Part shown: positions 1 through 64,000 of the stretch, one piece after another
Layout of the letters: every line of letters begins with the position of its first letter
Numbering within the stretch: the first letter of the stretch is position 1
Notes under the pieces: generated by a model
The model's input: only the letters and a program-made list of their open reading frames with translations
Told to the model about the DNA's origin: nothing
Database searches by the model: none
Position numbers and translations under genes: made by a program
NCBI GenBank assembly: GCA_021827995.1
Contig: JAKATK010000006.1
Location: forward strand, 1 to 64,000
Direction: 5' to 3'
From: Microcaldota archaeon
Lineage (GTDB): Archaea > Micrarchaeota > Micrarchaeia > Micrarchaeales > Micrarchaeaceae
DNA length: 64,000 nucleotides

Positions 1-108
1 ATGCTGTACCTTTTTGTCATCATAGTAGAAATCTTGTTAGCTATTGCAATATTCATGATTTTATACAAGCAACTCAATTTACTTCTATTCCGGCGTCTCA
101 GTCAGTAA
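1..108 (+). CDS. C-terminal end of a small membrane protein, or a 35-residue membrane peptide
   Basis: The reading frame opens with ATG at the first base of the window and ends at TAA. It encodes 35 residues: about 20 strongly hydrophobic ones forming one membrane span, then a short tail containing RR. Because the window edge cuts here, it may be the end of a longer gene rather than a complete peptide. Base composition is more AT-rich than the genes that follow. Family not recognised. Confidence 0.35.
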   Translation: MLYLFVIIVEILLAIAIFMILYKQLNLLLFRRLSQ

Positions 109-250
109 TCTGAAATCCGAACACATATGCTTTATATATTATAACTTTAACATTGGTTATTGTGGTTAGGTGCTGTGCATGGCAAAACGCGACGCCGACC
201 CTGCTATTTCTACGAATCCGAACACTCCCCTTGTCGTCGATAAATCACAA

Positions 251-323
251 TGGGGCCGCCGAGATTTGAACTCGGGTATCCAGCGCCCGAGGCTGGAAGT
301 CTGCCAGGTTAGCGTACGGCCCC
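251..323 (-). tRNA. tRNA-Pro (CGG anticodon)
   Basis: Read on the minus strand it folds as a 73-nt tRNA. The acceptor GGGGCCG pairs with CGGCCCC and the discriminator is A. The anticodon stem CCAGC/GCTGG encloses the loop CTCGGGC, giving anticodon CGG. The T-arm is CCGAG/CTCGG with loop TTCAAAT. CCA is not encoded. The D-stem is weak: only about two pairs are good (GCT against GAC). A TATA-like TTATAG lies about 26 bases upstream on the minus strand. It matches the interrupted tRNA-Pro(GGG) near 54.2 kb closely in the acceptor and T-stem, which supports both calls. Confidence 0.9.
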
Positions 324-452
324 TTGCTGCATATTTCTGAAGTGAAGCATCTATAACCTTTTGTTGCTGCCAGTGTAGGCGCGCCACCATGAATGGCCGT
401 GTGCGCCGCGGACAACGAAACTGCTTAAATCCTTGACACGGATATAACGCCG

Positions 453-1394
453 ATGATTGGAGACCAACAAGAAGAGCTCGCCTTCGCTTACAGGTATCCG
501 TTCTCGAAGGAGGCGAAAGCCCTGGTGGCCAGGATTGATACTGGAAAGCTGGACCTGAACCTGGTCGCCATGGGCAAATCAAGGCTAGAGGAGGCATTGT
601 CCACAGGCAGGCTCGGGTACAAGGAAACGGGTTATGCGATAACCGCCTTCGTCGAGTCCTATGCCTACTCCCGCTTGCTAGTGAGCGCGATGCACAACCG
701 CTCGCACATTGCCAGGTATGCAGAGGCTGAAGCGTACAGGTCGTGCAAGGCCCTCGATGCCGATACTGACGACAATCTGCTCAGGATCGCGACAGAACTA
801 GGAACCCCGATTGAGCGTTATGGGAGGGAGTTTTCTATGGGCGTCTTCCAGTTCCTGTCACACCCTACCGGCGGCTCGCTCGCGCTGGTGAATCAGAGAC
901 TGGTCGGTGGCCGCGTGATCCTCGAGAGGCACCGCACCGCATGGACCCTCAAGGGCGCCATAGCTAGCGCGGTGATGGCAGGCCTGCCGATAGACGATGC
1001 TTACATACCAAGGGAGATATTCGAGTTCGCAAGGGATGTGCACGTGAAACAGCAGGCGCAGCCTGCGCGCGCTGCAGGGGGGCAGAACAGCGGCTGGATA
1101 GAGAAGCTACTGGACAACCCGATAGACGACGGCAGGCACAGGGTCGTGAACCTCATACTGGCACCGTACCTGACAAACATAAAGGGCATGGACGTAGAGG
1201 CTGCGACATCGATAATTCTGGCGTACATAGAGCGCTGCAAGACAGTCAACCCGATGACTAGGATAAACGAGCAGTACGTGTCTTACCAGTGCAGGTACGC
1301 CAAGGAGCACGGGCGCAAGCCGATGTCGCTTAGGAGAGCGATGGACGAGCTCGGCGGCGTCATAGATTTTAATACATTGCTCGAGAAGAAATAG
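453..1394 (+). CDS. priL: DNA primase large subunit PriL-like, C-terminus resembling PriX
   Basis: The product has 313 residues. The N-terminal ~110 residues (YPFSKEAKALV, a long helical stretch, then AMHNRSHIARYAEAEAYR) look like the archaeal PriL N-terminal domain, which with PriS makes RNA/DNA primers. Family members normally end in a 4Fe-4S domain with four conserved cysteines. Here the C-terminal ~90 residues (from WIEKLLDNPIDDGRHR) have only two scattered cysteines and instead resemble the PriX-type domain. The start is probably leaderless: a TTAAAT box is centred about 26 bases upstream of the ATG. A tiny zinc protein and pyruvate kinase follow. The PriL/PriX assignment is from recalled patterns, not a search. 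Confidence 0.65.
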   Translation: MIGDQQEELAFAYRYPFSKEAKALVARIDTGKLDLNLVAMGKSRLEEALSTGRLGYKETGYAITAFVESYAYSRLLVSAMHNRSHIARYAEAEAYRSCKALDADTDDNLLRIATELGTPIERYGREFSMGVFQFLSHPTGGSLALVNQRLVGGRVILERHRTAWTLKGAIASAVMAGLPIDDAYIPREIFEFARDVHVKQQAQPARAAGGQNSGWIEKLLDNPIDDGRHRVVNLILAPYLTNIKGMDVEAATSIILAYIERCKTVNPMTRINEQYVSYQCRYAKEHGRKPMSLRRAMDELGGVIDFNTLLEKK

Positions 1395-1401
1395 CGATCG
1401 G

Positions 1402-1557
1402 ATGCCAGAAGTCCATCTGCTATGCTACGTCTGCGGCAACATAGCAGAGCACACGTGCAGGATGTGTGGCAGGCCGGTCTGCAGCAAACACTTCATATCG
1501 AAGAGCGGCCTCTGCCATGCCTGCGCGCGCGGCAAGGGCATCGGACATATGCGCTAG
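1402..1557 (+). CDS. Small zinc-finger (HIT-type-like) protein, 51 aa
   Basis: This is a 51-residue product with paired metal ligands: CYVC at 8-11, CRMC at 19-22, C27, H30, C38, H39 and CHAC at 38-41. The pattern suggests two interleaved treble-clef zinc sites like HIT-type zinc fingers. It begins 8 bases after the primase gene and ends 8 bases before pyruvate kinase, so it is probably translated from the same transcript. Its function is not known; a nucleic-acid or protein-binding role would fit the fold. It is short enough that automatic gene callers could miss it. Confidence 0.6.
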   Translation: MPEVHLLCYVCGNIAEHTCRMCGRPVCSKHFISKSGLCHACARGKGIGHMR

Positions 1558-1565
1558 GTGTATCC

Positions 1566-2963
1566 ATGCTCAAGACGAAGATAATGATCACATATGGGCC
1601 CAGCGTATCGTCAGAGGAGGTGCTCAGCGGGGTGCTCAGATACACGGATATAGTAAGGTTCAACTTCTCGCACGGTGACGAGGCGCAGTGGCTCCGCGGC
1701 ATGGGCTTGGTGAGGAAGGTAGCGGCGAAGCTCGGCAGGGAGGTCGCGTTGCTGGCTGACCTGCCAGGCCCTAAGATAAGGACAGCGAGCATGCAGGCGC
1801 CGCTGCAGGTGCGCAAGGGCGAGACTGTAGCGCTGGGATCGAAGCGCACGAAGCAAACTGGCATCAAGTCCGTTGTTGTCGACTACCCGCTGTACAGGGA
1901 CGCTAGGACCGGCTGCACCATAGAGGTCGGCGACGGCGACCTGTCGCTTCGAGTAACCGCGGTCCATAGCGGCGTGGTCATCGCCAAAGCGATCGACGAC
2001 GGGACAATAGGGGGCAAGAAGGGCGTAAATGTGTTAGGCGCCAGGATGAGCGCTTCGGCACCGACAAAGACCGACATGCACCTGACCGACTTCGCGGCGA
2101 GGAACGGCTTCGACTTCGTCGCGCTCTCGTTCGTAAAGTCGCGAAGGGACATAGACGCCCTGAGGAAGCGCACCGATGGCATGAGCATAGTGGCAAAGAT
2201 AGAGACCGTGGAAGCTCTCGGCAACATACACGAGATAGCGGGCGTGGCGGACGCGATAATGGTGGCTAGGGGGGACCTGGCCATAGAGATAGGCATAGCT
2301 AAGATACCGGAAGCGCAGAAGGCCATAATAGAAGCCGCAATGGACCAGCAACGGCCTGTGATAGTCGCTACCCAGCTGCTGGCCAGCATGGTGGAGAATC
2401 CTGCGCCGACGAGGGCGGAGGCGAACGACATAGCCAACGCGGTCGAGAGCGGCTCGGATTGCTTAATGCTCAGCGACGAGACCGCCGTCGGCAGGTATCC
2501 GAGGCAGGCGGTGAGCTACCTGGCGGAGATCGCAGGCGCTGCCGAGGCCTCGCAGAAGAACCCTTCTAGGCTGAACGCGACGGCGAGCGCGATGGACTTC
2601 GGCATGTCATTCGCGGCGGCGGAGCTGGCGGAACGCTACGGCATCGACGGCATATTCGTGCCGACAGAAACCGGAGAGGCCGCGCGCACCATGGCAACGC
2701 TGCGGCCGGCTACCAGGCTGGTCGCGCTGGCGAGCTCGGACAGCATCAGGCGCTCGCTGAGCCTCTACTACGGGATGACAGCAGTGCGCATCGGCAAGCT
2801 CTCCACAATGGAAGCGCTTATGGCCGACATCAAGGTGATAGCGGCTAGGGCCCACATGCGAAGGTACCTGATCGTGGCATGGTCTAGGTCAAGACCGGAG
2901 ATGGCGGACACGCTTAGGTACGTCGACATGTCAGCCGCGGGGTCGAAGCGCCCCGACATCTAG
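1566..2963 (+). CDS. pyk: Pyruvate kinase
   Basis: The 465-residue enzyme converts phosphoenolpyruvate and ADP to pyruvate and ATP, the last step of glycolysis. Visible landmarks are RFNFSHG (31-37), LADLPGPKIRT (~63-73), VALSFVKSR, VAKIETVEAL, the metal-binding VARGDLAIEIG, then ATQLLASM and LMLSDETAVGRYP, ending in the C-terminal alpha/beta domain. The reading frame is open further upstream, but the ATG chosen follows GGTG by five bases and starts directly with the family pattern KTKIMITYGPS. The stop codon touches the stop of the convergent NAD kinase gene. Confidence 0.95.
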   Translation: MLKTKIMITYGPSVSSEEVLSGVLRYTDIVRFNFSHGDEAQWLRGMGLVRKVAAKLGREVALLADLPGPKIRTASMQAPLQVRKGETVALGSKRTKQTGIKSVVVDYPLYRDARTGCTIEVGDGDLSLRVTAVHSGVVIAKAIDDGTIGGKKGVNVLGARMSASAPTKTDMHLTDFAARNGFDFVALSFVKSRRDIDALRKRTDGMSIVAKIETVEALGNIHEIAGVADAIMVARGDLAIEIGIAKIPEAQKAIIEAAMDQQRPVIVATQLLASMVENPAPTRAEANDIANAVESGSDCLMLSDETAVGRYPRQAVSYLAEIAGAAEASQKNPSRLNATASAMDFGMSFAAAELAERYGIDGIFVPTETGEAARTMATLRPATRLVALASSDSIRRSLSLYYGMTAVRIGKLSTMEALMADIKVIAARAHMRRYLIVAWSRSRPEMADTLRYVDMSAAGSKRPDI

Positions 2964-3800
2964 TCAGCTGAAAACACGCACGCTCTCTTCGCTTATGCGG
3001 AACGACATCGGCTTGCCCACCTCTATAGGGATGCCTGATCTAACTCCGCTTGCGCCATACATGTACTGCCTGACATCGCGCTGCATCCTGACCACGACCC
3101 TGGCCTTGGTTGAGAATACCCTGCGCACCATCGGCTTGACACGCCTGCCGTTGAGCCTGTCGACGATCCTGGTCGGCAGTATGTGGGCTACGCCGATGCC
3201 GCTTATCTTGCGTGGCTCGCGACCGTTCAGCACGTCGATGTAGGAGTAGTACCCGGTGGAGCCCATCGGCGTGGTGACTATGAAGCCATTCGATATGCAG
3301 CTGCTATCGAACCTCGAGCTACCGTCAACGATCGATATGGCGTACCTTACGGCCTGCTTGACAGCGCCGCGCTCGACGAAGAAGTCGCCGATCGACCTGT
3401 AGGTATCGCCATCGTAGCGCAGCTCCAGTATCGGCTCGTTTATTACGGCTGCAGAGCCCGAGCTTATGCGGCGCAGCATCGCTGGCAAGTCGCGCAGGCC
3501 TATGCAGGCAGTGAACCCGTGACGCATTGAGCTTCCGGCGCCACTCGCGGCGCCCTTCCTGACGAAGAGCAGCGGCGCGTCCCTGTGCTGGAGCGCGTTA
3601 TCGAAGAAGGTGCCGTCACCGCCAACTATGACGGTGAAGTCATAGCCCTTGCTTGCCAGCTCTACTCCGCAGCGTTTCAACGCACTCGCTATGCTACTCC
3701 TGCTCGGCGCGCCGCCGTCGCCTATTATCAGGTTAGCTCTCATCCGCCGCAACGGCGCCACATTCGGATGATGCGCGCGATACTCGTATGCAGTTTTCAT
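2964..3800 (-). CDS. nadK: NAD kinase
   Basis: About 278 residues, phosphorylating NAD to NADP. It has the ATP-binding GGDGT motif (about 60-64) and the second signature NGFIVTTPMGSTGYYSY (about 171-187), in the correct spacing for the NadK/diacylglycerol-kinase-like fold. The ATG used follows a GTGG by five bases; an in-frame GTG three codons upstream is an alternative start. It is convergent with pyruvate kinase, with no bases between the two stop codons. Confidence 0.9.
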   Translation of the reverse strand: MKTAYEYRAHHPNVAPLRRMRANLIIGDGGAPSRSSIASALKRCGVELASKGYDFTVIVGGDGTFFDNALQHRDAPLLFVRKGAASGAGSSMRHGFTACIGLRDLPAMLRRISSGSAAVINEPILELRYDGDTYRSIGDFFVERGAVKQAVRYAISIVDGSSRFDSSCISNGFIVTTPMGSTGYYSYIDVLNGREPRKISGIGVAHILPTRIVDRLNGRRVKPMVRRVFSTKARVVVRMQRDVRQYMYGASGVRSGIPIEVGKPMSFRISEESVRVFS

Positions 3801-3986
3801 GACGACCACGTGTATTACTCCATTCGTACTTATCTATGTTACGCAGCGGCAGCGGTGGGTGCATATCCAACCTCTTAAGGCGATAGGTTTTACGCCCACT
3901 TTTTATAAAGCGGTGGCGCTGAGCCGCGGGCCATGATACGTATTTATTCTTTGCCCATAGAATAGATACTACTTTTTGGTGATGCT

Positions 3987-4727
3987 TTGCTGGTCAAGGT
4001 TGAGGACGCTAGGTACTGGAAGAACTGCGTCGACGCGATAGAGAGCCTCATAGACGAGGGCACGTTCAACGTATCGAAGGAGGGCATAGCGCTCAAGGCC
4101 ATGGACCCGAGCGGCATAAGCATGGTCTCGTTCTTCATACCGAACAAGGCCTTCTCGAAGTTCGAGATCGAGAAGCCGGTAGGGCTGGGCTTGAACATAG
4201 ACAACATGGGCAAGATCCTGTCGAGCGCGAGGAGCAACGAGCAGCTGGAGATGAAGGAGACCGACAGCAGGCTGCAGATAGAGTTCATGGGCACGAACAG
4301 CAGGCGGCGCTACAAGCTGCCGCTGATAGACGCGAGGAAGGATGCGGACAAGGAACCCAAGGTGCAGTTCGAGGCGGTCGTAGAGCTGAAGTGCGACGCG
4401 TTCAGGGAGATACTTAGGGACGCCAACCTACTGTCTTCGTACATCGGCTTCAGGGCCGACAAGAACTCGTTCGTGGTCGCGGCCAAGGGCGATGCAGGGG
4501 AGCTAGAGGAGGAGTACGCAGGCAACGCGGACATGATAAAGAGGGTGGAGATAACCAAGCCCTCCAGCGCGACGTTCAATCTCGACTACCTGCAGAGGAT
4601 AATGCTGGCATGCCCGTCGAACTCGACCGTACAGCTCTCCCTGAAGACCGACGAGCCGCTGCGTCTAGATTACAAGATAGGGGAGGCCGCGTTCGCGTAC
4701 TTCCTGGCGCCGTACATGGAGAGCTGA
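3987..4727 (+). CDS. pcn: DNA polymerase sliding clamp (PCNA)
   Basis: The 246-residue product has the two-domain clamp fold. Recognisable segments are the N-terminal FNVSKEGIALKAMDPSGISM, the interdomain region with KLPLIDA, and the C-terminal DEPLRLDYKIG and AFAYFLAPYMES, which resembles the acidic/hydrophobic C-terminus that contacts PIP-box partners. As a homotrimer it would tether DNA polymerase B (18.3 kb) and other repair enzymes. The start is TTG, three bases after the ribosome-binding GGTGAT, and gives the normal family length. The MscS gene follows 16 bases later. Confidence 0.95.
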   Translation: MLVKVEDARYWKNCVDAIESLIDEGTFNVSKEGIALKAMDPSGISMVSFFIPNKAFSKFEIEKPVGLGLNIDNMGKILSSARSNEQLEMKETDSRLQIEFMGTNSRRRYKLPLIDARKDADKEPKVQFEAVVELKCDAFREILRDANLLSSYIGFRADKNSFVVAAKGDAGELEEEYAGNADMIKRVEITKPSSATFNLDYLQRIMLACPSNSTVQLSLKTDEPLRLDYKIGEAAFAYFLAPYMES

Positions 4728-4743
4728 GCCTCACTGCAACACG

Positions 4744-5655
4744 GTGTTGTGGTTGGAGCAGCAACTGGTCAGGGTGCTCGCCGGCGTAGTCCTCATATTC
4801 ATCGGAGCGCTAGCTGTGTCGCTGCTCCACGTCGTGGCGCCATCGCTCACTCCAGACACCGTCATCGCCATAGAGCTGGCGATAACCGCTGCAGTCGGCG
4901 TAGCCATCATAGCCATAACGGCGAACGCGCTGAGCATCTACGGCAAGGCGATAAACGCACAGGACGAGATGCACCCGATCATAAGCCTATTCCGCGTGGT
5001 GGCCTACTCGCTGCTCGCCATAGCCATGCTGTCCGTGCTGCAGATAAACATAACCGGTATACTGGCCGGAGCCGGCTTCCTCGGCATAGTCATAGGGCTA
5101 GCGGCGCAGAGCGTGCTCGGCAACATGCTGGCAGGGCTGCAGATGATGTCTTCCAAGCCGTTCGCGGCAGGGGAGAGGGTCACTATATTCGCGTGGCAGT
5201 ACACGAAATCTATGCCGACGCACCTGCACGGCGCCATGGTACCTGGCGTTACTGCAGTGATAAAGAGGATAGGGCTCGTCTACACCGAGCTCCTGGAAGA
5301 GGGCGGTGCCGTAGCCTTCGTGCCGAACAGCGTGCTCAACCAGGCAATGGTGATAAACCACGTGAGGACCGGGAAGGCGCACGTAGACGCGACGATAACG
5401 CTCGGCACAGGCTACGCTTTCAAGGAATTCGAGAGGAGGTTCAACGCACTGGCGCGCACGCGCCTTAATGGCGTGGATGACGTCAGCATGGCCGTGTCAT
5501 ACGTAGACCTGGACAGGTACGGCGTGACCATCAGGTGCCTAGTCGAAGGCAACGATAGCGAGCGCGCCAGGAACCGATTGTTCGAGACCGCGCTCGAGGC
5601 CAAGAGGGCCATGGGCGGCCAGGGGCCGCACAAAGCGTTCAAACGACGAACTTAG
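4744..5655 (+). CDS. mscS: MscS-family small-conductance mechanosensitive channel
   Basis: 303 residues. The N-terminal half has about four hydrophobic spans (roughly 8-30, 40-65, 80-100, 103-125). The last is the glycine/alanine-rich pore-helix type (GAGFLGIVIGLAAQSVLGN) typical of MscS TM3. The cytoplasmic beta domain follows (SSKPFAAGERVTIF), then an alpha/beta C-terminal region. These channels release solutes on hypo-osmotic shock. The start is GTG. The last 17 bases overlap the convergent CDGSH gene. Confidence 0.9.
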   Translation: MLWLEQQLVRVLAGVVLIFIGALAVSLLHVVAPSLTPDTVIAIELAITAAVGVAIIAITANALSIYGKAINAQDEMHPIISLFRVVAYSLLAIAMLSVLQINITGILAGAGFLGIVIGLAAQSVLGNMLAGLQMMSSKPFAAGERVTIFAWQYTKSMPTHLHGAMVPGVTAVIKRIGLVYTELLEEGGAVAFVPNSVLNQAMVINHVRTGKAHVDATITLGTGYAFKEFERRFNALARTRLNGVDDVSMAVSYVDLDRYGVTIRCLVEGNDSERARNRLFETALEAKRAMGGQGPHKAFKRRT

Positions 5656-5815
5656 TCTCGGCCCCCTGCGCCTGAAAGTTTACCTTCTTGTGGGTGCCGT
5701 CGCACATGGGCTTGTGCTCGGAGTGCCCGCACCTGCAGAATGCCCCTTTGACTGCGCCGTCTATCAGCAGCACGTTGGGACCGTCCTTTGTCGACCTTAT
5801 TATTACCTCGGTCAT
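5639..5815 (-). CDS. CDGSH-type iron-sulfur protein, 58 aa
   Basis: A 58-residue protein carrying the CDGSH-family 2Fe-2S signature CRCGHS followed by KPMCDGTH. The ligands are C27, C29, C38 and H42, the three-Cys one-His set of mitoNEET-like proteins. These are redox-active or cluster-transfer proteins of uncertain role in archaea. It lies downstream of the RNase P protein gene on the same strand, 60 bases away, and overlaps the end of mscS convergently. Confidence 0.85.
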   Translation of the reverse strand: MTEVIIRSTKDGPNVLLIDGAVKGAFCRCGHSEHKPMCDGTHKKVNFQAQGAETKFVV

Positions 5816-5875
5816 TTTCTCACCAAGAGCGAAACAGGAGATACTGTACGGTATACCGTCATGCCATTAAAAGCC

Positions 5876-6202
5876 TTACTGGCGCGGTCTGCGCGGCCTG
5901 TAAAAGACGTGGCGCTCCCTGCCGCATCCAGAGCACCTGTAGGCCACGAAGCCCTTCGAGCTGACCAGCCTTACGCTGGCGTTGAGGCCTGGCACCATGA
6001 GGGAACCGCAGCCCCTGCACAGCCTGTCGCGCATCCTTCCGGGCATGCCCACTCTGTAGTGCGCGGCTATCTCCCTTAGTAGACGCACGTATCTCATCGA
6101 CAGTGCCGGATCCGACGCCGCAACCGCCTCGGCTTGGCTGAAAAGGGATTCCACCCTCTCGATGGCTATCTGCGCCGTGAGCCCCTTCCTGTCGCGCGCC
6201 AT
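5876..6202 (-). CDS. rnp4: RNase P protein component 4 (Rpp21/Rpr2 family)
   Basis: 108 residues: a helical N-terminus (IAIERVESLFSQAEA, then MRYVRLLREIAAHYRVGMP) followed by a zinc ribbon with C62-x2-C65 and C90-x2-C93 and a basic C-terminus. This is the standard architecture of archaeal Rnp4, which with Rnp1 stimulates the RNase P RNA that removes tRNA 5' leaders. A candidate RNase P RNA is encoded at 24.6 kb. The gene begins 8 bases after the upstream PfpI-like gene, so the two are probably co-transcribed. Confidence 0.9.
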   Translation of the reverse strand: MARDRKGLTAQIAIERVESLFSQAEAVAASDPALSMRYVRLLREIAAHYRVGMPGRMRDRLCRGCGSLMVPGLNASVRLVSSKGFVAYRCSGCGRERHVFYRPRRPRQ

Positions 6203-6210
6203 GGAACTGC

Positions 6211-6732
6211 CTAGTATACACCGATGCGCTTGAGAAGCTCCTGAATGGCTTGCGACAGCTGCCCGCTGTCCCTCACCGTCATGAGGTTGTCGGACACCTC
6301 GAAGGCGTTTGCGGATGGCACGCCGTTGAAGAGCAGCATGAGCCTTCTCGTGTCCTCGTCAGGAGCCTCGGCGAAGCGCTTGCCGTTTACGACATTGGCC
6401 CTCGCAGCTATCTTCATCGTGTTGCCTATTGCGCAGATAAGCTTGCGCGCCTGGCTGAACCTGGCGACAAGGTCAAGCATCGGCCTGTACTCGTAGAGCC
6501 TCTGGGCCTCGACTCCATCGCCGTCTATCAGCACAAGGGCGTCGAACTCGGCTGGCCTGGCCTGCGCGGCACCAAGGTCGTGCCTGAGCGACTCGCCGTG
6601 GCTCCCCCTGCACATGCCGGTACCGAAGCTCGCGAAACTGTAGGGGACGCGCCATTTGTCAAGGAAGAGCCTGGTCGTGTTGACCGATTCGTCACGGAAC
6701 TCCTCGTTCGGCAGGACTATCAGTATTGCCAT
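6211..6732 (-). CDS. DJ-1/PfpI-like (class I glutamine amidotransferase-like) protein
   Basis: 173 residues from the chosen ATG. The sequence opens with the beta strand MAILIVLPNEEFRDE, and the nucleophile elbow LICAIGN places a cysteine at ~100, as in the DJ-1/PfpI superfamily. An acidic residue near 11-15 would complete the usual Cys-Glu pair. Members include glyoxalases, deglycase-like enzymes and chaperones; the exact activity cannot be told. A longer frame exists five codons upstream, but this start follows a TATAAAG box by about 29 bases. It is the first gene of a PfpI-rnp4-CDGSH transcript. Confidence 0.8.
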   Translation of the reverse strand: MAILIVLPNEEFRDESVNTTRLFLDKWRVPYSFASFGTGMCRGSHGESLRHDLGAAQARPAEFDALVLIDGDGVEAQRLYEYRPMLDLVARFSQARKLICAIGNTMKIAARANVVNGKRFAEAPDEDTRRLMLLFNGVPSANAFEVSDNLMTVRDSGQLSQAIQELLKRIGVY

Positions 6733-6820
6733 GCAACCACGAGCCATATGCTATAGTCGCTTTATAGCTCGTAGTCATAGATATAAAATAGTTGGTTGGA
6801 AAATAAATCCTCGTGTTTTC

Positions 6821-7234
6821 ATGAGCCTGTTTAACCTGTTCGGGAAGAGGGACGTGAGCACGGAGCTCACAGGGTCTGCGCCGTTCCGCATGAGCACCGA
6901 GTGGGTGCCCTACAAGCTGTACGCCAACAGGGCGAACTCGACCTCGCTGATGATAAAGCTGAAGAACATGACTGGCGAGGTTCTGCTCACATCTGTGGTA
7001 GTAGAGGTCCCCAAGCAGCTGGGCCTGGACGAGCTGGGCGTGGCGAAGCAGAGGGAACTGCGCATCGGAAAGATGGGACCTGGTGAGGAGAAGGACCTCA
7101 GGTGCAACGTTTTCAGCGGCCTGAATGCGGACGCCGGCGAGTACACTGTCATGGTCACCGCGATAGCGCACTACCTGGACTACGGCCACGTGATAAACGC
7201 GGTGAGGAAGAGGACCACGGTCCAAGTGGTCTAG
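6821..7234 (+). CDS. Conserved-looking hypothetical beta-sandwich protein, 137 aa
   Basis: 137 residues, no signal peptide or membrane span. Alternating hydrophobic strands with NST- and GE-rich turns (SLMIKLKNMTGEVLLTSVVVEVP, then GPGEEKDLRCNVF and YTVMVTAIAHYLDYG) read like an immunoglobulin-like beta sandwich. Family not recognised. The ATG follows AT-rich TATA-like segments (TATAAAATAG). An in-frame extension to 6656 exists, but it runs through the divergent promoter. The last four bases overlap the convergent regulator. Confidence 0.65.
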   Translation: MSLFNLFGKRDVSTELTGSAPFRMSTEWVPYKLYANRANSTSLMIKLKNMTGEVLLTSVVVEVPKQLGLDELGVAKQRELRIGKMGPGEEKDLRCNVFSGLNADAGEYTVMVTAIAHYLDYGHVINAVRKRTTVQVV

Positions 7235-7536
7235 CCCAGCTTGCCGGGGATCTGCCCGGTCGGCATCTGCGGGTGCGGGACCGCGAGCTCGGCATAAACC
7301 CCGGCCACCATCTCCGCCACGCGAGAGCCCTTCTCGGTTAGCCTTATGACCTTCTCCTTGCCATGACGCTCCTTCGTGACAATGCCTATGGCCTCGCAGG
7401 CCGAAACGAAATTCAGGGTATGCACGTATGTCGAGCCGGTCTCCTTAGCCAGGCTGGAGGTGCACCACTGCCTCCTGACGTCCCTCAGGGCGAGCATCAT
7501 CCTCGCGTGTTTGTACTTCAGGAGAATGTTCTCCAT
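7231..7536 (-). CDS. Winged-helix transcriptional regulator, 101 aa
   Basis: 101 residues with a winged helix-turn-helix pattern: SLAKETGSTYVHTLNFVSACEAIGIVTKE as recognition region, then HGKEKVIRLTEKGSRVAEMV as wing and final helix. The proline-rich tail is short. The targets are unknown. It stands alone between a convergent hypothetical gene and the nuclease gene. Confidence 0.75.
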   Translation of the reverse strand: MENILLKYKHARMMLALRDVRRQWCTSSLAKETGSTYVHTLNFVSACEAIGIVTKERHGKEKVIRLTEKGSRVAEMVAGVYAELAVPHPQMPTGQIPGKLG

Positions 7537-7611
7537 CTCATCCGACCCATGTAGTATGCTGCGCTAGGGTTAAAAACGTTTAGTGCACGACATGCTGCGA
7601 TAACGCGCTGG

Positions 7612-8304
7612 TCAGCTCCTCTGGCCGGTCGCCGATGCATAGGCCCTAGCCCAGGAACAGAAGTCGCATGATGGCGACGGTTCAGGCAGGCCACCGGCCA
7701 GCAAGGCTATGGCCCTGGCGAACAGCTCCTCTGCGGCCTTTATGTCAGTCTCTACCTTGGCGACCTCGGTCCTGAACAGGATGCGTTCGCCGGCGGCGAT
7801 ATCTATTGGGTAGAGGAACAGGAGGTAGCCGTAGTCGCTCGTCGCGTAGCCGTTGCGCCGCAGCAGCATGTTGTATATGCTGAGCTGGTCCCTGTAGAAG
7901 CCGGCTGTGTCCTCCTTCGTAGGGTAACCCCTTGTCTTGAAGTCGAGAACAATGAGCTCGCCGTCCTTTTCTAGTATGTCGTCGACTGCACCCATGAGCG
8001 TTACACCGCTCTTGACGTCGGTGGTGCGCAGGCCGGCGCGGTTGGAGCGCCAGATGCTTATAAGCCTGCCGTCGCCGAAGAGCCTGGCGTCGATGCCGTG
8101 CGCGCTCAGCTCCTCCGGCAGCTCGCCGCGCGACCTGTAAGCGTCGAAGCGCGCCTTCATTATCCTGTCGATGCCGCCGGGCAGAGACGGGAATGGGCTG
8201 GACGGCCTGTCTACGTGCTTGACGAGGCGCAGCCAGAAGCAGCGCGGACACTCCGTCATGAGGCCCAGGGTGCTAGCCGATAGCATGTATGCCACACGAT
8301 GCAC
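7612..8304 (-). CDS. Cas4/RecB-like PD-(D/E)XK nuclease
   Basis: 230 residues. It has the nuclease core GAVDDIL (D108/D109), LIVLDFKTRG (D121-x-K123) and QLSIYNMLL, the order seen in RecB/Cas4-type exonucleases. Cysteine pairs ECPRC (C19, C22) and CDFC (C213, C216) bracket the core and could hold an Fe-S cluster as in Cas4. No CRISPR repeats or other cas genes occur in the window, so a repair role is likelier than spacer acquisition. It begins directly after the sucD stop codon and is probably the third gene of the sucC-sucD transcript. Confidence 0.75.
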   Translation of the reverse strand: MHRVAYMLSASTLGLMTECPRCFWLRLVKHVDRPSSPFPSLPGGIDRIMKARFDAYRSRGELPEELSAHGIDARLFGDGRLISIWRSNRAGLRTTDVKSGVTLMGAVDDILEKDGELIVLDFKTRGYPTKEDTAGFYRDQLSIYNMLLRRNGYATSDYGYLLFLYPIDIAAGERILFRTEVAKVETDIKAAEELFARAIALLAGGLPEPSPSCDFCSWARAYASATGQRS

Positions 8305-9159
8305 TCATTGCTTGAGCAATGCTGGTATGTCCTGCGGGTAATCTGCGACCGCTACACCGGCTGCAGTGAGAGCCCTGATCTTGGATTCCGCAGTGCCACG
8401 GCCGCGCATTATTATGGCGCCGGCGTGGCCCATGCGCTTCCCTGGTGGCGCGCTCCTGCCGGCTATGTAAGAAACGACCTTCTTGTCGAAGCCCTTCGAG
8501 ATGTACTCCGCGGCCTCCTCCTCGGCCGTGCCGCCTATCTCGCCGACTAGGACTATGCTCTTCGTCGACTTGTCTGGGCCCAGCAGCTTGAGCATGTCGA
8601 GGAAGCTTAGGCCGACCACGGCGTCACCGCCAAGGCCTATCACGGTGCTCTCGCCCATGCCCGCATCGGTTATCGCCCTGACGATCTCGTATGTGAGGGT
8701 TCCGCTCCTCGACACGACGGCCACGTCGCCCTTCCTGAAGATGTGGTTCGGCATTATGCCTATCTTAGATTCGAACGGCACGGATATGCCCGGGCCGTTG
8801 GGCCCTACGAGCACGATGCCCTTCCTCTTGGCGTTCGCGTACAGGTCGAGCTCGTCGTGCTTCGGCACGTGCTCGGTCAGCACGTACACAAGGCCTATGC
8901 CGCTGTCTATCGCCTCGAAGAATGCGTCCCTCACGTATGGCGCGGGCACGCTTATCATGCTGGCGCTAGGCCCCAGCGACATGGCATCCGCGACCGTGTC
9001 GAATACCGGGACGCCGTTGACCTTAGTGCCGCCCTTCCCTGGCGTCACGCCGCCAAGGACCCTGGCACCGAACTTTATCATCTCTGCGCTGTGGAATGCC
9101 CCCTGGTGCCCGGTTATGCCCTGCACTATTATGCCTGTCTTGGCGTCTATCAATACCAT
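8305..9159 (-). CDS. sucD: Succinyl-CoA synthetase alpha subunit
   Basis: 284 residues. The N-terminal CoA-binding Rossmann domain contains ITGHQGAFHSAEMIKFG and GGVTPGKGGTKVNGVPVF. The phosphorylated histidine sits in RMGHAGAIIMRG (H245). With SucC the enzyme interconverts succinyl-CoA and succinate with nucleotide phosphorylation in the TCA cycle. It starts four bases after sucC ends, a translationally coupled pair. Confidence 0.95.
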   Translation of the reverse strand: MVLIDAKTGIIVQGITGHQGAFHSAEMIKFGARVLGGVTPGKGGTKVNGVPVFDTVADAMSLGPSASMISVPAPYVRDAFFEAIDSGIGLVYVLTEHVPKHDELDLYANAKRKGIVLVGPNGPGISVPFESKIGIMPNHIFRKGDVAVVSRSGTLTYEIVRAITDAGMGESTVIGLGGDAVVGLSFLDMLKLLGPDKSTKSIVLVGEIGGTAEEEAAEYISKGFDKKVVSYIAGRSAPPGKRMGHAGAIIMRGRGTAESKIRALTAAGVAVADYPQDIPALLKQ

Positions 9160-9163
9160 GGAA

Positions 9164-10270
9164 TCAACCCATAAGCTCGGCCACCTTCTTGACCGCGTCG
9201 GTCATGTTCGAGAAGGCGCTGATGCCGGAACTGCTGAGCAGGGCGCGGCCCTCCTCCTCATGCACACCGGATAGCCTCACGACCATAGGCATGTCTATGC
9301 CGAACTCGCTCTTCGCTGCTATTATTCCCTGGGCAACAGTGTCGCACTTCGTCACGCCGCCGAATATGTTGACCAGTATCGCCTTCGGCTCGGCGGCGAG
9401 CACTAGCGGGAACGCGTTCTTGACAGTCTCGACGCTGTCTGTGCCGCCCAGGTCGAGGAAGTTCCTCGGCTTGAGGCTGTGGAGCAGCAGCGAATCGAGC
9501 GTGGCCATCGTGAGGCCGGCGCCGTTGGCTATGACGCCTATGTTGCCGTCGAGCTCCACGAACGAGTAGCCCTTCATGCGCGCCTCGTTCTCGAGCGCGG
9601 TCATGTCCTCGTACGATCCGGTTATGTCCTGGTGCCTGAAGAGAGAGTCCTGGTCTATAACAACTTTCGCGTCTGCAGCAACGAGCTTGGAATCCGCTGT
9701 TATAACCAGCGGGTTTATCTCGACCAGCTCCGCGTCGTACTGGTCGAACAGCCTGTACAGGTTGGACAGGAGCGCGGAGAACTGCTTCGACAGCGCGGCG
9801 TCGAGGTCCAGCTTAGGCGCCAGCTCGTTAGCTAGGTATGGGCTGAACCCTATGAGCGTGTCCACCGGCCTTGCGACAAGGTCGGATTCCGGCACGCTCT
9901 CTATGTCCATGCCGCCGCTCTTGCTGGCCATTATGACCGGGCGCTTGCGCGACGTGTCTATAGCTATCGAGAGGTAGAGTTCCCTGCTTATCTTGAGTTT
10001 TTGCTCCACTAGCAGGCGCTTGACGCGCGAGCCCTTGAGCGATGCCGATAGAAGGTCGCGCGCTGCCGCCTTGGCTGCTGCGAGATCGTCGGCGAACCTT
10101 ATGCCGCCGGCCTTGCCCCTGCCGCCGAACAGCACCTGCGACTTGACGACAACTGGCCATCCTATCTTGACTGAGTCAAGCTCGCTCTCCTGCGATACTA
10201 CGACGCCTTCGGGCACTGGTATGCCGAACTTCCTGAAAAGCTCCTTGCCTTGAAACTCATATAGGTTCAT
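9164..10270 (-). CDS. sucC: Succinyl-CoA synthetase beta subunit
   Basis: 368 residues. The N-terminal ATP-grasp domain (MNLYEFQGKELFRKFGIPVP, KSQVLFGGRGKAGGI, ELVEINPLV) is followed by the C-terminal ligase domain (GAGLTMATLD, NIFGGVTKCD). It supplies the nucleotide-binding and ligation half of succinyl-CoA synthetase. An AT-rich box ATTAATATTT about 80 bases upstream is a plausible promoter. sucD and the nuclease gene follow. Confidence 0.95.
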   Translation of the reverse strand: MNLYEFQGKELFRKFGIPVPEGVVVSQESELDSVKIGWPVVVKSQVLFGGRGKAGGIRFADDLAAAKAAARDLLSASLKGSRVKRLLVEQKLKISRELYLSIAIDTSRKRPVIMASKSGGMDIESVPESDLVARPVDTLIGFSPYLANELAPKLDLDAALSKQFSALLSNLYRLFDQYDAELVEINPLVITADSKLVAADAKVVIDQDSLFRHQDITGSYEDMTALENEARMKGYSFVELDGNIGVIANGAGLTMATLDSLLLHSLKPRNFLDLGGTDSVETVKNAFPLVLAAEPKAILVNIFGGVTKCDTVAQGIIAAKSEFGIDMPMVVRLSGVHEEEGRALLSSSGISAFSNMTDAVKKVAELMG

Positions 10271-10384
10271 GCCAACACGCTAACGCACACGCGCGTCGCT
10301 GGGGGCGCGCTGTAGAAACTCAGGACCGGCAAGTCTCTTCTGCAGTTAAAATTAATATTTCTTTGCGCCGCGGCCCGTGTGCCA

Positions 10385-11281
10385 TTACTTCCGCTCCCTG
10401 TAGAGCTTGCGCTCTATCGCCAGAAGCAGGTCCAGTATCAGCGCGGCTATGATGAACAGGACACCGCCGATGAGAAGGAGCAATGACAGGAGGGCCCTGC
10501 CTGGATCTGACAGCGTTCCGCTCTGCGCATAACCGGCTAACACGAACGCGCCCTGGACCAGACCGATTAAGAACAGGACCAGGCCTATGGCTCCGAAGAT
10601 GAGCAGGGGGTTGTAGTCCCTCGCATTGCGCACTGCGTTGTACGCGATCATGAAGCCGTGTATAGGCTTTATCTTTATCTTTGGTTTCGAGCCCTGGCGC
10701 TCGCCGTAGCTCACCGGTATGTCCTTCATCGTACGGCCGGACCTCGACAGCTCTATCTCGAAGAATATGGTGCCTGCACCGTAGCGGTAAAGTTCGGAGT
10801 TCCTTATCGAGTCGAACGCGCCGGCCTTCATGGCGAAGACCCCGCTCAGCACGTCATGCATCTTCTTATGGTACAGGAGGTTGAAGAGGCTCGTCAGGAA
10901 ACGGTTGCCGAGCCTTATGTGGACCGGCATAGTAGCGGCGCTCTTGGACCTGTCGCCGCTGACGAAGTCGATCCCGCCATGCTCCAGCTCGGCGATGACG
11001 CGGGCGAGGTCTTTTACGGTGTAAGTGCCGTCGGCGTCTATGGTCGCTAGCATCTTGCCTGACGCGGCCCTGAAGCCATCCATGAGCGCGTTGCCGTAGC
11101 CCACGGACTCCTGCACCATGACGCGCTCGCCAGTAGCCTCGAGTTCCTTGCGCATCGCGGACTCGCTCTTGTCCACTATTATTATCTCTGCCTTGCTGCC
11201 GAAGTGCCTGCGCAACTCCCTTATCAGCGATGGCGCATGCTCCTCATTTTTAGTCGGCACTATGATACTGAGATCGACCAT
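10385..11281 (-). CDS. GT2 glycosyltransferase, polyprenyl-phosphate sugar synthase type
   Basis: About 298 residues. The catalytic domain starts VDLSIIVPTKNEE and has the nucleotide/metal region TIDADGTYTVKDL and a downstream SGDRSKS, as in dolichol-phosphate mannose synthases. A conserved-looking amphipathic region precedes two membrane spans near the C-terminus (about 230-250 and 265-290) and a basic tail. It probably transfers a sugar from a nucleotide to a polyprenyl phosphate at the inner membrane face, supplying GT39-type enzymes such as that at 55.6 kb. The ATG used begins the family pattern; the seven residues before it are unlikely to be coding. Confidence 0.85.
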   Translation of the reverse strand: MVDLSIIVPTKNEEHAPSLIRELRRHFGSKAEIIIVDKSESAMRKELEATGERVMVQESVGYGNALMDGFRAASGKMLATIDADGTYTVKDLARVIAELEHGGIDFVSGDRSKSAATMPVHIRLGNRFLTSLFNLLYHKKMHDVLSGVFAMKAGAFDSIRNSELYRYGAGTIFFEIELSRSGRTMKDIPVSYGERQGSKPKIKIKPIHGFMIAYNAVRNARDYNPLLIFGAIGLVLFLIGLVQGAFVLAGYAQSGTLSDPGRALLSLLLLIGGVLFIIAALILDLLLAIERKLYRERK

Positions 11282-11386
11282 CGCACCATCCGGGTGACGC
11301 AAACCGCGCAGTAGTGCGGCTCGAGTATCTACTTGTTATACAAACCCTTAAATATGGGATGCGTAGAATCCTAGCATGGTGTGTGG

Positions 11387-11878
11387 ATGGAAAAGACGAT
11401 ACGCGCTGATGTCAACAAGACTGGCGCTGCGACCACTGATATAGTCGGCATCTACAAGGAGATAGAGTCGCTCATAGACAAGACTGTCGACGAGCTGGCG
11501 CCGCTGCAGACTGGCGAGTACGGCAGGCGCGAAGTTTCCGCGAGCCTCGCGATATTCCAGGATTATGTCAACGAACTTAAGGGTGTGCTCTCCAAGCCGG
11601 AGGCACAGAAGGCCATGTCTGATTTCGAGGCTAAGGTGAACCCGAAGATACAGGCCATAGTAAACGCACTGGCTAGCGAGAAGGGTGAGGAGGAGCAGAT
11701 AACCGCTGACGACTTTGCGAAGGCCGTGCAGGCCAGCAAGGACCTCACCGATGACGAGAAGTACGTCCTGTCTGTGAACATGAAGCACGGGGAGCTCATG
11801 GGCATGGCTGAGCTGCTGCAGCAGATTGCGCAGGGCTACGAGGAAGCAGACAGGATAAAGGATAGGATAAAGAAGTAA
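11387..11878 (+). CDS. Hypothetical all-helical acidic protein, 163 aa
   Basis: 163 residues, predicted mostly helical, charged and soluble, with no cysteines and no membrane span; it ends in the basic tail DRIKDRIKK. It has coiled-coil-like heptads around KEIESLIDKTVDEL and EELAELLQQIAQGYEEADR-type stretches. Family not recognised. The ATG follows GGTG by five bases, with TTAAATATGG upstream as promoter. It is isolated between two minus-strand genes. Confidence 0.6.
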   Translation: MEKTIRADVNKTGAATTDIVGIYKEIESLIDKTVDELAPLQTGEYGRREVSASLAIFQDYVNELKGVLSKPEAQKAMSDFEAKVNPKIQAIVNALASEKGEEEQITADDFAKAVQASKDLTDDEKYVLSVNMKHGELMGMAELLQQIAQGYEEADRIKDRIKK

Positions 11879-11966
11879 GCGCTTTGGTACTTCAGCTTTT
11901 CCTTTCTTTTTGATTTTGCCGCAGCGTCAGCCATCGTGCAGACAAACCCGGTGGCTGACGTTCGCC

Positions 11967-12539
11967 TCAGTGCGTCAGGAGGTTCAGCGCCTCTTCCTTC
12001 GTGGCGGGGTTGGACCTGAACGAACCGCGTATTGCGCTCGATATCGTCTCGGTGCCGTGCGCCTTGGCGCCGCGCATCTCCATGCATAGGTGGCGCGCCC
12101 GCACAAGAACAAGGACGCCCTTCGCCTTGAGCCTTTCCTGTATGAAGTCGGCAAGGTCCTTCGTGAGCTCCTCCTGCACCTGCGGCCTCTCTGAGAAGTG
12201 CTTGACCATGCGCGGCAGCTTGGACAGGCCGACTATGTAGTCGCCGGGTATGTACACTATAGACACGCTGCCCATCATTGGGAGCAGGTGGTGCGCGCAC
12301 ATGGAGTAGAATGGTATGCCCTTGGTGCACAGCATGTCCTCGTAGCCAGGGTTCTTGAAGAGCGTTATCTTTGATATCTCCTTGGTGTCGTGCATGCCGG
12401 CGAAGATCTCGTTTGCGTACATCCTCGCGACCCTCTTTGGCGTGTTCTTGTACATCTCGGAGCCCTTGTCGACCTCAAGCGCATCGAGTATATCGCGCAC
12501 AGCGCCCTCTATGCGGCTCCTCCTCCGTTCGTCGTCCAT
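11967..12539 (-). CDS. folE: GTP cyclohydrolase I (FolE type)
   Basis: 190 residues. It catalyses GTP to 7,8-dihydroneopterin triphosphate, the first step of tetrahydrofolate synthesis. Zinc ligands are visible as MCAHH (C81, with H83/H84) and RHLCMEMRG (C152), with GLSKLPR between them as in bacterial FolE. Most archaea use the unrelated MptA or ArfA route, so this is a bacterial-type enzyme. The start follows GGTG by five bases. Transcription comes from the shared TATA box at 12569-12578, divergent from the folM-folB-folK operon. Confidence 0.93.
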   Translation of the reverse strand: MDDERRRSRIEGAVRDILDALEVDKGSEMYKNTPKRVARMYANEIFAGMHDTKEISKITLFKNPGYEDMLCTKGIPFYSMCAHHLLPMMGSVSIVYIPGDYIVGLSKLPRMVKHFSERPQVQEELTKDLADFIQERLKAKGVLVLVRARHLCMEMRGAKAHGTETISSAIRGSFRSNPATKEEALNLLTH

Positions 12540-12568
12540 CGCAACACCAGTATCTGCTTGTGGGCTTT

Positions 12569-12578
12569 GATTTAAATC
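12569..12578. promoter_or_regulatory. Palindromic TATA box shared by folE and the folM-folB-folK operon
   Basis: GATTTAAATC is a perfect 10-bp palindrome in the 60-bp gap between divergent folate genes. Its centre is 26.5 bases before the ATG at 12600, so the plus-strand transcript would be leaderless. It is 34.5 bases before the folE ATG, so the minus-strand transcript would begin about at its GGTG ribosome-binding site. No second TATA-like box is apparent in the gap. Confidence 0.6.
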
Positions 12579-12599
12579 CTTTGCATGGGAAATTTCAGT

Positions 12600-13340
12600 A
12601 TGGAACTACGTGGCAAGACCGCGCTCATCACCGGTGGGGCCAGGCGCATAGGCAGCGAGGTGGCGCTCGGCTTGGCCAGGGAGGGCGCAGACATAGTCGT
12701 GCAGTACAGGTCTTCATCCGCGGACGCTGCAGCGCTCAGGGATTCGATTGCCGGCCTTGGAGTAAGGTGCTATTTGGTCAGGGCAGACCTCGGCAAGCCA
12801 GGCGGGTGCGCAGCGCTAATACGCGGCGCGGTCGCGAAGGCGGGTCGCATAGACGCGCTCGTGAACAATGCCTCGGTGTTCAGGCCGATGGGCTTCGGCG
12901 AGGCCGACTTCGAGTCTGTCGCGGCCAACGTCAGGGTCAACGCATGGGCGCCCTTCGAGCTCGGCAGGCTCTTTGCGGATAGGTTCAAGACCGGCAGGAT
13001 AATAAACATGCTCGACACGAAGGTATCGGGCTACAACTTCGGCAGCTTCCCCTATTACCTGAGCAAGAAGATGCTCGAGACGCTGACGATGTCGATGGCG
13101 CTCAAGCTCGCGCCCGGCATTACGGTCAATGCAGTCGCCCCTGGACTCATACTGCCGCCTGAGGGCAGGAGCGACGCTTACATAGAGACGCTGAAGAACG
13201 GCGTCCCACTTAGACGGCGCGGCTACCCGAAGGACGTTGCCGATGCGATAGTGTTCCTGCTCAGGAGCGACTTCATAACCGGTCAGGTGGTGTACGTCGA
13301 CGGCGGCGAGCACCTGAACCCAATGGTAACGGGGCTTTGA
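12600..13340 (+). CDS. folM: Short-chain dehydrogenase, pteridine/dihydrofolate reductase type
   Basis: 246 residues, Rossmann-fold SDR. The cofactor motif TGGARRIG (11-18) has the arginine of the TGxxxRxG form that marks PTR1/FolM pteridine reductases and indicates NADPH use. LVNNAS and the catalytic YYLSKK (Y-x3-K) follow, and the end VYVDGGEHL is typical. In this operon it most likely reduces dihydrofolate or dihydrobiopterin, standing in for FolA. The ATG at 12600 is chosen over one five codons upstream because the TATA box predicts transcription starting there. Confidence 0.8.
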   Translation: MELRGKTALITGGARRIGSEVALGLAREGADIVVQYRSSSADAAALRDSIAGLGVRCYLVRADLGKPGGCAALIRGAVAKAGRIDALVNNASVFRPMGFGEADFESVAANVRVNAWAPFELGRLFADRFKTGRIINMLDTKVSGYNFGSFPYYLSKKMLETLTMSMALKLAPGITVNAVAPGLILPPEGRSDAYIETLKNGVPLRRRGYPKDVADAIVFLLRSDFITGQVVYVDGGEHLNPMVTGL

Positions 13341-13341
13341 A

Positions 13342-13698
13342 ATGTTCAGGATAACGATACGCAACCTGAGGCTGCGCTGCATAATCGGCATAAAGCCTGA
13401 TGAGCGCCGCGAGAAGCAGGACGTTGTAGTGAGCATCTGCCTCTGGGCCGATCTCGCGAAGGCGGGCATGTCGGACAGCATAGACGACACGGTCAACTAC
13501 CGGAGCGTAAGCAAGAGGGTAATAGCAGCGGTCGAAGGCTCGAGCTTCAACCTCCTGGAAGCTCTGGCGAGCAGCGTGGCAGACGTGTGCCTGGATGACG
13601 GGCGCGTCAGCAAGGTCATGGTGCGCGTGGACAAGCCCGGCGCGCTCAGATTCGCCGACAGCGTCGGCATCGAACTAGTTAGGGAGCGCGGGAAATGA
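13342..13698 (+). CDS. folB: Dihydroneopterin aldolase
   Basis: 118 residues. It converts 7,8-dihydroneopterin to 6-hydroxymethyl-7,8-dihydropterin and glycolaldehyde. Conserved elements are IGIKPDERREKQDVVVS at the N-terminus, the YRSV region, LLEALA with the active-site glutamate, and VDKPGAL with the catalytic lysine K98. It starts one base after the SDR stop and overlaps folK by four bases, so the three genes are one translational unit. Confidence 0.92.
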   Translation: MFRITIRNLRLRCIIGIKPDERREKQDVVVSICLWADLAKAGMSDSIDDTVNYRSVSKRVIAAVEGSSFNLLEALASSVADVCLDDGRVSKVMVRVDKPGALRFADSVGIELVRERGK

Positions 13699-14204
13699 CT
13701 TTGGTATTCATAGCTATGGGTTCTGACGTGGACCCGTCACGCAATCTGCCCGTAGCTGCGGGCCTTCTCGCAAAGCGCATGCGAGTAACGAAGGTTTCGA
13801 ACGTCTATAGCACTAGGCCGATAGGCATGGGCGGCGCGCGGTTCTACAACTGCGTGATCGAGGCCGATTCGAAGTCAAGTCCACGCGAGATAAAGTTCGG
13901 CGTTCTAAAAGATATCGAGGCCAATATGGGGCGCGCCAGGGGCAAGAAAAGGTACGAGCCGAGATCGATCGACCTGGACCTTATCATGTACGGCGACATC
14001 GTAGCTGACGAGCCTGACCTTGTGCTGCCCGACCCGGACATATGCACCAGGCCATTCCTGGCGCGGTGCCTCTACGAACTGGGACCTGCACTGGTTCTGC
14101 CTGGATTTAACATAAAGGTAAGCACGCTGACAGCATCGATGGGCACTGCGGGAATGCGCAGGCTGCCCGCGATGACAGTACGTATAAGGGGGGCGCTTGT
14201 TTAG
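13695..14204 (+). CDS. folK: 6-hydroxymethyl-7,8-dihydropterin pyrophosphokinase
   Basis: 169 residues, the enzyme that pyrophosphorylates hydroxymethyldihydropterin. Signatures are FIAMGSDVDPSRNL, SNVYSTRPIG, FYNCVIEADS, and the hallmark YEPRSIDLDLIMYGD with the catalytic aspartates, followed by LPDPDICTRPF. It is the last gene of the folM-folB-folK unit; no dihydropteroate synthase gene follows in the window. It overlaps folB by four bases (ATGA). Confidence 0.93.
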   Translation: MTLVFIAMGSDVDPSRNLPVAAGLLAKRMRVTKVSNVYSTRPIGMGGARFYNCVIEADSKSSPREIKFGVLKDIEANMGRARGKKRYEPRSIDLDLIMYGDIVADEPDLVLPDPDICTRPFLARCLYELGPALVLPGFNIKVSTLTASMGTAGMRRLPAMTVRIRGALV

Positions 14205-14217
14205 GTACGAACGCCGG

Positions 14218-14700
14218 CTAGCCCGGCGCGGTAGGACCGGTCACCACCCTCGGAACGAAGCTCGGCACTATGAATATCGCGAACAGCAGGTCTGTCAGCA
14301 CTATGAGCGTTATCGCTACGTAGAGCCAGTTGCCGTGGTCGAAGAAGAAGAGGACCGACATCGCCACCCTTATCACCGGGGTTATTATCAGCACGCCGAG
14401 ACCGACGAATATGAAGCCGAGGGCCTGCGCTCCTGCGAGATCAGCTACCGCGGTCGCGGGGTTGAAGCTGGCAGAGTTGACCGGCGAGTTGCTGCTGGCG
14501 ATCTCGGTTATCGGAATGCCGCCGCTGCCGCCGTTCATGAACAGCAGGACGGAGCCGATGGCTATTAGCACTATGCTTATTACGACACCTATACGCAGTT
14601 GGGTAGCTATGATGCTCTCCATGCTGCTCTCTGCAGTCATGTCGATGTGCGCCTTGAGCGCAAGGCGCCGCTCAAACCTCTCTTCCTGCGACTGGTTCAT
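14218..14700 (-). CDS. DUF1634-type membrane protein
   Basis: About 160 residues. A charged N-terminus (~35 residues) is followed by three hydrophobic spans (about 37-57, 92-112, 122-146), matching the DUF1634 family that is commonly encoded next to TauE/SafE exporters. It overlaps the upstream TauE gene as ATGA, so the two are translationally coupled. It is presumably an accessory subunit of that transporter. It is convergent with folK. Confidence 0.75.
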   Translation of the reverse strand: MNQSQEERFERRLALKAHIDMTAESSMESIIATQLRIGVVISIVLIAIGSVLLFMNGGSGGIPITEIASSNSPVNSASFNPATAVADLAGAQALGFIFVGLGVLIITPVIRVAMSVLFFFDHGNWLYVAITLIVLTDLLFAIFIVPSFVPRVVTGPTAPG

Positions 14701-15569
14701 CACGCTACACCTATGCCCCTGAGGATCATCTCGATGGCGACTATGCCTAAGACCACAAGGAATAGCACGCGCACGCTCTCGCCCTTCATGCCGACCAGCA
14801 TCCTCGAACCCACGAACGAGCCTATCAGAACACCGATGGCGGTGGACGCCGCGATGAACGGCTGTATGTAGCCTAGGGCCCAGTATATGGCGCTGCCTGT
14901 CGCTGCCGTCACGCCTATCATGAAGTTGCTAGTTGTAGTGGTCACCTTTATCGGCAGCTTCATCGCCCAGTCCATGCCCAGCACCTTGAGAACGCCGGAG
15001 CCTATTCCGAGCAGGCCGGATATTATGCCTGCGAACAGCATTATGGTCTCGCCGAGCCACCACCTCACTCCGAAATAGACGACATGCTTGTCAGAGCCCT
15101 GTATGCTCTGGTCCTCGTACTTGCCGTAGAGCTGGAACGTCCTTGTCGTCTTGTCTGGCCTGGCAGCTACGCTCGGGTGCCGCTCTATGGATAGCTTCCT
15201 CAGGCTTGGCACGATGGTGAATATGAGGACGATGCCGAAGATTATGAATATGAGGTTCGTGAGGTGGTTCATGAACAGCCATGCGGATAGGAGCGCGCCG
15301 ACTATGGCTCCCGCTGTGGTTGCTATCTCCAGGGACATGCCTATCCTTATGTTGGTGATCCTGTCCTTCACGTAGGCGCTGGCGGCGCTGCTCGAAGTAG
15401 CTATGGTAGATACGAGGCTGGCGCCGGTGGCGTATATTATCGGCACGCCGAAGAACAGGGTCAGAACCGGCACGATGACTACGCCGCCGCCAAGGCCTAC
15501 GAGGGCGCCGAGGACCCCGGCCCCTATGCCGGCCAACAGCATGGCTATGAAAGTCAGTATTATGCTCAA
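14700..15569 (-). CDS. TauE/SafE-family anion exporter
   Basis: 289 residues with seven to eight hydrophobic segments. The start MSIILTFIAMLLAGIGAGVLGALVGLGGG and an internal ISGLLGIGSGVLKV are the two glycine-rich family repeats. The long hydrophilic loop (about 130-165) holds RKLSIERHPSVAARP. The family exports sulfite, sulfoacetate or related anions. It is coupled to the DUF1634 gene downstream. Confidence 0.9.
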   Translation of the reverse strand: MSIILTFIAMLLAGIGAGVLGALVGLGGGVVIVPVLTLFFGVPIIYATGASLVSTIATSSSAASAYVKDRITNIRIGMSLEIATTAGAIVGALLSAWLFMNHLTNLIFIIFGIVLIFTIVPSLRKLSIERHPSVAARPDKTTRTFQLYGKYEDQSIQGSDKHVVYFGVRWWLGETIMLFAGIISGLLGIGSGVLKVLGMDWAMKLPIKVTTTTSNFMIGVTAATGSAIYWALGYIQPFIAASTAIGVLIGSFVGSRMLVGMKGESVRVLFLVVLGIVAIEMILRGIGVA

Positions 15570-15623
15570 TGACTCGCCTGCAATCCTCGCGCCAAACGCG
15601 CAGCCGTCAGCTTAGCGTTGTGG

Positions 15624-17009
15624 CTAGCCCCTGATAAGCCTTGCTATGACCGGCTTAACTGGCTGCGCTGGCTTCGGCTTCACGACCGGCTGGCTATCGT
15701 AAGTGTAATCGTAGCCAGACACTGCCATGTACCTTATGAAGTTGTGGTTCTTGTCGCGCTCGCCGGCTATCAGGAACGGCATGGAGTTGGTCGGGTCTAT
15801 GACGAATGTCCTGCCGTCTATCTGGACCTCGACCCAGGCATGCAGGGCGTTGCTGTTGCTGCTCATGGCCGTGCCGCCCACGAACAGTGGCACGGCGTTG
15901 AGCTTGCCGGCGGACAGCTCACGCTCCAGAACCAGGCAGGTCACCAGGGCGTACTCGAAGCACACGCCGGTGCCGTTCTTGCCCGATAGGCTATGCTTCT
16001 TGAACTCTATGAAGTGCTGCAGCGGTATGTCCTCCACGTTGTCGCCGAACTTCTTCACTATCTTCTCGAAGCCGTTCAGGTCGTACGCTATGTGGTTGTG
16101 GACGTAGTTGGCTAGCAGTATCGCGCGCTCCAGCTTCTCCGCGGTCGCCTTGTCCCCAACGAAGCTCAGGAGCTGCTTCTTGGTGTTGGCTGAGAGCGCA
16201 TTGGCGTCCGCGTACCTCTCGGCCTCGGCCGCGAACCTCGCCAGCGTCTTCTCGCTGGCCTGCGGTATGCGCACGCCGTAGCCGCCATTCGTGACACGCT
16301 TGCCGTAGCCGAACGGCATGCCGTTGTTGCTCGGGTCCGCCCTTATCTCTGAGTTGGCAGGTATCGTCCTGTCGAGTATCGCCAGCCTCGGCGGGGTCTG
16401 GTCGAAGACTATCGTGCTGTTGCTGCCTATCTCGGATTGCTCTATGTCGAGCATAGTGAGCCTGTCCAGCCTCGTGCTGGCCTCAGCTATGCTCCTGACG
16501 TTGCTGCCCACGTGCGATATGAATATTATTATCTTGCCCCTGCCGGCATCGAGGTACGCGCCGCTGTCGATCCTGGAGTGCTGTACGCTTATTATGCTGT
16601 TGCTGCCGTTTGCTATCAGCGTCACGTTGCTGCCTATCTGCGAGTCCTCTATGTAATTCTTCTCGTCGTTGCTGCCGCTCTTCTTCTGCCTGCCCATTGT
16701 TATTATCGTGGCGTTAGCCCCTATGCTGCAGTCCTTGAGCTCCATCTCGCCGTACACTATGGCGTTACTCGCCATGCTCACGTTGTCCAGCAGGACGCCA
16801 GCGCCTACCCAGCCGCCCCTCGAGCCATCGGGGTTTATGTGCCGCTTCAGCTCGACCTCACGCTCGCGGCCGCGTATCGACAGCTTGGCCTTGATCGGCG
16901 TATCGTCGTCCTCCAGGCTGCGCAGATAACTCACGAAGCTTTCAGTATCTTGGAACACAAGTGCCTTTGCCGGGACCGCTGCCTCCCTGAGCGCCTTTTC
17001 ACTCTCCAT
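15624..17009 (-). CDS. Beta-repeat protein with C-terminal transglutaminase-like domain
   Basis: 461 residues without a signal peptide. Residues ~60-240 form short strands repeating about every 20 residues, with recurring IGSN/VGSN turns (CSIGANATII, SQIGSNVTLI, SHVGSNVRSI, SEIGSNSTIV), as in a right- or left-handed beta helix. Residues ~320-430 carry a transglutaminase-type triad: Cys in TGVCFEYALV, His in NALHAWVEV, Asp in FVIDPTNSMPF. Such domains are usually proteases or amidases. The partner and substrate are unknown. The start chosen is the ATG preceded by GAGAGGGG; a GTG six codons earlier is possible. A TTATAAAT box lies about 45 bases upstream. Confidence 0.75.
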   Translation of the reverse strand: MESEKALREAAVPAKALVFQDTESFVSYLRSLEDDDTPIKAKLSIRGREREVELKRHINPDGSRGGWVGAGVLLDNVSMASNAIVYGEMELKDCSIGANATIITMGRQKKSGSNDEKNYIEDSQIGSNVTLIANGSNSIISVQHSRIDSGAYLDAGRGKIIIFISHVGSNVRSIAEASTRLDRLTMLDIEQSEIGSNSTIVFDQTPPRLAILDRTIPANSEIRADPSNNGMPFGYGKRVTNGGYGVRIPQASEKTLARFAAEAERYADANALSANTKKQLLSFVGDKATAEKLERAILLANYVHNHIAYDLNGFEKIVKKFGDNVEDIPLQHFIEFKKHSLSGKNGTGVCFEYALVTCLVLERELSAGKLNAVPLFVGGTAMSSNSNALHAWVEVQIDGRTFVIDPTNSMPFLIAGERDKNHNFIRYMAVSGYDYTYDSQPVVKPKPAQPVKPVIARLIRG

Positions 17010-17318
17010 TCTTACCCCTCTCTCCACCTTGCGTTATACTCTCGTGTCACATTTATAACCCTTTCCTGGGGCTGCTGGCTGCCGCCCTGCAGCCTCACGT
17101 CACGCCAGCTGGGCGCACGCAGGTCTATTGCCTTTTGCAGGAACGCCACAGGCCATTGTACCATTATGCGTAGCCTTATGCCGGTATGCGCACCGCATTG
17201 ATTCGGTTGAACGCGGAAACCGATAATGCACGTCTTGTGCAAAGGCGGCTTTGCGCGCTGTGGCTGCGCGGAATTGACTCTGGATATCGAGTCCGTGGAT
17301 GCCGTGCCGGTCACAGGA
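17010..17318. other. 309-base gap between map and the transglutaminase gene
   Basis: The gap holds the minus-strand promoter of the downstream gene (TTATAAAT near 17054-17061). A minus-strand frame stays open across it, but it runs through that promoter and has no recognisable family. Short hairpins (GCAC..GTGC near 17230) are present. No RNA gene was identified. Confidence 0.4.
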
Positions 17319-18257
17319 CTATGCTGGACCGGTGAGCACCCTGCAGCCGTCCTTCTCTACAAGAAGCTCAGACTCGAACTGCGATACCAAGCCGTTGCCG
17401 AGCTCGACAAGAACTGGGTACGCCCTTATCGCGTCTGCAGCGAGCAGCTCCCTCACCGCGGCGTAGAGGCCGAACTTCGACTGGGCGCTGCCTGCGAGCC
17501 ACCTGACCGCGAACGGGTCGTGCGGGTACTTGGCCTCTATCTCTGACAGGACCTTCCTGGCTGCAGGCGAGCGCACCGAGAACTCGCCGATGTAGTCGTA
17601 TATCTCGTAGAAGTCACCGTCGGATACCATGCCGCGGCCGTCGGTAGCGAATGGCTCTATCGCTATTGTCATGCCATCGGTGATCTCTGTGTCGTCGCCG
17701 TTGTCGTAGTTCGGCACGAAAACGCTCGAGTGCAGCTCGTGCTCGCCCACGCCGTGGCCGCCCAGGTTCCTTATGGGCTTCAGGCCGCGCTTCTCTATCG
17801 CTTTGGCTATCGCTGCGCCTATGTCCCTGACCTTGACGCCTGCACGCACAGTGGCTATCGCATCGCTCAGCGCGGCCTGCGCGGCCTCTAGAAGCTTGCC
17901 GTTGTTGCCAGACAGGTCTATCGTGAGGGCGCAGTCGCCCAGGATGCCGTCCTTCTCTGCGCCGAAGTCGAGCTTCACCACGTCCTTGTCGCCGAAGAGC
18001 TTCTCGTCCCCGAGAGATGGCGTGTAGTGCGCGGCCTGCTCGTTTACCGATATGTTGAGCGGGAACGCTATGCCGAAGCCCTTCTGCTTCAGGAAACCCT
18101 CAGCATGCTCGGCCACGTCTATGAGCCTGACGCCCGGCTTCACCATAGCAGACGCGCTCTTCAGCGCCTCGTATGATACCCTACCGACCTCAGCGGCTAC
18201 CGCTGCCTTGTCCGCTCCTGCGGCGGCCTCCTTCGCTGGCTCGTTTGCTTCGGCCAT
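17319..18257 (-). CDS. map: Methionine aminopeptidase, type II
   Basis: 312 residues. It removes the initiator methionine from new proteins. Metal ligands are visible in KLDFGAEKDGILGDCALTIDL (two aspartates), NLGGHGVGEHELH (histidine), IAIEPFA and SQFESELLV (glutamates). An insertion of ~60 residues between the last histidine and glutamate regions marks it as type II. The first ~20 residues are alanine-rich and probably disordered. It starts 11 bases after polB and is co-transcribed. Confidence 0.93.
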   Translation of the reverse strand: MAEANEPAKEAAAGADKAAVAAEVGRVSYEALKSASAMVKPGVRLIDVAEHAEGFLKQKGFGIAFPLNISVNEQAAHYTPSLGDEKLFGDKDVVKLDFGAEKDGILGDCALTIDLSGNNGKLLEAAQAALSDAIATVRAGVKVRDIGAAIAKAIEKRGLKPIRNLGGHGVGEHELHSSVFVPNYDNGDDTEITDGMTIAIEPFATDGRGMVSDGDFYEIYDYIGEFSVRSPAARKVLSEIEAKYPHDPFAVRWLAGSAQSKFGLYAAVRELLAADAIRAYPVLVELGNGLVSQFESELLVEKDGCRVLTGPA

Positions 18258-18268
18258 AAAAACACTGT

Positions 18269-20755
18269 TTAAAGCTTGCTCTGTTTGCCTCCCTTCCTCA
18301 GTTCCTCCTCGCTGAAATTTAACTCTTTCAGTATGCGCATGGTTGCGGGCAGCACCTGGTGGCTAATGTAGTAATCAGGGTCGTAGTCCTTGGCCATCTC
18401 CTCCAGCCTGGCCTTGTCAGATACGGACGACCCGCTCTTCGTTATCACGTAGCCGATGACGGCGTGCTCCAGCTCGTCGCGCCTCTTCGCCCCGGACTCC
18501 AGCGCCTTGCGCGCCGCGGCGAGTTCCGGCGACTTCGAGTCGTAGCTGTCGATGCTCTTCCTGAGCTGCGTGTTTATCACAAGTTCCTTCATCGGCACCT
18601 TGCCGGATCTGAGCTCCTCTATCACATGCCTGACCAGTTCGGCGGCCTTCTCAGCGCTGCCGTCCTTGAGTATGGCCTCGAGGACGCGCATCTGAGTATC
18701 CCTCGCTATCCTGGACCAGTCCCTCCTGACCAGCTCGAAACCCCTGACCTTTATCCTGCCTCGCTCGGATATGAGCGCGTACTTCTTCTTCGCGCCGACA
18801 GGTTCCTTGTCGGACTTCTTGCCGACGAAGACGCCCCTGGCGTAGAAGTCCTCGAGCTCTAGTTCCATCGACTCCGGCAGGCCGGAGTTGTACTCCCTCA
18901 TGAAGGCCATCGCCTCGTCCTTGCTCTTGCCGCCTAGAAGCATGACCAATGAATCCGTGTCGCCGTAGATGACCCTGAAGCCCCTGCGCTCCGCCTCGTC
19001 TATTGTCTGCGTTATGTACTGCCTGCCGTAGGCGGTGACGCTCGAGGCGCACGCCCTAGAGTACCAGCGCGACCTCGCGTAGCCGAGGTAGCCGTAGAAC
19101 GAGTTAGCCACTATCTTCAGCGCCTGCGACCTCGAGCCCAGGGTTAAACTGTCTGGGTGCTCCTTGAACTGCCTCTTGACCTCTATGCGCTGCTCTATCA
19201 TGCTGCGCAGTATGGTTGGCGTTATGCTCCTCCTGTGCTTGTCGAACCTGATGCCGTCGGGCGACTCGTAGTAGTCCGTGCACGTCTCGCAAATCGATGA
19301 TGGGTCTATGTTGTGCGACACTATTATCGAAGGGTACAGTCCCCTGAAGTCGAATATCGCCAGGTTTTCGTATATGCCTGGGAGTGGCGTCTTCACGTAG
19401 GCGCCGATTATCGGGTTCGCGAGCCTGGCCCTGATCTCCTGCTCCGTGGGCTTGTTCGGGACCAGCTCGCCGAAGTTGTGCGCGTAGCGCATGAGCATGA
19501 ATTCGACGAGCTGGCCGGTGGTCGACACAGCCACGTCGCTGAGCGTGTCTCCGGTGATCCTGGACAGCTCCATCGTTATGGGCGCGAGCATGTCGAATAC
19601 CTTGTGCAGGGCCTCGGAGTCGTTCATGTTGTACCTCGCGAGGATCTTCAGGTCGTCATCGCTGCCATCCCACAGCTTGTATATGTCGCGCTTCTCCACC
19701 GTGAGCTTCTTGTCGTCAGTGAGCGCCTCGTAGACGTTCTTTAGGGTGTAGCTGTTGAGTTTTAGTATGCGCTCTGCTGCGCCAACCACTGATATGAACT
19801 TGACGACCTGGTACATGTCGACGTGCGCCCTGCCGGCTATCTTGACACGGTCGACGAGGCCGTGCCTCTCGTACCTGGTGCCGCCATCGAACCTGCTGAG
19901 GTCAAGATCGTGCCTTAGCGCCTTGGCCCTGTCCAGCATGTACTTTATGTCGAAGTTAGCGGAGTTGTAGCCGGACACTATGTCTATGTCGAGCTCATCG
20001 AGCAGCGAGGAGAACCTCTCGAGCATCTCCACCTCGCTGCCCAGAGTTTCTACGAACGGCAGGTCTATGTGCTTGAACGTGAGGACGCCGCCACCTCGCT
20101 TGCCTCTGGCGTTGTACGAGTAGCTTATCATTATTATCGGGTCCTTCTCTGGCCTTGGAACCCCTAGGGGGTTGTATGTCTCGATGTCGAAGCAGAGCAC
20201 ATTAGGCTCTACGCGTGCACCAGGCTCGCGCGCCAAGCTCTCCGCCGCTAGCTTTCCGTTTTCCTCCCTGACACTGATACTGAAGCAGGTCAGCTGCTCG
20301 ATGCCCTTGTCTATCACGTACCTCTTGGAGAACGGTATGTCGTCCTCGTATCGCTCCCCCAGGCTCGACGCTGCGGCGCTCAGTTTCGGTATCTCGAACG
20401 GCGCCGACGCCGTTACCTTGAAGGCGTCAGTCTCCTTGCCGAAGAGGCTCAGCTTTACCTTCTCGACTTTCTGCGGCCTTATCACCCCGGTGGGTTCCCG
20501 CACCACTATCTGCATGACGTCCTGCTCGTGCACCTCGCCTTTGGGCACAAGATAGAAGTACGGCTTGAACGAAGGGTCGAAAACCTCGTGCGACTTGCCG
20601 TCGCTGCCCATGACAGTGAGCCGTATCAATGCAGCAGGTCCTGCGACCAGATAGTCGATGTCTAGGACCGCGCCGGTTATCGTTTTTGTTGGACCAGCAT
20701 ATTTGCTCGCTGCGACAGCGCCAGACATCTTACCTTCTGGGTCGTTTGATTGCAT
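18269..20755 (-). CDS. polB: Family-B DNA polymerase (replicative, with proofreading exonuclease)
   Basis: 828 residues from the chosen ATG. Exonuclease motifs are DIET (190-193), GYNSANFDIKYM (~262-273) and YNMNDSEA (~375-382). Polymerase motifs are A, DFRGLYPSI (469-477), B, KIVANSFYGYLGY (547-559), and C, YGDTDS (597-602). The thumb and the KKKYA region follow. The short C-terminal tail NFSEEELRKGGKQSKL could be a clamp-contact region. The frame stays open upstream for 112 codons, but a TATA box centred 26 bases before this ATG and the normal length favour this start. No intein is present here. Confidence 0.95.
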   Translation of the reverse strand: MQSNDPEGKMSGAVAASKYAGPTKTITGAVLDIDYLVAGPAALIRLTVMGSDGKSHEVFDPSFKPYFYLVPKGEVHEQDVMQIVVREPTGVIRPQKVEKVKLSLFGKETDAFKVTASAPFEIPKLSAAASSLGERYEDDIPFSKRYVIDKGIEQLTCFSISVREENGKLAAESLAREPGARVEPNVLCFDIETYNPLGVPRPEKDPIIMISYSYNARGKRGGGVLTFKHIDLPFVETLGSEVEMLERFSSLLDELDIDIVSGYNSANFDIKYMLDRAKALRHDLDLSRFDGGTRYERHGLVDRVKIAGRAHVDMYQVVKFISVVGAAERILKLNSYTLKNVYEALTDDKKLTVEKRDIYKLWDGSDDDLKILARYNMNDSEALHKVFDMLAPITMELSRITGDTLSDVAVSTTGQLVEFMLMRYAHNFGELVPNKPTEQEIRARLANPIIGAYVKTPLPGIYENLAIFDFRGLYPSIIVSHNIDPSSICETCTDYYESPDGIRFDKHRRSITPTILRSMIEQRIEVKRQFKEHPDSLTLGSRSQALKIVANSFYGYLGYARSRWYSRACASSVTAYGRQYITQTIDEAERRGFRVIYGDTDSLVMLLGGKSKDEAMAFMREYNSGLPESMELELEDFYARGVFVGKKSDKEPVGAKKKYALISERGRIKVRGFELVRRDWSRIARDTQMRVLEAILKDGSAEKAAELVRHVIEELRSGKVPMKELVINTQLRKSIDSYDSKSPELAAARKALESGAKRRDELEHAVIGYVITKSGSSVSDKARLEEMAKDYDPDYYISHQVLPATMRILKELNFSEEELRKGGKQSKL

Positions 20756-20775
20756 GATAAGTTTCAGGCGAAGAA

Positions 20776-20785
20776 GTTTAATAAT
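20776..20785 (-). promoter_or_regulatory. TATA box of polB-map
   Basis: ATTATTAAAC on the minus strand, centred about 26 bases before the polB ATG. This predicts a leaderless transcript and supports the chosen start over the longer open frame. Confidence 0.5.
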
Positions 20786-20817
20786 GCGCTCGGTAATCTG
20801 ACTCGCTACCGGCACCG

Positions 20818-21759
20818 GTGCGGTGGCGCGATGGGTACATGCCAGGCTTCGTTTACAGCAAGGAGTATTACAGGATAGTCCGCACGTTACCGCGCTTGAT
20901 AGGTACAATACTCGCAAAAGAGGATATGGAAGGCGCGACCACCAGGCTTCTAGAGGGTGGTTATAGCGATGTAGTCCTGCTCGCAGAACGTGGCGACAGG
21001 AGACGCGTAATAAAGATACCGATAGAGGAGGGCTCGGCGACGAACGAGGTCTACTGGTACAGCGTGGTGAACGCCTGCGGGCTCGCTGCACCGAGGCTGG
21101 TTGCGTACGACATCTCTAAGAGATCCGTTCCATACGTCTACGAGGTGCTGGAGCACGTGAACGGGAGGGTACCGTCATCAAGGGGCGAGCTATACGATGC
21201 CGGCCTCTTCGCTGGGAAACAGCTCAGGGCGCTGCACCGAATACGAACGACCGGCTTTGGCAGCATGACCATGCGTGGCTGGAACTGCAGGACGTGGCTG
21301 GACGTGCTAAAGAACCAGATAGTGCCGGAAGTAGAGGAGCATGCGCTGAGCGTGCTCTCGACCAGTGAAATGGAGATGGTTCACGAGCTGACAATCTACA
21401 ACAAAGGCATAGACATCAAAAAACCGAGAATGCTGCACGGAGACCTTCACCAGGACAACATGCTCTTCATGAAGGGGGACAACGGCTTCGTCATGTTCGA
21501 CCCGGGTTATGCCATATCCGGCGACCCGATGTTCGACCTGGCGTACGCCACGATAAGGAGGTCGGCTGGTTTTGACGAGGGTATCTCGGATGGCTACGGC
21601 GTAGAATCGCTCACCGACGCCGAATCGCACAGGTTCGCGCTGCTCAGGCTGTTCTGCTTGCTCAAGGAACTGTCTGAGTACATCAAGAACAAGGACAGCG
21701 CGTTCAAGATACGCAGGCTCAGCAACAGCCTCAGGCACGAGGCGAGCGCATTTGCATAG
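20818..21759 (+). CDS. APH/choline-kinase-like small-molecule phosphotransferase
   Basis: 313 residues with a protein-kinase-like fold. The lysine VIKIP (K66) would bind phosphate, the Brenner-type catalytic loop is HGDLHQDN (207-214), and the metal motif is FDPG (227-230). It resembles aminoglycoside phosphotransferase or fructosamine/homoserine kinase-type enzymes; the substrate is unknown. The GTG start is uncertain; an ATG seven codons in (20839) is an alternative. It is divergent from polB. Confidence 0.75.
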   Translation: MRWRDGYMPGFVYSKEYYRIVRTLPRLIGTILAKEDMEGATTRLLEGGYSDVVLLAERGDRRRVIKIPIEEGSATNEVYWYSVVNACGLAAPRLVAYDISKRSVPYVYEVLEHVNGRVPSSRGELYDAGLFAGKQLRALHRIRTTGFGSMTMRGWNCRTWLDVLKNQIVPEVEEHALSVLSTSEMEMVHELTIYNKGIDIKKPRMLHGDLHQDNMLFMKGDNGFVMFDPGYAISGDPMFDLAYATIRRSAGFDEGISDGYGVESLTDAESHRFALLRLFCLLKELSEYIKNKDSAFKIRRLSNSLRHEASAFA

Positions 21760-21806
21760 CGTAGTTACCTGGCATGCGTGTGCGTAGGATACCGGTACCG
21801 CTTGGC

Positions 21807-21989
21807 TTAGCTGATAAACCAGATTCTGCCAATAAATTCTGCGGGTCGCCCATACCGTTCGTGGCGTTCCTGGATTATCTCGCCTGATAGCTGGGTTGCC
21901 TTTTTGTTGCTGGCCGCGCTGACTGGAGCGTGCAATACCGTTAGGCCAGAGACGATGTGCGTACCGAAGCGCTGACGGCTAACCTGCAT
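21807..21989 (-). CDS. Possible 60-aa leaderless small protein
   Basis: A 60-residue frame of unknown family, basic and largely hydrophilic. Composition alone would not support it. It is listed because its ATG lies 24.5 bases from the centre of the palindromic CTTTAAAG box, mirroring the leaderless start of the divergent winged-helix gene at 22039. It may be spurious. If it is not real, 21760-22038 holds only the promoter. Confidence 0.3.
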   Translation of the reverse strand: MQVSRQRFGTHIVSGLTVLHAPVSAASNKKATQLSGEIIQERHERYGRPAEFIGRIWFIS

Positions 21990-22009
21990 GCCCTAGCTGA
22001 CAGCTCAAG

Positions 22010-22017
22010 CTTTAAAG
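22010..22017. promoter_or_regulatory. Palindromic TATA box, possibly bidirectional
   Basis: CTTTAAAG is a self-complementary octamer centred 25.5 bases before the plus-strand ATG at 22039 and 24.5 bases before a minus-strand ATG at 21989. The plus-strand use is well supported by the leaderless spacing; the minus-strand use depends on the small frame being real. Confidence 0.45.
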
Positions 22018-22038
22018 GATTGCGCTCGATATAGAATT

Positions 22039-22512
22039 ATGGGCATCAAGTACTGGGAGTTCGAAGACGCGCCGCTCAAGGAGAAGCTCAAGGACGCGAA
22101 CGCGGGCACGATCGCGAGGATATTCTTCGACAGCGAGACAGAGGCCTACAGGTTCGCGGTCCTGCTCTATCAGGTCAAGAAGAACGGGCACATGACACTA
22201 AAGCAGGTGCCAGCGTCGATACCGATCTCGACGGCAAAGCGCTATCTCGACTACGCGGTGCAGATAGGGCTGCTCAAGCATGAGGACAGGGAGTACGAGC
22301 TCACCGACAGGTTCACGAAGCCGCTAAGGAACATAGCTACTTACATAAAGGAGTGGATGGATACGCAGAGGGATGAGGATCTGGCCATAGAGTTCCCTGG
22401 CGCGAGGACAGAGCGGCAGAACAAGCGTGGTGGGCGGCAGCATGCGGACGCGGCCGCTAGCGGCCCGAACGGCGATGAGGCTTTGGAGGAGAAGGCCCAG
22501 GACGCCGATTGA
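22039..22512 (+). CDS. Winged-helix DNA-binding protein with low-complexity tail
   Basis: 157 residues. Residues ~35-105 form a winged helix-turn-helix (FAVLLYQVKKNGHMTLKQV, ISTAKRYLDYAVQIGLLKHE, YELTDRF). The last ~35 residues are charged and alanine/glycine-rich and probably disordered. It is probably a DNA-binding regulator. The start is leaderless from the TATA box 25 bases upstream. The ankyrin gene follows 121 bases later. Confidence 0.75.
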   Translation: MGIKYWEFEDAPLKEKLKDANAGTIARIFFDSETEAYRFAVLLYQVKKNGHMTLKQVPASIPISTAKRYLDYAVQIGLLKHEDREYELTDRFTKPLRNIATYIKEWMDTQRDEDLAIEFPGARTERQNKRGGRQHADAAASGPNGDEALEEKAQDAD

Positions 22513-22633
22513 CCGGCATGACAATGACTCTGGCGCATGCAGTGCTAAGTCGGATAGCTCGTATTTCGTCTTGATTGGTGTTTTATTGCCTGGAGGAGGT
22601 AAACCTGAGAATGGCTCGAACCGTTTCGTTGGC

Positions 22634-23767
22634 ATGGTGCGTGGCGGAGCCGATTCTGGCGTGAGAGACAGGCACGGCAACACGGCGCTGATAGCTGCCG
22701 CAGCCGCAGACGATATCAAGGCTGTGAGGGCGCTAATACGCAGCGGCGCAGACGCTAACGCAGAGAACGCTAGGGGGGAGACCGCGCTCATGATGGCCGC
22801 GGCCAATGGCGACACGGAGCTCGTGGGGGCCCTGCTCGGCGCCGGCGCGCATGCTGGCACGAGGGACGCTTCTGGCGGCACCGCTCTCATGCGCGCTGCG
22901 AACGAGGGTGATGCGGAAGTGGTCGGAGCCCTGATAAAGGCCGGCGCCTACGTCAACGCCATCGACGATTTTGGCAGGTCGGCGCTCTCAATCGCTGTGA
23001 TCGCGGGTAATTTCGAGGCCGCTGCAGCTCTGATTGTGGGCGGTGCCTCGCTCCCGGAAGGCTGGGCGCAGAGGCACGTCAATGACGTAACGCTGGTCAG
23101 GGGCGCGATAGAGTTCGAGAGCAACACCGACTTGAGGTCGGCGATGACGCGCGTCTTTGATGTATTCGTGGCCTCATGCGAGAGCCGCATGCCGGAATAC
23201 AGCATCGAGGTTAAGGACTACGAGTTCCTAGATGCTGACAACAAGATTATGCTTGGTGTCTCGCTGTACTCGCCGATGGAGTACGCTGACGTTCGCAAGG
23301 TACCTTATGAGAAGATAAGCATGGCCATGACGCCAGAATGCGGCATAAGCTTCAGTTGCGAGGTCAGGATAACCCCTGGAGGGCACGCCGGAGCGTCAGA
23401 GATTTACCGTGTCCTCGGCAGGGTATCGAAGTCATCTGGTGGCCTCACGGTGTCAGCAAAGGTCGAACCGAAGCTCACGATCAAGTTCTATGACAGGCGG
23501 GCCGATGCTACAAGGCTGCTGTCGGCCGTGGCTGTAGGCGACACCAAACTCGTAGGGAAGCTATTGAGTGACGGCGCGGACGTGAACGCCAAGGACAAGA
23601 AGCGCAACAGCGCTCTGGTGTGGGCCGCGATGATGGCGCGCCTAGGCGTAGCAAAGCTGCTCCTAGCGAGGGGCGCTGATGCTAGGGACGCGTTGGCTAC
23701 GCTCGCGAGGCTCAACTTCCCTGACGGCGTACGCTTCCTGACTGAACTGCCGAAAGGCAAGCGATGA
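22634..23767 (+). CDS. Ankyrin-repeat protein
   Basis: About 377 residues. At least four ankyrin repeats occupy residues ~1-130 (DRHGNTALIAAAAADDIKAV-type units with RSGADANAEN turns) and two more lie at the C-terminus (TKLVGKLLSDGADVNAKD and GVAKLLLARGADARD). Between them is a ~150-residue domain with EVKDYEFLDADNKIMLGV strands that I do not recognise. Ankyrin proteins bind other proteins. The start is uncertain: the first in-frame ATG is 33 bases after a strong GGAGGAGGT, and an in-frame TTG at 22571 lies before it. The frame is also open further upstream, overlapping the winged-helix gene. Confidence 0.75.
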   Translation: MVRGGADSGVRDRHGNTALIAAAAADDIKAVRALIRSGADANAENARGETALMMAAANGDTELVGALLGAGAHAGTRDASGGTALMRAANEGDAEVVGALIKAGAYVNAIDDFGRSALSIAVIAGNFEAAAALIVGGASLPEGWAQRHVNDVTLVRGAIEFESNTDLRSAMTRVFDVFVASCESRMPEYSIEVKDYEFLDADNKIMLGVSLYSPMEYADVRKVPYEKISMAMTPECGISFSCEVRITPGGHAGASEIYRVLGRVSKSSGGLTVSAKVEPKLTIKFYDRRADATRLLSAVAVGDTKLVGKLLSDGADVNAKDKKRNSALVWAAMMARLGVAKLLLARGADARDALATLARLNFPDGVRFLTELPKGKR

Positions 23768-23820
23768 GCTTTCGGACAGGTGCGTAGGAGGCCCAATAGC
23801 TTCGCCCTCCAAGCGGCTCT

Positions 23821-24036
23821 TCAAACCATTTCGTGGGACAAATAGTACGCGCATATCTGGTTCGATTCTGTGAAGTTACTCTGGTTGCCGGTGAACGGGC
23901 CCACCCAGGCATCGTACTGGTACCAGTACCTGCCGGCAGGCAGCTTTATGACCGGGTTGGTTATTTGCCCGTTTGAGCTTCCCAGCGCCAAAACTCTCAG
24001 AGAGAGAAAGGATAAGGTTAGGACATCGATTATGAA
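23821..24036 (-). pseudogene. 3' remnant of a secreted or surface protein gene
   Basis: The frame is open for about 70 codons with no convincing start and ends TGA. The C-terminal ~45 residues read as genuine extracellular beta-type protein: NPVIKLPAGRYWYQYDAW, then GPFTGNQSNFTESNQ, which has N-glycosylation-type sequons. A stop lies directly upstream and the next gene's end overlaps. It is likely the tail of a lost gene. It is GC-rich like its neighbours up to about 23970. Confidence 0.5.
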
Positions 24037-24422
24037 TTACGGAATGAAGCTATATAAATAATAAGCCTCAGCGGGATTAGCGGTAGTACTCCTCCAAAAA
24101 GTCCAGCAAGGACTATCCGTTTCTTTGATAGGTGTATTAGTACTTGTTCTAAATTATCTGACGCAGCAATTCTACGGAGCAGAATAATCTTCCAGACTAC
24201 TATAATCGGCATAATCAATAATATACCGTCTAGTATCAAAAATAATATAGAAATAAAAAGTGGCAGAGTCGTTGTTCCCTGCATCAGTTTATTAACTAAT
24301 GAGGCCAACTCGCCGCTTGAACTTATAATGTAAATTGGTGCAGCTAAAAGCGAAAGTATTAACGCTGCTGAAAGTAAGGTTTTCACACGAACTAATACAA
24401 TGTCCTCTTTTGATGCCACCAT
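24030..24422 (-). CDS. AT-rich small membrane protein, three spans
   Basis: 130 residues with hydrophobic spans at about 12-34, 50-80 and 105-127, and short basic loops (LLRRIAASDNLEQVLIHLSKKR). The ATG is preceded by GGTGAT. Codon use is AT-rich, unlike neighbouring genes, suggesting recent acquisition. Family not recognised. It sits between a surface-protein remnant and another hydrophobic fragment on the same strand. Confidence 0.55.
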   Translation of the reverse strand: MVASKEDIVLVRVKTLLSAALILSLLAAPIYIISSSGELASLVNKLMQGTTTLPLFISILFLILDGILLIMPIIVVWKIILLRRIAASDNLEQVLIHLSKKRIVLAGLFGGVLPLIPLRLIIYIASFRNS

Positions 24423-24472
24423 ACTAAATCACCATTACAACGAATAAATATGCTGCAATTATGTCCATGCGG

Positions 24473-24589
24473 TTATGAACCTGTTGCGGCACTTGCACAT
24501 CCAGTAATCGCGCCTACCACAAGCCCAGCCGGAACAGTGTACGGTAATACGATACCAAGGCAAGCAAAGTAAGTTCCGCCGCCACAATT
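24473..24589 (-). other. Fragment encoding a glycine/cysteine-rich hydrophobic peptide, no start codon
   Basis: In one minus-strand frame ending at TAA it encodes NCGGGTYFACLGIVLPYT and then a hydrophobic PAGLVVGAITG stretch. The bias looks protein-like (a membrane-active or lipoprotein-like tail), but no ATG, GTG or TTG lies in frame before the region runs into the RNase P RNA gene. It is a truncated gene end or chance. It is on the same strand as the AT-rich membrane protein and 50 bases upstream of it. Confidence 0.25.
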
Positions 24590-24615
24590 AAATAGCCGAT
24601 TGGAGACAATCTCCC

Positions 24616-24847
24616 GGTGGCAGGTGGGCAGCCTACCGAAAGGAGGAAGCTCCCCTCATGCAGAGCGCCAAGGGCCTAAACGCCTGATTCGGAACAGAAA
24701 CGACACCAGGACGGCACATGAAGCGATGACGAGACGAGCGTGCCGCGATGGGTTAAACGCGCCGATGCACGCGCTGTGAGCATGCAAGGCTTTACGCCGC
24801 TCAGTCGAATGCTGCCTAAAACAGAAAGGGGGCTACGGCCTGCCACT
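24616..24847 (+). ncRNA. rnpB: RNase P RNA (compact)
   Basis: Two distant segments form the P4 core. The 5' strand GGAGGAAGCTCCCC (24642-24655) corresponds to the conserved GAGGAAAGUCC region, and the 3' strand ACAGAAAGGGGGCTACGG lies near 24821-24838. AGC(T)CCCC pairs with GGGGGCT, leaving exactly the conserved bulged U. A central ACAGAAA (near 24696) is also present. P1 is GTGGCAGG (24617-24624) with CCTGCCAC (24839-24846), which fixes the ends. At about 232 nt it is shorter than typical archaeal type A RNAs. Its last 15 bases overlap, antisense, the end of the phosphoglycerate mutase gene. The partner protein Rnp4 is at 5.9 kb. Confidence 0.75.
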
Positions 24848-25465
24848 ACCTTTAACACAGTGCCCTATTTCCTTGAGGATGCCTGGTGTCAGCGTAGGCA
24901 GCCCAGTGGCCATTATCCTGTACTCGCCGCCGGTCTCGCAGAATACGCTCATCGAGGCGAAGAGCGGCACGAGCGCGTAGAACTGCAGCTCCGCGCCGGC
25001 CATGCCCAGGAAGCGGGCCGTCAGAGCGGCTATCGGGTCGACGTGCGACACCGCGACAATTATCTCGCGCCTGCCGCTCACGCTCTCGGCGAAGTCGGCC
25101 ATCCTGTTTTCTATCGACTCCCAGCTCTCTACGCTCCTGGCCTGGGCACCGGTCATGTGGAACCTCCACTCGCCCAGATGCGCAGGCTTGCCTTCCATTA
25201 TGCCCCATGCGCGCTCGCTGAGCCGCTTGTCCACAATCGGCTTCTTGCCTATGGCAGTGCCTATTATCTGCGCGGTCTGCTTCGCCCTGAGCACCGGGCT
25301 CGTGTACAGCCTCGACACCGATAGCTTCTTGCGCAGTTCATCGGCCACGCCCATGGCCTGTGTGCGGCCTACGTCGGTGAGCGGATACAGACTGGTCGAA
25401 TCGCTGAGTATGCCATCGCGGTTAGTGACGCTCTGACCGTGCCTTATCAATATCAGCAGCGTCAT
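24833..25465 (-). CDS. Histidine phosphatase family protein (phosphoglycerate mutase-like)
   Basis: 210 residues. The catalytic histidine is in LIRHGQS (H9), the second histidine in VSHVDP (H141), with TSPVLRAKQTA (R60) and LSERAWG (E84) completing the branch-1/branch-2 active site. It could be a cofactor-dependent phosphoglycerate mutase or another phosphatase (cobamide, sugar or nucleotide). It follows the histone gene by 47 bases on the same strand. Confidence 0.85.
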   Translation of the reverse strand: MTLLILIRHGQSVTNRDGILSDSTSLYPLTDVGRTQAMGVADELRKKLSVSRLYTSPVLRAKQTAQIIGTAIGKKPIVDKRLSERAWGIMEGKPAHLGEWRFHMTGAQARSVESWESIENRMADFAESVSGRREIIVAVSHVDPIAALTARFLGMAGAELQFYALVPLFASMSVFCETGGEYRIMATGLPTLTPGILKEIGHCVKGSGRP

Positions 25466-25512
25466 CGTAGCACTATTGGGTGCGGTGCTTGGCAGTTTTC
25501 TTTACTGGTTGT

Positions 25513-25716
25513 TTACTCGCTGCCGTACGCTAGCTTTATGTCAGACGCCTCGACAGTCTTTCTCTTGGCGTGCTTGGACAGCCGGACCGCCTTCGAGGCG
25601 GCATCGAACGCAAGCTTGTTGAGGCGCTTCTGGAACTCGGTGCATGCCTCCTCACTGACCCTTGCCGCACCGGCCTCCTTGAGTATCTTCCTAACGACAG
25701 AATCAGATATGTACAT
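25513..25716 (-). CDS. Archaeal histone
   Basis: 67 residues, a single histone fold: ISDSVVRKILKEAG (helix 1), ACTEFQKRLNKLAFDAASKAVRLSKHA (long helix 2) and KRKTVEASDIKLAY (loop with R-K-T and helix 3). It dimerises and wraps DNA in chromatin. A longer frame begins 21 codons upstream, but the ATG chosen lies ~21 bases after TTATACTA on the minus strand and gives the family's standard length. Confidence 0.92.
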   Translation of the reverse strand: MYISDSVVRKILKEAGAARVSEEACTEFQKRLNKLAFDAASKAVRLSKHAKRKTVEASDIKLAYGSE

Positions 25717-25902
25717 GCAAACACGCGTAGTATAAGTGCTCAGGCATAAATACTTTTTCTTTGGACAGACTGTGGGCATAAGTCCACAATCGCCCTTTAA
25801 TAATGATCATGTAGGCAAGATGCAGACATCAATCATCGCATGGCCACAGAGGAGCAGTTTCCTGGCCGCTGGGTCGCTGGCGCCTTCATGCAACGAGTCT
25901 CG

Positions 25903-26286
25903 CTATGGCGCGGCCATGAAGAGGAGAGAGGCGACCAAACCAATGATAAGCGAATAGGCGATTATGCGGAGTGCCGCGGCCCTATCGCGTCGCCTGCTGT
26001 CTGCGTCAGATATCCTAGACGCTGCACCTACGCCGCCGAAGTTGTACAGGCCGCGCAGACCGAAGTTGGCGCAGAAGCGCGCCCTGGACTGTATGAAACC
26101 GACGGCAGCGAGCGAGCTCGGCAACAGGAGCACGAGCCTTGGTACACCTGCGATGCGCAGCTCTACGAACGCCACAACGATTGCTGCAGACATGGCAACG
26201 CCGAGCCAGCCGGCCGTCCTGCGCAGGGCGCGCTCATCGTCGCCTATGTTGCAGACGCCCGGACTGTAGGCCTCGGTGCCGGCCAT
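25903..26286 (-). CDS. Small conserved membrane protein with YxPGVCNIG motif
   Basis: 127 residues. The N-terminus YSPGVCNIGDDERALRR recurs in a family of small bacterial and archaeal membrane proteins, followed by two hydrophobic spans (about 27-65), a cysteine-containing segment SRARFCANFGLRGLYN, and a final span at ~107-125. The function is unknown. It begins 8 bases after ahcY ends, in the same transcript. An AT-rich ~180-base stretch without genes separates it from the histone gene. Confidence 0.7.
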   Translation of the reverse strand: MAGTEAYSPGVCNIGDDERALRRTAGWLGVAMSAAIVVAFVELRIAGVPRLVLLLPSSLAAVGFIQSRARFCANFGLRGLYNFGGVGAASRISDADSRRRDRAAALRIIAYSLIIGLVASLLFMAAP

Positions 26287-26294
26287 GGCATCAG

Positions 26295-27527
26295 CTACGT
26301 GCCGCTCTCGTAACCGGACACGTACCTGCGCTGCTCCTCGGTCATGCTGTCTATCTTTATGCCGACCGAAGCCAGCTTGAGCTTGGCTATGCGCTGGTCT
26401 ATCTCCCTTGGGACGTCGTAGACCCTGCGCTCCAGCTTCCTGGCGTTCCTTGCCAGGTAGAGCAGAGACAACGCCTGATTGGCGAAGCTCATGTCCATGA
26501 CTTCCGATGGGTGGCCCTCGGCAGCGCTCAGGTTCACCAGCCTGCCCTGCGCCAGGAGCAGAAGCCGCCTGCCGCTAGGCAGCACGTACTCGTCGAGCTG
26601 CTCCCTGACCGTGCGCTTGCTCTTGGCCATGCGCTCCAGCGCGGCTATGGCTATCTCGACGTTGAAGTGGCCGGAGTTAGCCATGATAGCGAGGTCCTTC
26701 ATCTTCCTCATGTGCTGCTCGTTTATCACGTTTATGTCGCCAGTAGCAGTGACGAATATGTCCCCCACGCTCGCGGCCTGGTCCATGCTCATGACTTCGA
26801 AGCCGTCCATGTGCGCCTCAAGAGCCTTGACCGGGTCGACCTCGGTCACGATGACCTTGGCGCCCATCCCCTTGGCCCTGGACGCTATGCCGCGACCGAC
26901 CCAGCCGTAGCCAGCGACCACGAAGTTCTTACCCGCTATCATGACGTTTGTAGACCTGAGTATGCCGTCGATCGTGCTCTGGCCAGTGCCATAACGGTTA
27001 TCGAACATGTGCTTCGTGTCTGCCTCGTTGACCGCTATGATCGGATACTTGAGCCGACCGGCCCTCTCCAGAGCGCGCAGCCTCAGCACGCCGGTGGTCG
27101 TCTCCTCGGTGCCGCCGATGATACCATCATTTTTGGCCATGGCAGCGTTGGTCAGGTCGCCGCCATCGTCGATCGTGAGCATCGGCCTTGACGCGACAAC
27201 GCTATCTATGTGTGCGTAGTAGTCCTTTACGTTCTCGCCCTTGAAGCCGAGCGCGCTGACGCCGCCGCGCCTCAGGTATGCGACCACGTCGTCCTGGGTG
27301 CTCAGCGGGTTCGAGGCACACAGGCGCACGTCAGCTCCGGCCTCCTTCAGTGACAGGGCGAGCACGGCGGTTTCTGTAGTCAGGTGCAGGCAGCCGCCGA
27401 TCCTCACGCCGTCAAGCGGCTTCGCCTTTGAGAACTGCTCGGTTATGAGGCCCATCACGGGCATCCTGGTGGAGGCCCACTCCACCCTGCTGCGGCCAGA
27501 TTCTGCCGCTCCAGATTTCGAGGCCAT
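26295..27527 (-). CDS. ahcY: S-adenosylhomocysteine hydrolase
   Basis: 410 residues. It splits S-adenosylhomocysteine to adenosine and homocysteine, relieving methyltransferase inhibition. Markers are MPVMGLITEQFSKAKPLDGV, GCLHLTTETAVL, LCASNPLSTQDDV, the NAD-binding VAGYGWVGRG, DINVINEQHM and ANSGHFNVEI. The C-terminus GYESGT is shorter than eukaryotic enzymes, as in archaea. It supports the methylases in the window (57.5 and 41.3 kb). Confidence 0.95.
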   Translation of the reverse strand: MASKSGAAESGRSRVEWASTRMPVMGLITEQFSKAKPLDGVRIGGCLHLTTETAVLALSLKEAGADVRLCASNPLSTQDDVVAYLRRGGVSALGFKGENVKDYYAHIDSVVASRPMLTIDDGGDLTNAAMAKNDGIIGGTEETTTGVLRLRALERAGRLKYPIIAVNEADTKHMFDNRYGTGQSTIDGILRSTNVMIAGKNFVVAGYGWVGRGIASRAKGMGAKVIVTEVDPVKALEAHMDGFEVMSMDQAASVGDIFVTATGDINVINEQHMRKMKDLAIMANSGHFNVEIAIAALERMAKSKRTVREQLDEYVLPSGRRLLLLAQGRLVNLSAAEGHPSEVMDMSFANQALSLLYLARNARKLERRVYDVPREIDQRIAKLKLASVGIKIDSMTEEQRRYVSGYESGT

Positions 27528-27585
27528 TGGATCACATTGTAAATAGCAGACTCGGCATTAGCAGCCGCTTCCGTGTATGCGCGGC

Positions 27586-29124
27586 TCAGGTCATCGGCGC
27601 GCTCTCGCCAGTGCTCAACAGGTAGTCCCTTGGCACCCTCCTGAGCTCTGCCAATGTGCCGTGCAGCGTATCTATGAACTGGTCTATATCCTTAGCTGTG
27701 TGCGCATTCGAGAGCACCAGGCGCTCGTAGTTGTCCGGGTGCGTGTATATGCCGCGGTCTAGCAGCAGTTGGCTGTGCAGCTTGTATAGCTCCCAGTCGG
27801 TCTGCAGCGTGTCCCTGTAGTTCGTTATCTTCTTGCGCCTCGTGAAGTAGTACTGCAGCATGCCAGGCGCGGACTGCACCACGACTGACAGTCTGGCCGC
27901 CTGCGCGGCCTCCTCTATGCCCTTGTGGAGCCGCTCGGTCAGCTTGGCGAGCCTGCTGTAGAGCTCCTTGCCGCCCCTTGACAGTATCTTCAAGTTCGCG
28001 AGAGAACCAGCCATCGATATGTTGTTCGCGAAGTACGTGCCGCCGAAGGATATGCGGCCTGGCGCTATCATGTCCATGTACTCGGCCTTGCCTGACACAG
28101 CCGATATTGGGACGCCGCCGCCGAGGGCCTTGGCCCAGCACGATAGGTCAGGTTCCACCCCGTAGAAGCCCTGCGCGCCGCCTGGCGCGACCCTGAAGCC
28201 GGTGAAGACCTCATCGAAGATCAGCAGCATGTCGTTCTCCGTAGCTATCTCGCGAAGGCGCTCCAGATAACCATCTGCAGGAGGTATGATTCCGGAATTG
28301 GCCATGATTGGTTCAAGTATTATGGCCGCGAGGTGGTTCCTGTACCTCTTCGCTATGCGCTCAACAGCGGGTATCGAGTTGTACGGCGCTACCATCGTGT
28401 ACTTCATCACTTCCTCGGGTATGCCGGCCGAATTGGGCAGCGGCCTCGGATACTCCGCAAGGCCGGCCACCATGGGTGGTGCTTCCGTGCTGATCAATGC
28501 GTAATCGTGCTGGCCGTGGTAGTGGCCCTCGAACTTGAGTATCACATCCTTGCCGGTGACTGCCCTAGCTATCCTTATCGCGTTCATGGTCGCGTCAGAG
28601 CCGTTGGAGCAGAAGGCGACCCTGTCGGCGGTCGGGACCATCCTCTTGAACATCTTCGCCACCTCAAGCTCAAGCTCGGACGGCGCGCCGAACTGCGTCC
28701 CTGATTCTATTGCGTCCTGTATGGCCTTGATGATTTCAGGGTTGGCATGACCGTTTATCATGACTCCGTAGGCCATGTTGAAGTCTAGGTACTCATTGTC
28801 GTCTGCGTCCCATATGCGCGAACCGCTACCCCTAACTATGAACGGCGGGCATGGCTCGTAAGATGCCACCCTTATGAGCGAGCTGGCCCCGTTCGGTATG
28901 TGCCTCTTGGCCTCTGCGAACAGCTTCTCGGAGCGCTCCAGCTTGGCGCGGAGCCTGACCACTATTGGCGACTCTGGCGCTTCCTCTTCGGCCTGCGGTT
29001 CAGCGGTCTTCTGCTCCGCTTGCGCCTGCTTCTCAGCCACAGCCTCGGTGTGGTCCTGCGCTGCGGCTTGGGCTGGCTCGGCCCTAGCGTCATGGGTACC
29101 AGTATCGTTTGGCTGCGGCACCAT
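27586..29124 (-). CDS. hemL: Class-III aminotransferase, glutamate-1-semialdehyde aminomutase-like
   Basis: 512 residues. The core (~55-512) has GSGSRIWDADDNEYLDFNM, FCSNGSDATMNAIRIAR, LEPIMAN, LLIFDEVFTGFR and the PLP lysine in CWAKALGGG (K332), the pattern of HemL, which converts glutamate-1-semialdehyde to 5-aminolevulinate. The first ~55 residues are an unusual Q/A/E-rich extension. No other haem genes lie in the window, so a different PLP aminotransferase role is possible. A TTTTTATAAA box lies ~33 bases upstream, giving a very short leader. Confidence 0.75.
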   Translation of the reverse strand: MVPQPNDTGTHDARAEPAQAAAQDHTEAVAEKQAQAEQKTAEPQAEEEAPESPIVVRLRAKLERSEKLFAEAKRHIPNGASSLIRVASYEPCPPFIVRGSGSRIWDADDNEYLDFNMAYGVMINGHANPEIIKAIQDAIESGTQFGAPSELELEVAKMFKRMVPTADRVAFCSNGSDATMNAIRIARAVTGKDVILKFEGHYHGQHDYALISTEAPPMVAGLAEYPRPLPNSAGIPEEVMKYTMVAPYNSIPAVERIAKRYRNHLAAIILEPIMANSGIIPPADGYLERLREIATENDMLLIFDEVFTGFRVAPGGAQGFYGVEPDLSCWAKALGGGVPISAVSGKAEYMDMIAPGRISFGGTYFANNISMAGSLANLKILSRGGKELYSRLAKLTERLHKGIEEAAQAARLSVVVQSAPGMLQYYFTRRKKITNYRDTLQTDWELYKLHSQLLLDRGIYTHPDNYERLVLSNAHTAKDIDQFIDTLHGTLAELRRVPRDYLLSTGESAPMT

Positions 29125-29275
29125 AAAAAGAGCACCGAGCTTATTGTCCCGGCAGTTTATAAAAAGCTATCGCAGGCGGACCGGGCTTCCGGCCAATCGT
29201 AGGGAAGGCCGACTGCTAACGCCGCTTCCGAAGATCCATAAAAGCTCCGACAGAGCCCTTGCGCTGTAACTACAA

Positions 29276-29333
29276 ACCGGTGTAAATGCACCGGTAAGGC
29301 AGCGTATTGGCTTAGACAGCGCTACGGCTTACC
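29276..29333. other. Two overlapping, mutually exclusive hairpins in the gap after the surface-protein gene
   Basis: ACCGGTG (29276) can pair with CACCGGT (29289), and GGTAAGGCAGCG (29293) with CGCT and CTTACC (29320-29333). The two stems share GGT at 29293-29295, so only one can form. They lie between the stop of the minus-strand surface-protein gene and the promoter of the aminotransferase. The simplest reading is a terminator or 3' processing structure. No tRNA could be folded here. Confidence 0.35.
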
Positions 29334-29370
29334 TGGCTCGAATCAGTTCGCGCAAGTAATCCGGTTGGCC

Positions 29371-32300
29371 TTAACGCCTGCCCTTCTTCCTGAACGATAG
29401 GTACGCGGCAACGACCACTGCAAGTATTATGACTACGGCCACTGCGGCGTATATAGGTGTGTTGGACTGCGTCGCTGGCGCCTGGGCTATCGTCGAAGTA
29501 TATGCGGCTGATGTGGTTGGCACTGTCGTCTGCACGGTTGTCGTAGTAGTAAGTGTTGGCGTACTGAATACACCGACTATTGGGTCAGCAGGCATGCTGA
29601 AGCTGATCGTGCACGCAGACACATTTACACTGAACGGTTCTATCTCCTGCCAGGCGCCGTTGCGGTATATGTACGGTGCGATCCTACTAGATGGCGCAGC
29701 GCAGTTGTAGTGCAGGGTCACGTTCAGCATCGAGGCACCAGGCGCGCTTATGTTGAATGCCAACAGGACCGAATAGTTGCTCGGTGCGGGGGGCAGCGGT
29801 GTCACGTTCATTATCGACACGTTCACATGCTGCGGCGTAGATGAGTTCGATGTGACGGTTACGTTGACATCGCGTGCGGTGAAGTTTATCCTCTCGTTGT
29901 TTCCGGCTGAGACGTTGACCGTTACGCTATTGTTGTTAGTATTGATCACCGGCCTCTGCGTTATGGTCGTGGTCGGCACGGTCGTAGACGCGGTGGTCGT
30001 CTGTAACAGAGTGGTCGAGGTGGAGGTGGTTGTGGAAGTAGTGGAGGTCGTGGACTTCGGGCCTCCGCCGCCGGCACCGCCAGGCGCCATCACCACCACG
30101 CCGGACGATGCAGGTGAGGTCTGCGTTTCTGGCGTGTTAGCACTGTCAGTGACCTGCAACTCGAACGTGTAGGTGTTGCCTCCGGTCAGCGTGTTTGATG
30201 CTATGCAGGACTCGACGGCGTTGACCGATGCGCCTGTGCCAGAGCCTGTCGCGCATATGCCGTTGGCAGACGAATAGTTGCCGCCTATGCTGTAGAACCA
30301 CTGCCAGGAGTACGGTGACGTGCCAGTAGATGGTGTTATGCCGTTGACAGTGAGAGCACGGTTCGATACGACGCTGGTTAGATTTGGTACTGGAGCAGAG
30401 GGCGCTGTCAGAACCGACGACACGACCACGTTGGAAGAGGCCGACGATGTCTGGGTTTCTGGAGTGCTGGCGCTGTCTGTGACCTTGAATTCGAATGCGT
30501 ATGTGTTGCCGCCGGTCAGGGTGTTCGCAGAAACTGAGCACGATTCGGTAGCGGACGCTGATGCGCCTATGGCGTTGTTCGATGTCGGGCAGACCGCTAT
30601 CGCGTTCGCGGCGGTGAAGGCGCCGCCGTTTATGCTGGTAAGGAACTGCCACGTGTACGTTGACGTGCCTGTCGACGGTATTATGCCGTTGACCGTGAGC
30701 GCCTGGTTCGCGTCCAGTTTGGTGGCGCTGACCGTCGGTGCTGAGGGAGCGGTCAGCGCACTGGCCACGACCACGTTGGAAGAGGCCGACGATGTCTGGG
30801 TTTCTGGCGTGTTAGCGCTATCGGTGACCTTGAATTCGAACGCGTAGGTGTCGCCGCCGGTAAGGGTGTTCGCCGAAACTGAGCACGATTCGGTAGCGGA
30901 CGCTGATGCGCCTATGCCGTTGTTCGATGTCGGGCAGACCGCTATCGCGTTCGCGGCGGTGAAGGCGCCGCCGTTTATGCTGGTAAGGAACTGCCACGTG
31001 TACGTTGACGTGCCTGTCGACGGTATTATGCCGTTGACCGTGAGCGCCTGGTTCGCGTCCAGTTTGGTGGCGCTGACCGTCGGTGCTGAGGGAGCGGTCA
31101 GAGCACTGGACACGACAACATTTGCGGATGCTGCAGAGATGTTCGTATCGGGGGTGCTGGCGCTGTCGTTCGCCCTGAGCTTGAACGAGTAGGTGTCGCC
31201 GGCCGTGAGAGTGTTGGCTGGTATGTCGCAGGATTCGGCCGCGCCTGAAACGGCGCCCAAGAAGCTGTTACATGGAGTGGGAGCCAAAGAGAGGTATGCG
31301 CCGCCGTTGGTGCTAATGCGCCAGTCGCCGCCGTATGTTGGAGTGCCGGTCGAGGGCATGTGGTCGGTGAGCCCTAGCGCCTGGTTCACGTCGAGCTTTG
31401 TGGCGTTGACCGCGGGGGCTGCTGGTGCGAGGAGCGCGCTGTTCACTGTTATCGTGTTCGACACGGAATTGAACGTGTAGTATGTGGCCGCGCCCGCGTT
31501 GGCGGAGCCCTTGTCGGTCACTATCACGTTGAACGACGTGTCTGACGTGGACGCGATCACGTTGCTTATCAGCGTCGGGGTGCCTGCAGATACGCCGCTT
31601 ATGCTGTTTGCTACTGCACCGTTGGTCGTTAGGTTGATCGTGAACGGGCCTATGCCGTTGGCAACTATGACGTTATACGTCACTGTCTGGCCCACGTCGT
31701 ACGTGGTGCCCGTGCTGGCGAGGGAGAACTGCGTCACTGTCGGGTTTGCGTATATTACGACGTTGCCGGTATGGGCGGAATCTGCGATCTCTGGCGTTGT
31801 CGCATCGTCCGCGAGTTGGTCCACCATGTAGTAAGTGCCCGGATTGATGCCTGCAGTGGATAGCGGCGCGCTGATTTTGCCGCAATAGCCTTGCGTCGAC
31901 CCTTGCCTTGAGTTGAGATTGCCGTAAACGAGGGCGTTGGAGACTGCATTGTAGACCAATGTTTGGAAGAAGTATGTGCCGCCGTACTGGGTGCCGCCGG
32001 TCACAGTGTTTGTGGTGCAGGTCATGTTGAATGCCTGGCCAACGTCGTAATTCGTCGCATATAGGGTGGCCGTAGGAGTGCCGGTGAGCTGCGGGTTGAT
32101 TGTAAGAGTATTGCCGAGCGTTGTCACTGTATTGGCAGGCGAGCCAGTGTCCTGGGCGAATGCGTTGAACGACCATGTGCCGAATATCGTGTTGGAGCCG
32201 CTGCTCAGCGTCCTGGCCACGCCGTTGTACGTCAGCGTGAGCGTGTTGCTCGACACCGCATTTGCCACAAGGCTCAGGGAGCCGCTGCCCAGTATAGGCG

Positions 32301-32547
32301 AAGAGACCGTGTTGCCGGATATAACGTTGCCGCTCGACTGGCTGAAGAGCCAGTTGCCGGTGTAGGTACCGGTGCCGCCTGTTATTATTGTATTCGCGAA
32401 CGAAATCTGGCCCACGTCGATTGTGCTGTTAGTGAGTGTGAACGGGTTCGGCGTTGCCGTGAGCGCGGCCGAGGCGCTCTGCGCGGATAAGAATATAATT
32501 ACTAGAGAGATGAACGACAACAGGCCCACTGGGCTATTCCTAATCAT
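29371..32547 (-). CDS. Large secreted, membrane-anchored surface protein with Ig-like repeats
   Basis: 1058 residues. It has a signal peptide (hydrophobic core ~8-22, likely cut after SAQSASA), then six or more beta-rich domains of ~115 residues with recurring TVNGIIPSTGTSTYTW and ESCSVSANTLTGG elements and paired cysteines. A Ser/Thr-rich stalk (~840-880) follows, then a further beta domain, a second Thr-rich stretch, and a single C-terminal span followed by FRKKGRR. It is likely a major cell-surface or adhesion protein, glycosylated through the N-x-S/T sites. Two repeats are nearly identical at DNA level. A TATTTAAG box lies ~30 bases upstream and GGTT just before the ATG. Confidence 0.85.
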   Translation of the reverse strand: MIRNSPVGLLSFISLVIIFLSAQSASAALTATPNPFTLTNSTIDVGQISFANTIITGGTGTYTGNWLFSQSSGNVISGNTVSSPILGSGSLSLVANAVSSNTLTLTYNGVARTLSSGSNTIFGTWSFNAFAQDTGSPANTVTTLGNTLTINPQLTGTPTATLYATNYDVGQAFNMTCTTNTVTGGTQYGGTYFFQTLVYNAVSNALVYGNLNSRQGSTQGYCGKISAPLSTAGINPGTYYMVDQLADDATTPEIADSAHTGNVVIYANPTVTQFSLASTGTTYDVGQTVTYNVIVANGIGPFTINLTTNGAVANSISGVSAGTPTLISNVIASTSDTSFNVIVTDKGSANAGAATYYTFNSVSNTITVNSALLAPAAPAVNATKLDVNQALGLTDHMPSTGTPTYGGDWRISTNGGAYLSLAPTPCNSFLGAVSGAAESCDIPANTLTAGDTYSFKLRANDSASTPDTNISAASANVVVSSALTAPSAPTVSATKLDANQALTVNGIIPSTGTSTYTWQFLTSINGGAFTAANAIAVCPTSNNGIGASASATESCSVSANTLTGGDTYAFEFKVTDSANTPETQTSSASSNVVVASALTAPSAPTVSATKLDANQALTVNGIIPSTGTSTYTWQFLTSINGGAFTAANAIAVCPTSNNAIGASASATESCSVSANTLTGGNTYAFEFKVTDSASTPETQTSSASSNVVVSSVLTAPSAPVPNLTSVVSNRALTVNGITPSTGTSPYSWQWFYSIGGNYSSANGICATGSGTGASVNAVESCIASNTLTGGNTYTFELQVTDSANTPETQTSPASSGVVVMAPGGAGGGGPKSTTSTTSTTTSTSTTLLQTTTASTTVPTTTITQRPVINTNNNSVTVNVSAGNNERINFTARDVNVTVTSNSSTPQHVNVSIMNVTPLPPAPSNYSVLLAFNISAPGASMLNVTLHYNCAAPSSRIAPYIYRNGAWQEIEPFSVNVSACTISFSMPADPIVGVFSTPTLTTTTTVQTTVPTTSAAYTSTIAQAPATQSNTPIYAAVAVVIILAVVVAAYLSFRKKGRR
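30430..31119 (-). repeat. Two near-identical 345-bp tandem repeats inside the surface-protein gene
   Basis: Copies at 30430-30774 and 30775-31119 differ at few positions, and the distal ~230 bp are almost identical. Each encodes 115 residues, one Ig-like unit including FLTSINGGAFTAANA. Flanking units (about 30070-30429 and 31120-31480) are recognisably homologous but diverged. The similarity points to recent duplication or gene conversion. Confidence 0.85.
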
Positions 32548-32701
32548 GCAACCGAATGGTTTAATACAGCTAGGCTTAAATAGTTATCTGCGTGCGCGTG
32601 ACATGCCGTGCCCTGTGCATGAAAATGCTGCCGGTTGATGCAGTGTTGATGGCAGCGGCGTGAACGAATAAAATTGTTGGCGCGAATTTTAACTTGATTA
32701 T

Positions 32702-32845
32702 ATGGCTGAAAAGGATCCGGTGTGCGGGATGGTTGTGGACTCTAACGGCAAGCTCAGCAGCAGCTTCGGCGGCAAGGTATACCGCTTCTGCTCGGCCGCT
32801 TGCAAGGCTGCCTTCGACAAGGAGCCTCGGCGCTATGCCAAGTGA
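32702..32845 (+). CDS. YHS/TRASH-type small metal-binding protein, 47 aa
   Basis: 47 residues with DPVCGMVV at the N-terminus and YRFCSAACKAAFDK at the C-terminus. The cysteines (C8, C30, C34) are those of YHS/TRASH domains, which bind heavy metals such as copper. It could be a metallochaperone or sensor. An AATAAAATT box lies about 28-35 bases upstream. It is divergent from the surface-protein gene and 22 bases upstream of nth. Too short for many gene callers. Confidence 0.8.
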   Translation: MAEKDPVCGMVVDSNGKLSSSFGGKVYRFCSAACKAAFDKEPRRYAK

Positions 32846-32867
32846 TGGCGCCTGACATGGTGGTCCG

Positions 32868-33512
32868 ATGCTTCTGAACAGGAGCGACGCGGTATCCCTG
32901 GCCAAGGGGCTCGAGGGCAGATACAAGGACGCGAAGTACTACCTGAATTTCAAGACGCCGGTAGACCTGCTGGTGGCTGCAATACTATCCGCGCAGACCC
33001 ACGACGAGGTGGTCAACGCGGTCACGCCTGCACTGTTCGCAAAGTACCGTGCCGCAGCAGACTACGCCAGGGCTGACCCGGAGGAGCTCATAGGTTACAT
33101 AAGGCGCGTCAGCTTCGCGGGCACCAAGGCCAAGAACGTCATAAGCACGTGCAAGGCATTGGAGGAGAGGTACGGCGGCAAGGTACCAAAGACGATGGAG
33201 GAGCTGGTGGAGCTGCCTGGTATAGGGCGCAAGACCGCTAACACTATACTGATAAACGCCTACGGCATCGTGGTCGGCATACCTGTCGATACATGGGTCA
33301 TAAGGCTCTCGCAGAGGCTTGGTCTCAGTGCCAACACCAAGCCGGAGGCAATCGAGGCAGATCTGATGGCCTTACTACCTAAGGAGTACTGGCACAACTT
33401 CGCTTATGTGCTGAAGCGGCACGGCAAGGAGCTCTGTAAGGACGTGCCTGTGTGCAGCAAGTGCCCTGTAGACAGGATATGCCCAAAGAACGGCGTCAAG
33501 AAGCGGTTGTGA
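32868..33512 (+). CDS. nth: Endonuclease III (DNA glycosylase/AP lyase)
   Basis: 214 residues. Base-excision repair of oxidised pyrimidines. The helix-hairpin-helix LPGIGRKTANTIL carries the catalytic lysine, and PVDTWVIRLS the catalytic aspartate. The C-terminal 4Fe-4S cysteines are C-x5-C-x2-C-x5-C, one residue shorter in the first gap than the usual C-x6-C. The ATG follows GGTGG. Its stop overlaps the PHP-protein start by one base. Confidence 0.95.
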   Translation: MLLNRSDAVSLAKGLEGRYKDAKYYLNFKTPVDLLVAAILSAQTHDEVVNAVTPALFAKYRAAADYARADPEELIGYIRRVSFAGTKAKNVISTCKALEERYGGKVPKTMEELVELPGIGRKTANTILINAYGIVVGIPVDTWVIRLSQRLGLSANTKPEAIEADLMALLPKEYWHNFAYVLKRHGKELCKDVPVCSKCPVDRICPKNGVKKRL

Positions 33513-34771
33513 TGGAGGTAATAGCAGATCTGCATGTGCATTCGCGATTCGCCATGGCGTGCAGCACCAGGATAAGCCTGGAATCGATGGAGGCGGCGGC
33601 GCTGGAGAAGGGCCTCAACCTCATAGGCACTGGGGACTTCACGCACCCGGAGTGGCTCAAGGAGATAAAATCCTCTCTTGAGCCAATAGACGAGACCGGC
33701 CTGTTCAGGCTCAAGGGCTCTAGGTCTGGCGTCATGTTCGTGCTGAGCGCAGAGGTTGCTACGATATTCGGGCATAAGAGGGTACACAACTGCGCCCTGA
33801 TGCCATCGATCGAGTCTGTCGATGCGCTGAATGACGAGTTGGCGACGCACGGCGACCTGAAATCCGATGGGAGGCCTGCGCTGACCATGGGCGCGGCCGA
33901 GTTCGTCGAGGCGGCGGTGAGGACCAGCGGCGACGCCTTCGTCTTCCCGGCACACGCCTGGACCCCCTGGTTCGGCGTCTTCGGTTCATTCTCCGGCTTT
34001 GACTCGATGAAGGATGCATATGAGGACCAGGAGGGGCACATACGCGCACTTGAAACAGGATTATCCTCTGACCCAGTAATGAACTGGAGGGTTTCTTCGC
34101 TGGACAAGTACGCGCTCGTATCGAACAGCGACATGCACTCGGTTGAGAAGATTGGCAGGGAGGCGAACGTCTTGAGCATAGATGGGAAGGTCACTTACAG
34201 GTCGGTAATCGGCGCAATATGTAATGACGGCAACAAGGCGTTCAAGCGCACCATAGAGTTCTACCCCGAGGAGGGCAAGTACCACTACGACGGGCACAGG
34301 CAGTGCAACTACTCGGTAAATCCGGAAACCAGCAAGGCCACGAAGTGCCCTGTCTGCGGAAAGCGCCTTGTCATAGGCGTGCTCCACAGGGTGAACGACC
34401 TGGCTGACAGGCCACCCGGCTTCGTCAAGCCAGGGGCAGTGCCATACGTGCACATGGTGCCGCTGAGGGAAGTGATAGCTTACGCGACCAAGAAGACGAC
34501 ATACTCACAGGTGGTCGCTTCCACTTACCGGTCGCTCGTTCCAGTGCTAGGGAACGAGTTCGACGTGCTGGAGAATGTAGCCATAGAGGCTATAGAAGCG
34601 CGCTCCAACAGCGCCATAGCGAGGGCGATACGCAACGTAAGGGACAACATGATACACATAGCGCCAGGCTATGACGGGGTCTTTGGCAAGCTTGAGCTGC
34701 TCGAGCAAAAACCTGAAAGCGCGCCAGCGAAACCGGCCGGGCAGAGGGGCATGTCTGACTTCGTACACTGA
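33512..34771 (+). CDS. PHP-domain metal-dependent hydrolase with zinc finger (TIGR00375-like)
   Basis: 419 residues. The PHP start DLHVHSRFA (H8, H10), GTGDFTHPEW, SNSDMHS (late aspartate/histidine) and PAHAWTPWFG supply metal ligands. A zinc finger KCPVCGKR follows at ~285, then a helical C-terminal ~130 residues. The layout matches the uncharacterised archaeal/bacterial TIGR00375 family, related to UvrD-associated proteins and possibly involved in DNA repair. Its coupling to nth (one-base overlap) supports a repair link. The C-terminal tail is proline/alanine-rich. Confidence 0.8.
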   Translation: MEVIADLHVHSRFAMACSTRISLESMEAAALEKGLNLIGTGDFTHPEWLKEIKSSLEPIDETGLFRLKGSRSGVMFVLSAEVATIFGHKRVHNCALMPSIESVDALNDELATHGDLKSDGRPALTMGAAEFVEAAVRTSGDAFVFPAHAWTPWFGVFGSFSGFDSMKDAYEDQEGHIRALETGLSSDPVMNWRVSSLDKYALVSNSDMHSVEKIGREANVLSIDGKVTYRSVIGAICNDGNKAFKRTIEFYPEEGKYHYDGHRQCNYSVNPETSKATKCPVCGKRLVIGVLHRVNDLADRPPGFVKPGAVPYVHMVPLREVIAYATKKTTYSQVVASTYRSLVPVLGNEFDVLENVAIEAIEARSNSAIARAIRNVRDNMIHIAPGYDGVFGKLELLEQKPESAPAKPAGQRGMSDFVH

Positions 34772-34781
34772 TGTGATCGCG

Positions 34782-35933
34782 TTGAGGATTGCTTTTGTCA
34801 TAGACGCAGCCTTCCCGTGGAGCATAGGCGGGGTTGAAGCCACTGAGACAGGTGAGGCGAGGGCCCTGGCCAAGGAGCACGAGGTGCACTACTTCTCGAT
34901 GCGCTGGCCAGGCATGGCAAGGAGCTTCACGAAGGATGGGATACGTTACCACACGTCGTTCGGGGTCAACAGGAAGGCAATATGGAGCGGCGGCCACAGG
35001 TCTGTGCTCCATGCCCTGAGGTTCGCCGCCGGCGTCTTCGGGCTCTTCAGGTACAGGTTCGACATGGTCCAGACCGATGCCTTCCCGTTCGTGCACCTGC
35101 CGGTGCTTAAGCTCTACAGGTCGCTGAGGCACTGCAAGCTGGTCGTAGACACTGCTGAGGTCTGGAGCAGGGACTACTGGATCGAGTACCTAGGCATAGC
35201 TGGCGCCCTGGCGTGGCGGTTCATGCTCTTCGCGCTAAGGGGAGCCGACCATTACATAGCAAACTCGAACGACACCGCGGAGCGGCTCGCGGACATAGGC
35301 GTGGCGCGCGATAAGATATCTGTATTCTCGCCGGTGATTGATGTGGATCTTGTCAGGGAGGTGCTCTCAGAGGTCCATGTGGACGAGCGCGCGGACATAA
35401 TCTTTGACGGCAGGCTAATACGTGATAAGCGCCTAGACAAGTGGCTCGAGACCGTCAGGCTTGTGCGCGAGCGGAACCCGATGATCAGCGCCCTAATCGT
35501 TGGCGAGGGCCCAGAGGAAGAGGCAGTCAGGAGCCTCATAAACATTAAGGGCCTGTCCGGCTCTGTCAAGCTCAGGCCGTTCTACGATGATAAGAGGCAG
35601 CTGTTCCAGGCAGTAGCCGGGGCAACGGTTTTCCTCATGACATCGGAGCGCGAGGGGCTCAGCACAATAACGCTGGAGAGCATAGCGCTGGGTACGCCGG
35701 TAGTGGTGCCGGAGGACGCGGTTCTGCCAACAGAGGTCAAGGAGCTGTGCGTGGTGCGCGGCTATGCCTCGCTGCCGGATACGATACTCGACATGCTTAG
35801 CGGCAAGGACAAGAGTTCGTTCATACCGAACAGGAAGCACATAGAGAACTTCTACTCGACACAAACAGTACAGTTCTACGAATCCCTGTTCGGCATGCTT
35901 GGACTCGGTGGAAATCCCGGGTCTAAGACTTAG
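34782..35933 (+). CDS. GT4 glycosyltransferase
   Basis: 383 residues. It begins LRIAFVIDAAFPWSIGGVE, typical of GT-B (family 4) enzymes, with acceptor-domain YFSMRWPG and the C-terminal nucleotide-sugar domain (DGRLIRDKRLDKWLE, ALIVGEGPEE, and E-x7-E-like SEREGLSTITLESIALGTPVVVP). It is probably a cell-surface glycan or lipid glycosyltransferase. The TTG start follows GTGAT by four bases; a GTG three codons upstream is possible. It overlaps, convergently, the first of two small membrane-protein genes. Confidence 0.88.
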   Translation: MRIAFVIDAAFPWSIGGVEATETGEARALAKEHEVHYFSMRWPGMARSFTKDGIRYHTSFGVNRKAIWSGGHRSVLHALRFAAGVFGLFRYRFDMVQTDAFPFVHLPVLKLYRSLRHCKLVVDTAEVWSRDYWIEYLGIAGALAWRFMLFALRGADHYIANSNDTAERLADIGVARDKISVFSPVIDVDLVREVLSEVHVDERADIIFDGRLIRDKRLDKWLETVRLVRERNPMISALIVGEGPEEEAVRSLINIKGLSGSVKLRPFYDDKRQLFQAVAGATVFLMTSEREGLSTITLESIALGTPVVVPEDAVLPTEVKELCVVRGYASLPDTILDMLSGKDKSSFIPNRKHIENFYSTQTVQFYESLFGMLGLGGNPGSKT

Positions 35934-36243
35934 AGTTCGCGCGGTCTATCAGGTAGCCCATGCCTACGGCTCCGTAGGCTACGGCTGCAACAACTGCGCC
36001 AACTGGCGGCGCGGCTATTATCAGCGTCTGCACTAGATTCCAGACGTTCCGGTCGCCGGCGACCTTCAGCATGAGGCGGTCCCCGAGGCCGAAGCCCTCG
36101 AATGCAGGTTCGGCCTTGTGCTCGGCGTGGGTCGACTCCTTCCTGTGCATGTGTGTGAGTTCTGAGTGCTCAAGCCTCTGCGCCTCGGCCTTTGGCTCCT
36201 TGCTCAGACCAGAAACAACCATTTCGACAGATTTCTGGGCCAT
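35923..36243 (-). CDS. Paralogous single-span membrane protein A
   Basis: 106 residues. A charged soluble N-terminal ~60 residues precede a ~30-residue hydrophobic region (about 70-100) ending GMGYLIDRANSKS. It shares GYLID and the GLGDRLMLK/LGLRLQKRL region with protein B at 36369-36719, so the two are tandem paralogues. There is no signal peptide; a C-terminal anchor topology is likely. The ATG follows GGTG by five bases. The function is unknown. Confidence 0.65.
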   Translation of the reverse strand: MAQKSVEMVVSGLSKEPKAEAQRLEHSELTHMHRKESTHAEHKAEPAFEGFGLGDRLMLKVAGDRNVWNLVQTLIIAAPPVGAVVAAVAYGAVGMGYLIDRANSKS

Positions 36244-36368
36244 CGTCACACCCCATAGTATTCATCTATGGCAGTGCAAATATATACGCGTTTACATGTG
36301 TAGAGCGCGTACGCTGCGCTACCAGCAGCTACTGGTACGAACATGAGCAGTTACTATCGCAGTACAAG

Positions 36369-36719
36369 TCAGGACTTTTGCTTGGATGTATCATCCTTGC
36401 CCCTTGACTTGACTGCGTCTATCAGGTAGCCAGTGCCTATAATCGCAAGCAGGCCCATGGCCACAACAGCCCCTAAAATTGGTATTGAAAGAAGACCTAT
36501 GACACGATCATTGTCAAGGAGTCTCTTCTGCAGCCTCAGCCCCAAGCTATTGCTCTCTTCCTCTCCCTTCTCCTCTGGCTTGGTATCCTTGGTTGTTTGC
36601 TCTTCCTTCCTGCGCATGCGGCTGAGCTCCTTGGACTCGCTCTCTGACTTGACGGCCTTCACGGCCTCTGTCGGCGTCTCACGCGAAACTGCACAATGCT
36701 CAATCGTCTTGCTTACCAT
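36369..36719 (-). CDS. Paralogous single-span membrane protein B
   Basis: 116 residues. A highly charged N-terminal ~70 residues (Glu/Lys-rich, coiled-coil or disordered) is followed by a ~25-residue span and the tail GTGYLIDAVKSRGKDDTSK. The C-terminal part is homologous to protein A, while the N-terminal parts have diverged. The ATG follows GGTG by five bases. The two genes are 125 bases apart, each with its own leader. Family not recognised. Confidence 0.65.
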   Translation of the reverse strand: MVSKTIEHCAVSRETPTEAVKAVKSESESKELSRMRRKEEQTTKDTKPEEKGEEESNSLGLRLQKRLLDNDRVIGLLSIPILGAVVAMGLLAIIGTGYLIDAVKSRGKDDTSKQKS

Positions 36720-36806
36720 CGGAACACCAATCAAAATCCGCGGCTTTTATATAAGTGACATAGTTATATATACGTTACAGCTAGGCGATTATCTAGGCGA
36801 TTTTGC

Positions 36807-37079
36807 TTGGACGACGAGGATTTCGACAGGCTGCTGCGCAACTGCAGGCTCAGACTGAGCGAGGGCGAGAGGGCGCGCATGAAAGCAGATGTAGATAGCG
36901 TTATAGGCTACTTCGGCGCGATTGACGCGGTGGATTGCAGCGGTTTCGAGGAGTCGCGCCATCCGGTGGAGGTCGAGGGCAGGCTCAGGCCCGACGAGGT
37001 CGTTGAGTTCGAGAACGCAGACGCCATACTCAAGGGCGCGCGCGTGTACAGGTTCTACATACTCGGGCCGATGGTATGA
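36807..37079 (+). CDS. gatC: Asp-tRNA(Asn)/Glu-tRNA(Gln) amidotransferase subunit C
   Basis: 90 residues, TTG start after AGGCGATT. It has the GatC pattern CRLRLSEGERARMKADVDSVIGYFGAIDAVDCSG and a short C-terminus. It stabilises the GatAB complex. It overlaps gatA by four bases (ATGA), giving one translational unit gatC-gatA-gatB. The complex, not the archaeal GatDE, is present here. Confidence 0.88.
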   Translation: MDDEDFDRLLRNCRLRLSEGERARMKADVDSVIGYFGAIDAVDCSGFEESRHPVEVEGRLRPDEVVEFENADAILKGARVYRFYILGPMV

Positions 37080-38422
37080 GCAGCATACAGGAGTTCTATT
37101 CTAGAGAGCTACCGACCGACTATTATGAGGGGCTTCTGGCCGACCTGTCGAAGCTGAACGAAGAGCTGCACGCCTTCAACGCGCTCAACATGTCGCTGCG
37201 CAGCGGCTACCCTTTCAGCGCCAAGGACAACATCTGCGCCATGGGCCTAGAGTGCACGGCATCGTCGAAGGTACTTAAGGGCTACGTGCCACCGTTCAAC
37301 GCTACAGCCGTGGAGAGGATGCTCGGCAATGGGTTCGGCCTGCTGGGCAAGACCAACATGGACGAGTTCGGATTCGGTACGTTCGGGATAAACAGCGACC
37401 CTATAGCAAGGAACCCATTCAACAGCGATTACGTCGCGGGCGGCTCCAGCAGCGGGGCCGCGATTGCGACAGCCCTGCTGAAGTACCACGTCGCTATTGC
37501 GGAGTCTACTGGCGGCTCGATATCGGCTCCGGCGGCGTTCTGCGGCGTGGTGGGCTTCACACCGACGTACGGCATGATATCGCGCTACGGCTTAATAGAC
37601 TACGCCAACTCTCTTGACAAGATAGGTGTGATGGCCAGGACAGCAACAGACATACGGCAGGCATTCGACACTGTGCGCGGAAGGGACCGCTACGACACGA
37701 CGTGCACAGACGCGCAGCCACGCGGCGGCGCGGCGAAGCGCGTGCTCGTAATAGACCAGCTCATGAAGCACGTCGACGACAGGGTGCGCTCAGCCTTCGA
37801 TCGCCTCTTGGGCAAGCTTGAGAACTTGGGCTACGCAGTTGAGCATGTCAGCCTCGAAGGCATAGACGTGGCCGTGCAGGCTTATTATGTAATATCAATG
37901 GCCGAGTGTTCCACGAACCTCGCAAAGTTCACAGGCTTCAAGTACGGCTATCAGCTTCGTGAGTTCTCGAAGGGCTACAACGAATTCTTCACCGAAGCCA
38001 GGGATGCTTTCGGGCAGGAGGCCAAGAGGCGCATCATACTCGGCACCTTCGTCAGGAGCGCCAGCGTGAGGAGCAGGTACTATTCCAGGGCGCTTAGGAT
38101 CAGGGCGATGCTGACGCACCGGCTCTCGGAGCTCATGGCTAGGGGTCTGATACTAAGCCCAACGATGCCGATAGTGACGCCGAAGATAAGTGATGTGGAA
38201 TCCTTGGGTCCTGTGCAGGCGTACGCTATGGACATACTGACTGTGCCGGCCAATCTCTGCGGCTTCCCGCACGCATCGTTTCCTTACGACTATGCGGATG
38301 GCATGCCGCTCGGCGCCCAGATCGTCGGCACCCACTTCGATGACTATTCTGTCATCGACTTCGTAAGTGCGTGGGAGAACATATTCGATTACAGGTTCAA
38401 GTACAACGTTGGTGCGCTATGA
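37076..38422 (+). CDS. gatA: Asp-tRNA(Asn)/Glu-tRNA(Gln) amidotransferase subunit A
   Basis: 448 residues, amidase-signature hydrolase that releases ammonia from glutamine. The catalytic triad is K50 (FSAKDN), S124 (AGGSSSG) and S148 (STGGSISAPAAFCGVVGFTPTYG). It is slightly shorter than typical GatA. It is coupled to gatC upstream and gatB downstream. Confidence 0.93.
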   Translation: MSSIQEFYSRELPTDYYEGLLADLSKLNEELHAFNALNMSLRSGYPFSAKDNICAMGLECTASSKVLKGYVPPFNATAVERMLGNGFGLLGKTNMDEFGFGTFGINSDPIARNPFNSDYVAGGSSSGAAIATALLKYHVAIAESTGGSISAPAAFCGVVGFTPTYGMISRYGLIDYANSLDKIGVMARTATDIRQAFDTVRGRDRYDTTCTDAQPRGGAAKRVLVIDQLMKHVDDRVRSAFDRLLGKLENLGYAVEHVSLEGIDVAVQAYYVISMAECSTNLAKFTGFKYGYQLREFSKGYNEFFTEARDAFGQEAKRRIILGTFVRSASVRSRYYSRALRIRAMLTHRLSELMARGLILSPTMPIVTPKISDVESLGPVQAYAMDILTVPANLCGFPHASFPYDYADGMPLGAQIVGTHFDDYSVIDFVSAWENIFDYRFKYNVGAL

Positions 38423-39711
38423 GGATAGGGCTCGAGGTACACGTGACGCTGCCAACGAAGAGCAAGCTATTCTGCAGCTGCAGCAATGGCACAGAGAATC
38501 CTAACTCTGCGATATGCCCGATTTGCATGGGCATGCCTGGATCGAAGCCGATGCTGAACGCAGAGGCCGTGCGGCTTGCGAAGACGGTATCCCTCGGCCT
38601 GGGCTCTCGCATATCGAATCCCATGTCGTTCGTCAGGAAGGTCTACTTTTACCCAGACCTGCCCAAGTCATTCCAGATAACGCAGCTTGATCAGCCGATA
38701 GGCGTCGGCGGCAAGGTTAGGCTGTGGGCCAGCGGCAAGGACATAGGCATACGTCGCGTACAGATAGAGGAGGATCCAGCAAGGATAATCAGGGGCGATG
38801 GATACAGCCTGCTGGACTTCAACAGGTCAGGCAGCCCCCTCATAGAGATTGTGACAGAGCCGGATATAACCGGCGAGGCAGAACTCAAGGCATTCGTGGA
38901 GGAGCTACTGAGCGTACTAGCATACTCTGGCATACCTAAGGCAGAGGCAAGAGCTGACCTGAACATATCTATATCAGATTCGCGGGTAGAGGTCAAGAAC
39001 ATAACGGGTATAAGCAACATGCTTGCAGCGGCTAGGTACGAGATGGCCAGGCAGGAGGCTGTGCTACGAAGCGGCGGCTCGGTAGCGGTGGAGACCCGTT
39101 CTTTTGATGAAGCTTCTATGACCACCGAATCTTCCAGGGAGAAGGAGACCGACGAGGAGTACGGCTTCGTATACGAGCCGGACCTGGCTGAGTATGACAC
39201 TGGAGCGATTGCGGCTGCAAAGCCGATCATCGCAGGAGAACTGGCAAACTCGATAGCGATGCGATACGGCCTGAGCGAGCGGACGCTTAGGGAACTGGTG
39301 CTATATGACGGCGCTGCACTACGGCTGCTTGAGTTAGGCGTAAGTATAAACCCCGGTGTGTGCGTGGCAGCCATAGAGGGGCTCAAGAAGATCGGCAGGA
39401 TGGGCGTCCCAGAAGCAACTTTCAGAGAGCTGATGGTGGCGGTAGCAAATGGCGTGAAGCCCAGCACTGAACTTGTAGAGGCGATTGAGAAGGGCGGCGG
39501 AAAACCATCGAAGGCGCTAGTCGACAAGGATAGGATAGATGCCGAGATAATTGGGCTGATAAACGAGCGGAAGGAACTGGCAGAGCAATGCAGGAGCGAC
39601 GCCAAGAAACTCAACTTCTTCATCGGCGTGGTTGTCAAGCGGTGCGGCGCCGATCCCAGATACGTGGCTGCCAGGGCAACGGAGTTAATCAACCGCGCTT
39701 TGGGCGCATAA
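38419..39711 (+). CDS. gatB: Asp-tRNA(Asn)/Glu-tRNA(Gln) amidotransferase subunit B
   Basis: 430 residues from the coupled ATG. It binds the mischarged tRNA and ATP: RIGLEVHVTLPTKSKLFCSC, zinc pairs CSC and CPIC, and RIQIEEDPAR-type RVQIEEDPARIIR and FNRSGSPLIEIVTEPD. The C-terminal YqeY-like helical region is short. The ATG overlaps the gatA stop by two bases. Inferred role: making Asn-tRNA or Gln-tRNA by transamidation. Confidence 0.93.
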   Translation: MRIGLEVHVTLPTKSKLFCSCSNGTENPNSAICPICMGMPGSKPMLNAEAVRLAKTVSLGLGSRISNPMSFVRKVYFYPDLPKSFQITQLDQPIGVGGKVRLWASGKDIGIRRVQIEEDPARIIRGDGYSLLDFNRSGSPLIEIVTEPDITGEAELKAFVEELLSVLAYSGIPKAEARADLNISISDSRVEVKNITGISNMLAAARYEMARQEAVLRSGGSVAVETRSFDEASMTTESSREKETDEEYGFVYEPDLAEYDTGAIAAAKPIIAGELANSIAMRYGLSERTLRELVLYDGAALRLLELGVSINPGVCVAAIEGLKKIGRMGVPEATFRELMVAVANGVKPSTELVEAIEKGGGKPSKALVDKDRIDAEIIGLINERKELAEQCRSDAKKLNFFIGVVVKRCGADPRYVAARATELINRALGA

Positions 39712-40104
39712 CGATTGGTAAGGCGCACTACATGCGACTACCTGTAATTACGCTATAGCAAACAGCGGTTTAACAAAGCGAAGAGAGAGTTTGGATATTA
39801 TTGCTGGAGAGCATATACGGCCCAGCGACATGAGGATGGCAAACCGGCTCTTGTTCTTTTCCGTACTAACAGAAATCGACACCGGTTACAGCTATGTAAA
39901 AAACGCCGTTTCGACTTCTACATCGCAATACCACCTTTTATAACTTCCTTCCTAATCCGATCGTGTGAGGGCCACGCAACACACAGCTATCAGCACTCTA
40001 AGGTGCAACGCGTGTAGTTGTGTTGTGGGGAGGTGTGCAGTCAAAAAAACAGACCACAAGGGTCATGAGTGGTATTGCACTTCCTCCTTTCCTCACCTTA
40101 CCGA

Positions 40105-40944
40105 TTACTTCCCGTAGTTTTCACTATAGGGTTCACCTCGGGTAAGCATGCAGTGAATTATCTTCACCAACTTTCTGGCAATCGCCACTATCGCATCCTG
40201 TTCCCCGTTCCTTCGCACCTTCTTCAGGTAATATTTCCTGAGCTTTCCCTTCTTTCTCACAGCGCTGTGAGCGTCTTGGATGAGGATCCATCTGAGTTGT
40301 TTGTCTGACTTGCGTTTTAGGCCACCGTCTCTCCTTCTATCTCCGGATTGCCGTACGATGGGCGCAAGACCCGCGTAACTCGCCAATTCGTTGTGGGTTG
40401 GGAACCTCGATATGTCACCTATGGAAGAGGCGATGTGTACGGCCGAATAATGGCTAATGCCTGGTATCGTATCCAACAGCTTCGCGTACTTGGAGACCTC
40501 GTAAGTCTCTTCTATCTTTTGATCGTAGTCCCATATCTCGCCAGTTAGCACGCCGGCCAAGTGTACCAGTCTGTGGAGGGCGTCTTCCTGGACCTTGTTC
40601 TCCAACTCTATGCTATCGAGTTCGAGTAGTGCCTCATCGCCCAAGATATCCGTGTATGGGATGTCTATGCCCTCGCGTGCGAGTATGGAGCGTATTTTAT
40701 TTTTCAACATTGTCCGCATCTCCACCATACTTTTCCTTTGCCGGATAATGTCCCTGACCTCCCTGGTTCTCTTGTCTGGTACGTAACACGTAGGGAGATC
40801 ATTCATCCTTAGATGCTTTGCGATCACCTTGGCATCCTCCCTGTCGGTTTTCTTTTCCGACTCCGCGATTTCGCGCAGCCTGTTTGGGTTCACCATCTGC
40901 ACTGCCACGTTGTTTGCGGCGAGGCAATCGTATGGCTTCGGATA
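40105..40944 (-). pseudogene. IS110-family transposase, N-terminally truncated
   Basis: About 280 codons open, C-terminal two-thirds of an IS110/IS1111 transposase. The DEDD domain end (KKTDREDAKVIAKHLRMND) is followed by the transposase-20 domain (LLDTIPGISHYSAVHIASSIG, SYAGLAPIVRQSG). The N-terminal ~70-80 residues with the first catalytic aspartate are missing: the frame stops where DDE-element sequence starts. Family members move a circular intermediate and lack inverted repeats. Confidence 0.8.
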
Positions 40945-41271
40945 TTAGGAAGGACGAAAAGGGAGAAGAAACTTGCGAGGTTCTTGAAAAGTTTCCTGAG
41001 CAACTGGCAAGACTATTTCACCTACCTCGAGTTTCCAGGTTGCCCAAAGACTTCCAATGCAGTCGAACAGTTCAATAGAAGGTTTGAAAAGAAGAGGCAA
41101 ACCATGCACGTATTCAGAAAGGAAAGAACCGCAAGGTCTTTTACGTCGTTATTCGCCCTTCATTCGATGTTCAGGAGATTCGAGGCGAGAAAGAACAAAG
41201 GGAAATCGCCACTGGAGATCGCAAATGTGACTCTGGCCGCCAAAAGTGTATTCGACCTTTTGCCGCATTGA
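40942..41271 (+). pseudogene. C-terminal fragment of a DDE transposase
   Basis: About 110 residues beginning LGRTKREKKLARFLKSF. It contains KTSNAVEQFNRRFEKKR and MHVFRKERTARSFTSLF, the conserved end of a DDE transposase in which the E precedes the C-terminal helix region. It ends at a proper stop just before the right inverted repeat. The upstream part was lost where IS110 sequence joins. I cannot name the IS family. Confidence 0.65.
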
Positions 41272-41324
41272 GGCCGAAAGACGGGTGGCGTTTCTAGCGG
41301 CAGCGCTATTCCGCGTTCAGTTTG

Positions 41325-42293
41325 CTAAACTTTGAAAAACTCACTACAAATGTTTTTAGCTTCGATAGTGCCGTGTTCTATTAGATCATAACTTCCACAA
41401 TTATGCTTATAAATTCTAATGACTTTGAAACCATGCCGTCTCAACTTGACAAGTATGTCGTCCCTTTTTACAATTAGTTTATTATTAATTTTTGTAGAGT
41501 ATTCTATTCTAATTATTTTAAATTTAGATAATATATTTTCATTTATCACATAGAACTCGTTTCCTTTAATGTCTAAATCCAATAAATAAGGAGATTTTAT
41601 TTTAAATTCTTTTAACAATGTAGCTATGCTGACACTTCTTACGTTTACAGTTTTAAAACCTTTGATACTAAACACCGAAGAACCTCCACTATTTTCTGGA
41701 TTTACTGGAAACTTTATTATCGCATCTTTTCCTATAGCATAATTAACAAAAGTTATTCTCTTTGCCAATTTTGGATTTAATTTCAAATTTTCTAAAGCAA
41801 TACGATAAGAATTAGGATCTGGTTCAAAGGAATATACCCGCGCTCCCCTATTAGCATAGTATAATGCAGTATCTCCTGTAAAACCTCCTGCTTGAATGAC
41901 CACTTTACCGTCAAGATCATAATCTGAGAAGTGTATGTCATATAAAAAAGTTTCAGAAAAAATTAGCTCGTCAAAGCTGCTTATACTAAATTTTATATCA
42001 TTCGGTGTAATAAGTATACTATTTTTATATCTCCAAGTACCTTTCTTGTTTTTATAAAATTTTACACCATTTGACACCGAAAAGTAAAACAATTGTCTAA
42101 TTTTTTTATAATCATTTTTATTAAGCTTTAGCACAAATCCATTAGGGCAAATCAACGTTCCTCTTGTTTTTACGATATTAAGTAGATTATGTAATAAGTA
42201 TTCTCTGTTTCCAAACTTGGCTATTTTTATTACCAATAGTAGTCTATCAATAAATCCATCAGCATATCTTTTTAATTCAAAATTAGGCTTCAC
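41325..42293 (-). CDS. FkbM-family methyltransferase, strongly AT-rich
   Basis: 322 residues. A ~120-residue lysine-rich N-terminus precedes the SAM-binding core (GKVVIQAGGFTGDTALYYANRG, VYSFEPDPNSY) and the FkbM C-terminal pattern (VRSVSIATLLKEF, YLLDLDIKGNEF). It is probably an O-methyltransferase acting on a surface glycan. Codon use is dominated by A/T (many AAA, ATA, TTT), unlike any neighbour, and it is flanked by transposase remnants, so acquisition by transfer is likely. The stop codon is supplied by the inverted repeat of the adjoining element, so the original C-terminus may be altered. Confidence 0.8.
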   Translation of the reverse strand: MKPNFELKRYADGFIDRLLLVIKIAKFGNREYLLHNLLNIVKTRGTLICPNGFVLKLNKNDYKKIRQLFYFSVSNGVKFYKNKKGTWRYKNSILITPNDIKFSISSFDELIFSETFLYDIHFSDYDLDGKVVIQAGGFTGDTALYYANRGARVYSFEPDPNSYRIALENLKLNPKLAKRITFVNYAIGKDAIIKFPVNPENSGGSSVFSIKGFKTVNVRSVSIATLLKEFKIKSPYLLDLDIKGNEFYVINENILSKFKIIRIEYSTKINNKLIVKRDDILVKLRRHGFKVIRIYKHNCGSYDLIEHGTIEAKNICSEFFKV

Positions 42294-42388
42294 GAATACA
42301 CCTGTTAATCGCGCAATGTTATTTTACATTACGTTTATAACTTAAGTTCGCCACATTAAACCTTAAAAGGTAGGAGGTTACGTGTTCT

Positions 42389-43818
42389 TTGACCAACATG
42401 AACAGCGTAACACTACCATTAGGTAGTATATCAATCATGGATAAAATAGATAGGGAATACGGTCTGATATCAAGTATCTTCGGAAAGGCAGGTGGCAGGT
42501 CCCGTAATTTTGTAGGCGCAGTAAAGCTTCTCCTATGCAACAGGATGGATGACGCCGTATCGGTGCACCAGATACTTCCTATGTCTTCGGATGAGAGATT
42601 CGGACTTCTAGGCCTTAAAGAGGGCATTTCGGAAAGGTCTCTTTACAGGGATCTGCAAAAAGTAGGAAGGGAATTTCCAATCCTTCTTGAGAGATACTAG
42701 AATGTCGTTAAGAAATACGGATTGATATGCGGGATCCAGATATCAGATTTCTCCTCGTCTTATTTCGAAGGCAAGAATGCGGAGTTTGCAGAACATGGAT
42801 ATTCGAGAGACCATCGGCCTGATAAGAAACAGGTTACCTGGGCATTTCTACAGGAATAGACGGCATACCGACTGCGCTGACCATACAGAGAGGGAACGTT
42901 CAGGACAAGACGCACATGAGAGAGATGTTGAGGGTGTGCATAAAGATTCTCGATAAAGGATCGCTCCTGATGTTTGACTGCGGTGCAAACACCCCAAGGG
43001 TAAAGGATACGATTGTTGGGAACGGCCTGCACTATTTGACATTGAAACCGAAGAAAGTAGGCACCTACAGGAATCTCATAAAAGGTTTTGATAATGGATG
43101 TGGAAAGTTCGACTGCAACGGTGTCGAATATCTGTATACGAAGAAGCCATCAAAGCGCCCTGGCGAATTCCTGTACATCTATTTCTCGAAGAAACTCTGC
43201 GAGGATCAGTTGCGCAAGAAGGGCTCGAAGTTCAGGGAGAGGATGGCGAAAGGCAACGAACTTGTCAAAAAGGCGAAGCGGCACAAGGCGGTCCAGATGT
43301 TTCCATCTAAAGAAGGGTGGGTTGGTCTTTATCCCGAAATCCAACATTCTCTTGTCGACATACGCAACCCTTACATAACGAATATTGAGGGTTTCTTCAT
43401 CCTGGAAAGCTCTTTGGATGCAGAACCAGAAAAGATACTCGAACTCTTTAAACAGAGGGATATCGCGAGGAAATTCATCAGGGAGATGAAGGAAGGTGGC
43501 GAACTACGGCCGATTAGGCACTGGAATAGATGGGCAATCATAGGCGCACTGTTCATCTGTTTACTCGCAACTGCCATGATAAATTTGACACTTAATTCTT
43601 GCAAGGATCCCGACGTCAAGAACTTCAAGCTACTCAAAAAATACCTTGGAAATTTGACGCTTACGGTGATTTATCCGCAAAACGCCTTCAGAGTAATGGT
43701 CGTGAGCAACATCTCTGCTCAGATACGTGCAATTTTTGCGATTTTCTGGACAGATATAGCACAAAAGACCTGCATCTACGCTGGTAAATCAGGTTTGGCG
43801 AACTGGTCTACGCATTAG
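42389..43818 (+). pseudogene. IS4/IS1634-like transposase broken by a stop and a frameshift
   Basis: The N-terminal 103 codons (MNSVTLPLGSISIMDKIDREYG) end at an in-frame TAG at 42698-42700. Translation resumes in the same frame through SSYFEGKNAEFAEHGYSRDHRPDKKQVTW, then shifts frame near 42839 into GISTGIDGIPTALTIQRGNVQDKTHM and FDCGANTP. The rest continues with the catalytic-glutamate region (FKQRDIARKFIREMKEGGELRPIRHW) to the end. The DDE pattern and RDHRP element resemble IS1634/IS4 transposases. Both disruptions suggest decay rather than programmed recoding. A GGAGG precedes the TTG start. Confidence 0.75.
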
Positions 43819-43920
43819 GACTAGAGGTAGGAATCACATTTGGCGAGGTTAGGTGGCAGCAGAGAAACCTGACACAGGTGTCTCTGCCGCGAAGACCTGG
43901 GTGACCAAGAAAAACTTCCC

Positions 43921-44154
43921 GTGTATGAATTTGCGGTTATTGGTTTGAGAACGCATCCGTACTTCGGTTACGGTGCAGGTACCGGATCCGAAAGGGCAAC
44001 TTTCAATAAGGCTGTGGCGATGATGCGGCGGGCAGGAATAATCACAAGGAGCGCCGGACTTGACAACTATTACGGAAGACAGTATATTATTAATGTATTC
44101 GACGAGGACGCCACGATACACATGGCATCAAAGGAAAATACGGAGATAAAATGA
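43921..44154 (+). pseudogene. Unplaced fragment, possibly from a transposase
   Basis: An open frame of 77 codons in the insertion-sequence region. It includes NKAVAMMRRAGIITRSAGL and NYYGRQYIINVFDEDATIH, which read like part of a DDE-type transposase, but the family is not certain and no start signal is seen. The 246 bases from here to the flippase gene contain a TATA-like GTATTATAAG (about 44213) and nothing else recognisable. Confidence 0.35.
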
Positions 44155-44400
44155 CCTTACGCATGGAAGAACGTAATTTGTGATTTGATTCTAAGTCAGT
44201 TCTCTTTCCAGGGGTATTATAAGAGGGGAATTCGGCGATCGGGTTCTCTGCAGACAGTGGATGCGACGGATTGAAGATGCGGCAGAAGTTAGACGACAGA
44301 ATCGATGCGGCAGTGATGCGCGACCGACGTGGCACAACCTCCCTCTGCTTGGCGTATGATACTCGATCTGTGTCCAACAGTTGGTTTGTTGGTGTTGGAT

Positions 44401-46005
44401 ATGTTTATTAAGCATGTAATCGCACTAAAGCTTGTGCCGATTGGAGAGAGCGCTGATAGTTATCTGGTGCTCGGAGTGAAGAGCGCAAGCATGTCGTTCT
44501 TTGTACTAGCGGGCAAGATTGCAGCCTTCATAGCTGGGGCCGCGATGCTTATAGTAGTAGCTAGGCTCATGGGGCCGGCCGACTACGGCGTTTACACGGT
44601 AGCGATGGCTGTCGCAGCCCTTATCGCTGCCTTCGGAAGCCTCAATGCTAACGGCTACTTCAACTTCATGATACCAAAGTTGCTGACCGAGAAGAGGCAG
44701 CACGAGATAGGCGTAATGGTTGTGGACACGTTTATCCTGTTCCTGCTCCTTGCGATTGTGCTTATGGCGATCGGGTGGGCCCTGACCGCGTCAGTGCTGC
44801 AGCATGCGTTCTCATCGCAGGCCTACACCACGAGCATATACGTTGCGCTGCTTGCCATACTGTGGATAGCCGCCTACTCACCAATGGCCGCTGTGCTAGT
44901 GGGCCTCGGCATGGGCAGGGAAGTGGCGTTGACGAATAGCACATGGGCCATCCTGCAGGCAGGCGTCAGCATAACGCTAGTGGCACTCGGCTTCGGCCCT
45001 GTCGGCGCTATAATAGGCTATATCGCTGGACTAATTCTGGCCACCATGCTGCCGCTATACTACATCAACAAGCGCGTTGGCTTAGAGCTGTTGTGGCATG
45101 GCATGGCTAGTCGGCTAGGTTCTATGCTCAGGTTCACCATACCGATAACGGGCGCGGGGATACTAAACACGCTCCTGAACAACTTCTCCGTGGTGCTTCT
45201 CGGCATCCTGCTTATACCTGCTAGCGTGATAGGGCAGTACGGACTGGCCTCTAGGGCAGGCTTGGTGATAGATGTAGCTTCTGGTTCGATATCAGTGGTG
45301 CTCATACCGCTTTTCGCCACTGCAAAGCAGCGTTCGAATAGGCCTGAAAGGTTGAGCGGCTTGTACCAGGGCTCTATTTTCTATGGGGTGCTCTTCACGC
45401 TGCCGGTCATAGTCTACGCATCGGTTATGGCAAGGGACCTCATTGTGACGGTATTCACTTCTGCCTATAGCCTCACTATACTCTACATGCCGCTGATAAG
45501 CGTGGGCATCCTGTTCTCGTTCGTCTCGAGTTACGCTTACTCGATGCTAGTGAGCCTAGGCAGGGTCATGGACACCTTCAAGTACGCAGCTATAGCGTAC
45601 GGCATGTCACTGATTTCCATGCTCCTGCTTGGACCGCTCCTCGGCGTTCTTGGTGTGCTCGTGGCATATTTCTATGTGGGCAACATAGCCCTGACGGCGC
45701 TCTACATGAGGAGCGTGCACGGGTTCGGGATAAGACTGGAGGGCAGACCAATAATTCTGGTCGTTGTGTCCGCACTCATATTCGGGCTCTCCATGGCGCC
45801 GCTGCTCTTCTTCAACAACGTGCGACCGCTATACCTGCTGGTCGTGGCCATGGCCGAGGGCTTAGTGGTGTACCCGGCCGCCCTGGTCAAGACTGGCGCG
45901 CTCTCGAAGGACGAGATCGGCGTGCTGCACAAGGTCAGCGACGAGACCCCGGTGGTTGGTGCGCTCCTGCGTGCCCTGCTACGCTATTGCGAGAGATTGA
46001 TGTGA
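44401..46005 (+). CDS. Polysaccharide flippase (MATE/Wzx-like)
   Basis: 534 residues with about 12-14 hydrophobic spans. The N-terminal KSASMSFFVLAGKIAAFI and MGPADYGVYTVAMA match the oligosaccharide-flippase (MVF/Wzx) family that moves lipid-linked sugars across the membrane. The ATG chosen follows GGTGTTGGAT; a longer frame is open to 44329. It is the first intact gene after the transposon region. It works in principle with the glycosyltransferases elsewhere in the window. Confidence 0.82.
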   Translation: MFIKHVIALKLVPIGESADSYLVLGVKSASMSFFVLAGKIAAFIAGAAMLIVVARLMGPADYGVYTVAMAVAALIAAFGSLNANGYFNFMIPKLLTEKRQHEIGVMVVDTFILFLLLAIVLMAIGWALTASVLQHAFSSQAYTTSIYVALLAILWIAAYSPMAAVLVGLGMGREVALTNSTWAILQAGVSITLVALGFGPVGAIIGYIAGLILATMLPLYYINKRVGLELLWHGMASRLGSMLRFTIPITGAGILNTLLNNFSVVLLGILLIPASVIGQYGLASRAGLVIDVASGSISVVLIPLFATAKQRSNRPERLSGLYQGSIFYGVLFTLPVIVYASVMARDLIVTVFTSAYSLTILYMPLISVGILFSFVSSYAYSMLVSLGRVMDTFKYAAIAYGMSLISMLLLGPLLGVLGVLVAYFYVGNIALTALYMRSVHGFGIRLEGRPIILVVVSALIFGLSMAPLLFFNNVRPLYLLVVAMAEGLVVYPAALVKTGALSKDEIGVLHKVSDETPVVGALLRALLRYCERLM

Positions 46006-46090
46006 GGCCGCGACGGCTGGCGCAATCGCCGCGCGCACCATAGCAAAGTTAATAAAGATTCAACGGCAATATGCACTGGCAAGCGATTTG

Positions 46091-46924
46091 ATGGTACAAA
46101 AGAGGCTCTTCGTCTTCCTCGGCTTTTTGGGTGGCGCCTTCCTGTTCCTCGGCCTAGCATCTGCAATCGCGCAGAGCGCGCTCACCGACGTGGTCAAGAT
46201 ACTGCTGCTGATAGTCGCAATGCTTTTCGATGTACTGGCCTTCTCGTCGCGCTATTACTCATACCTGCTCATACCGTTCATGAGGCAGAGGAGCAAGGAC
46301 ATAGTGCTCAGCAACGAGAACGCCTACCACCTGTCGCCTGCCGGCGACGCGACGCTGAGGAAGGACGGCGACGAGTTCATCGCTACGGTTTACATAAACA
46401 TACCGCTGTACCGATCGGCCACGGAGATGACGGACGAGGAGAAGATAGACTTCTCCAGGCAGGTGAGCAGGCTGGTCGGCGTGAGCAGGGACCCGGTGCG
46501 CTTCACGTCGGAGCTGTACATGATGAACAAGGACTCCTACATACAGACGCTGAAGGACACGATAAACTCGATAGAGAACGAGGTAGTTGAGCTGACGAAC
46601 AAGAAGGCACCGGCCAGGGAGCTGGACCGCGCGAAGGGCAAGCTGGCGATGTGGCACACCGTACTGGACCACGTGACGACTGCGCAGTCGCTAGACCTGG
46701 CCACTTTCGCCGCGGTTTCGGCCCGTGGCGGCAAGGAGTTCGAAGCGGTCAGCATAGCCCAGCAGCGCGCCAGGGAGCTGATGTCAGGAGTGGGCGCCAT
46801 CTTCGGCGTGACGCCTGCGGTCGTCACAGGACCGGACCTACTCAAGCTCATAGAGCCTGAATACCTGATACCTTTCTCGACGGTCAGCGAGACGATAAAC
46901 AGGAACGTGGCTGCGGTGGTTTGA
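46091..46924 (+). CDS. VirB4 N-terminal-domain-like membrane protein 1
   Basis: 277 residues. Two hydrophobic spans (about 7-28 and 34-54) are followed by a soluble alpha/beta domain. ATVYINIPLYRSATEMTDEEK, ISRDPVRFTSEL-like VSRDPVRFTSELYMMN, KLAMWHTVLDHV and QQRARELMSGVGAIFG read like the N-terminal half of VirB4/TraC ATPases, which carry a membrane-proximal domain before the motor. No ATP site is present here. The next gene starts at its stop codon, so the products are made together. Confidence 0.55.
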   Translation: MVQKRLFVFLGFLGGAFLFLGLASAIAQSALTDVVKILLLIVAMLFDVLAFSSRYYSYLLIPFMRQRSKDIVLSNENAYHLSPAGDATLRKDGDEFIATVYINIPLYRSATEMTDEEKIDFSRQVSRLVGVSRDPVRFTSELYMMNKDSYIQTLKDTINSIENEVVELTNKKAPARELDRAKGKLAMWHTVLDHVTTAQSLDLATFAAVSARGGKEFEAVSIAQQRARELMSGVGAIFGVTPAVVTGPDLLKLIEPEYLIPFSTVSETINRNVAAVV

Positions 46925-47758
46925 TTGGACGAAGAGGCCATAATGTATCTCGCGCTCACTGCGCTGGTAGCGCTCATTGTGCTGCTGATCCTGCCGTCGT
47001 TCGGGGGCGGCATCTTCTCCATACTAGCTGCGCTTATCGCGCTTGCGACGATCGGCCTGATAATCATGCTCAACTGGGCGGACTTCGTTGTCTTCCCGCT
47101 GGTAACCAACATGCTCGGCGTGACGTTCCAGCCGGCCAGGGACTACAGGATAGTCAAGACGCAGGATGCTGTGCTCAAGAACGTGAGCGGCCTCTACTAC
47201 GCGACCGGCTACCTGACCGCGAACCTATTCCCGTACGTGTTCAAACTGGAGGCACGGCAAGAGGAGGAGGACGCCAAGCTGCTGGCGGCCCCGGACACCT
47301 GGGAGCGCGCGATAATGAACATAGACTTCCCGTTCAAGTTCCACGTCGTGTCCTCTGGGTTAGACGTGCAGAACGTTAGGGACGAGCTGGAGGGCAAGCG
47401 CTCCTATCAGGAGTTCCAGCTGTCCAGGGCGATGCAGTCTAGCAACGTGAGCGAGACCGCGGTCACAGACCTGCGTAGGAAGATAAACGTGCTGCAGACG
47501 AAGATAGACAGGATCTCGCAGGGCGAGAAGCCCATCGCTACGGTGATGTACATAGAGACGACTGCAGTGGACATATCTGAGAAGGCCGCCATCGACCGCC
47601 TGGCAGCGCAGGTGAAGAGCCTGCAGGTCGCGCTGAGCGGCCTGGACGTGCAGCTGACAAGGGTGGCTGGCAGGGAGCTGTACTCACTGTTCAGGTTCAA
47701 CTTCTCGCTGCCGACGCAGTACGCCGAGCTTGCCACGTACTTCGACAGACAGTCATGA
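46925..47758 (+). CDS. VirB4 N-terminal-domain-like membrane protein 2
   Basis: 277 residues from a TTG start that directly follows the previous stop codon, with GGTGG upstream. Two hydrophobic spans (about 8-28 and 33-55) are followed by DYRIVKTQDAVLKNVSGLYYATGYL and MNIDFPFKFHVVSSGLDVQNV, then a coiled helix region and TVMYIETTAVDISEK. This order (membrane part, then a domain with DFP and a final YSLFRF element) mimics the VirB4 N-terminal module and echoes protein 1, so the two are probably distant paralogues. Confidence 0.55.
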   Translation: MDEEAIMYLALTALVALIVLLILPSFGGGIFSILAALIALATIGLIIMLNWADFVVFPLVTNMLGVTFQPARDYRIVKTQDAVLKNVSGLYYATGYLTANLFPYVFKLEARQEEEDAKLLAAPDTWERAIMNIDFPFKFHVVSSGLDVQNVRDELEGKRSYQEFQLSRAMQSSNVSETAVTDLRRKINVLQTKIDRISQGEKPIATVMYIETTAVDISEKAAIDRLAAQVKSLQVALSGLDVQLTRVAGRELYSLFRFNFSLPTQYAELATYFDRQS

Positions 47759-47783
47759 CGTTCATGAGGTTAATGGTGTTTCG

Positions 47784-49298
47784 ATGACGCTGCTGAAGCT
47801 GCAGAGCATAATGAGCAACGAGGTGGCGAAGAGGTCGTTCTTCTCTAGGCCGCCTGAGCCTCCGGTCAGCGTGCTGCTCAGCGACCCGTTCAGGTCGCTT
47901 TACATAGGCACCACGAAGATATTCAGGGTGCCGTTCACATGGTCCTTCTTCAACCTCACCAACCCGCACATAGCTGTCGTCGGCATAACCGGTTCAGGCA
48001 AGAGCTTCTTCGTCAAGACGCTGCTCATAAGGGCCAGCTACGTCTGGAACACCAACGCGGTCATAATAGACTGGGCAGGGGAGTACAGGGCGTGGGTCAA
48101 GCAGAGCGGAGGCATAATCGTGTCGCTGGCGAAGGGCGACTACATGAACATCATGGACCTGTCCGGCATGAAACCGATAGACAGGGTCAAGCAGATCATG
48201 AACTCGCTGGACATACTCACTGACATAAGCCAGTATCCGGAGCAGAAGAGGCTGACCGAGGAGGCCATCGAGCAGGCCTACACGAACTCTGGCTTCAGGG
48301 TCTCGGAGAGGGCTCCTGAGGACGCCGAGTCGCCCACGCTCAAGGACGTGATAACGCTTCTGGAGGAGAAGCTGCAGGAGGGTACGTACGAGTACCCGGC
48401 AGAACTCGAGAACACGATCTACAGGTTACGCCAGTTCGCCAGGGAGGGCGAGGACTACTTCGCCAGGAAGAGCACCGTAGACCTGGGCAAGCTGGCACAG
48501 TCCGGCCTCGTAGACATAGACCTGTCTGGCCTGCCGGACGAGAAGTTCAGGGCGCTCGCCGGCCTGTTCATACTCCAAACGCTGAAGGAGCGCATGCGCA
48601 GCGAGGGGTGGAGCGAGACGAAGGGCCTCAAGACCATGGTGGTGCTGGACGAGGCCTGGAAGGTCGCGAGCGACGAGAAGAGCGACGCGATCATGATCGT
48701 GCGCGAGGGCAGGAAGTACAACTTCGGCCTGATAGTGGCGTCGCAGAACCCCACGGACATAAACGAGGCGATCTTCTCCAACGTCGGCACGACGTTCATA
48801 TTGAGGATAAAGTTCGAAAAGTTCCTGAACTACCTGCAGGGGTCGCTCAACTTCTCCAACTTCATACGCACAGAGATAAGCAAGTTCGGTGTGGGCCAGG
48901 CCGCCGTTGAGATGGCGTTCCAGACCTCGCTGAGGTTCCCGGAGACCTTCGTGCTCGAGAGGATACACGGCGAGGAGCCGCTGTACGTGTACGTGCTCGA
49001 CATGACCGATACGCTCACGCAGAGCGAGATATCTTCAGGCATAGTGGCTAGGGACTACCAGTTCGAGAAGGAGGAGCTGAGGAACAAGCTGGTCGACTAC
49101 GGCGTCAGCACCGAGGGAATCAACACGATATTCGGCGCTTTCGAGACCAGCGGCAGGAACATGAAGATGCTGGAGTTCATACGCATGCTGCGCGACACCG
49201 GAGGAGTCAGCGTGGAGAACATTGTCGCTTTCCTCAAGGGCATGAGCATAGAGGACATGATAATAACCAGGATCGTTAACAGCATAGGTGGCATTTGA
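47784..49298 (+). CDS. VirB4/HerA-type conjugation or secretion ATPase
   Basis: 504 residues. Walker A GITGSGKS (67-74) and Walker B TMVVLDEAWK (~295), with the RecA-like HerA/FtsK/VirB4 arrangement: IDWAGEYRAW after Walker A, LVASQNPTDI-type IVASQNPTDINE (the sensor glutamine) and LRIKFEKFL downstream. The usual ~300-residue VirB4 N-terminal part is missing but is matched by the two upstream genes. The last ~90 residues form a helical domain (NKLVDYGVSTEGINTIF). The ATG follows GGTG by five bases. It could power protein or DNA export, or pilus assembly. Confidence 0.8.
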   Translation: MTLLKLQSIMSNEVAKRSFFSRPPEPPVSVLLSDPFRSLYIGTTKIFRVPFTWSFFNLTNPHIAVVGITGSGKSFFVKTLLIRASYVWNTNAVIIDWAGEYRAWVKQSGGIIVSLAKGDYMNIMDLSGMKPIDRVKQIMNSLDILTDISQYPEQKRLTEEAIEQAYTNSGFRVSERAPEDAESPTLKDVITLLEEKLQEGTYEYPAELENTIYRLRQFAREGEDYFARKSTVDLGKLAQSGLVDIDLSGLPDEKFRALAGLFILQTLKERMRSEGWSETKGLKTMVVLDEAWKVASDEKSDAIMIVREGRKYNFGLIVASQNPTDINEAIFSNVGTTFILRIKFEKFLNYLQGSLNFSNFIRTEISKFGVGQAAVEMAFQTSLRFPETFVLERIHGEEPLYVYVLDMTDTLTQSEISSGIVARDYQFEKEELRNKLVDYGVSTEGINTIFGAFETSGRNMKMLEFIRMLRDTGGVSVENIVAFLKGMSIEDMIITRIVNSIGGI

Positions 49299-49603
49299 TG
49301 GCGCAGGCTGAGACATTCACTGTGAGCAGGGCGGACATCAGGCGCATACTGGTCGTATCTGGGGTTAGCGAGAAGAACATAGCGTCGCTCTTCAGCAGCA
49401 TGGAGAAGGCGCACAGGCACATAAACATAATAGCGTTCGCCAGCCTGCTCGAGAAGGCTGGCGTGGACCGCGACAAGATGACGAACGTGTTCAGGCGCAT
49501 CGGCATGGACGACGTGACTATACGACGCACGTTCGACATGGTCGATGAGGAGCGCATAAGCTCCGAGACCGGCAGGATATACGACGCGACCATAGAGTTT
49601 TGA
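49298..49603 (+). CDS. Small helical protein resembling the C-terminal domain of the motor ATPase
   Basis: 101 residues. Its first ~70 residues (ADIRRILVVSGVSEKNIASLF, IAFASLLEKAG, DKMTNVFRRIGMDDVTIRR) align end to end with the last ~70 of the preceding ATPase (LRNKLVDYGVSTEGINTIF, LEFIRMLRDTGG, ENIVAFLKGMSIEDMIITR), with the same spacing of hydrophobic positions and one-residue gaps. It is coupled by a one-base overlap. It may compete with or dimerise with the motor's tail. Confidence 0.7.
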   Translation: MAQAETFTVSRADIRRILVVSGVSEKNIASLFSSMEKAHRHINIIAFASLLEKAGVDRDKMTNVFRRIGMDDVTIRRTFDMVDEERISSETGRIYDATIEF

Positions 49604-49612
49604 GGCGTGCAC

Positions 49613-49984
49613 ATGGCCAGGGAACTCAGGTGCATAGTGTGCGGCGAGAAGAAGCCAGGACTGGAGGTCGAGGATGACTACGTTATAGACGCAATACGCT
49701 GGTTCAAGACGCACGTCACGAGGAACGCAAAGAACTACAGGCTAGTGGTCTGCAAGGCGTGCTATCCGAAGTACAACAGGTACAGGAGCAGCTACATCAA
49801 GAAGCAGGTGGCCTACCTAGTCTTAGGCTTCGTCTTCGCTGGCCTCCTGGCCATCGTATCGCCGTCCAAGCTAATAGCCCTGGGCTACGGCGCAGCCATA
49901 GTGGTCTTCATGTACGCGCTGTCGCTTCTAAGCTACACGCCCGCGGTGAAGACGCCGGCAGGCCTCAAACCACTAAAGGGATAG
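49613..49984 (+). CDS. Zinc-ribbon membrane protein
   Basis: 123 residues. The N-terminal ribbon has CIVC and CKAC (two C-x2-C pairs ~35 residues apart), followed by two membrane spans (about 65-86 and 88-110) and a proline-rich tail. It sits nine bases after the previous gene and is probably the last gene of the five-gene operon. A ribosome-binding GAGGCGTG precedes the ATG. The function is unknown; a membrane adaptor of the secretion-like system is plausible. Confidence 0.6.
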   Translation: MARELRCIVCGEKKPGLEVEDDYVIDAIRWFKTHVTRNAKNYRLVVCKACYPKYNRYRSSYIKKQVAYLVLGFVFAGLLAIVSPSKLIALGYGAAIVVFMYALSLLSYTPAVKTPAGLKPLKG

Positions 49985-50026
49985 GGCGCGCGCTGGACAC
50001 GAACCACTGCACGCACTACTGCGTGC

Positions 50027-50245
50027 CTAATTGTCCGGGCTTATGAGCCATAGCGTCAACTGTCCGCGCTTAGTCCTGAACAACTTGTGCAGGTCGTGCT
50101 TTATGTAGTTTGCCCATATGCCTGGCAGCATCGCGGCTATGCGCATGTAGGTCCTGGCCAGACCGTCACGTTCATCGCGTTCGGGCTTGGTCGCCTCCTT
50201 GCGCGCCTCACTGGACCGCAGTAAGATGCCCTCTGAGAACGGCAT
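50027..50245 (-). CDS. Small basic protein, 72 aa
   Basis: 72 residues, basic and mostly helical (ARTYMRIAAMLPGIWANYIKH, LFRTKRGQLTLW). A plausible promoter (TTTAAATA at ~50288-50296) and GAGGTG-type ribosome-binding site precede the ATG. Family not recognised. It is convergent with the secretion-like operon and divergent from thpR. Confidence 0.45.
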   Translation of the reverse strand: MPFSEGILLRSSEARKEATKPERDERDGLARTYMRIAAMLPGIWANYIKHDLHKLFRTKRGQLTLWLISPDN

Positions 50246-50516
50246 GTACCACACCTCGCACCAATTGGTATAGCGGCGTACCCGATATTTAAACTTTGTC
50301 AAAGCCAGGCGTAATTTTGTATAGGATACTACGCTCCAATGCCAAAAAGCAAAGGCGTATAATAATGCACATGCCGTGCCGAGCGGCCACTGAGATTCTC
50401 AGCCTGGACGGAAAACCTTGCCACAGCGTTGGCGTTGTCTGCGTTTCTCGTTTCCGAGTCTGCGGCCAGAACTTTAAATAGGATTGCGACAACAGTCTAA
50501 TCGATGGCTGATTGGC

Positions 50517-51089
50517 ATGGCGGGCGCGCGGACTGAGAGGATGTTCGTCGCTGTAGACGTGCCAGAGAGTATCAGGATTAGGGCTGTAGACACGGCCTCG
50601 CAGTTGTCGCGCAGCGCGAGGGTGGTGCCTGCTGGCAACATCCATATAACGCTGGCCTTCCTTGGCGATACCGAAGTGGACAGCATCGACGGCATATGCG
50701 CTGCCCTCGGCCGCGTGACCTTCAGGAGCTTCAGGGTCGAGCTGCGCGGCTTCGGCACGTTCTCGTCATGGCCGCGCGTAGTGTTCGCGATGGTGACCGA
50801 GGGCAAGGACGGCCTGGCCGTTCTCCACGAAGGGGTGATGCGCGCGCTGGCACCGTTCGCCGCCAGCATGAGGCTTGACTCTGGAAGTGGCTTCGTGCCG
50901 CACATAACCGTAGCTAGGATAAGGCACCTGGACAGGCATACGGCCGGCGAGGCCATGGCATTCGTGGACGCGCACAGGGACGACGGCCTAGGCGGCTTCG
51001 AATGCATCGGGTTCAAGCTCAAGATGAGCGTGCTCGCGCGCGAGGGCGCGGCCTATTCGGATGTGTGCGCTTTCAGCGCGAAAGACTAG
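50517..51089 (+). CDS. thpR: RNA 2',3'-cyclic phosphodiesterase (2'-5' RNA ligase family)
   Basis: 190 residues. The two H-x-T motifs HITLAFLG and PHITVARI, placed ~90 residues apart, define the 2H phosphoesterase fold. It opens 2',3'-cyclic phosphates on RNA ends; in archaea it also ligates tRNA halves in vitro. The start used gives the family pattern ERMFVAVDVPE. A TTTAAATA box lies ~40 bases upstream. It overlaps, convergently, the next gene by four bases. Confidence 0.9.
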   Translation: MAGARTERMFVAVDVPESIRIRAVDTASQLSRSARVVPAGNIHITLAFLGDTEVDSIDGICAALGRVTFRSFRVELRGFGTFSSWPRVVFAMVTEGKDGLAVLHEGVMRALAPFAASMRLDSGSGFVPHITVARIRHLDRHTAGEAMAFVDAHRDDGLGGFECIGFKLKMSVLAREGAAYSDVCAFSAKD

Positions 51090-51760
51090 CGCGGCGCTGC
51101 AGGGCTCTCGGCTGCGCGCTCTGTCTGGACCTGTTGCTTCGGCCTGCCAGCCTTGAGCGCGGCGACGAATTCCTCCATCGTCGTCTTGTTGGCCAGCTCC
51201 CCTGGCTTGTTGAGCCTGTCTTCCAGGAGCACGTTGTAGCTCATGCCGGTCTTGGCGTCTATGGCTATGTGCCTCACGTCAGTGCCGAAGAGGTCCACCT
51301 CGTTCAATATGATGCCGTTGGCCTTCAGGAAGTCCATTATCCTGACAAGCACTGATGCGTCCTGGCCGTTCTGCATGCCTATTATGCGCGCCTCGAAGTG
51401 CCTGTTCTTCGGGTCCCTGAACTTGCTCAGGAACGCGGCGCAGTGCGCCTCCATGCCAGGCCAGTCGAAGAACCTGCACGCGAAGAGCGAGTGGGTGCTC
51501 ACCTCGTATATGCTGAGCATCATGTCGTATGTCATGCCGACCTGCGCCACGTACTTGACTCCGTAGTAGCCATCGTCCTTGTACAGCGCCTCGCCGAAGC
51601 CGCCAATCTCGTTGAAGAGCGTGGCCCCTTTGACGTCAAGCTTCGCCTTCGACACGTGGTTCCTCTTCAGCCTCAGGTAGTCCTTGAATGTGAGGAAGTA
51701 CTGCTGGGAACCGAAGCCCGACGCAGCCATATCGGCACGCAACCTTGACTCGAAGCTCAT
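51086..51760 (-). CDS. Hypothetical protein, 224 aa
   Basis: 224 residues, soluble, alpha/beta (GATLFNEIGGFGEALYKDDGYYGVKYVAQVG, then SLFACRFFDWPGMEAHCAAFL). The last ~20 residues are low complexity (PKQQVQTERAAESPA). I do not recognise the family. A TATTTAAAT box centred 23.5 bases from the ATG indicates a leaderless start. It is divergent from rpoD. Confidence 0.6.
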   Translation of the reverse strand: MSFESRLRADMAASGFGSQQYFLTFKDYLRLKRNHVSKAKLDVKGATLFNEIGGFGEALYKDDGYYGVKYVAQVGMTYDMMLSIYEVSTHSLFACRFFDWPGMEAHCAAFLSKFRDPKNRHFEARIIGMQNGQDASVLVRIMDFLKANGIILNEVDLFGTDVRHIAIDAKTGMSYNVLLEDRLNKPGELANKTTMEEFVAALKAGRPKQQVQTERAAESPAAPR

Positions 51761-51851
51761 GCAACCAACACGAATACGTATTTAAATGTTGACGCGAGAG
51801 ATATCGGTGCTGTCACTGGAAGCATTGCCGCGCCAGAGACTATTTAACTGA

Positions 51852-51864
51852 AATAAATATAAAT
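51852..51864 (+). promoter_or_regulatory. TATA region of the rpoD-ribosomal operon
   Basis: The AT-rich stretch AATAAATATAAAT lies 36-48 bases before the rpoD ATG. A transcript starting ~25 bases after it would carry a short leader. It is the only candidate upstream of the operon other than CTATTTAACT a few bases further up. Confidence 0.45.
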
Positions 51865-51899
51865 GGTGGCTCTTCCGGGTGACACGCGGGCGTGTTCGC

Positions 51900-52475
51900 A
51901 TGAAGATAGAGATTGTAGAGGAGAACGAGAATTCGATGAGGTTCAGCCTGAGCGGTGCGACCAGCTCTTATGCGAATACGCTGCGCCGCATCGCGATAAA
52001 CTCGGTGAAGACCTTCGCGATCGACCGTGTAACCGTGTACGAGAACGGCAGCGCCATGTTCGACGAGTACATAGCGCACAGGATAGGGCTTGTGCCGATA
52101 CACACGCCAACCAAGGGCTACGACGAGAAGGACGAGGTGCTATTCACGCTTGAGGCAGAGGGGCCGAAGACGGTATACTCGAGTGATCTCGCGTGTTCGG
52201 ACAAGGAGGTCAGGGTAGCGAACGGCCAGATACCATTGATAAAGCTCGCAGAGGGCCAGAAGGTCAGGCTGGAGGGCAAGGCGGTCATGGGGACTGCGCT
52301 GAGGCACGCGAAGTTCCAGCCCGGGCTGGTCACGTACGATACCAATGACAACAGCACATACGCGTTCTACGTCGAGTCGTTCGGCCAGATGCAGCCAAGG
52401 GCAATCATTAATAAGGCTTTTGAAGCAATAAAGGACGAGATTGATGACGTCGAGAAGGCTGTCAAGAAGCTTTGA
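51900..52475 (+). CDS. rpoD: DNA-directed RNA polymerase subunit D
   Basis: 191 residues (alpha-like dimerisation subunit). MKIEIVEENENSMRFSLSG, SYANTLRRIAINSVKTFAID and AHRIGLVPIHTPT match the family. The insertion between them lacks ferredoxin-type cysteine clusters, so this is the short form without an Fe-S domain. It pairs with subunit L to nucleate polymerase assembly. It is the first gene of the transcription/translation operon. Confidence 0.94.
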   Translation: MKIEIVEENENSMRFSLSGATSSYANTLRRIAINSVKTFAIDRVTVYENGSAMFDEYIAHRIGLVPIHTPTKGYDEKDEVLFTLEAEGPKTVYSSDLACSDKEVRVANGQIPLIKLAEGQKVRLEGKAVMGTALRHAKFQPGLVTYDTNDNSTYAFYVESFGQMQPRAIINKAFEAIKDEIDDVEKAVKKL

Positions 52476-52482
52476 TGCTGGC

Positions 52483-52569
52483 GCAGGGGTGGCGGAGCCT
52501 GGCCAAACGCGCTGGCTCGAGGGGTCAGTAGCTTTAGAGCTTGCGTGAGTTCAAATCTCACCCCCTGCA
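52483..52569 (+). tRNA. tRNA-Leu (GAG anticodon)
   Basis: An 87-nt class II tRNA between rpoD and rpl18e. The acceptor is GCAGGGG/CCCCTGC with discriminator A, the anticodon stem CTGGC/GTCAG has loop TCGAGGG, the long variable arm is AGCTTTAGAGCT, and the T-arm is GTGAG/CTCAC with loop TTCAAAT. Discriminator A and the variable arm say leucine rather than serine. The base before the anticodon is C, where U33 is nearly universal. CCA is not encoded. Confidence 0.88.
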
Positions 52570-52578
52570 CGTGATTAT

Positions 52579-52926
52579 ATGGTAAACAAGGAAAACGCCG
52601 ATGTCAGGCTGTGGCTTGCCGTGCTCAGCGAGGCCACCAAGGGAGGGCACCACCCGGCGTTATGGCTCAAGGTGAGCAGGGAGGTATCTGCACCGACGAG
52701 GTACAGGCCGGAGGTAGACCTGGGCAAGCTCGACAGGCTCACTAAGGAGGGCGAGAACATCGTCGTGCCCGGCAAGGTGCTTTCTGGCGGAAGGCTCGGC
52801 CACAAGATAAGCATAGCTGCCGTCGGCTTCTCGGAGGCCGCGCGCAGCTCCCTGCTCAGCTCTGGCTGCAGCATACTGAGCATAAACGAGATGGTCGGCG
52901 CGGAGCAGGTCAGGGTGATAATATGA
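52579..52926 (+). CDS. rpl18e: Large subunit ribosomal protein L18e (eL18)
   Basis: 115 residues. WLAVLSEATKGGHHPALWLKVSREV and IVVPGKVLSGGRLGHKISIAAVGFSEAA are the family hallmarks. It begins nine bases after the tRNA-Leu gene and overlaps rpl13 by four bases, as in other archaeal operons of this order. Confidence 0.93.
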   Translation: MVNKENADVRLWLAVLSEATKGGHHPALWLKVSREVSAPTRYRPEVDLGKLDRLTKEGENIVVPGKVLSGGRLGHKISIAAVGFSEAARSSLLSSGCSILSINEMVGAEQVRVII

Positions 52927-53384
52927 GCGTTATAGAGGATGCAACGGCGTACGAGGTCTTCGATGCGAGCGACAAGATACTGGGTAGGCTCTCCAGCACT
53001 GTTGCGAAGCGCCTGCTCATGGGCAAGCGCGTCGCGGTCATAAACGCAGAGCGCGCTGTCGTGAGCGGCGACAAGGCAGGCATAAGGGAACGCTACAGGG
53101 AGAGGCTCAACCTGCAGGAAAAGGAGAATCCGGAGCACTCGCCATACTGGTCGAGGCGCTCAGACCTGCTGGTCAAGCGTGTCATAAGGGGCATGCTGCC
53201 GTACCGGAAACCTAGGGGCAAGGCCGCATACCACAACCTGCGCGTATTCGCAGGCGTGCCTGACGCGTTCAGGGGCGCGCAGCCGGTCGCGCTCGAGGAG
53301 AAGGACCCGAGGAGGCTTTATGTTAAGCATATGACGGTTTCGGAGCTGTCACAGCTTCTGGGCTACGACAGGAACGCGAGGTAG
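52923..53384 (+). CDS. rpl13: Large subunit ribosomal protein L13 (uL13)
   Basis: 153 residues with DASDKILGRLSSTVAKRLL, AERAVVSGDK and VIRGMLPYRKPRGKAAYHNLRVF. It overlaps rpl18e (ATGA) and is followed by rps9 after four bases. Standard archaeal length. Confidence 0.95.
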   Translation: MSVIEDATAYEVFDASDKILGRLSSTVAKRLLMGKRVAVINAERAVVSGDKAGIRERYRERLNLQEKENPEHSPYWSRRSDLLVKRVIRGMLPYRKPRGKAAYHNLRVFAGVPDAFRGAQPVALEEKDPRRLYVKHMTVSELSQLLGYDRNAR

Positions 53385-53388
53385 TTTG

Positions 53389-53904
53389 ATGCCAACGGAG
53401 GCGGGAACACAGGTGATGGTCGAGGCGCAGAGCGCCCCAAAGGCCGAGCAGGAGGCGCAGAAGAAACCGGTAAGGAAGAAGGCGAAGAGGGGAGAGCGCA
53501 AGATTGTAGTGACGAAGAGCAAGCGGAAGGAGGCGGTGGCCCGCGCTACTGCAAGGCTAGGCGGTGGCATTATAAGGATAAACGGCAGGAACGCTGGCAC
53601 GCTCGAACCGGCGGAGTTGCGGGCAAGGGTGCTGGAGCCGGTAAACCTGTCGGACATAACCAGCGACCTGGCAGCGAAGCTCGACGTTGACGTTAATGTG
53701 AGCGGCGGAGGCGCGGTCTCGCAGGCCCAGGCGGCGAGGGGCGCCATAGCCAGGGCGATGGTTGCCTTTTCCGATACCGATACGATAAGGAAGGAGTACC
53801 TGCGCTACGATAGGGCGCTGCTCGTGGACGACCCGAGGCGTGTAGAGCCGAAGAAGTTCAAGGGGCCGAAGGCCAGGGCCAGGTTCCAGAAGTCATACAG
53901 GTGA
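53389..53904 (+). CDS. rps9: Small subunit ribosomal protein S9 (uS9)
   Basis: 171 residues. A ~35-residue Ala/Lys-rich N-terminal extension precedes the core (RKEAVARATARLGGG, AARGAIARAM), and the C-terminus GPKARARFQKSYR reaches the decoding centre, ending in the conserved YR. The ATG follows GAGGTAGTTTG, and a TTG one codon earlier is less likely. Confidence 0.94.
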   Translation: MPTEAGTQVMVEAQSAPKAEQEAQKKPVRKKAKRGERKIVVTKSKRKEAVARATARLGGGIIRINGRNAGTLEPAELRARVLEPVNLSDITSDLAAKLDVDVNVSGGGAVSQAQAARGAIARAMVAFSDTDTIRKEYLRYDRALLVDDPRRVEPKKFKGPKARARFQKSYR

Positions 53905-53908
53905 TTGC

Positions 53909-54109
53909 ATGATGATGCCAGTCAGGTGTTTCACGTGCGGCGCTGTCGTCGCGGACAAGTGGGAAGAGTATGACAAGCGCGTCAGCCAGAACCATGAGGA
54001 TCCGGGCCAGGCCATGGACAGCCTCGGCATAAAGAGGTACTGCTGCAGGCGTATGTTCATAAGCAACGTCGAGCTGATTGACGAGTTCATAAAGTTCGGT
54101 CGTAGGTAA
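53909..54109 (+). CDS. rpoN: DNA-directed RNA polymerase subunit N
   Basis: 66 residues. The zinc ligands are CFTC (C7, C10) and CCRR (C45, C46), and the pattern MPVRCFTCG is invariant in RpoN/Rpb10. Three consecutive ATGs offer alternative starts; GGTGAT precedes the first. It is followed by the interrupted tRNA-Pro and rps2. Confidence 0.94.
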   Translation: MMMPVRCFTCGAVVADKWEEYDKRVSQNHEDPGQAMDSLGIKRYCCRRMFISNVELIDEFIKFGRR

Positions 54110-54141
54110 CGTTTATTTAACTTTGGGCATGATATAAGCCG

Positions 54142-54248
54142 GGGGCCGTATGCTAGCTTGGTAGGCTTCCACCTTGGGGTGGTGGCGACCCGAGTGGGCC
54201 ATTGGCCCAGGGAATTCAAAGGCTATGCTGAAAATCTCGGCGGCCCCA
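54142..54248 (+). tRNA. tRNA-Pro (GGG anticodon) with interrupted T-loop
   Basis: The acceptor GGGGCCG pairs with CGGCCCC (54241-54247), discriminator A. The anticodon stem CCACC/GGTGG with loop TTGGGGT gives anticodon GGG. T-stem strands CCGAG and CTCGG are both intact but are separated by 41 nt instead of 7. The extra ~34 nt include a perfect hairpin TGGGCC-ATT-GGCCCA and a copy of the expected TTCAAA. If the mature loop is TTCAAAT, as in tRNA-Pro(CGG), two introns of about 20 and 14 nt would be needed. The gene ends 12 bases before rps2. Confidence 0.75.
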
Positions 54249-54260
54249 TTTGGTGCTAGA

Positions 54261-54884
54261 ATGAGCGAAGATGAAGCGCAACTGCTTGCGAACCAGAACC
54301 TGTACCTAGAGGCAGGCATACACATAGCGACTAAGGTCAAGAGCCCGGGAATGAAGAAGTTCATATACCGGATCAGGGAGGACGGGCTGTACCTTCTGGA
54401 CCTAAAGACCATAGACGACAGGATAGCAGTAGCAGCGAAGACGATAGCCAGGTACAAACCGGAGGAGGTGGTGGTAACGGCCTCTAGGGTCTATGCCATA
54501 GCCGCTGCTGAGAAGTTCGCCGAGATAATAGGCGCTAAGTTCATACGGGGCAGGGTCACGCCAGGCATATTCACGAATCCGAACAGGAAGGACTTCACGG
54601 AGCCGAAGCTGATAGTCATAAGCGACACGAGGAACGAGAGGCAGGCAGTCAAGGAAGCGAGCTCGGTCAACATGCCCATAATTGCGCTCAGCGACACAGA
54701 CAACTCTACTAAGTTCGTCGACCTGATCATACCGGCGAACAACCGCGGCAGGAGGTCGCTGGCCTTCGTGTACTACCTGCTAGCGCGGGAGGTCCTCATT
54801 GCGCGCAACGCGATAAAGGCGCCGGAGGAGTTCCAGCACCAGCTGGACGAGTTCGAGGCGAAGATAGAGCTGCAGCGGGCCTGA
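54261..54884 (+). CDS. rps2: Small subunit ribosomal protein S2 (uS2)
   Basis: 207 residues from the ATG that follows GGTG by five bases. The core is GIHIATKVKSPGMKKFIYRIREDGLYLLDL, VVVTASRVYA and FIRGRVTPGIFTNP. An in-frame ATG at 54225 would add 12 residues, but those codons are the 3' part of the tRNA-Pro gene, so the downstream start is preferred. The C-terminus EFEAKIELQRA is typical. Confidence 0.93.
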   Translation: MSEDEAQLLANQNLYLEAGIHIATKVKSPGMKKFIYRIREDGLYLLDLKTIDDRIAVAAKTIARYKPEEVVVTASRVYAIAAAEKFAEIIGAKFIRGRVTPGIFTNPNRKDFTEPKLIVISDTRNERQAVKEASSVNMPIIALSDTDNSTKFVDLIIPANNRGRRSLAFVYYLLAREVLIARNAIKAPEEFQHQLDEFEAKIELQRA

Positions 54885-54885
54885 G

Positions 54886-55596
54886 TCACCTGACGGTGTC
54901 GTACTCGCTGTAGGGCTTTCCGGTCAGGTGTATCCTGAGCGTGTTCTTCACGCGGTACGCCACGTACCTACGCACGCCCCACTTGGCGACGCGCCTAGCG
55001 CTCGTCTTGACCCTGGCGCCGCTCACGTAGACGAACCTGCCATGCGCGCGCAGCCTGCCGGACAGGTCGTGGCCCTCGTATGTCAGGAGCTTCTCGTCGA
55101 ACCCGTGCACCCTGTCGAATGCGTCCTTCCTGACCGCGAAGTTGCAGGAGCTTATCGCTGGCCGTTTAAGCATCAACGATAGCTTCGTCATGTACACAGC
55201 TTCTATGGTGTATGCAAACCTGACGAAACCGCTCGTGTGCTCCAGTGGCTCGAGAGGCCCAGTGGCCGCAACAACCGAGCAATCTGAAAACGCATCGTTG
55301 TAGTCGCGAAGCAAATCCTTGGACGGCACGGTGTCGGCATCGAGGAATAGCACTATGCGCCCCTTAGCAAGATTCGCGCCGGTGTTCCTAGCAATTGACA
55401 TCCCGCGCTTTCTCTGCACGACGACCTTGGCGTACTTGCCGGCTATCTCCCTTGTATGGTCATTGCTGCCACCATCGACCACGATGGTCTCGAAATCCTT
55501 GAACGACTGCTCCCTAAGCGCGCCTAGTACCTTGGCTATGTAATGCTCCTCGTTAAGGGCGGGAATCACTACGCTTATAGCCGGATTTCTGCTCAT
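54886..55596 (-). CDS. GT2 glycosyltransferase
   Basis: 236 residues. The GT-A core has ISVVIPALNEEHYIAKVL, ETIVVDGGSNDHT, LFLDADTVPS and a GFDEKLLTYEGHDLSGR acceptor loop. It is likely a surface-sugar transferase. It is translationally coupled to the membrane GT39-like gene (ATGA overlap), suggesting a glycan-building pair. It is convergent with rps2, one base apart. Confidence 0.88.
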   Translation of the reverse strand: MSRNPAISVVIPALNEEHYIAKVLGALREQSFKDFETIVVDGGSNDHTREIAGKYAKVVVQRKRGMSIARNTGANLAKGRIVLFLDADTVPSKDLLRDYNDAFSDCSVVAATGPLEPLEHTSGFVRFAYTIEAVYMTKLSLMLKRPAISSCNFAVRKDAFDRVHGFDEKLLTYEGHDLSGRLRAHGRFVYVSGARVKTSARRVAKWGVRRYVAYRVKNTLRIHLTGKPYSEYDTVR

Positions 55597-57374
55597 TGCA
55601 CAACCTTCTGGCCACCTTCGCCATAGGCTGTCCGATTGTAGGACGGGACATAATAAAGCTTCGCGCTCAGGTATGGCTCCGCTACGGTTATATACTGCGG
55701 GTAGCTCGTATTGATCGGGTCTAGCACCAAGCGCCACGATGGGCAGTAATTTTCCGGGTTTGGAGTGTAATCCAGATTGGATACCTGCATAGATTCCGGT
55801 ATTATTATGTAAGAGTCTTGGGTTATATTGCTGCAGTTTTCTATGGCGTCATACGCAGCAAAACGCGTATAATTATCGTAGTGCATGTACAGCATTACGG
55901 GGAAGCCGTTGTAGAAGTATATCTTTGTGCTGTTCGGCAGTATGCTCAGATAATTGGATATGTTTACCACGTAGTATTTCGCGTACGCGAACATGTTGTA
56001 CCATACAAGTCCGGGCAGTATGGCCGTTGAAACCAAGAAAAGCAGGCCGGCAACGGATATGATGACACCGCCTATCCGCCTTATCTTGGATATGCGCCTT
56101 TTCTTGGTACGCCCTTTTTCTATGGCCTTGAGCGCAGCTATTGCTATCGTGAGGACCATGGGCGCGGCTATGATCAGCAGGTACCTGTCGTTTTTCGGCC
56201 CTAGAATGTACTGAAATGGGCTGAATCGCAGGCTGCCGGGTCCGAATTCGAACAACAGCAGCGGCACAAAAAACCAGAAAAGTACGTAAAACGTTTTCTT
56301 GTCTCTCTTTAGGAGTAGGTATGCGGCGGCCACGACGAATATGTAATAGTAGAACCCGACCTCATTGTAGTTTATTACGTATACCTGGCTCCATATACTC
56401 CACGGGTTAAAATTTCCCTGTTCGATCGCCGACACGACTATGTGGTAGACATTGTACGGGAACATAATCCCTGGCAATATGTTGAGTGTGTTGCCCCATC
56501 CGTTTACCAGAACGGGATTATACGTTGAGGCTACCTCCGTGGTTAATGTTATTATTGGATTCCCGCTAGAAGCGTAATTAATTCCCATCGCGACAAGAGC
56601 CGCCAAGACTAAGCCGTACAGCAGATACGCAGTAGTTCTATTTGCAGGAATGCCGCGCGTGATGAGCTCGAAGAGCAGGTATATTACAGCACACACCCCG
56701 ATGAACAGGCCGTACGGGGTAACAATCGGCAACGTAACCAACGTAGCACCCGAAATTAGGTACCACGCATTCGAATTCCTTTTTTTTGCCAGCAATAGGG
56801 CGAGAATCAGGAAGGAGGTGAACAGCATCAATTCGGTGTCGTCGTTGACCGTTGTCGCGTATTTGTTTATTAACGGGAAGAAGGTTAACAACGCTGCGCC
56901 CAAAAGGCCGGCATTTTCATTGTAAACCTCCTTGCCGATAAAAAATGTTATCGCAACCGTTAGGAGATACGAAAGCATGGACCACGCTGAACTCGAAAGC
57001 GGTGTTATCCCGAATGCGGCATAAAAAAGCGCGATGGGCGCGAAAGTCAGGAGCCTCACGCTCGCATCGTATTGGCTCTCCGCAAACGCTCCGTGGTAAA
57101 CCTCGTAGGCCAACCATGTGTACGCATAATCGTCGCTATAGTTGGACGGACCGATAAAGAATATGAGGGAGTAAGAAAGCGCATAAAGCAGTATGACGAC
57201 CAGGAGCAGCATTTTGTAATTGACGCGCTTGCTGCGCAGTGTCTTACCCATTTTTTTTGAAGTGGTCGTGTCATGGTCTGTTCTTTGCGATGCTGCGGTG
57301 CTCTTTTGGGCGCGAGAATGGCTTTCGCCGAACCCTAGTTTTCGCCGGTATTTATTCGACATGCTTCTGGGCAT
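55593..57374 (-). CDS. GT39/ArnT-like membrane glycosyltransferase
   Basis: 593 residues. A basic ~50-residue cytosolic N-terminus is followed by about 11-13 spans. The first loop NYSDDYAYTWLAYEVYHG carries the DD-type acidic motif of polyprenyl-phosphate-sugar transferases, which move sugars onto acceptors on the outer face. The C-terminal ~150 residues are extracytoplasmic with many N-x-S/T sites. A TATA-rich segment (TTAAATATTATAAA) lies ~28 bases upstream. A closer second ATG four codons on is possible. Confidence 0.75.
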   Translation of the reverse strand: MPRSMSNKYRRKLGFGESHSRAQKSTAASQRTDHDTTTSKKMGKTLRSKRVNYKMLLLVVILLYALSYSLIFFIGPSNYSDDYAYTWLAYEVYHGAFAESQYDASVRLLTFAPIALFYAAFGITPLSSSAWSMLSYLLTVAITFFIGKEVYNENAGLLGAALLTFFPLINKYATTVNDDTELMLFTSFLILALLLAKKRNSNAWYLISGATLVTLPIVTPYGLFIGVCAVIYLLFELITRGIPANRTTAYLLYGLVLAALVAMGINYASSGNPIITLTTEVASTYNPVLVNGWGNTLNILPGIMFPYNVYHIVVSAIEQGNFNPWSIWSQVYVINYNEVGFYYYIFVVAAAYLLLKRDKKTFYVLFWFFVPLLLFEFGPGSLRFSPFQYILGPKNDRYLLIIAAPMVLTIAIAALKAIEKGRTKKRRISKIRRIGGVIISVAGLLFLVSTAILPGLVWYNMFAYAKYYVVNISNYLSILPNSTKIYFYNGFPVMLYMHYDNYTRFAAYDAIENCSNITQDSYIIIPESMQVSNLDYTPNPENYCPSWRLVLDPINTSYPQYITVAEPYLSAKLYYVPSYNRTAYGEGGQKVVQ

Positions 57375-57486
57375 TGCGCATTTATTTGGTTCGAACCTTT
57401 ATAATATTTAACTGTGAATTGCCACCGCTACACGTAGCCGTAACGGTTTTGTCTTCTAGGAATAGCACTCGATGATGTTTGCCGTT

Positions 57487-58098
57487 TTATGGCGAGGGCC
57501 TGGCCACAAGAAGATAGAATATCACAAAGTTTTCCTTAAAGGTATCATATTTTGTAATGCTGAATTTCCCGTCAAGCGCAGCCTGAAGCTGGCTCTTTGT
57601 GCGTAGGAAATGACCCTGGTCGTTCTCAATCTGGAGCTTGCCGATGAAAGTTTTTTGCTCGCTGGCTGGGACCGGCTCCATCATCACCAAACTGCCGTCG
57701 CCCGTTAGCAGGTTATTTTTTATTGCCAACAAAATTTTTTCTAGAAGTTCCGGGTCGATGTGGTGCGCACTACCTATCATCAATACCCAATCGTATCTTC
57801 CGGTAACATCGGTTACGTCGCGTATGGCTGAAAAATTGTATCCTGGGTGCATGGTTTTGGCCTGGTCTATGCTCAGCCGGTCAATGTCTACGCCGGTATA
57901 CGAAGGCTTTGGGAAAATTTCCGAAAACTCGCCAGTGCCGCAACCGAAATCCAGAATCGATTTGGGCGATTGGTCTATGGCTTCTAGAAGCATCTTTTTC
58001 TCCTTTTTCATGCCGCCCTGAAGAAAGCGCCGTAGGGCGTCCCTTCTGCTTGGATTAGAAATGATAGGCCCAAGAAGGTTGAGCAGTTTAGTTTGCAT
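57487..58098 (-). CDS. Class I SAM-dependent methyltransferase
   Basis: 203 residues. Motif I ILDFGCGTGEFSE (~47-59), then VDIDRLSIDQAK and the WVLMIGSAHHIDPELLEKIL acceptor region. The substrate is unknown; adjacency to surface glycosyltransferases suggests a glycan or lipid methylase. It is somewhat AT-richer than the core genes, like the upstream transferase. Confidence 0.82.
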   Translation of the reverse strand: MQTKLLNLLGPIISNPSRRDALRRFLQGGMKKEKKMLLEAIDQSPKSILDFGCGTGEFSEIFPKPSYTGVDIDRLSIDQAKTMHPGYNFSAIRDVTDVTGRYDWVLMIGSAHHIDPELLEKILLAIKNNLLTGDGSLVMMEPVPASEQKTFIGKLQIENDQGHFLRTKSQLQAALDGKFSITKYDTFKENFVIFYLLVARPSP

Positions 58099-58388
58099 GA
58101 ATTCACGCTATGGATTTAATAAAAAATTTGTGCGGGCGGCAGTAATCTGGAACATCATTATCGCGATTATTTGGGGCACAATACTTAAAGCACACGGCAC
58201 TTGGGAACCGCCATCAGGCCGCTAGCGGTGGAAAGGCACACGACATTCCAATGCTCACACACGCGCTGAATTATTATAGCATATACAATAATAGACTTTG
58301 GCAAAACGCGGACATGCAGATTTTATCAATCGCTTCAGGTAGCACAATTAATAGTAAGTTCTTTATCGGTTGCTAGAGATTCGTCTGC
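58099..58388. other. 290-base gap before the XPD gene
   Basis: Divergent intergenic region. It holds AT-rich promoter-like sequence (TTTAATAAAAAATTT near 58114 for the minus-strand gene, TTCTTTATCG near 58359 for the plus-strand gene) and a weak stem ACCGC/GCGGT near 58208-58230. No gene, tRNA or repeat was recognised. Confidence 0.4.
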
Positions 58389-60245
58389 ATGCAGTACCTA
58401 TTCCGCTTCGAGAAGGCGCGACCGTCACAGGACGCGATGCTAGCAGATATATATAACGCGCTTGACAGCGGCAGGGACATACTGGTCAACGCGCCCACAG
58501 GAGTGGGGAAGACCGATGCAGCGCTGGGGGCCGCGCTGACGTGCGCGCTCGAGAACGACCTGCGCGTCATGTTCCTGACGCCGAAGATATCGCAGCACAG
58601 CATAGCGATAGAAGCCGCTAACGGCATAAAACGCAGGTTCGGCCTCGACTTCACACTGGTTGACATGGTGGGCAAGAAGAACTTGTGCACGAACGCAGAA
58701 GTCAACTGCTTTGGCAGCGATTCGTTTTACAGCGCGTGCGAAAGGGTGGTGAAGGCCAAGTCGTGCAGGTTCTTCGAGAAGTACAGGGCCATGGCCGAAG
58801 GCAATCATGATGAGAAGCTGCGCGAGGTTGTGGCGGAGCATGCCGGCGGCGGCCACAACAAGCTGTTCGACGCCTGCTTCGATGCCGGCCTGTGCGCTTA
58901 TGAGGCATCGGCTTACGCGGCAAAGAGGGCGACGGTCGTTATAGGGGACTACCCGCACATACTGAACCCGGGCATAAAGCCGGCGTTCCTGAAGAAGCTG
59001 GCGCGCGACCTGTCAGATACCATAATAATATGGGACGAGGCGCACAACATAGTCAGCACAGCGAGCTCATACCTGAGCAACTCGCTCGGCACCTGGACCA
59101 TCAGGAGGGCGATGGCGGAGCTCTCATTGATTGGGGACAAGACGGACATATCATACCTGGAGTTCGCGCTGTCGAAGCTCGCTTCTGATAAGCTTGGCGC
59201 AATGAAGATGGAGGGCGCTTTCGTCGATATCGGGGAGCTCTCCGGGGTTATAATGGCCAATCTGGACGAGCTCGTTAGGATGTTCCAGGAGCGCGGCCTT
59301 GAGTACTCGCAAAAAACGAAGGCCAAGAGGTCGGCGCTGCTGCACATAGCCAGGTTCCTGAGCGCATGGAACACGGACGATCCGGCGTCCAGGAGGATAA
59401 TAACCGGCAGGGGCAAGACGGCCAGGCTCGCCATCGAGTGTCTCTACCCTGGCAGGGCGCTCTCGGTCTTCGGCGAAGCCTACGGGAATGTCTTCATGAG
59501 CGCCACCTTGCTTCCACTGGAGATGCACGCCAACCTTCTCGGAGTCAAGTCGGCGGACATGCGCAGCTACGCGTCGCCGTTTCCGAGGGCGAACAGGCTG
59601 GCATTCGTAGACGCCAGCGCTACTACAAAATACGAGTGCAGATCCGCGGAGCAGTACGGCCGGATAGCCGATAGGATAACTGCCATAAAGGACGCGGTGC
59701 CAGGTAACGTTGCGGTGTTCTTCCCGAGCTTCGACGTCCTTAAGGGCGTGCACAGGCACATGAAGCGAGGCTCTATTTACGTGCAGAGAAGCGATATTAG
59801 CAGCGCGGAACTCGAGCGTCTGCTCCGCGAGTTCAAGGGTAGCGCAGACTCTCTGCTCTTCGGCGTGATGGGCGGCAGCCTGGGCGAGGGCGTAGACTAT
59901 CCTGGCAACATAATAAAGGGCATTGTCATAGTCGGCATACCGCTGGCTAGGCCAGACATAGCCCTGCGCGCCAGGGTCGAGTACTTCGATGGCCTCTTCC
60001 CGGGCAAGGGGAGCGAATACGTCTACACGACACCTGCAATAGTCAGGGCGCTTCAGGCTGCCGGCAGGGCGGTGAGGAGCGAGAGCGACAGGGCCGTTGT
60101 GGTCTTCCTCGACTCTAGATACAGGTACGGCGTCTACTCGAAGCTGATACGCGACACGATGGGCCTTGTAGACGGCCCGGACTGCACCGGCGCGATAAAG
60201 GAGTTTTGGCGCGACAGCAAGGAGGCCGCCAGGGCGGTAGCCTAG
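58389..60245 (+). CDS. xpd: XPD/Rad3-family DNA helicase
   Basis: 618 residues. Walker A APTGVGKT (35-42), DEAH box IIIWDEAHN (~212-220) and late motifs SLGEGVDYPGN and QAAGRAVRSESD. The cysteines at 100, 117, 126, 163 and 169 fall in the 4Fe-4S insertion, four of them probably ligands. It is a 5'-3' helicase of nucleotide excision repair, as in other archaea. The last four bases overlap the convergent presenilin gene. Confidence 0.93.
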   Translation: MQYLFRFEKARPSQDAMLADIYNALDSGRDILVNAPTGVGKTDAALGAALTCALENDLRVMFLTPKISQHSIAIEAANGIKRRFGLDFTLVDMVGKKNLCTNAEVNCFGSDSFYSACERVVKAKSCRFFEKYRAMAEGNHDEKLREVVAEHAGGGHNKLFDACFDAGLCAYEASAYAAKRATVVIGDYPHILNPGIKPAFLKKLARDLSDTIIIWDEAHNIVSTASSYLSNSLGTWTIRRAMAELSLIGDKTDISYLEFALSKLASDKLGAMKMEGAFVDIGELSGVIMANLDELVRMFQERGLEYSQKTKAKRSALLHIARFLSAWNTDDPASRRIITGRGKTARLAIECLYPGRALSVFGEAYGNVFMSATLLPLEMHANLLGVKSADMRSYASPFPRANRLAFVDASATTKYECRSAEQYGRIADRITAIKDAVPGNVAVFFPSFDVLKGVHRHMKRGSIYVQRSDISSAELERLLREFKGSADSLLFGVMGGSLGEGVDYPGNIIKGIVIVGIPLARPDIALRARVEYFDGLFPGKGSEYVYTTPAIVRALQAAGRAVRSESDRAVVVFLDSRYRYGVYSKLIRDTMGLVDGPDCTGAIKEFWRDSKEAARAVA

Positions 60246-61246
60246 GGTATCAGTAGGTACGCGATTATCGCGATGCCCATGCCCAGGAACAGGGGCGGTA
60301 TGGCCGGCAGGGCGCGCTTGTACTTCCTCAGTATGAACATCGTCAGAATGAGGCCGCCTATCGCGCCTATTATGACGAACATGCTGAGCAGGAAGTTGCC
60401 GGTGGCGTTGACCGCGGATATGGCCACCATGAGTGGCACTGCTAGGTCGCCTGTGCCGAGGTCTATGCGCGCGGCGAGCGGTACCATGTCGCTCTCTATT
60501 ATATGCTTGACTACCGGATTGCTCTTCTTCAGCTGGTTTCTCTCCTTCTTGTACTCCGCCAGGTCCCTCTTGCCGAGCATGTTTTCCGGCACGGCCTCTA
60601 TCTCGCTGACGCTGACAAGGAAGGCCAGGTTCTTGCTCGACGCCGCCTTGGCTATCGTTATCATGTGCTTGGTTATGAACACCGCTATGAAATCGTAGAC
60701 TGCCAGTATCGCGGTGAACACCAACGCTGTCAGGAACGAGAAGCCCAGGCCCAGTATGACGCCGACACCGACGCTCGCTATTATCGCGACCGCGTTCCTA
60801 AGCCTCGGCCACTTGTTCTTGGCTACGACTATGGCTATGCCCCCGAGCAGAGCCGCGAAGAACGGGATTGTAAGGAAGGGGCCGTCGAGGAAGAAGAAGG
60901 CGTTGATCGTAGACAGCACCGTACCGTTGAGCACGGATACTGCGATCAGCAGGAAGAAGAAGACTGACGCGAAAATCGCCACGCCCTCGAAAATCAGGAA
61001 GAACAGGTCTCCGTGCAGGCGCCTGGTTATTAGGATTATTATGAAGGCGAAGGCGACGATGTAGGCTATGAAGTACAGGCCAGTGGCCGCACTGGAAGCC
61101 ACCTGCGCAGGTGCTACGTTAGTAGGCTGTAGCAGCGGCACCTGGGCGTAGACGAGGACTGCAAGGAGAAGGCCTAGGAACTGCACGACCATGAACATCG
61201 CGAGTATCTGCGCCAGCTGCCTGTACTCTATTATCCTTACGACCAA
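60242..61246 (-). CDS. Presenilin-type intramembrane aspartyl protease (archaeal PSH)
   Basis: 334 residues, nine hydrophobic spans. The catalytic aspartates are in VYDFIAVF (YD, D185) and LGTGDLAVP (GxGD, D267), and the PAL motif appears in RALPAIPP near the C-terminus. It is homologous to archaeal PSH, which cleaves proteins within membranes. The start codon is TTG. It begins 18 bases after mcm ends, so the two are co-transcribed. Confidence 0.9.
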   Translation of the reverse strand: MVVRIIEYRQLAQILAMFMVVQFLGLLLAVLVYAQVPLLQPTNVAPAQVASSAATGLYFIAYIVAFAFIIILITRRLHGDLFFLIFEGVAIFASVFFFLLIAVSVLNGTVLSTINAFFFLDGPFLTIPFFAALLGGIAIVVAKNKWPRLRNAVAIIASVGVGVILGLGFSFLTALVFTAILAVYDFIAVFITKHMITIAKAASSKNLAFLVSVSEIEAVPENMLGKRDLAEYKKERNQLKKSNPVVKHIIESDMVPLAARIDLGTGDLAVPLMVAISAVNATGNFLLSMFVIIGAIGGLILTMFILRKYKRALPAIPPLFLGMGIAIIAYLLIP

Positions 61247-61264
61247 TCGATCACTGCGCGGTTG

Positions 61265-64000
61265 CTACTCCCTCTCCCTTGGGGTGGCTATGATGCCTGG
61301 CCTTGGCATGAAGATGTCGCCGGCCTTCTCCAGCTCGCCGATGAGTTTCTCCATCGTCGCGGCGTCTATGCCGGCCCGCTCTGCCTCCTCCTTGACCCTA
61401 GACATCTTGGCCGGCGGCTCCTTGGACTCTAGGTCCTTGACTATGTTCAGTATGACGTTTATCTTGTCTACCTTCTCCTTAGGCATGCCGGTCATGAAGA
61501 TGTCGGCATCGTACCTGCCAGTCCTGTCCACGGCCAGGGTCTTCAGCATGTACTCGCTCAGCGCTATCGCGCGCTCGGCGTCGTGCAGCTCGACGATATC
61601 GGACAGCCTCGTCTTCGCGCTTGCTTCTGCCATCCTGATCAGGCCCTCTATCTGCCTGGGCGTTATCGGCACTGCGCCCTGCTTCTTGCCGGTGCGCCTG
61701 AGCTCTACGTAATAGTCCATTATCCTGTTGGAAGCCTCCTCGCTTAGCCTCGGCATGGCGGTCTTCTTCGACAGCGCTATGTACTTGCGGAGCAGCTCGC
61801 CGTCTATGGGCGGCAGCCCGACCTGGTTGTAGCTCTTCAGTTCGGCGATCATGGCGCCGGCGGCCGCGTGCTGCGTAAGAATGTGCTTGGCTATGCTCTT
61901 GTCCATGCTCTCGTCCATCGTGTCCTTTATAGGGAATATCAGGTCGAACCTGGACAGCAGCGTCGGCGGTATGTCGAACTGCTCAGCCGGGTATACGTTG
62001 GGGTCGAACCTGCCGTACTTGGGGTTCGCGGCCGCTAGGACAGCGGCCTTCGCGTTGAACGTTGCGACTATGCCAGCCTTGGCCACGCTCACCGTCTGGG
62101 ACTCGAGAGCCTCGTGCATGGCTGCCCTGTCCTCGTCGCCTATCTTATCGAACTCGTCTATGCAGTTGTGTATGTACACAAGCGACGCTTCATAGTTGTG
62201 CCACTTGGCCACACTGAGGTCGTAAACGTATCCATCGTATGGCGCTCTCTCCACGCTCACGACAGTCTCCTCTGCCCTGGCCACCATGTGCCGCTTCTGC
62301 TTTATCTCTAGGGTTTTCTCCCTGTTGACCTTGGCGCTGTGCGGTCTAATCAATTCGGTGAGCAACGTTATGTCGCTGCCGGTGACCTGTATTATTGGTA
62401 TCCTGCCATGGACGTCATGTATCCTTGCGCGAACGCCTAGCCTTCTTAGCGCGTACAGCAACACTTTGAGCTCATGGAGCGACTTTGTAGGATGCATGCG
62501 CATTGCTATAATCTTGTTCCCGTTGCGGTTAAAGTCGCCGCCTGTATCAAACACGCCGGCGATGAAAGCGGAGAGCGCCGTGTCGTTGAGCATGAGAATG
62601 TTGTCTATCGATGGGTGCCTAAGGAAGAAGTGTACGCGCTCAACGAAGGTATCGTTGCTCGTCCGCATCTGGTACATCCTGGATACCAAGACATAAGACT
62701 TTCCGCTATGGCCCTCGATTTCGCGAGTCCTGTCCTTTTTATCGTAGAGCGAGAACACGGCAGACTTGCCCATTATGTTGTTTATGATGTCCGTGTTGGC
62801 CCTCGTCTGCGATATGACCACGCTATCGTTCCTTATGTGTCCATCGCCATAAACGCACCCGATGACGTAGGCGTCCGCCTCGGTCACGTCGAGAGTGGCG
62901 ACCGGCCCCGCGACCCTGACCGGAGCCCTCAGCTTGTCGCCGGCCTTTACGTCACTGGCCTTTACCCATAGGTTCTTTACATTGGTCAGCCTCTTGAGCT
63001 TGTGATCCGGGGTGACCTCTAGGCTCAGACCGCTCGCAAAGATGAGTTTGATTATGTCGCCGGAATACGGTCTTCTCAGCAGGGCGAACGCCTGCCTGTG
63101 CAGCATATCTGTCTTTGCCCTCCTGTCGTATATCGTTACGGGCAATGCTGCTTTCTTAGCTTCCATACCATGCTTCGTCTGGTAAACAGCGCCACTGAGC
63201 TCATTCCAGAGACTGCCTGCAGTGATAAGGCGCTGGCCATCATATATCTCCGTATTTTCTGTTATGCAGACAATCCCGCCGGATCCCAAAACCAGGGCTC
63301 CGGCCTTTAACGTCCAGCCGCCCTCGGAGAAGTCATCGCGCTCTGCCACGGCCGTCATGCCGCCTCCGGTAACGGACTTGCCGCTGACGTATATGCCCTT
63401 GGGCACGAGCCTCGCAACGGCCTGGAGTATCCTCGTCTTCGCGCTGCCGGGATCGCCTATCAGCAGTATGTGCATGTCGCTCCTTATTGGGCCGCCGTCC
63501 ACAAGCGTCTTGCCCGGAGTGCCGCCGAAGAGCTGCAGGGCTACCGCCTGCTTTATCTCGTCATACCCGTATATCGACGGTGCTATCGAGTTGGCTATCT
63601 TCTCGAATATCTTCGGGTCCTTGGCCAGCTCCTTTATGAGCCTCGCATCGTCATCGCTTATGTAGAGCTCGGCGAACTCCTTCTGCTTCGGCACTATCGA
63701 GACGGTCTCGAGGAACATCGTGTTCTCGTTCTGCTCTAGCTTGCCCCTGGCGTTCCTGCGCGGCCTTATGCGGAGTATGCCGGTGAGCCCTACCCTGTCG
63801 CCAGGTATGACGGTGTTGACCAGGTCGTCCTCGAGCCAGACCTCGAACTGCTGCGTCGGGGAGTTGCCCCTCAGCCTCTCGAGCGGATCCTGCACGGCTA
63901 TCTTCTGCAGGTTTATGTACTTTGACTTCTCGACAGAACTCTTGAGCGAGCGCCTGTGGCACTGCGGGCACAGTTCCGGGATTTCTTCCTTGCCGACCCT
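61265..64000 (-). CDS. mcm: MCM replicative helicase, 5' end cut by the window, with intein
   Basis: The frame is open to the window edge and contains the zinc finger CPQCHRR just inside it. The visible extein has the OB-type N-domain (PGDRVGLTGIL), Walker A GDPGSAKT, Walker B CIDEFDKIGDED (interrupted by the intein), sensor AAANPKYGRFDP and arginine finger LSRFDLIF, then a C-terminal winged helix. MCM unwinds DNA at forks with the PCNA and PolB encoded here. The intein separates GGIV from CIDEF, the conserved Walker B site. The presenilin gene follows. Confidence 0.95.
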   Translation of the reverse strand, partial: RVGKEEIPELCPQCHRRSLKSSVEKSKYINLQKIAVQDPLERLRGNSPTQQFEVWLEDDLVNTVIPGDRVGLTGILRIRPRRNARGKLEQNENTMFLETVSIVPKQKEFAELYISDDDARLIKELAKDPKIFEKIANSIAPSIYGYDEIKQAVALQLFGGTPGKTLVDGGPIRSDMHILLIGDPGSAKTRILQAVARLVPKGIYVSGKSVTGGGMTAVAERDDFSEGGWTLKAGALVLGSGGIVCITENTEIYDGQRLITAGSLWNELSGAVYQTKHGMEAKKAALPVTIYDRRAKTDMLHRQAFALLRRPYSGDIIKLIFASGLSLEVTPDHKLKRLTNVKNLWVKASDVKAGDKLRAPVRVAGPVATLDVTEADAYVIGCVYGDGHIRNDSVVISQTRANTDIINNIMGKSAVFSLYDKKDRTREIEGHSGKSYVLVSRMYQMRTSNDTFVERVHFFLRHPSIDNILMLNDTALSAFIAGVFDTGGDFNRNGNKIIAMRMHPTKSLHELKVLLYALRRLGVRARIHDVHGRIPIIQVTGSDITLLTELIRPHSAKVNREKTLEIKQKRHMVARAEETVVSVERAPYDGYVYDLSVAKWHNYEASLVYIHNCIDEFDKIGDEDRAAMHEALESQTVSVAKAGIVATFNAKAAVLAAANPKYGRFDPNVYPAEQFDIPPTLLSRFDLIFPIKDTMDESMDKSIAKHILTQHAAAGAMIAELKSYNQVGLPPIDGELLRKYIALSKKTAMPRLSEEASNRIMDYYVELRRTGKKQGAVPITPRQIEGLIRMAEASAKTRLSDIVELHDAERAIALSEYMLKTLAVDRTGRYDADIFMTGMPKEKVDKINVILNIVKDLESKEPPAKMSRVKEEAERAGIDAATMEKLIGELEKAGDIFMPRPGIIATPRERE
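62165..63268 (-). other. MCM intein, 368 residues, with LAGLIDADG endonuclease domain
   Basis: It begins at Cys1 (CITENTEIYDG) and ends YIHN before the extein cysteine (C+1). Splicing block B is EVTPDHKL (T-x2-H) and the C-terminal block is YVYDLSVAKWHNYEA. The endonuclease core has VIGCVYGDG with D at position 8 of the LAGLIDADG motif and IAGVFDTGG in which the second catalytic acid is glycine. Inserting in the MCM Walker B site is a recurrent homing position. Splicing must occur for MCM to work. Confidence 0.9.

Follow-up and report, generated by a model that had tools for sequence, protein, structure and literature searches.

The window analysed here is a 64,000-nucleotide stretch of the genome of a Microcaldota archaeon (GenBank assembly GCA_021827995.1, contig JAKATK010000006.1, positions 1 to 64,000). 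It carries a compact block of five genes on the forward strand, designated A to E, whose positions are listed in Table 1 together with those of related genes on other contigs of the same genome. Gene B starts right at the end of the stop codon of A with no intervening base, 25 bases lie between B and C, and at the C/D junction (TGATG) the ATG of D shares one base with the stop codon of C. A first-pass annotation, made from the letters of the sequence, had described five coupled genes here, and these are present as described at 46091-49984. Its reading of the motor motifs is likewise borne out, since both can be read in the sequence, and so is its account of a 101-residue helical protein (D) and then a zinc-ribbon membrane protein (E) located 3' of the motor gene. 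This copy of the block is situated close to transposase genes of the IS110/IS66 type and to a low-GC region.

Table 1. Positions of the A-E block in the window and of associated genes elsewhere in the same genome
Feature	Location	Strand	Description
Gene A	46091..46924	+	277 aa; two-TM hairpin and putative VirB4-N-terminal-like alpha/beta domain
Gene B	46925..47758	+	277 aa; TTG start; two-TM hairpin and putative VirB4-N-terminal-like domain
Gene C	47784..49298	+	504 aa; ATG start; HerA/VirB4-type RecA motor
Walker A of C	47982..48005	+	GITGSGKS; read in sequence
Walker B of C	48639..48659	+	VVLDEAW; read in sequence
Gene D	49298..49603	+	101 aa; ATG start; separate paralogue of the helical domain at the C-terminus of C
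Gene E	49607..49984	+	125 aa; GTG start at 49607 or ATG at 49613; N-terminal CxxC...CxxC, zinc-ribbon-like, and two TM helices
V1-V6	contig C8, L065 4319-12111		H lies just before them
H	contig C8, L065 3559-4290		precedes V1-V6
F, G	contig C4, L066		next to the gene for topoisomerase VI subunit B, an arrangement shared with relatives
P	contig C11, 8279-8605		predicted VirB2-like pilin gene

The family of the motor was assessed by comparing C with profile libraries. In Pfam, C matches DUF87 (2e-17), AAA_10 (2e-14) and the TraG P-loop family (1e-10), and in NCBIfam it matches CedD (7e-22), the CD1110 VirB4 model (1e-19), CedB (2e-17) and HerA (2e-15), the CedD and VirB4 models scoring above the HerA models. 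These scores fall far under the curated full-length cut-offs for CedB (61-63 bits against 700) and CedD (78 against 600), as is expected in the absence of an N-terminal domain from C. The HerA models also stay well below theirs (42-56 bits against 800-970). The Walker A motif lies only ~65 residues from the start of the protein, which leaves no room for a VirB4-type N-terminal domain and agrees with the earlier statement that this region is missing. C also bears a C-terminal helical domain.

These matches could also be read as a HerA-type DNA-processing operon, in which A and B would be simple, unrelated anchors and C a repair protein, and C does fall within the HerA/FtsK superfamily. However, HerA models are outscored on C, no NurA, Mre11 or Rad50 gene is found in the block, and a separate HerA-like ORF is present on another contig (C20). 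This reading is also opposed by the resemblance of B to VirB4 and by the genomic linkage of VirB6-like and VirB2-like genes, both described below, and we regard it as highly improbable.

The membrane proteins A and B were compared with each other and with VirB4. Their class-level profiles align over 266 columns (hhalign E 1.1e-56) and identify them as full-length paralogues; closer sets of A and B sequences align with E 2e-19. An AF2 model of B, built from 53 sequences (pLDDT 81, pTM 0.63), has two helices (residues 3-26 and 30-64) followed by a beta-beta-alpha-beta unit, a helical hairpin and a beta-alpha-beta unit, in agreement with the two membrane spans and alpha/beta domain originally attributed to each protein. 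When this model was searched against the PDB with Foldseek, each of the ten best matches was TrwK/VirB4 or a chain of the R388 T4SS complex (probability 0.99-0.84), the output leaving the matched part of VirB4 unspecified; beyond these ten, the probability falls to 0.25 and the matches are unrelated proteins.

At the level of sequence profiles, the N-terminal part of the CedB HMM matches B weakly (B 181-259 to CedB 148-220, E 0.005), while C 38-339 corresponds to CedB 254-536. B and C thus match successive CedB segments and, read in that order, are colinear with it, although the B part of this alignment is weak and the HMM matched 2 of 19 B members only. The first-pass annotation had proposed an HMM-HMM comparison of the membrane proteins with VirB4 N-terminal domains, and the outcome was divided: B matched none of three bacterial VirB4s in single-sequence HMM comparisons, whereas a joint A and B profile could be aligned, colinearly but weakly, with nine N-terminal domains from monoderm VirB4s (E 0.002, hhalign probability 13%). 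Control families F, V, P and G (see below) reached E 0.2 or worse against the same monoderm alignment. Sequence-only PDB searches with the B and V profiles were of no use, nor did the NCBIfam matches of ten class-level B proteins add information.

The assignment of A and B as VirB4-N-terminal-like proteins is good but not final; the evidence is mainly structural and reaches A through its paralogy with B. The hairpin-plus-domain form of the two proteins looks like a VirB3-VirB4-N-terminal fusion without the motor, and VirB3-VirB4 fusions are known in some conjugative systems (PMC12102498). The N-terminal part and the motor are found on separate genes in every locus examined. The paralogy of A and B, the predicted fold of B and the families matched by C all agree with the main proposal of the first-pass annotation, that a VirB4-type motor is divided into separate genes and its membrane-proximal module duplicated, within a machine akin to those of secretion, conjugation or pili. 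Matches of the membrane proteins to unrelated families, the result set beforehand as counting against that proposal, were not seen; the proteins resemble VirB4 N-terminal domains.

A second duplication involves the motor itself. The D family aligns with the C-terminus of C over 81 columns (hhalign probability 98.6, E 7.3e-16). Given this paralogy and that of A and B, the block contains two membrane-anchored modules and two motor tails. In several other families of the class, no D was detected next to C.

Conservation of the block was examined across relatives. Of 196 Micrarchaeota genomes, 174 encode C, mostly at 55-82% identity, which makes it a core gene; all plasmid matches to it are remote (<60% identity). 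A scan of GTDB species genomes provided 66 named loci; almost all carry Micrarchaeota in their titles and some Marsarchaeota, and the set includes Candidatus Micrarchaeum sp. A_DKE, whose genome is complete. In 54 of these 66 loci, several of them truncated at the end of a contig, the order A-B-C-D-E was kept, and the survey suggested by the first-pass annotation therefore found a block that is conserved in order. The frequency of C and the recurrence of this order indicate that the block is not a chance occurrence.

In 20 regions from relatives, A-E is embedded in a larger common gene order, and the operon reads V1-V6-A-B-C-D-E-F-G. Five or six V genes followed by A to G occur on one strand in 34 of the 36 loci with enough flanking sequence; the two exceptions are a split F call and a locus (L104) with F and G inverted. 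Gene E was kept in all 21 loci compared. Upstream of V1, all five genomes examined there encode a six-TM protein, H (~243 aa), and the small protein P. No credible family was found in Pfam or NCBIfam for A, D, E, F or G. The other families of the class show a looser arrangement: most have an A-like gene near C, a second A-like gene often lies beside V genes elsewhere, and 4 of the 15 positive genomes have only one A-like gene. VirB4 has thus been split for a long time in this phylum, with linkage that varies.

The first-pass annotation noted the absence of relaxase, VirD4, pilin and further Mpf genes next to the block. This is correct within the window, but VirB6-like and pilin genes do occur elsewhere in the genome, where the parts of the machine are spread across four contigs and V1-V6, H, F-G and P are all open frames within their contigs (Table 1). 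In another genome of the same family (G017), A-B, C and the V genes are likewise at separate places. The lack of adjacent Mpf genes is thus due to rearrangement of this genome and not to reduction of the machine. The earlier description of a reduced machine is not supported, since relatives place the block in the middle of an operon, among six CedA/VirB6-like genes, two 3' genes and an upstream pilin gene. The set of VirB6-like subunits is expanded, with 6 here and up to 15-19 matches in other families.

The separation of V1-V6 and F-G from the block, together with the transposase genes and low-GC stretch nearby, might instead point to the remnant of an integrated conjugative element. Against this, the block is spread phylum-wide in a conserved order, the plasmid matches are remote, every part is present and open in this genome, and neither an integrase nor a relaxase is among the genes common to the loci. 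A mobile-element origin was rejected on this distribution, and we consider the remnant reading scarcely credible.

The proteins encoded around the block were then compared with known T4SS components. The V proteins combine a signal peptide with several TM helices and share the motif LRxFxxTRxxGGxxIA...P, and CedA is the sole relevant named NCBIfam model that they match besides a weak TrbC. The CedA HMM (NF041796) gave E <= 0.01 in 40 of 116 genomes and passed its curated cut-off in none of the 116. In the family of the window and its sister family, 23 of 25 such CedA-HMM matches share the strand of C and are located no more than 12 kb upstream of it. For an AF2 model of V5 (pLDDT 79), R388 VirB6 accounts for three of the top four PDB matches, although each is individually weak and below significance (probability 0.2). 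On the placement of the CedA HMM matches and this weak fold match, we class V1-V6 as VirB6/CedA-type channel proteins.

P has a signal peptide and two TM helices and is ~118-137 aa long (once 184 aa, from a far upstream start). Its best matches are to TrbC/VirB2 (1e-4) and T4SS_pilin (2e-4), values that are under the curated thresholds and are repeated in several members; no CedA1-like match was found in NCBIfam. P is present in 179 of 196 genomes, with up to 12 matches per genome, and lineages without C are largely without P as well (14 of 22). This co-absence gives a Fisher p of ~2e-13 when two unlisted C-negative genomes, assumed to be G182 and G194, are included and 1e-10 when they are left out, relatedness being uncorrected in both cases. 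The genomes of the families from which C is absent (f10, f13, f15, part of f17, f22) are incomplete, yet the absence is consistent for C and P. From its sequence, P is classed as a predicted VirB2/TrbC-type pilin. E, an earlier candidate for the role of pilin, was set aside after P had been identified. G is a large membrane protein for which an extensive extracellular region is predicted.

A predicted pilin raises the question of whether the machine assembles a pilus or adhesin only, with C driving pilin insertion and filament growth for attachment and with no cargo being moved. The nature of P and the extracellular part of G are consistent with such a role, and in T4SSs VirB4 acts in pilus biogenesis and the pilus is made without VirD4 (PMC9259494). 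However, 6 to ~19 VirB6/CedA-like matches per genome are more than a simple filament base needs, and Ced, which has the same core parts, moves DNA (PMC11868833). We consider assembly of a filament alone unlikely.

These results make it very probable that the genes encode a T4SS-like machine with a split VirB4, and the block A-E is most likely the energy module of such a chromosomal, Ced/Ted-like machine in nearly all sampled Micrarchaeota. Several T4SS parts are not seen. No relaxase or VirD4 is found in the operon or among the genes common to the loci, and neither VirB8 nor VirB11 was recognised among the conserved neighbours. A HerA-like ATPase with two TM helices and a motor, encoded on contig C13, was tried as a VirD4 partner and rejected; it is sporadic (13 of 146 genomes), which leaves no conserved candidate for a coupling protein.

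What the machine transports is less certain. Since CedD and CedB are the nearest motors, DNA is the preferred cargo, and we give its transport an even chance; that the direction is import and not export is held with somewhat less conviction. An alternative that is nearly as good is a host-interaction machine, which would take up nucleotides, DNA or other macromolecules from a partner archaeon or inject proteins into it, a role that has been proposed for the patescibacterial T4SS. Micrarchaeota such as Mia14 are host-dependent, have very limited metabolism and show pili-like contacts (PMC5498576), and relaxase-less T4SSs are common in Patescibacteria, where they are reported to be essential for epibiotic growth (PMC12102498). 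The lack of relaxase and VirD4 genes in the operon, the near-universal presence in the phylum and the expanded VirB6 and pilin copies, comparable to the tandem virB6 copies of Rickettsiales (PMC7648143), are consistent with the same role. However, the best-scoring motor families, CedD and CedB, import chromosomal DNA between kin, and the block has no candidate effector gene. Host interaction is thus a possibility of real but minority weight.

A working model for the T4SS-like machine can be drawn from the R388 structure, in which each protomer of the inner-membrane complex contains one VirB3 and two VirB4 subunits, one central and one outside, the two TM helices of VirB3 wrap the VirB4 N-terminal domain, which lies beneath the membrane, and VirB6 TM segments touch VirB3 (PMC9259494). 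The TM hairpins of A and B would stand in for VirB3, and A and B would occupy the two VirB4 positions of each protomer, forming a ring beneath a channel platform of V1-V6. A hexameric C would dock on the A/B ring as its motor, and D may modulate C via its copy of the tail. ATP hydrolysis by C would pull out P and build a pilus on the V1-V6 platform, and the pilus could afterwards act as a conduit; G may extend outward. The most likely cargo would be DNA that is imported, as it is in Ced, from partner cells or kin. We tentatively propose that Micrarchaeota possess a T4SS type of their own, in which a three-part VirB4 (two anchored N-terminal subunits and a shared motor, with D as a spare C-terminal regulator) would serve a channel of at least six VirB6 paralogues and a contact pilus taking DNA or macromolecules from partner archaea, and that their lifestyle may need it.

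Among known systems, the Ced system of Sulfolobales (CedA, CedA1, CedB, CedD, CedE) is chromosomal, has no described relaxase and uses a HerA/VirB4-type motor, CedA-like channel proteins, which are detected here by the CedA HMM, and a small two-TM pilin. It also provides a precedent for dividing VirB4 function over two proteins: the N-terminal parts of CedB and CedD match different portions of the VirB4 N-terminal domain (PMC11868833). Unlike the block described here, in which two N-terminal-like proteins would serve one motor, CedB and CedD each have an ATPase. Ced has CedA plus CedE whereas Micrarchaeota have six or more CedA-like genes, and the micrarchaeal D, E, F and G have no known Ced counterpart and all curated cut-offs are missed. 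The Ted system of Thermoproteales (TedA, TedB, TedC) is also a domesticated set of VirB2-, VirB6- and VirB4-like proteins (PMC9905601), but by its description TedB is the VirB4-like ATPase and TedA a single channel gene, with no mention of a tandem array or free-standing N-terminal proteins.

Similarities extend beyond these two archaeal systems. The relaxase-less FATA-like T4SS of Patescibacteria is chromosomal and widespread in small-genome epibionts, and comprises VirB4, VirB6 and a VirB2-like pilin with the relaxase usually absent (PMC12102498); it belongs to a bacterial lineage, however, and has a one-chain VirB4 and a VirB3, with no VirB3-VirB4 fusion found. R388 and pKM101 have two VirB4 per protomer, which A and B may imitate, but they make VirB4 as one chain, have a single VirB6 and possess an outer-membrane complex as well as a relaxase and VirD4. 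The SPEARE-like VirB4/TraG locus of nanohaloarchaea is another DPANN VirB4-like system tied to host interaction (PMC10266531), but there a giant Ig-repeat protein is fused to the ATPase and the neighbouring VirB4 retains its N-terminal domain (PF03135).

Searches of the open-access literature for Micrarchaeota with VirB4, T4SS or conjugation and for DPANN with CedA returned no account of this locus; preprints and most subscription journals were outside their scope. The secretion section of the Mia14 genome paper names type IV pili and Sec/Tat and not this system. The machine is clearly T4SS/Ced-like by its parts, and no description of its VirB4 architecture and VirB6 expansion was found in the open literature.

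The analysis provides a function class for ~15 genes that are conserved across an archaeal phylum and most of which have no family match in the libraries searched. VirB4 is the most conserved T4SS protein, and with its N-terminal and motor portions separated here in natural genes, it becomes possible to test what each portion, and each of the two copies in a protomer, contributes. The machine would represent a third archaeal T4SS-like branch next to Ced and Ted, in parallel to the relaxase-less T4SS of Patescibacteria, and is a concrete candidate for how small, partner-dependent archaea may contact their partners and exchange DNA or macromolecules with them.

The CedA/VirB6-like family shows an unusually large expansion, with 15-19 matches per genome in G003, G009, G113, G140, G150 and other Micrarchaeota, where these matches form at least two clusters. 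The inversion of F and G, the two genes that follow the split-VirB4 block (A-E) in relatives, to a position upstream of A-E in locus L104 is a further case of operon rearrangement. In the window, the stretch near the rearranged operon end has a low GC content (0.43), carries transposase and methyltransferase genes, and is probably imported DNA.

Features and their positions
Feature	Location	Strand
Low-GC stretch	window 40000-44000	
IS110-type transposase, in this stretch	window 40105-40908	-
IS66-type transposase fragment, in this stretch	window 40813-41271	+
FkbM-type methyltransferase	within window 40000-44000	
Surface-type protein, 1058 aa	window 29371-32547	-
MCM helicase with intein	window 61265-63895	-
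F and G inverted, upstream of A-E	L104 3911-12200	
Three tandem VirB2-like pilin genes	L146 38-1297 (G060)	
ATPase, 733 aa	window's genome, contig C13 28167-30365 (= L067 2168-4369)	

The contig C13 ATPase has two TM helices and, besides its HerA/VirB4-like motor, a long region at the C-terminus. It is present in only 13/146 Micrarchaeota and is possibly mobile or defence-related.

Elsewhere in the window, the MCM gene matches Pfam Intein_splicing (E 4e-12), and its Walker B motif is where the intein sits (GGIV / CITENTEIYDG ... IHN / CIDEFDKI). The surface-type protein contains near-identical tandem repeats (TSTYTWQFLTSINGGAFTAANAIAVCPTSNN...), a Thr-rich stalk and, at its C-terminal end, a TM helix; its gene may encode an S-layer protein or adhesin.

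Pilin matches reach 10-12 per genome in G042, G055 and G158. Together with the tandem pilin copies, these counts suggest pilin variation.
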